Source: Betaproteobacteria bacterium (GTDB taxonomy: Bacteria > Pseudomonadota > Gammaproteobacteria > Burkholderiales > Usitatibacteraceae). From it: a DNA stretch of 10,266 nucleotides. Numbering within the stretch: position 1 is the first letter of the stretch; the number at the start of each line of letters is the position of its first letter. Under the pieces are notes generated by a model that searched no databases, was not told where the DNA came from, and was given only the letters and a program-made list of their open reading frames with translations. The DNA is taken from the NCBI GenBank assembly GCA_012274175.1, contig JAAOZZ010000218.1:1-10266 (forward strand), written 5' to 3'. The position numbers and the translations under genes were made by a program. Shown here in pieces: positions 1 to 10,266 of this stretch.

Positions 1-607
1 CGGGGTCGTCGTTGAACATGCGCATCACGTCGATGTGCTTCACGCCGTTCACCGGGTCGCCGCCGATGCCCACCGCCGACGACTGCCCCAGGCCCAGTGC
101 CGTCACCTGGCCCACCGCTTCGTAGGTGAGTGTGCCCGAGCGCGAGACGATGCCGATCCGCCCCTTGCGGTGGATGTGGCCCGGCATGATGCCGATCTTG
201 ATCTCCTCGGGCGTGATGAGGCCCGGGCAGTTGGGCCCGATGAGGCGCGTCTTCTTTCCCTGCATCCGGTAGCGCGTGCGGATCATGTCGCGTACCGGGA
301 TGCCCTCGGTGATGCAGATCACGAGATCGAGGCCGGCGTCGACCGCCTCGTCGATCGCGGCGGCGGCGTAGGGCGGCGGCACGTAGATCACCGACACCGT
401 GGCGCCCGTGGCCGCGGCCGCGTCCTTCACCGTGTTGTAGATCGGGATGCCCTCGAAGTCCTGGCCCCCCTTGCCGGGCGTCACACCCGCCACGAAGCAT
501 TGCTTGCCGTTCGCGTATTCGCGGCACATCTTCGTGTGGAACTGGCCGGTCTTGCCGGTGATGCCCTGGGTGATGACCTTCGTGTTCCTGTCGATGAGGA
601 TGGACAT
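1..607 (-). CDS. sucD: Succinyl-CoA synthetase alpha subunit, partial (C-terminus cut by window edge)
   Basis: ADP-forming succinyl-CoA ligase, alpha subunit; with SucC it interconverts succinyl-CoA and succinate in the TCA cycle (cytoplasm), coupled to nucleotide triphosphate formation. My translation of the minus strand from ATG at 607 gives 202 uninterrupted residues starting [20 protein letters not shown], very close to E. coli SucD. The N-terminal CoA-binding Rossmann region is present, with the CITEG motif at about residues 98-102, GPNCPG at 124-129 and SRSGTLTYE at 155-163. The family is about 290 residues long, so roughly 90 residues, including the phosphorylated active-site histidine, lie beyond base 1. 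The start is two bases after the sucC stop, so the pair is surely co-transcribed. Malate-CoA ligase subunit MtkB is the related alternative; I consider it unlikely from the neighbours and close SucD match. Confidence 0.96.
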
Positions 608-609
608 GC

Positions 610-1776
610 CTATTTTCCCTTCGCGGCGGCCACGACCTTCTGCGCGGCGTCGCCCATGTCGGCCGCCGAGATGATCGGCAGCCCCGAGTCGGCGAGGATC
701 TTCTTGCCCAGGTCCACGTTCGTGCCCTCGAGGCGCACCACGAGGGGCACCTTGAGGCCCACCTGCTTCGCCGCGGCCACGACGCCGCTCGCGATCACGT
801 CGCACTTCATGATGCCGCCGAAGATGTTCACGAGGATCGCCGCGAGCCGGGGGTTCTTCAGCATGATCTTGAACGCCTCGGTCACCTTCTCCGTGGTGGC
901 GCCGCCGCCCACGTCGAGGAAGTTCGCGGGGCTGCCGCCGAAGAGCTTGATGGTGTCCATGGTGGCCATGGCGAGGCCCGCGCCGTTCACGAGGCAGCCG
1001 ATGTCGCCGTCCAGCTGGATGTAGTTCAGGTCGAACTTCGAGGCCTCGACTTCCGCCGGGTCCTCCTCGTCCAAGTCGCGCATCGCGACGATGTCGGGAT
1101 GGCGGAAGAGCGCGTTGTCGTCGAAGTTCAGCTTCGCGTCGAGCGCGACCACGCGCCCGTCCCCGGTGACGATGAGCGGATTCACCTCGGTGAGGGAACA
1201 GTCGCATTCGTCGAAGCAGCGGTAGAGGGACTTGAAGAGGTCGCGCGCCTGGGGCACGAGCCCGGCGGGCACGCCGATCTTGCGGGCGATGTCCTCGCCC
1301 TCGGCGTCGTTCAGTCCCGCCGCCGGATCGATCGCCACCTTGTGGATCTTCTCCGGGTGGTGCTCGGCCACTTCCTCGATGTCCATGCCGCCCTCGCTCG
1401 AGGCCATGAGCACCACGCGCTGCAGGCCGCGGTCGACCACGAGCGCGGCGTAGAGCTCCTGCTTGATGTCCGCACCCTCCTCGATCAGGAGCCGGCGCAC
1501 CTTTCGCCCCTGGGGACTCGTCTGGTGGGTGACAAGGGTCATGCCGAGCATCTGCTTGGCGAGCGCGCCCACTTCCTCGACGGAGCGCGCGAGCTTCACG
1601 CCGCCGCCCTTGCCGCGGCCGCCGGCGTGGATCTGGGCCTTCACGACCCACACCGGGCCGCCCAGGGACTTGGCCGCGCCGATCGCCTCGTCGACCGAGA
1701 AGGCCGGAATTCCGCGCGGGGTCGGCACGCCGTATTTCCGGAAGAGTTCCTTGCCCTGGTATTCGTGGATGTTCAT
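610..1776 (-). CDS. sucC: Succinyl-CoA synthetase beta subunit
   Basis: Beta subunit of ADP-forming succinyl-CoA ligase (TCA cycle), carrying the nucleotide-binding ATP-grasp domain. The start at 1776 gives [18 protein letters not shown] and 388 residues, the same length as E. coli SucC; an open frame extends ten codons further up but lacks family similarity. Visible features: ATP-grasp lysine region [16 protein letters not shown] at about 44-58, Mg-binding Asn199 and Asp213 in EVNPL and ALDAKLN (same numbering as E. coli as I recall it), the CoA-ligase domain with NGAGLAM at 264-270 and FLDVGGGAT at 286-294, and [10 protein letters not shown] at 317-326. The stop TAG is two bases before the sucD ATG. 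There is no strong Shine-Dalgarno sequence before the ATG. The upstream neighbour is a DUF2889 gene, an arrangement I know from betaproteobacteria. Confidence 0.97.
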
Positions 1777-1830
1777 GTCGTCTGGAAGTCGATGGCGCCC
1801 ACGCAAGCCGGCGCGGTGGCTGGGGTTGGG

Positions 1831-1836
1831 ATTCTA
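1831..1836 (-). promoter_or_regulatory. Possible -10 element ahead of sucCD
   Basis: The 113-bp gap between the DUF2889 stop and sucC contains TAGAAT on the minus strand, 54 bp before the sucC ATG, in the context GTTAGAATCC. It is a fair match to a sigma-70 -10 box. No convincing -35 box lies 16-18 bp upstream, so this rests on one hexamer. A similar GTAGAATCC occurs ahead of the ornithine-cyclodeaminase-like gene. Confidence 0.28.
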
Positions 1837-1850
1837 ACGGCGCGGGCGCG

Positions 1851-1879
1851 GCGGACTTCTTGACCTAGGGCAGGTCCGC
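1851..1879. repeat. Nested inverted repeats in the DUF2889-sucC gap
   Basis: GCGGAC at 1851-1856 is mirrored by GTCCGC at 1874-1879, and inside it GACCT at 1862-1866 is mirrored by AGGTC at 1872-1876. The two pairings share bases 1874-1876, so they are mutually exclusive. There is no T run on the minus strand after the structure, so it is not a canonical intrinsic terminator. It could be an operator or a weak attenuating hairpin ahead of sucCD, or chance in GC-rich DNA. The rest of the gap (1777-1889) shows nothing else I recognise. Confidence 0.3.
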
Positions 1880-1889
1880 GATCGCTCGC

Positions 1890-2462
1890 CTAATGATGGT
1901 CGCTCTCGGCTGCCGGCTCGATCTTCTCGGCGCCGCGATACCACTTCGGATAGTAGCGGGCCACCACCGCCTGGGTGGCGTCCAGCGCGTGGCAGCGGTC
2001 GATCTGGAAGGGCCTGCGCTCCGGGTCCTGCACGCGCTGGCCGGCCATGGTCTGGAACGCCGCCGTGGCGAGCGCTCCCGCGAGCTCGGTCACGTGGGTG
2101 CAGCCGCGCACGCCGGCGAAAAGCTCCTTCAGCTTCTGGTGGTACCCGGGACGGATCGCGAGACCCACGAGCTTCTTGTAGGCCGGCACGATCCCGTCGC
2201 AGTGGCCCACGTAGGGCATGGCGTCCATCGCGGCCGCGGCGTCCACGATCATGAGCTTGCGATCCACCGTGATGCGAAGCCACATGCCGTGGATCGCCTC
2301 TCCCGCGGGGCGCACGCCCGCGGCGAGCGGGAAATCGTAGGGCTTCGTGTCGACGAGGTGGCCCTCGATGTCGTACAGGCCGTCCTCGCGCCGGTATCCC
2401 CGGATCTCGATCGCGCGCCGGTGCAGCGGCTCGCGCGCGACCGTGGGCTCAAGCCCGGGCAT
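1890..2462 (-). CDS. DUF2889 family protein
   Basis: A 190-residue soluble protein of the DUF2889 family, whose biochemical function is unknown to me. The family signature is clear: REPLHRR at 10-16, RGYRREDGLYDIEGHLVDTK at 21-40, HGMWLRI at 58-64, GHC at 86-88, GCTH at 120-123 and DRCHAL at 155-160. No signal peptide or membrane segment is visible. The recurring His and Cys residues (H58, H87, C88, C121, H123, C157, H158) could form a metal site; that is inference. The ATG at 2462 lies inside the end of the kinase gene, giving a 14-bp overlap, so translation is probably coupled to the kinase; no strong Shine-Dalgarno sequence is visible. In other betaproteobacteria this family sits just before sucC, as here, so the position may reflect conserved synteny rather than a signalling role. 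Confidence 0.88.
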   Translation of the reverse strand: MPGLEPTVAREPLHRRAIEIRGYRREDGLYDIEGHLVDTKPYDFPLAAGVRPAGEAIHGMWLRITVDRKLMIVDAAAAMDAMPYVGHCDGIVPAYKKLVGLAIRPGYHQKLKELFAGVRGCTHVTELAGALATAAFQTMAGQRVQDPERRPFQIDRCHALDATQAVVARYYPKWYRGAEKIEPAAESDHH

Positions 2463-5064
2463 CGGCCGGCGCGGGAACCGTTCCCGTCTTGCGCGCCTGG
2501 CGGATCGCCTCGGCGAACTCGGCCCCGGTCTGGAAGCGCTTCTCGTAGTCCTTGGCGAGTGCGCGGTCGATGAGGGCGTCGATCCACGGGGGCAGCGCCG
2601 CGTTGAAATCGCGGATCGCCGGGTGCGGGTTGTTGGCGATGGCGAACATGAGCTGCGTCATCGACTCGCCCTCGAACGGCAGGCGCCCCGAGAGCATCTG
2701 GAAGAGGGTCACGCCCAGGGAGAAGAGGTCGCTCCTGCCGTCGATCTTCTTGCCGCCCAGCTGCTCCGGGGACATGTACGAAGGCGTGCCCAGCACCATG
2801 CCGGTCTTGGTCCGGGACGAGTCGGTGATGCGCGCGATGCCGAAGTCGGTGACCTTTACCGTGTCGCTTTCCGGCTCGTACATGATGTTCGCCGGCTTGA
2901 TGTCGCGGTGCACGATGCCCATGGTGTGCGCGTAGCCCAGCGCGTCGGCCACGCGCTCTACGATGTAGAGCACCTTGTCGGGCGGCAGCAGGTTGGGCTG
3001 CTTCGTGTACGGCACGAGGTCCTTGCCCTTCAGGAACTCCATGGCGATGTAGCACAGGTCGTGCTCCTCGCCCGCGTCGTAGATGGTGACGATGTTGGGA
3101 TGCGCGAGCCGGCCCGCGGTCTCCGCCTCGCGGAAGAAGCGCTCCTTCGCCTCCTTCAGCTCCTCGGCCTCGAACTCCTCGGAAAGCGCCATGGTCTTGA
3201 TCGCGACCACGCGGCCGATCTTCGGGTCCTTGCCGCCGTACACCACGCCCATGGCGCCCTTGCCCAGCTCCTTCTCCACCTGGTAGCGGCCGAGCATCGG
3301 CTTTTCCTGGGCCCCGCCCTGCAGGATCATCGTGCCCGCGTTGGTCCGCGCCCCCGCGGAGCCGCCGAGGATGATGGTCTCGGAGAGCTGCTTGGCGCGG
3401 TTCAACCGCTCCTCGATGTCGCGGAACTTCGGGTTGTAGGTGGCCATGTAGCGGAAGCAGCTCTCCGCCTTGTTGAACTGGCGGCGGCGCTCGAAGTCCA
3501 GGGCGAGGTTGTAGAGGTTCTCAATCACCTCGTCGTTCAGCGGCGCCTTGCGGAACTTGTCGAACGCCATGTCGAGCTGGCCCTGCTGCTGGAACGCGAG
3601 GCCCAGCATGCGGTTGGATTCCGCGCTCTCGGTGTCGGCCTTCTCCTTGCCGCGCTCGGCCACCAGGTAGTGCTTGGTGGTGAGCAGCGCGTGTCCCACC
3701 AGGAGCAGCGTGGCCGGCAGCATGAGCTGGATCCACAGCCCCGCGCCCGTCATGAGCGCGAGATGGGTGCCGAAGAGCGCCACGAAGATCGCCACGGTGA
3801 GTGCGGCGCCCATGCCCGCCTTCAATCGCGGCAGCAGCAGGATGATGTACAGCGCCACCGCGAGGTACGCGCCGAGGGTGGCGAGCGGGCCCCACGTGGG
3901 AGCGACGAAGAAATGCTCCTGCAGGATCGAGGACACCGAGTGCGCGAGCGTCGTGACCGGGTTCATCTGCGCGGAGATGGGGGTGACCTGGCTCGTGCCG
4001 ATCCCCGCCGCGGTGGCGCCGATCAGCACGATCTTGTCGGTGTATTTCGACGCCGGGATCTTGCCGCTGTAGACGTCGTAGAACGAATCGATCGGGAAGG
4101 CGGGACGCCCGTCGCGGTCCTTGTAGAAGTACGTGTACATCTGCCCGAACTCGTCGGTGCGGATGGTCTTGCCGCCGACGGACACGCTCTCGCCCAGGTT
4201 CGCCTTGATGTCCTTGGCGGTGAGGTTCAGGCTCTTGGCGGCGATCATGAGGGCGAGCGACGGGAACTGCTGGCCGTAGTAGTCGATCACCAGCGGCTCG
4301 AAGCGGATGGCGCCGTCCTCGTCGAGGCTGCTGTTGAGGTGGCCCACGCCGGCCACCACGCTGCCGATCTGCTCGATGGGCACCAGCGCCCCGATGCCGT
4401 GCAGGAAGGATCCACCCGCGTCGGTGAAGCCGCCGATGGTGTCCTTCACCACATACTCCGGCAGCGGCTTGTCGGGCTTGCCCTCGGGCGGGCGATAGGA
4501 GAGCTGCTCGAAGGCGAGCGGGACCACGACGTTGCCTGCCTTCTTGATGCTCGCCGCGAGCCGCACGTCGCTGTTGAGCGCGACGGAGGCCTCGGAGAGG
4601 ATCTTGCCGATCTCCGCCACCTCGCCGCTCGGCTGCACGCCCTGGGCGCCCGGCGTGGCGCCCCCGATGGGAGACACGCCGGGAACGTCCTGGGTGGCGG
4701 GGGGATAGGCCTTGTTGTAGATGTCGAGCATCTTGTCGACGTAGACCAGGCCCGGGTCCTTCTGCGGCTCGAAGAAGAACACCGTGTTGCCGATCACCTT
4801 CGCCTTGGCCGCGGCAAGCTCGTCGATCAGCTTCGCGTGCACCTCGCGCGGCCACGGCCAGCGGCCGATGTTGGCGATCGACTGCTCGTCGATGGCGATG
4901 ACGGCGATCTTGTCGCTCGGCGTCTTCGAGGTGGCCTTGACCCCCAGGTCGTAGGCCCAGCGCTCGAGCCCGGGGATGAAGCCGGAGACCCGCGCGAAGC
5001 CGAACAGGACGATCGCGATGACGAGGCCGAAAAACCAATCGGCCTTCCAGAAGGCGGTCTTCAT
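2449..5064 (-). CDS. CHASE2-domain transmembrane Ser/Thr protein kinase with TPR-like linker
   Basis: An 871-residue membrane receptor kinase. Order: one N-terminal membrane helix (about 10-28); an extracytoplasmic CHASE2 sensor domain (about 35-375) with the typical VIAIDEQSIANIGRWPWPRE at 55-74; three membrane helices (about 393-411, 418-436, 440-460); a cytoplasmic linker with two TPR-like helix pairs (about 485-560); and a Hanks-type kinase domain (about 594-852). All catalytic elements are present: glycine loop GKGAMG 601-606, ATP lysine K623 in VVAIK, helix-C E646, HRDIKPAN 719-726, DFG 740-742, GTPSYMSPE 759-767 and D779 in GRSDLFSLG. The start at 5064 is preceded by AGGGGA six bases upstream and leads directly into the first helix. 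The CHASE2 ligand is unknown. It presumably phosphorylates cytoplasmic Ser/Thr targets. No phosphatase or FHA partner lies alongside; the gene overlaps DUF2889 downstream by 14 bp. Confidence 0.95.
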   Translation of the reverse strand: MKTAFWKADWFFGLVIAIVLFGFARVSGFIPGLERWAYDLGVKATSKTPSDKIAVIAIDEQSIANIGRWPWPREVHAKLIDELAAAKAKVIGNTVFFFEPQKDPGLVYVDKMLDIYNKAYPPATQDVPGVSPIGGATPGAQGVQPSGEVAEIGKILSEASVALNSDVRLAASIKKAGNVVVPLAFEQLSYRPPEGKPDKPLPEYVVKDTIGGFTDAGGSFLHGIGALVPIEQIGSVVAGVGHLNSSLDEDGAIRFEPLVIDYYGQQFPSLALMIAAKSLNLTAKDIKANLGESVSVGGKTIRTDEFGQMYTYFYKDRDGRPAFPIDSFYDVYSGKIPASKYTDKIVLIGATAAGIGTSQVTPISAQMNPVTTLAHSVSSILQEHFFVAPTWGPLATLGAYLAVALYIILLLPRLKAGMGAALTVAIFVALFGTHLALMTGAGLWIQLMLPATLLLVGHALLTTKHYLVAERGKEKADTESAESNRMLGLAFQQQGQLDMAFDKFRKAPLNDEVIENLYNLALDFERRRQFNKAESCFRYMATYNPKFRDIEERLNRAKQLSETIILGGSAGARTNAGTMILQGGAQEKPMLGRYQVEKELGKGAMGVVYGGKDPKIGRVVAIKTMALSEEFEAEELKEAKERFFREAETAGRLAHPNIVTIYDAGEEHDLCYIAMEFLKGKDLVPYTKQPNLLPPDKVLYIVERVADALGYAHTMGIVHRDIKPANIMYEPESDTVKVTDFGIARITDSSRTKTGMVLGTPSYMSPEQLGGKKIDGRSDLFSLGVTLFQMLSGRLPFEGESMTQLMFAIANNPHPAIRDFNAALPPWIDALIDRALAKDYEKRFQTGAEFAEAIRQARKTGTVPAPADARA

Positions 5065-5116
5065 GAATTCTCCCCTGATCCTCGTGGCTCGGAGCTCCCG
5101 ACCCCGGCTCGAAGAC

Positions 5117-5145
5117 GGCATTCCAATGCCCCCATCTTACATGGG
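5117..5145. repeat. Two adjacent short inverted repeats upstream of the kinase gene
   Basis: The 94-bp gap between the ornithine-cyclodeaminase-like stop and the kinase ATG holds two abutting dyads: GGCATTCCAATGCC at 5117-5130 (6-bp arms, 2-bp centre) and CCCAT-CTTAC-ATGGG at 5131-5145 (5-bp arms). They lie 53-81 bp ahead of the kinase start. They could be an operator or weak hairpins; no T run follows on the minus strand, so a canonical terminator is not indicated. I see no convincing -35/-10 pair here. Confidence 0.35.
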
Positions 5146-5158
5146 CGTGACCCGGCGT

Positions 5159-6118
5159 TCACCCTCCCAGGTCGACCGCCGTGCCCCGGTTGCCCTGGCG
5201 TGCCAGCTCGAGCAGCTTCGCGGCGATGATGAGGTCCTGCATCGCCATTCCCTGGGATTCGAACAGGGTGACCTGGCCCGCGGAAGTGCGCCCCGGGCGG
5301 ATCCCCGCGATCACCTCGCCCAGCTCCGTGAGTCCCCCCGCGTGGATGCGGCCCTTCTCGAGGGCGGGCAGCAGGTCGCCGGCTTCCTTGATGGCCGAAG
5401 GGCGGGAATCGACCACGATGGGATCGCACTTGCGCACCGTCGCCTCGTCGATCTCCTGGCGCAGCAGCGAGTTGGAGCCGGCGGCGTTCACGTGCGTGCC
5501 CGGCGCGATCCATTCGCCGTCGAAGACCGGCGTGGCCGAGGTGGTGATGGTCACCACGATGTCGCTGCCTTTGACCGCGTCCTCGGCGCTCGCAGCGGGC
5601 ACGACCGGGATCCCGAGCTTGCCTCCCATGCGCTCGCAGAACTTCGCGACCTTGGCGGCGGTGCGCGAGTACACCTTCACCCGTTCAAGCTTGCGCACCG
5701 CCGCGAGCGCCTCGAGCTGCCCCTGGGCCTGCCACCCGGAGCCGAAGATCCCGGCCACCTTCGCGTCGGGACGCGCGAGCCATCGGGCCGCGACCCCGCC
5801 GGCGGCCCCGGTGCGCATCATGCCGAGGCGATTCGCCTCCACGATGCCTTCGAGGCTGCCGCGCTCGGCGCTGAACACGTACACGAGGAAGCGCACGCCT
5901 TCGCGGCTCGACGTATAGGCCTTGTAGCCGAACACTCCCGCCGACGGCACGGCGCCCTGCAGGATGTGCAGCGCCGCCTTCGGCAGCCGCGTGCGCTCCC
6001 GCGGCACGTCGATGGCCTGCCCGGTCGAATACTCCCGATGCACGCGCTCGACGAGCTCGATGGTGGTGGACATCGTGAGCAGTTGCTCGACGTCGGCTTC
6101 GCGCAGGAGGAGTGCCAT
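5159..6118 (-). CDS. Ornithine cyclodeaminase/mu-crystallin family NAD(P)-binding protein
   Basis: A 319-residue protein of the ornithine cyclodeaminase/mu-crystallin superfamily, whose members include ornithine cyclodeaminase, archaeal alanine dehydrogenase, ketimine or pyrroline-2-carboxylate reductases and siderophore-precursor enzymes. Visible: K66 in GYKAYTS and R102 in MRTGAAG, the usual substrate-contacting residues; Rossmann motif GIFGSGWQAQ at 123-132; SDIVVTITTSATPVF at 185-199; and NAAGSNSLLRQEID at 211-224. In true ornithine cyclodeaminase, the segment matching 211-224 carries a catalytic Asp after the glycine; here the aligned residue is N216, so a reductase or dehydrogenase acting on small imino/keto acids is more likely. 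Start at 6118 gives the normal N-terminus and family length; the Shine-Dalgarno sequence (GGGA) is weak. It lies alone between the DUF1269 gene and the kinase. The substrate cannot be read from the sequence. Confidence 0.9.
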   Translation of the reverse strand: MALLLREADVEQLLTMSTTIELVERVHREYSTGQAIDVPRERTRLPKAALHILQGAVPSAGVFGYKAYTSSREGVRFLVYVFSAERGSLEGIVEANRLGMMRTGAAGGVAARWLARPDAKVAGIFGSGWQAQGQLEALAAVRKLERVKVYSRTAAKVAKFCERMGGKLGIPVVPAASAEDAVKGSDIVVTITTSATPVFDGEWIAPGTHVNAAGSNSLLRQEIDEATVRKCDPIVVDSRPSAIKEAGDLLPALEKGRIHAGGLTELGEVIAGIRPGRTSAGQVTLFESQGMAMQDLIIAAKLLELARQGNRGTAVDLGG

Positions 6119-6151
6119 GAGTTCCCAGCGTCGTGGAGAGAAGAGTTGCGG

Positions 6152-6157
6152 ATTCTA
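6152..6157 (-). promoter_or_regulatory. Possible -10 element ahead of the cyclodeaminase-like gene
   Basis: TAGAAT on the minus strand in the context CCGTAGAATCCGC, 33 bp before the ATG at 6118. It resembles a sigma-70 -10 box and matches the TAGAATCC ahead of sucC. No clear -35 hexamer is present at the usual spacing. It lies just downstream of the terminator-like element that ends the DUF1269 gene, where a new promoter would be expected. Confidence 0.3.
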
Positions 6158-6160
6158 CGG

Positions 6161-6201
6161 GAACCCAAAAAGGGGTCTGTCCCGATTTTTCGAAATCAGG
6201 G
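6161..6201 (-). terminator. Terminator-like hairpin, possibly a dispersed palindromic repeat
   Basis: The minus-strand transcript reads CCC-U-GAUUU-CGAA-AAAUC-GGG from 6201 to 6181, an 8-bp stem with one bulged U and a four-base loop. Then come ACAGACCCC and five Ts at 6171-6167, followed by GGGTTCCCG. The alternating GGG and CCC blocks allow several further small hairpins. The stem contains the DUF1269 stop codon. The string GGGACAGACCCC followed by a T run resembles short palindromic elements I recall scattered between genes in many proteobacteria. It may therefore be a repeat that also works as a terminator; only a genome-wide count can tell. The T run is 9 bases from the main stem, which is not ideal for intrinsic termination. 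Confidence 0.42.
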
Positions 6202-6708
6202 GAAAGCGGGCACCGTCGGCTCGTTGCCGCGATCCATGGCCTCGGGGTGGGTGCGGGCGATGACGGCGCGCACCTCCTCGTGGCGGCCCGCCGGCACGTC
6301 GAGCATGAGCAGGATCCTGCCCTCCTCGAGGTCGCGCTCGAAGCTCTTCAGCCGCGAATTGGGCACCTGCAGGCCCACCATGGTCGAGATCCACGCGCCC
6401 AGCACGGCACCCACGATCGCCGCGACGAGCACCGCGCCCAGCTCCATCGTGAGCCCCTGGGGCGGGTAGTTCACGAGCACGGTGCCCACCAGCGCGCCCA
6501 TCACCCCGCCCAGCACGAGGCCCACGAAGGCCGCGTGCACCGCGTCGGTCTTGTGAACGTACGTGGCCTGGTGCAGCGCTCCCAGGTCGGTGCCTCGGCG
6601 CGCGAGGAAATGCATGTGGCGGTCCTCGATGCGGGCGAGCAACAGGTCGTCGGAAAGACGGCGCGCGCTCGGGAGGTCCGGGAGTGTGACGTACATCCTG
6701 CGCTTCAT
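6196..6708 (-). CDS. DUF1269-type two-helix inner-membrane protein
   Basis: A 170-residue membrane protein resembling the DUF1269 family (poorly characterised, often annotated as stress-related membrane proteins). Layout: basic soluble N-terminus MKRRMYVTLPDLPSARRLSD with a short alpha/beta region to about residue 55; a glycine-rich first membrane helix at about 59-79; a short loop NYPPQGLTM; a second glycine/alanine-rich helix at about 89-112; and a cytoplasmic tail with FERDLEEGRILLMLDVPAGR that looks like a small ligand-binding or ACT-like fold (inference). The two helices with GxxxG-like spacing suggest tight helix packing or oligomerisation. Start choice is firm: AAGGAGG sits five bases before the ATG. 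The leader carries a hairpin over that site and a promoter-like sequence further up, so this gene probably has its own expression control, separate from the oxalate cluster 138 bp upstream. Confidence 0.85.
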   Translation of the reverse strand: MKRRMYVTLPDLPSARRLSDDLLLARIEDRHMHFLARRGTDLGALHQATYVHKTDAVHAAFVGLVLGGVMGALVGTVLVNYPPQGLTMELGAVLVAAIVGAVLGAWISTMVGLQVPNSRLKSFERDLEEGRILLMLDVPAGRHEEVRAVIARTHPEAMDRGNEPTVPAFP

Positions 6709-6712
6709 GCGA

Positions 6713-6744
6713 CCCTCCTTTTCGCCGAATGTCGAAAGGAGCGG
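6713..6744 (-). promoter_or_regulatory. Leader hairpin sequestering the Shine-Dalgarno sequence of the DUF1269 gene
   Basis: On the minus strand CTCCTTTCG (6741-6733) pairs with CGAAAAGGAG (6724-6715), leaving one bulged A and an eight-base loop ACATTCGG. Two more G-C pairs (6744, 6743 with 6713, 6714) form if G6742 bulges. This gives 9-11 base pairs covering the whole AAGGAGGG ribosome-binding site, five bases from the ATG. The middle of the stem is U-A rich. The layout is that of a translational switch such as an RNA thermometer or a protein/RNA-controlled hairpin. It is seen directly in the sequence; the regulatory role is inferred. Confidence 0.5.
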
Positions 6745-6794
6745 TGTCGGGAGTCGGAAACGGCTCTGGCATCGCCAAACCCATGCGGGTTCAG

Positions 6795-6822
6795 GCTATA
6801 CCCCGCAGCGTGAGCGAATCAA
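6795..6822 (-). promoter_or_regulatory. Promoter-like sequence for the DUF1269 gene
   Basis: TTGATT (6822-6817), a 16-bp spacer and TATAGC (6800-6795) on the minus strand form a plausible sigma-70 promoter, matching the consensus at 4 of 6 positions in each box. Transcription would begin near 6788 and give a leader of about 80 bases containing the Shine-Dalgarno-masking hairpin. It sits just after the qor stop, consistent with a separate transcription unit. Confidence 0.35.
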
Positions 6823-6825
6823 GGG

Positions 6826-6845
6826 CCGGGGCACCCGCCTCCCGG
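6826..6845 (-). terminator. GC-rich hairpin directly after qor, weak terminator candidate
   Basis: Immediately after the qor stop the minus strand reads CCGGGAGGCGGGTGCCCCGG, which folds as CCGG/CCGG plus GGC/GCC around a GGGT loop with a two-base bulge. It is followed by CCCTTGATT rather than a U tract, so intrinsic termination would be inefficient; it may stabilise the 3' end or need Rho. It would mark the end of the oxalate cluster. Confidence 0.3.
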
Positions 6846-6846
6846 A

Positions 6847-7824
6847 CTACGGAACGAGGATGGTCGAGCCCGTGGTCTTGCGCGCCTCGAGGTCGCGGTG
6901 CGCCTGCACGGCGTCCTTCAGCGCGTAGCTCTGGCGCGGCGCCACCTTGATGCGCCCGGCGAGCACGTGCTCGAAGAGCTCGCCGGCGGCGGCCACCAGC
7001 TCCGCGCGCTTGCCGACGTAGCTCATCAGGGTGGGGCGGGTCACGTAGAGCGAGCCCTTGGCCGAGAGGATGCCCAGGTCCGTGGGCCCGACGGCGCCCG
7101 AGGAGTTGCCGAAGCTCACCATGAGGCCGCGTCCCTGCAGGCAGTCGAGGGACTTCATGAAGGTGTCCTTGCCCACGGAATCGTAGACGATCGGCACTTT
7201 CTTCCCGCCGGTGACCTCGTTCACCTTCGCCACGAAGTCTTCCTTCGTGTAGATCACCGTGTGGGCGCAGCCGTTGTCGCGCGCGAGCTTCGCCTTCTCC
7301 TGGGAGCTCACGGTGCCGATGATGTTCACGCCGATCGCTTTCGCCCACTGGCAGGCGATGAGGCCCACGCCGCCCGCGGCGGCATGCCACAGCACCGTGT
7401 CGCCCGCCTTCGGCACGACGTGCAGGCGGCGCAGCAGGTACTGCACCGTGAGGCCCTGCAGCATCATGCTCGCGGCCTGCTCGAAGCCGATGCCGTCGGG
7501 CACCTTCACGCAGCGCTCGGCCGGATGGACCTTCTTCTCGGCGTAGGCGCCGATGGGCCCGTTGCAATAGGCCACGCGATCGCCCACCTTGAATTCCGTG
7601 ACGCCGGCGCCCACCGCCTCGACCACGCCCGCGGCCTCGAGGCCGATCCCCGAGGGCAGCGGCAGGGGATACAGGCCCGTGCGATGGTAGGTGTCGATGT
7701 AGTTGAGGCCGATCGCCTTGTGCGCGATGCGCACCTCGCCCGCGCCGGGCTCGCCCACGGCCACGTCCTCCCATTGCAGGACTTCGGGACCGCCGGTCTT
7801 GTGGAAACGGATCGCGTGCGCCAT
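6847..7824 (-). CDS. qor: NADPH:quinone oxidoreductase-like medium-chain dehydrogenase
   Basis: A 325-residue zinc-free medium-chain dehydrogenase/reductase of the quinone oxidoreductase (QOR/zeta-crystallin) group, close to the 327 residues of E. coli Qor. Visible: N-terminal catalytic fold with GGPEVLQWEDVAVGEPGAGE at 11-30, GIGLEAAGVVEAVGAGV at 59-75 and GDRVAYC at 81-87; the NADPH-binding AAAGGVGLIACQWAKAIG at 148-165; and PIVYDSVGKDTF at 211-222. The catalytic and structural zinc-ligand pattern of alcohol dehydrogenases is absent. The start at 7824 is supported by GAGGAGG five bases before the ATG; that site overlaps the stop codon of the upstream formyltransferase, ten bases away, so the two are surely co-transcribed. 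The family reduces quinones or activated enones/aldehydes with NADPH; its true substrate, and whether it takes part in oxalate or formyl metabolism, is unknown. Confidence 0.9.
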   Translation of the reverse strand: MAHAIRFHKTGGPEVLQWEDVAVGEPGAGEVRIAHKAIGLNYIDTYHRTGLYPLPLPSGIGLEAAGVVEAVGAGVTEFKVGDRVAYCNGPIGAYAEKKVHPAERCVKVPDGIGFEQAASMMLQGLTVQYLLRRLHVVPKAGDTVLWHAAAGGVGLIACQWAKAIGVNIIGTVSSQEKAKLARDNGCAHTVIYTKEDFVAKVNEVTGGKKVPIVYDSVGKDTFMKSLDCLQGRGLMVSFGNSSGAVGPTDLGILSAKGSLYVTRPTLMSYVGKRAELVAAAGELFEHVLAGRIKVAPRQSYALKDAVQAHRDLEARKTTGSTILVP

Positions 7825-7834
7825 GGATACCTCC

Positions 7835-8767
7835 TCAGGAGCCCAGGATTGTACCTGCCGCCACACCCGCGTCCCGGGCCCACTGCGCGGCGGAAACCTT
7901 CTTGCCTTCCTCCGGCTTCACTTTCGACACCTCGACCTGCCCGCCCTGGGCGGTGATGCGGATCGACTCGGCGCCCACCTCCGTGATCTCGCCGATCTTG
8001 CCCTTGACCGCACCGAAGGTACGCACCAGGTGCTTCTTCGAGCCGAAGAGCTGCAGCTTCCTGCCGCCGATCGTGGTCCACGCGCCCGGCGCCGGGTCGC
8101 AGCCGCGGATCGTGTCGTGGATGAAGTCCACGTGGTTGTGCCAATGGACCCGCGCCTCGTTGGCGCGGCACCATCCTTCGTAGGACGCTTTCGACTCGTC
8201 CTGCACGACCTCCCGGTGCTTGCCGGCGACCACGAGGTCCGCCGCCTCGAGCATCGCCTGCACGCCCATGGGAAAGAGCCGATCGAAGTAGACGGTCCCC
8301 AGGGTGTCGTTCTCGGAGATGGGCGTCTCCTTCTGCAGCACCACCGGGCCCTCGTCGAGGCCGTCGGTGGGACGGAAGATGGAGAGGCCCGTCTTCGCCT
8401 CGCCCTTGATGAGGGGCCAGTTGATCGACGATGGGCCGCGATACTTCGGAAGGAGCGACGGGTGGTACTGGATCGTGCCGTGCTTCGGGATGTTCACGAA
8501 TTCCTGGGGCGCGAACTGCAGCACGAAGGCCATGATGCCGATGTCGGCGCCGAGGTCCTTCATCGCCTGGGCCGCCTCGGGGCTCTTGAGCGACGGGAAC
8601 TGGAAGACCTGGAGGCCCTTTTCCTGCGCCGCGGATTTCATCGGGTCGGCTTTGGCGCCTTCCTTTTCCGGGGCGACGAATACTCCCGCCACCGTGTCGC
8701 CGCGCGCGAGGAACGCCTCGAGGACCGCTTTTCCGAAGTCCTGCTGGCCGATGATGGCGATCTTCAT
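7835..8767 (-). CDS. Stand-alone formyltransferase resembling the 10-formyltetrahydrofolate hydrolase domain of ALDH1L1
   Basis: A 310-residue formyltransferase. The N-terminal Rossmann-like catalytic domain (1 to about 203) starts MKIAIIGQQDFG and carries YHPSLLPKYRGPSSINW at 101-117 and FRPTDGLDEGPVVLQKE at 131-147. H102 and D138 match the catalytic His/Asp pair of this superfamily, 36 residues apart. A C-terminal OB-like domain follows (about 205-308), with YEGWCRANEARVHW and GAWTTIGGRKLQLF. The match to the N-terminal domain of animal ALDH1L1 (about 310 residues) is stronger than to methionyl-tRNA formyltransferase: the Asn of the usual NxH motif is Q100, and the IYHPSLLP..RG..SINW stretch is ALDH1L1-like. 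The ATG overlaps the frc stop by one base (TGATG). Expected substrates are 10-formyl-THF and water (giving formate and THF); transfer between formyl-CoA and THF is a hypothesis from context. Confidence 0.9.
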   Translation of the reverse strand: MKIAIIGQQDFGKAVLEAFLARGDTVAGVFVAPEKEGAKADPMKSAAQEKGLQVFQFPSLKSPEAAQAMKDLGADIGIMAFVLQFAPQEFVNIPKHGTIQYHPSLLPKYRGPSSINWPLIKGEAKTGLSIFRPTDGLDEGPVVLQKETPISENDTLGTVYFDRLFPMGVQAMLEAADLVVAGKHREVVQDESKASYEGWCRANEARVHWHNHVDFIHDTIRGCDPAPGAWTTIGGRKLQLFGSKKHLVRTFGAVKGKIGEITEVGAESIRITAQGGQVEVSKVKPEEGKKVSAAQWARDAGVAAGTILGS

Positions 8768-10041
8768 CAGGCGGCGACCTTCTTCGGAGGAGCGGAGAAG
8801 GCGCCGGCGCCCTTGAGCTGCTGGATCTTCGCCTCGTCGTAGCCCAGCACGCTCTTCAGGACCTCCTCGGTGTGCTCGCCCAGGGTGGGGCTCCGCTCGA
8901 TTTTCGCGGGCGACGCGGAGAGCTTGATCGGCATGCCGACGTTGAACCACTTGCCGCGCTGCGGGTGGTCCAGCTCGACCCACATGTCGCGGCCGCGCAC
9001 GTGCTCGTCGGTGGCGAGGTCCTGGGTCGACATGATCGGGCCGCAGGGCACGTCGAGCGGATTGAGTATCCCCATCAGCTCGCGCTTGGTGTACTTCTCG
9101 GCGAACTTGTTGAGCAGCGTCCAGACGAGCGACTGGTTCTTGCGCCGCTCCACGATGGACGCCACGCGCGGGTCGTTCGCGAGCTCCGGCATCCCGACGT
9201 CGGGACCGATCCGGTTGGCGAGCGCGGTCCACACCGCCTCCTGCACCACCACGTAGAGCCAGTCGTTGGCGCCGTGGGGCTTGCAGTGGATCGCGTTGCC
9301 GAGCTGGCCCCCGCCGGAATCGTTGCCCGCGCGCGGCACGTCCCCCATGCCCTGGTAGGTGGGCACCGAGTACTCGGCGAGCGACTGGCGCGTGAGGCGC
9401 TGGTGGTCGCGGAACTTCACGCGGCAGAGGTTCATCACGCCGTCCATCATCGCGACCTCGACGTACTGGCCCTCGCCCGTGCGGTTGGCCTGGTGCAGCG
9501 CGGCGAGCAGCCCGATGGCCAGGTGCAGGCCGGTGCCCGTGTCGCCGATCTGCGCGCCGGTCACGAAGGGCGCGCCCTCCGGAACGCCGGTGGTGCTCAT
9601 GGCGCCGCCCATCGCCTGGGCCACGTTCTCGTAGGCCTTGAAGTCCGAATACGGGCCCGAGGAGCCGAAGCCCTTGATCGAGCCCACGACGATCCTGGGG
9701 TTGATCTCGTGGATCTTGTCCCAGGTGAAGCCGAGGCGCTCGAGCACGCCCGGGCCGAAGTTCTCCATCATGATGTCGCACTTCTTCAGCAGGTCCACGA
9801 ACACCTGCTTGCCCTCGGCGCTCTTCATGTTGACCGTGATCGAGCGCTTGTTGCAGTTGAGCATGGTGAAATAGAGCGAGTCGGCGTTGGGGACGTCACG
9901 CAGCTGCCCGCGCGTGGCGTCTCCCTGCGGCGGCTCGAACTTGATCACGTCCGCGCCCATCCACGCGAGCAGCTGCGAGCACGTCGGCCCCGCTTGGACA
10001 TGGGTCATATCCAGGATTCGTACGCCCTTCAGTGCTTCCAT
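8767..10041 (-). CDS. frc: Formyl-CoA:oxalate CoA-transferase
   Basis: Class III CoA-transferase that moves CoA from formyl-CoA to oxalate, giving oxalyl-CoA and formate; it is the partner of oxalyl-CoA decarboxylase in anaerobic or acid-linked oxalate breakdown (cytoplasm, interlocked dimer). The 424 residues (Oxalobacter Frc has 428) show DMTHVQAGP at 11-19 with Q16, SLYFTMLNCNKRSI at 55-68, MENFGPGVLERLGF at 92-105, catalytic D167 in IGDTGTGLH, glycine loop SGGGQ at 242-246, VPCGPIMS at 331-338 and LGEHTEEVL at 387-395. The position of Oxalobacter Trp48 is Q46 here, as I recall for E. coli YfdW. Start at 10041 gives the family N-terminus (MEALKGVRILDMTH) with GGAG eight bases upstream; a longer TTG-initiated frame from 10104 is unlikely. 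The neighbouring oxc fragment supports true Frc rather than another family-III transferase. Confidence 0.95.
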   Translation of the reverse strand: MEALKGVRILDMTHVQAGPTCSQLLAWMGADVIKFEPPQGDATRGQLRDVPNADSLYFTMLNCNKRSITVNMKSAEGKQVFVDLLKKCDIMMENFGPGVLERLGFTWDKIHEINPRIVVGSIKGFGSSGPYSDFKAYENVAQAMGGAMSTTGVPEGAPFVTGAQIGDTGTGLHLAIGLLAALHQANRTGEGQYVEVAMMDGVMNLCRVKFRDHQRLTRQSLAEYSVPTYQGMGDVPRAGNDSGGGQLGNAIHCKPHGANDWLYVVVQEAVWTALANRIGPDVGMPELANDPRVASIVERRKNQSLVWTLLNKFAEKYTKRELMGILNPLDVPCGPIMSTQDLATDEHVRGRDMWVELDHPQRGKWFNVGMPIKLSASPAKIERSPTLGEHTEEVLKSVLGYDEAKIQQLKGAGAFSAPPKKVAA

Positions 10042-10074
10042 TTTCCGGTCTCCGTTGGCTAGGCTGCTCGAGGA

Positions 10075-10105
10075 GTTGAGCGGCGACGAAGTCGTCCGCT
10101 CCAAC
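10075..10105 (-). other. Strong hairpin between oxc and frc
   Basis: On the minus strand GTT-g-GAGCGG-a-CGAC-TTC-GTCG-CCGCTC-AAC forms 13 base pairs with two single-base bulges and a three-base loop (10105-10075). It ends 33 bp before the frc ATG. No T run follows, so it is not a canonical terminator; an mRNA-processing, stability or attenuation element in the 98-bp oxc-frc gap is plausible. The remainder of that gap shows nothing I recognise. Confidence 0.5.
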
Positions 10106-10139
10106 GATCGCCCCGATGTGTCTTACCGCGCGCTCGTCT

Positions 10140-10266
10140 TTACTTCTTTTTTACTGTCGGGTTCAGGCTCGTGATGCGCCCGCTTTCCGTGCCGGCGTTC
10201 TCGTCGATCACGGCGTTGACGAGCGTGGGCCTGCGCGAGCGGATCGCCTCTTCCATCGCCTTGCGC
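10140..10266 (-). CDS. oxc: Oxalyl-CoA decarboxylase, partial (only the C-terminal 41 codons in the window)
   Basis: Thiamine-diphosphate enzyme that decarboxylates oxalyl-CoA to formyl-CoA and CO2. Too short to appear as a full ORF, but the minus strand from 10265 reads 41 codons: RKAMEEAIRSRRPTLVNAVI, then DENAGTESGRITSLNPTVKKK and stop TAA at 10142-10140. The tail A.ESGRI.SLNP with a lysine-rich end is diagnostic for Oxc (E. coli and Oxalobacter enzymes end similarly). The rest, including the ThDP and ADP sites, lies beyond base 10266. It is followed by frc after 98 bp on the same strand, the classic oxalate-degradation pair. Confidence 0.88.
   Translation of the reverse strand, partial: RKAMEEAIRSRRPTLVNAVIDENAGTESGRITSLNPTVKKK

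Follow-up and report, generated by a model that had tools for sequence, protein, structure and literature searches.

A putative formyl-CoA:tetrahydrofolate formyltransferase encoded beside formyl-CoA enzymes in oxalate operons

The window analyzed here is the whole stretch of 10,266 nucleotides, i.e. positions 1-10266 of contig C315. Its minus strand carries, in this order, the 3' end of oxc (oxalyl-CoA decarboxylase; 10140-10266), the formyl-CoA transferase gene frc (8767-10041) and a gene termed fft (7835-8767). The oxc fragment is truncated at the contig end, has the stop codon TAA and corresponds to positions 531-569 of 574 in the oxalyl-CoA decarboxylase model (E = 1.8e-11). Frc (424 aa; CoA_transf_3) scored above the cut-offs of both NCBIfam formyl-CoA transferase models, with 564.9 bits (cut-off 442) and 549.7 bits (cut-off 504.2). 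As expected for an oxc-frc operon the two genes are neighbours on the same strand, with frc complete and oxc represented by its 3' end only. The initial annotation of this locus had described the oxc-frc-fft order and a one-base overlap of the last two genes, and both were confirmed: at the junction, GCCTGATGAAGA, the TGA stop codon of frc and the ATG start codon of fft have one base in common. A gene for an NADPH:quinone reductase-like protein (6847-7824) lies 10 bp 3' of fft on the same strand and is possibly co-transcribed with it; a relative was clustered in only 12 of 89 loci. The sucC gene of the window fits an ordinary succinyl-CoA ligase.

The 310 aa product of fft, the proposed formyl-CoA:tetrahydrofolate (THF) formyltransferase, contains a Formyl_trans_N domain (residues 1-166) and a Formyl_trans_C domain (residues 202-298), both above the Pfam gathering scores (PF00551, 108 bits, cut-off 26.1; PF02911, 59.8 bits, cut-off 21.1). 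Members of the family are named Met-tRNA formyltransferase in the databases. Fft has the two-domain architecture of Fmt, the Met-tRNA formyltransferase, and scored 149.8 bits with TIGR00460 against a curated cut-off of 201.5; this score, and the fact that the genome has an Fmt homologue apart from fft, ruled out that fft is the housekeeping Met-tRNA formyltransferase. The Formyl_trans_N core is also common to Fft and the formyl-THF deformylase PurU (TIGR00655), for which Fft scored 18.9 bits against a curated cut-off of 285.95. The top matches in a PDB search were the hydrolase domains of FDH (ALDH1L1), with E = 2.9e-61. The AF2 model of Fft had a pLDDT of 92.9, and a Foldseek search with it returned the FDH hydrolase first (E = 1.8e-35, 36% identity). 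Identity to the FDH hydrolase domain (PDB 4qpd, 1s3i, 7rlt) was 36-39% in structural alignments.

The catalytic residues previously described as intact, H102 (codon 8462-8464) and D138 (codon 8354-8356), are both present. Together with S104 (codon 8456-8458) they complete the FDH-type His-Ser-Asp triad (PMC6802093), and among 147 unique family sequences all three are consensus residues at 1.00. At the second position N-terminal to the catalytic His, the window protein has Q100 (codon 8468-8470), in contrast to Ile in rat and zebrafish FDH and Asn in Fmt and ArnA, which formylate amines; in the tree, 26 of 29 Fft rows carry Gln and three distant rows carry Cys. FDH and HypX, like Fft, have another residue in place of this Asn. 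Fft lacks the Ile that we, in our own reading, take as defining for FDH; its resemblance to the ALDH1L1 domain is real, as the top PDB matches show, yet it is not simply an ALDH1L1 domain. The tree neither supported nor contradicted a single origin of Fft versus FDH. Further differences from FDH are A80, V82 and K13 in place of P, C and Q, and a chain of two formyltransferase domains only, without the carrier (4'-phosphopantetheine) and ALDH domains of full FDH. Residues A80, V82, F85 and P87 are nearly invariant in Fft, in a segment matched by eye to the pterin-binding loop of HypX. The N-terminal domain of HypX (HoxX; PDB 6j0p, 6j1f, 6j1j) belongs to the same superfamily, with approximately 20% identity. 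It has Gly at the triad Ser position, and the HypX chain continues with an enoyl-CoA hydratase-like domain, which serves [NiFe] hydrogenase by decarbonylating formyl-CoA; Fft has no such second domain.

The initial annotation had proposed a co-occurrence survey, which was carried out in 399 genomes of the order, the locus of the window included. fft was found in 79 genomes and oxc in 74, with both in 65. Expressed differently, oxc was present in 65 of 79 genomes with fft and in 9 of 320 without it (Fisher p = 1.7e-50). In 73 of the 79 fft loci, that of the window among them, frc is located directly upstream of fft on the same strand and within less than 300 bp, and the adjacency is therefore beyond chance. 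It was seen in at least one genome in 11 of 12 family codes. Two more loci carry an insertion of 1.4-3.2 kb between frc and fft, three have oxc directly downstream instead of frc upstream, and a single one (G594) has neither arrangement; frc or oxc lies no more than 3.3 kb from fft in 78 of 79 loci. In G542, G543 and G482, reading frames that stay open for 735-739 aa hinted at a Frc-Fft fusion, which was rejected as none of 145 frc/fft pairs, a mix of two overlapping samples, read through. The stop/start overlap was found in 24 of these pairs when the first fft codon in the match is used as reference.

A formyltransferase for another acceptor, either an amine or a sugar, could be placed in such an operon for its formyl supply. 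The fold and length of Fft equal those of Fmt and ArnA, and only a minority of neighbour clusters are named, so that an acceptor pathway may be nearby. We nevertheless find this very unlikely, since Gln or Cys occupies the position of the Asn, the genome has distinct homologues grouping with Fmt and with ArnA (L082, L083), and frc is the partner of fft in 75 of 79 loci of the order.

The link to oxalate made in the initial annotation holds for the 65 fft genomes with oxc. However, 14 fft genomes have no oxc, and in 11 of them the oxc slot is taken by a different ThDP enzyme, closest to 2-hydroxyacyl-CoA lyase (HACL), which is another producer of formyl-CoA. Because of this, the common partner of fft is, as judged from gene content, formyl-CoA chemistry and not oxalate as such. 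For the two copies searched, the best PDB match was AcHACL (E = 3.6e-83), while the scores with the 2-hydroxyacyl-CoA lyase model NF058623 were 336.3 (L078) and 375.7 bits (L166) against a cut-off of 600. Three aligned copies are without the C-terminal GTESGR-type segment of OXC and have LQDLPH or LQELRH at its DYEEMDQ. L166 has Arg at the Glu presumed to be the catalytic Glu493 of AcHACL, an assignment made under an assumed chain numbering.

Outside the order, six fft loci with 40-55% identity were found. frc precedes fft in five of them, and fhs, encoding formate-THF ligase, directly adjoins fft in four. The gene orders are oxc-frc-fft (L206, L207), oxc-frc-fft-fhs (Paracoccaceae plasmid pLA6_002), HACL-like-frc-fft-fhs (L119, L120) and fhs-fft alone (L208). 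On pLA6_002, ppc, sucCD-like genes and glyA are located near fft; a serine-cycle reading of this plasmid remains a hint, the sucC-like gene scoring below the malate-CoA ligase cut-off. Altogether, the genomic association behind the folate branch suggested in the initial annotation is well supported by the order survey, the oxc-less loci and the loci outside the order.

Formyl-CoA is formed by oxalyl-CoA decarboxylase and by 2-hydroxyacyl-CoA lyases, and it also occurs as an intermediate in synthetic one-carbon pathways. The fates named for it in the literature found were CoA transfer, hydrolysis, condensation, reduction in engineered routes and decarbonylation by HypX. Oxalate breakdown is described as the work of Frc, Oxc and formate dehydrogenase (PMC9476978), also in PMC12927642, where the word formyltransferase is absent from the main text. 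The initial annotation knew of no described enzyme for transfer between formyl-CoA and THF. Among the matches listed from the open-access literature we recognised none outside HypX, and a dedicated stand-alone enzyme for CoA/folate formyl transfer seems previously undescribed. There are nevertheless precedents for an exchange of this kind, in which a formyl group moves between folate and the thiol of a phosphopantetheine. The N-terminal domain of ALDH1L1 passes the formyl group from 10-formyl-THF to the thiol of 4'-phosphopantetheine (PMC8748788), and that of HypX was later shown to pass it from 10-formyl-THF to free CoA (PMC6802093; PMC12134894). Compared to FDH, the genomic setting of fft is one of free formyl-CoA.

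Gene order, conservation, catalytic residues, predicted fold and the near-constant company of formyl-CoA enzymes were observed or computed for fft. As to substrate, reaction and direction, we infer with a probability of roughly 0.55 that Fft is a stand-alone thiol-directed folate formyltransferase catalyzing formyl-CoA + THF <-> 10-formyl-THF + CoA, the best fit among the three reactions offered in the initial annotation. Oxc (or, presumably, the HACL-like lyase) makes formyl-CoA, Frc recycles it on the next acid, and Fft would exchange the formyl group between CoA and THF without a carrier protein. The mechanism would follow that of FDH and HypX, with H102-S104 orienting D138 and D138 acting as base towards the thiol of CoA; with formyl-CoA as donor, the direction we favour, N10 of THF would attack the formyl thioester at the D138/H102 site. 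In this way formyl-CoA would gain an ATP-free connection with the one-carbon units on folate, in parallel to Fhs, which spends ATP to bring in formate. A net flux towards 10-formyl-THF, i.e. one-carbon assimilation, is somewhat more likely than the reverse.

It is possible, although we favour it less, that the same enzyme runs from 10-formyl-THF and CoA to formyl-CoA and thereby primes or refills the Frc/Oxc or Frc/lyase cycle, as this cycle cannot start without formyl-CoA and is drained of it by hydrolysis. Fft and Fhs would then make up a two-step ATP-dependent formyl-CoA synthetase. This is the direction of HypX (PMC6802093; PMC12134894), it clears the stoichiometric objection to assimilation, and it agrees with the direct fhs-fft adjacency at four of the six loci found beyond the order. 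In quenched assay mixtures formyl-CoA had a half-life of 1.9 h (PMC3720670), and a separate primer of the cycle, the acetyl-CoA:oxalate CoA-transferase (YfdE/UctC), was proposed for E. coli in the same paper; its role may be the one of Fft, supply of the acyl-CoA of the cycle, while its protein family and chemistry are unrelated. On the other hand, an Fhs match was absent in six genomes of one genus that carry oxc and fft, five of them single-contig. Formyl-CoA is also a more energy-rich donor than 10-formyl-THF, and the equilibrium should therefore favour 10-formyl-THF.

Fhs was present in 57 of 65 genomes with both oxc and fft but in 1 of 9 with oxc alone. It was not found in 14 of 79 fft genomes, several of which are drafts. 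Of the 79 fft genomes, 58 were searched for PurU, which was absent or below the curated cut-off in 50. These numbers bear on whether Fft is a 10-formyl-THF hydrolase, acting like PurU or an isolated FDH domain to yield formate and THF. In favour of this, the closest solved relative is named a hydrolase domain, and the 50 genomes had no PurU above the cut-off. We consider this unlikely, as 44 of the 50 have Fhs, with which a hydrolase would form a futile ATP-wasting cycle, and the linkage to formyl-CoA enzymes would be left unexplained. In vitro, FDH hydrolyses its substrate only if non-physiological thiols are supplied at high concentration (PMC8748788). Fft is also no simple PurU substitute, because PurU exceeds the cut-off in 8 of the 58 genomes, of which 7 lack Fhs. 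The Fhs-free genomes were rejected as proof of assimilation, PurU being present in 7 of 13 tested and several being drafts; they are suggestive only. Most improbable is a formyl-CoA thioesterase that frees CoA once oxalate is exhausted. Such a role agrees with the location next to frc and oxc, but Fft retains the folate-transformylase fold and the nearly invariant A80, V82, F85 and P87, and a folate-independent hydrolase does not explain the co-occurrence and adjacency of fhs. Simple hydrolysis of 10-formyl-THF or formyl-CoA thus fits less well than formyl exchange between CoA and THF.

More speculatively, Fft and Fhs might constitute a reversible folate-carried energy module, in which formyl-CoA + THF -> 10-formyl-THF + CoA is followed by Fhs in reverse, 10-formyl-THF + ADP + Pi -> formate + THF + ATP; we hold this possible but doubtful. 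If true, the thioester energy of formyl-CoA from Oxc or a new 2-hydroxyacyl-CoA lyase family would be saved as ATP, or the pair run backwards would charge CoA with formate, and Fft would supply the natural connection from formyl-CoA to folate one-carbon metabolism that has been missing.

If Fft does move the formyl group of formyl-CoA to folate, it would give this group an ATP-free entry to serine and purine synthesis via folate, and would suggest a fate for the carbon that oxalotrophs do not burn to CO2. It would also correct the name of a family now called Met-tRNA formyltransferase, and provide a ready part for synthetic formate and formyl-CoA assimilation.

Read along the minus strand, the window opens with the 3' end of the oxalyl-CoA decarboxylase gene oxc (10266-10140), which is present but cut because the contig stops there; in a profile search the fragment aligned with positions 531-569 of the 574-position Oxc model. 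The formyl-CoA transferase gene frc (10041-8767, minus strand) lies 3' of oxc and is followed by fft (8767-7835, minus strand), a stand-alone Formyl_trans_N/C gene of 310 codons. The one-base overlap between the frc stop and the fft start (TGATG, minus strand) described in the initial annotation was confirmed. A quinone-reductase-like gene is located 10 bases below fft. Between the operon and sucC, an ornithine cyclodeaminase/mu-crystallin-family gene (5159-6118), a weakly matching DUF1269-like ORF (6196-6708) and an ORF that matched no NCBIfam model (1890-2462) had no visible link to the operon. Pfam identified a CHASE2-protein kinase downstream of fft (2449-5121). Across 89 loci, ORF clusters that by eye resemble such kinases (37/89), a phosphatase (47/89), and an FHA protein (27/89) recur downstream of fft.

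To map the neighbours of fft, frc and oxc served as tblastn queries (at least 45% identity) at all 79 loci of the order, i.e., the window and 6 plus 72 fetched stretches. At 73 of these, spanning 11 of 12 family codes, frc immediately precedes fft in the same orientation, no more than 300 bp away. A 1.4-3.2 kb insertion separated the two genes in two loci (G423 and G521), three (G315, G359, and G501) had fft between oxlT and oxc, and G594 had neither frc nor oxc in the fetched stretch. Contig ends cut many of the flanks; Oxc was inside the fetched flank of 55 loci, 43 times upstream on the same strand, nine times upstream on the opposite strand (all in family f217) and three times downstream. 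In an overlapping set of 80 named loci, frc immediately preceded fft, at 300 bp or less, in 68. The 12 exceptions comprise five with less than 100 bp of upstream sequence, L006 with frc 1.4 kb upstream, L055 and L057 with frc 5.5-6.3 kb away, L058 with oxc nearby but no frc, and L053, L074, and L080, in whose stretches neither gene was found. The closed 1.7 Mb genome G304, which lacks a formate-THF ligase (Fhs) match, carries two tandem formyl-CoA transferase genes between oxc and fft (L122:7295-9946), both above the NCBIfam cut-off. In G315 (L159:1870-11825) a run of ORFs, by eye formate dehydrogenase subunits, precedes oxlT, fft, and oxc; no frc match was found within that stretch.

When 399 genomes from the order were surveyed, 79 contained fft (E <= 1e-50; 57-100% identity) and 74 contained oxc (E <= 1e-130). 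Both were found in 65 genomes, fft alone in 14, oxc alone in nine and neither in 311 (Fisher p 1.7e-50, uncorrected for kinship). The genome survey suggested in the initial annotation thus revealed an association, with oxc in 65/79 fft-carrying genomes and frc adjacent in 73/79 loci.

The common factor of the fft loci is formyl-CoA rather than oxalate. Eleven of the 14 fft-carrying genomes that lack oxc (11/79 order loci; also seen in 7/80 named loci) had another ThDP enzyme replacing oxc upstream of frc-fft, on the same strand and approximately 1.3-1.7 kb upstream of fft. Copies resembling 2-hydroxyacyl-CoA lyase (HACL) are located at L166:6067-7740, L078:6020-7726, and L119:9670-11337. The best PDB matches of the two copies searched were 2-hydroxyacyl-CoA lyases (E 5e-71 and 4e-83), and both fell short of the NCBIfam cut-off for HACL. 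In an alignment of three copies, the C-terminal GTESGR-type segment seen in OXC is missing, and LQDLPH or LQELRH stands in place of the OXC DYEEMDQ, where AcHACL, the nearest solved relative, itself has LQDIPH; the position of the putative AcHACL catalytic Glu, as taken from the alignment, holds a different residue. Formyl-CoA is a product of both oxalyl-CoA decarboxylase and 2-hydroxyacyl-CoA lyase. The remaining three genomes were the window, where oxc is cut, G374, whose locus is cut 1.4 kb upstream, and G561, with neither oxc nor a HACL-like ThDP enzyme near fft.

Two further fft genomes were found in a class sample of 274 and three in a phylum sample of 299. In these five loci and one named plasmid (40-55% identity), frc was directly upstream of fft in 5/6 and fhs directly adjoined it in 4/6. 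The order was oxc-frc-fft in L206 and L207 and HACL-like-frc-fft-fhs in L119 and L120. In L208 (G921; 2270-4942) fft and fhs adjoin each other, and neither frc nor oxc matched anywhere in the 12 kb retrieved; formate-THF ligase can thus be the sole visible partner. The single match among 72,556 plasmid records, Paracoccaceae pLA6_002, has oxc-frc-fft-fhs, with fft labelled Met-tRNA formyltransferase. The genes ppc, sucCD-like, oxc, frc, fft, fhs, tctBA, glyA, and one for ketopantoate reductase make up a plasmid block (L199, CP031587.1 65036-83950) with the look of a portable island for oxalate and one-carbon assimilation.

Within the order, Fhs was found in 65/79 genomes with fft compared to 90/320 others, and among oxc-carrying genomes in 57/65 with fft compared to 1/9 without (Fisher p 7e-6, uncorrected for kinship). 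Only 14/79 loci had fhs within the fetched flank, never closer than 3.0 kb. In the 58 of 79 genomes where the formyl-THF deformylase PurU was sought, 44 had Fhs only, seven PurU only, one both and six neither. Six genomes of genus f202/g255 (1.7-2.1 Mb, five single-contig) carry oxc, fft, and PurU with no Fhs match.

All source-named proteins among the best 120 of 8000 scored (P0005-P0123) bear the name methionyl-tRNA formyltransferase, apparently through misannotation. The chemistry of fft looks like that of FDH (ALDH1L1) and HypX, without the carrier of the former and the decarbonylase of the latter, and fft is placed beside makers and users of formyl-CoA. CoA, too, has a phosphopantetheine arm. 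The case for fft draws on its sequence and predicted fold, on the order of the genes and on their co-occurrence, whereas substrate and direction are inferred. For HypX, PMC6802093 proposes, without direct experiment, that the N-domain transfers formyl from 10-formyl-THF to CoA via a His/Asp/Asp network; the proposal follows the analogy of FDH, in which the N-domain hands formyl to the phosphopantetheine thiol of its carrier. Transfer to CoA was shown later, according to a review (PMC12134894). The FDH mechanism is backed by PMC8748788, which notes that in vitro hydrolysis by isolated FDH requires high concentrations of non-physiological thiols. By the same logic fft would catalyze formyl-CoA + THF <-> 10-formyl-THF + CoA. 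Run as a primer, from 10-formyl-THF and CoA to formyl-CoA, this exchange would start the Frc/Oxc cycle. The main support for priming, and the main weakness of assimilation, is that the cycle yields no surplus formyl-CoA, and a steady drain into folate therefore needs another CoA donor. An acetyl-CoA-dependent transferase has been proposed as the primer in E. coli (PMC3720670). For fft, priming is considered the less likely of the two directions. Formyl exchange is favored because fft resembles FDH and HypX in chemistry and sits by formyl-CoA enzymes; the probability that fft exchanges formyl groups between formyl-CoA and THF with a net flow to folate is put at roughly 0.55.
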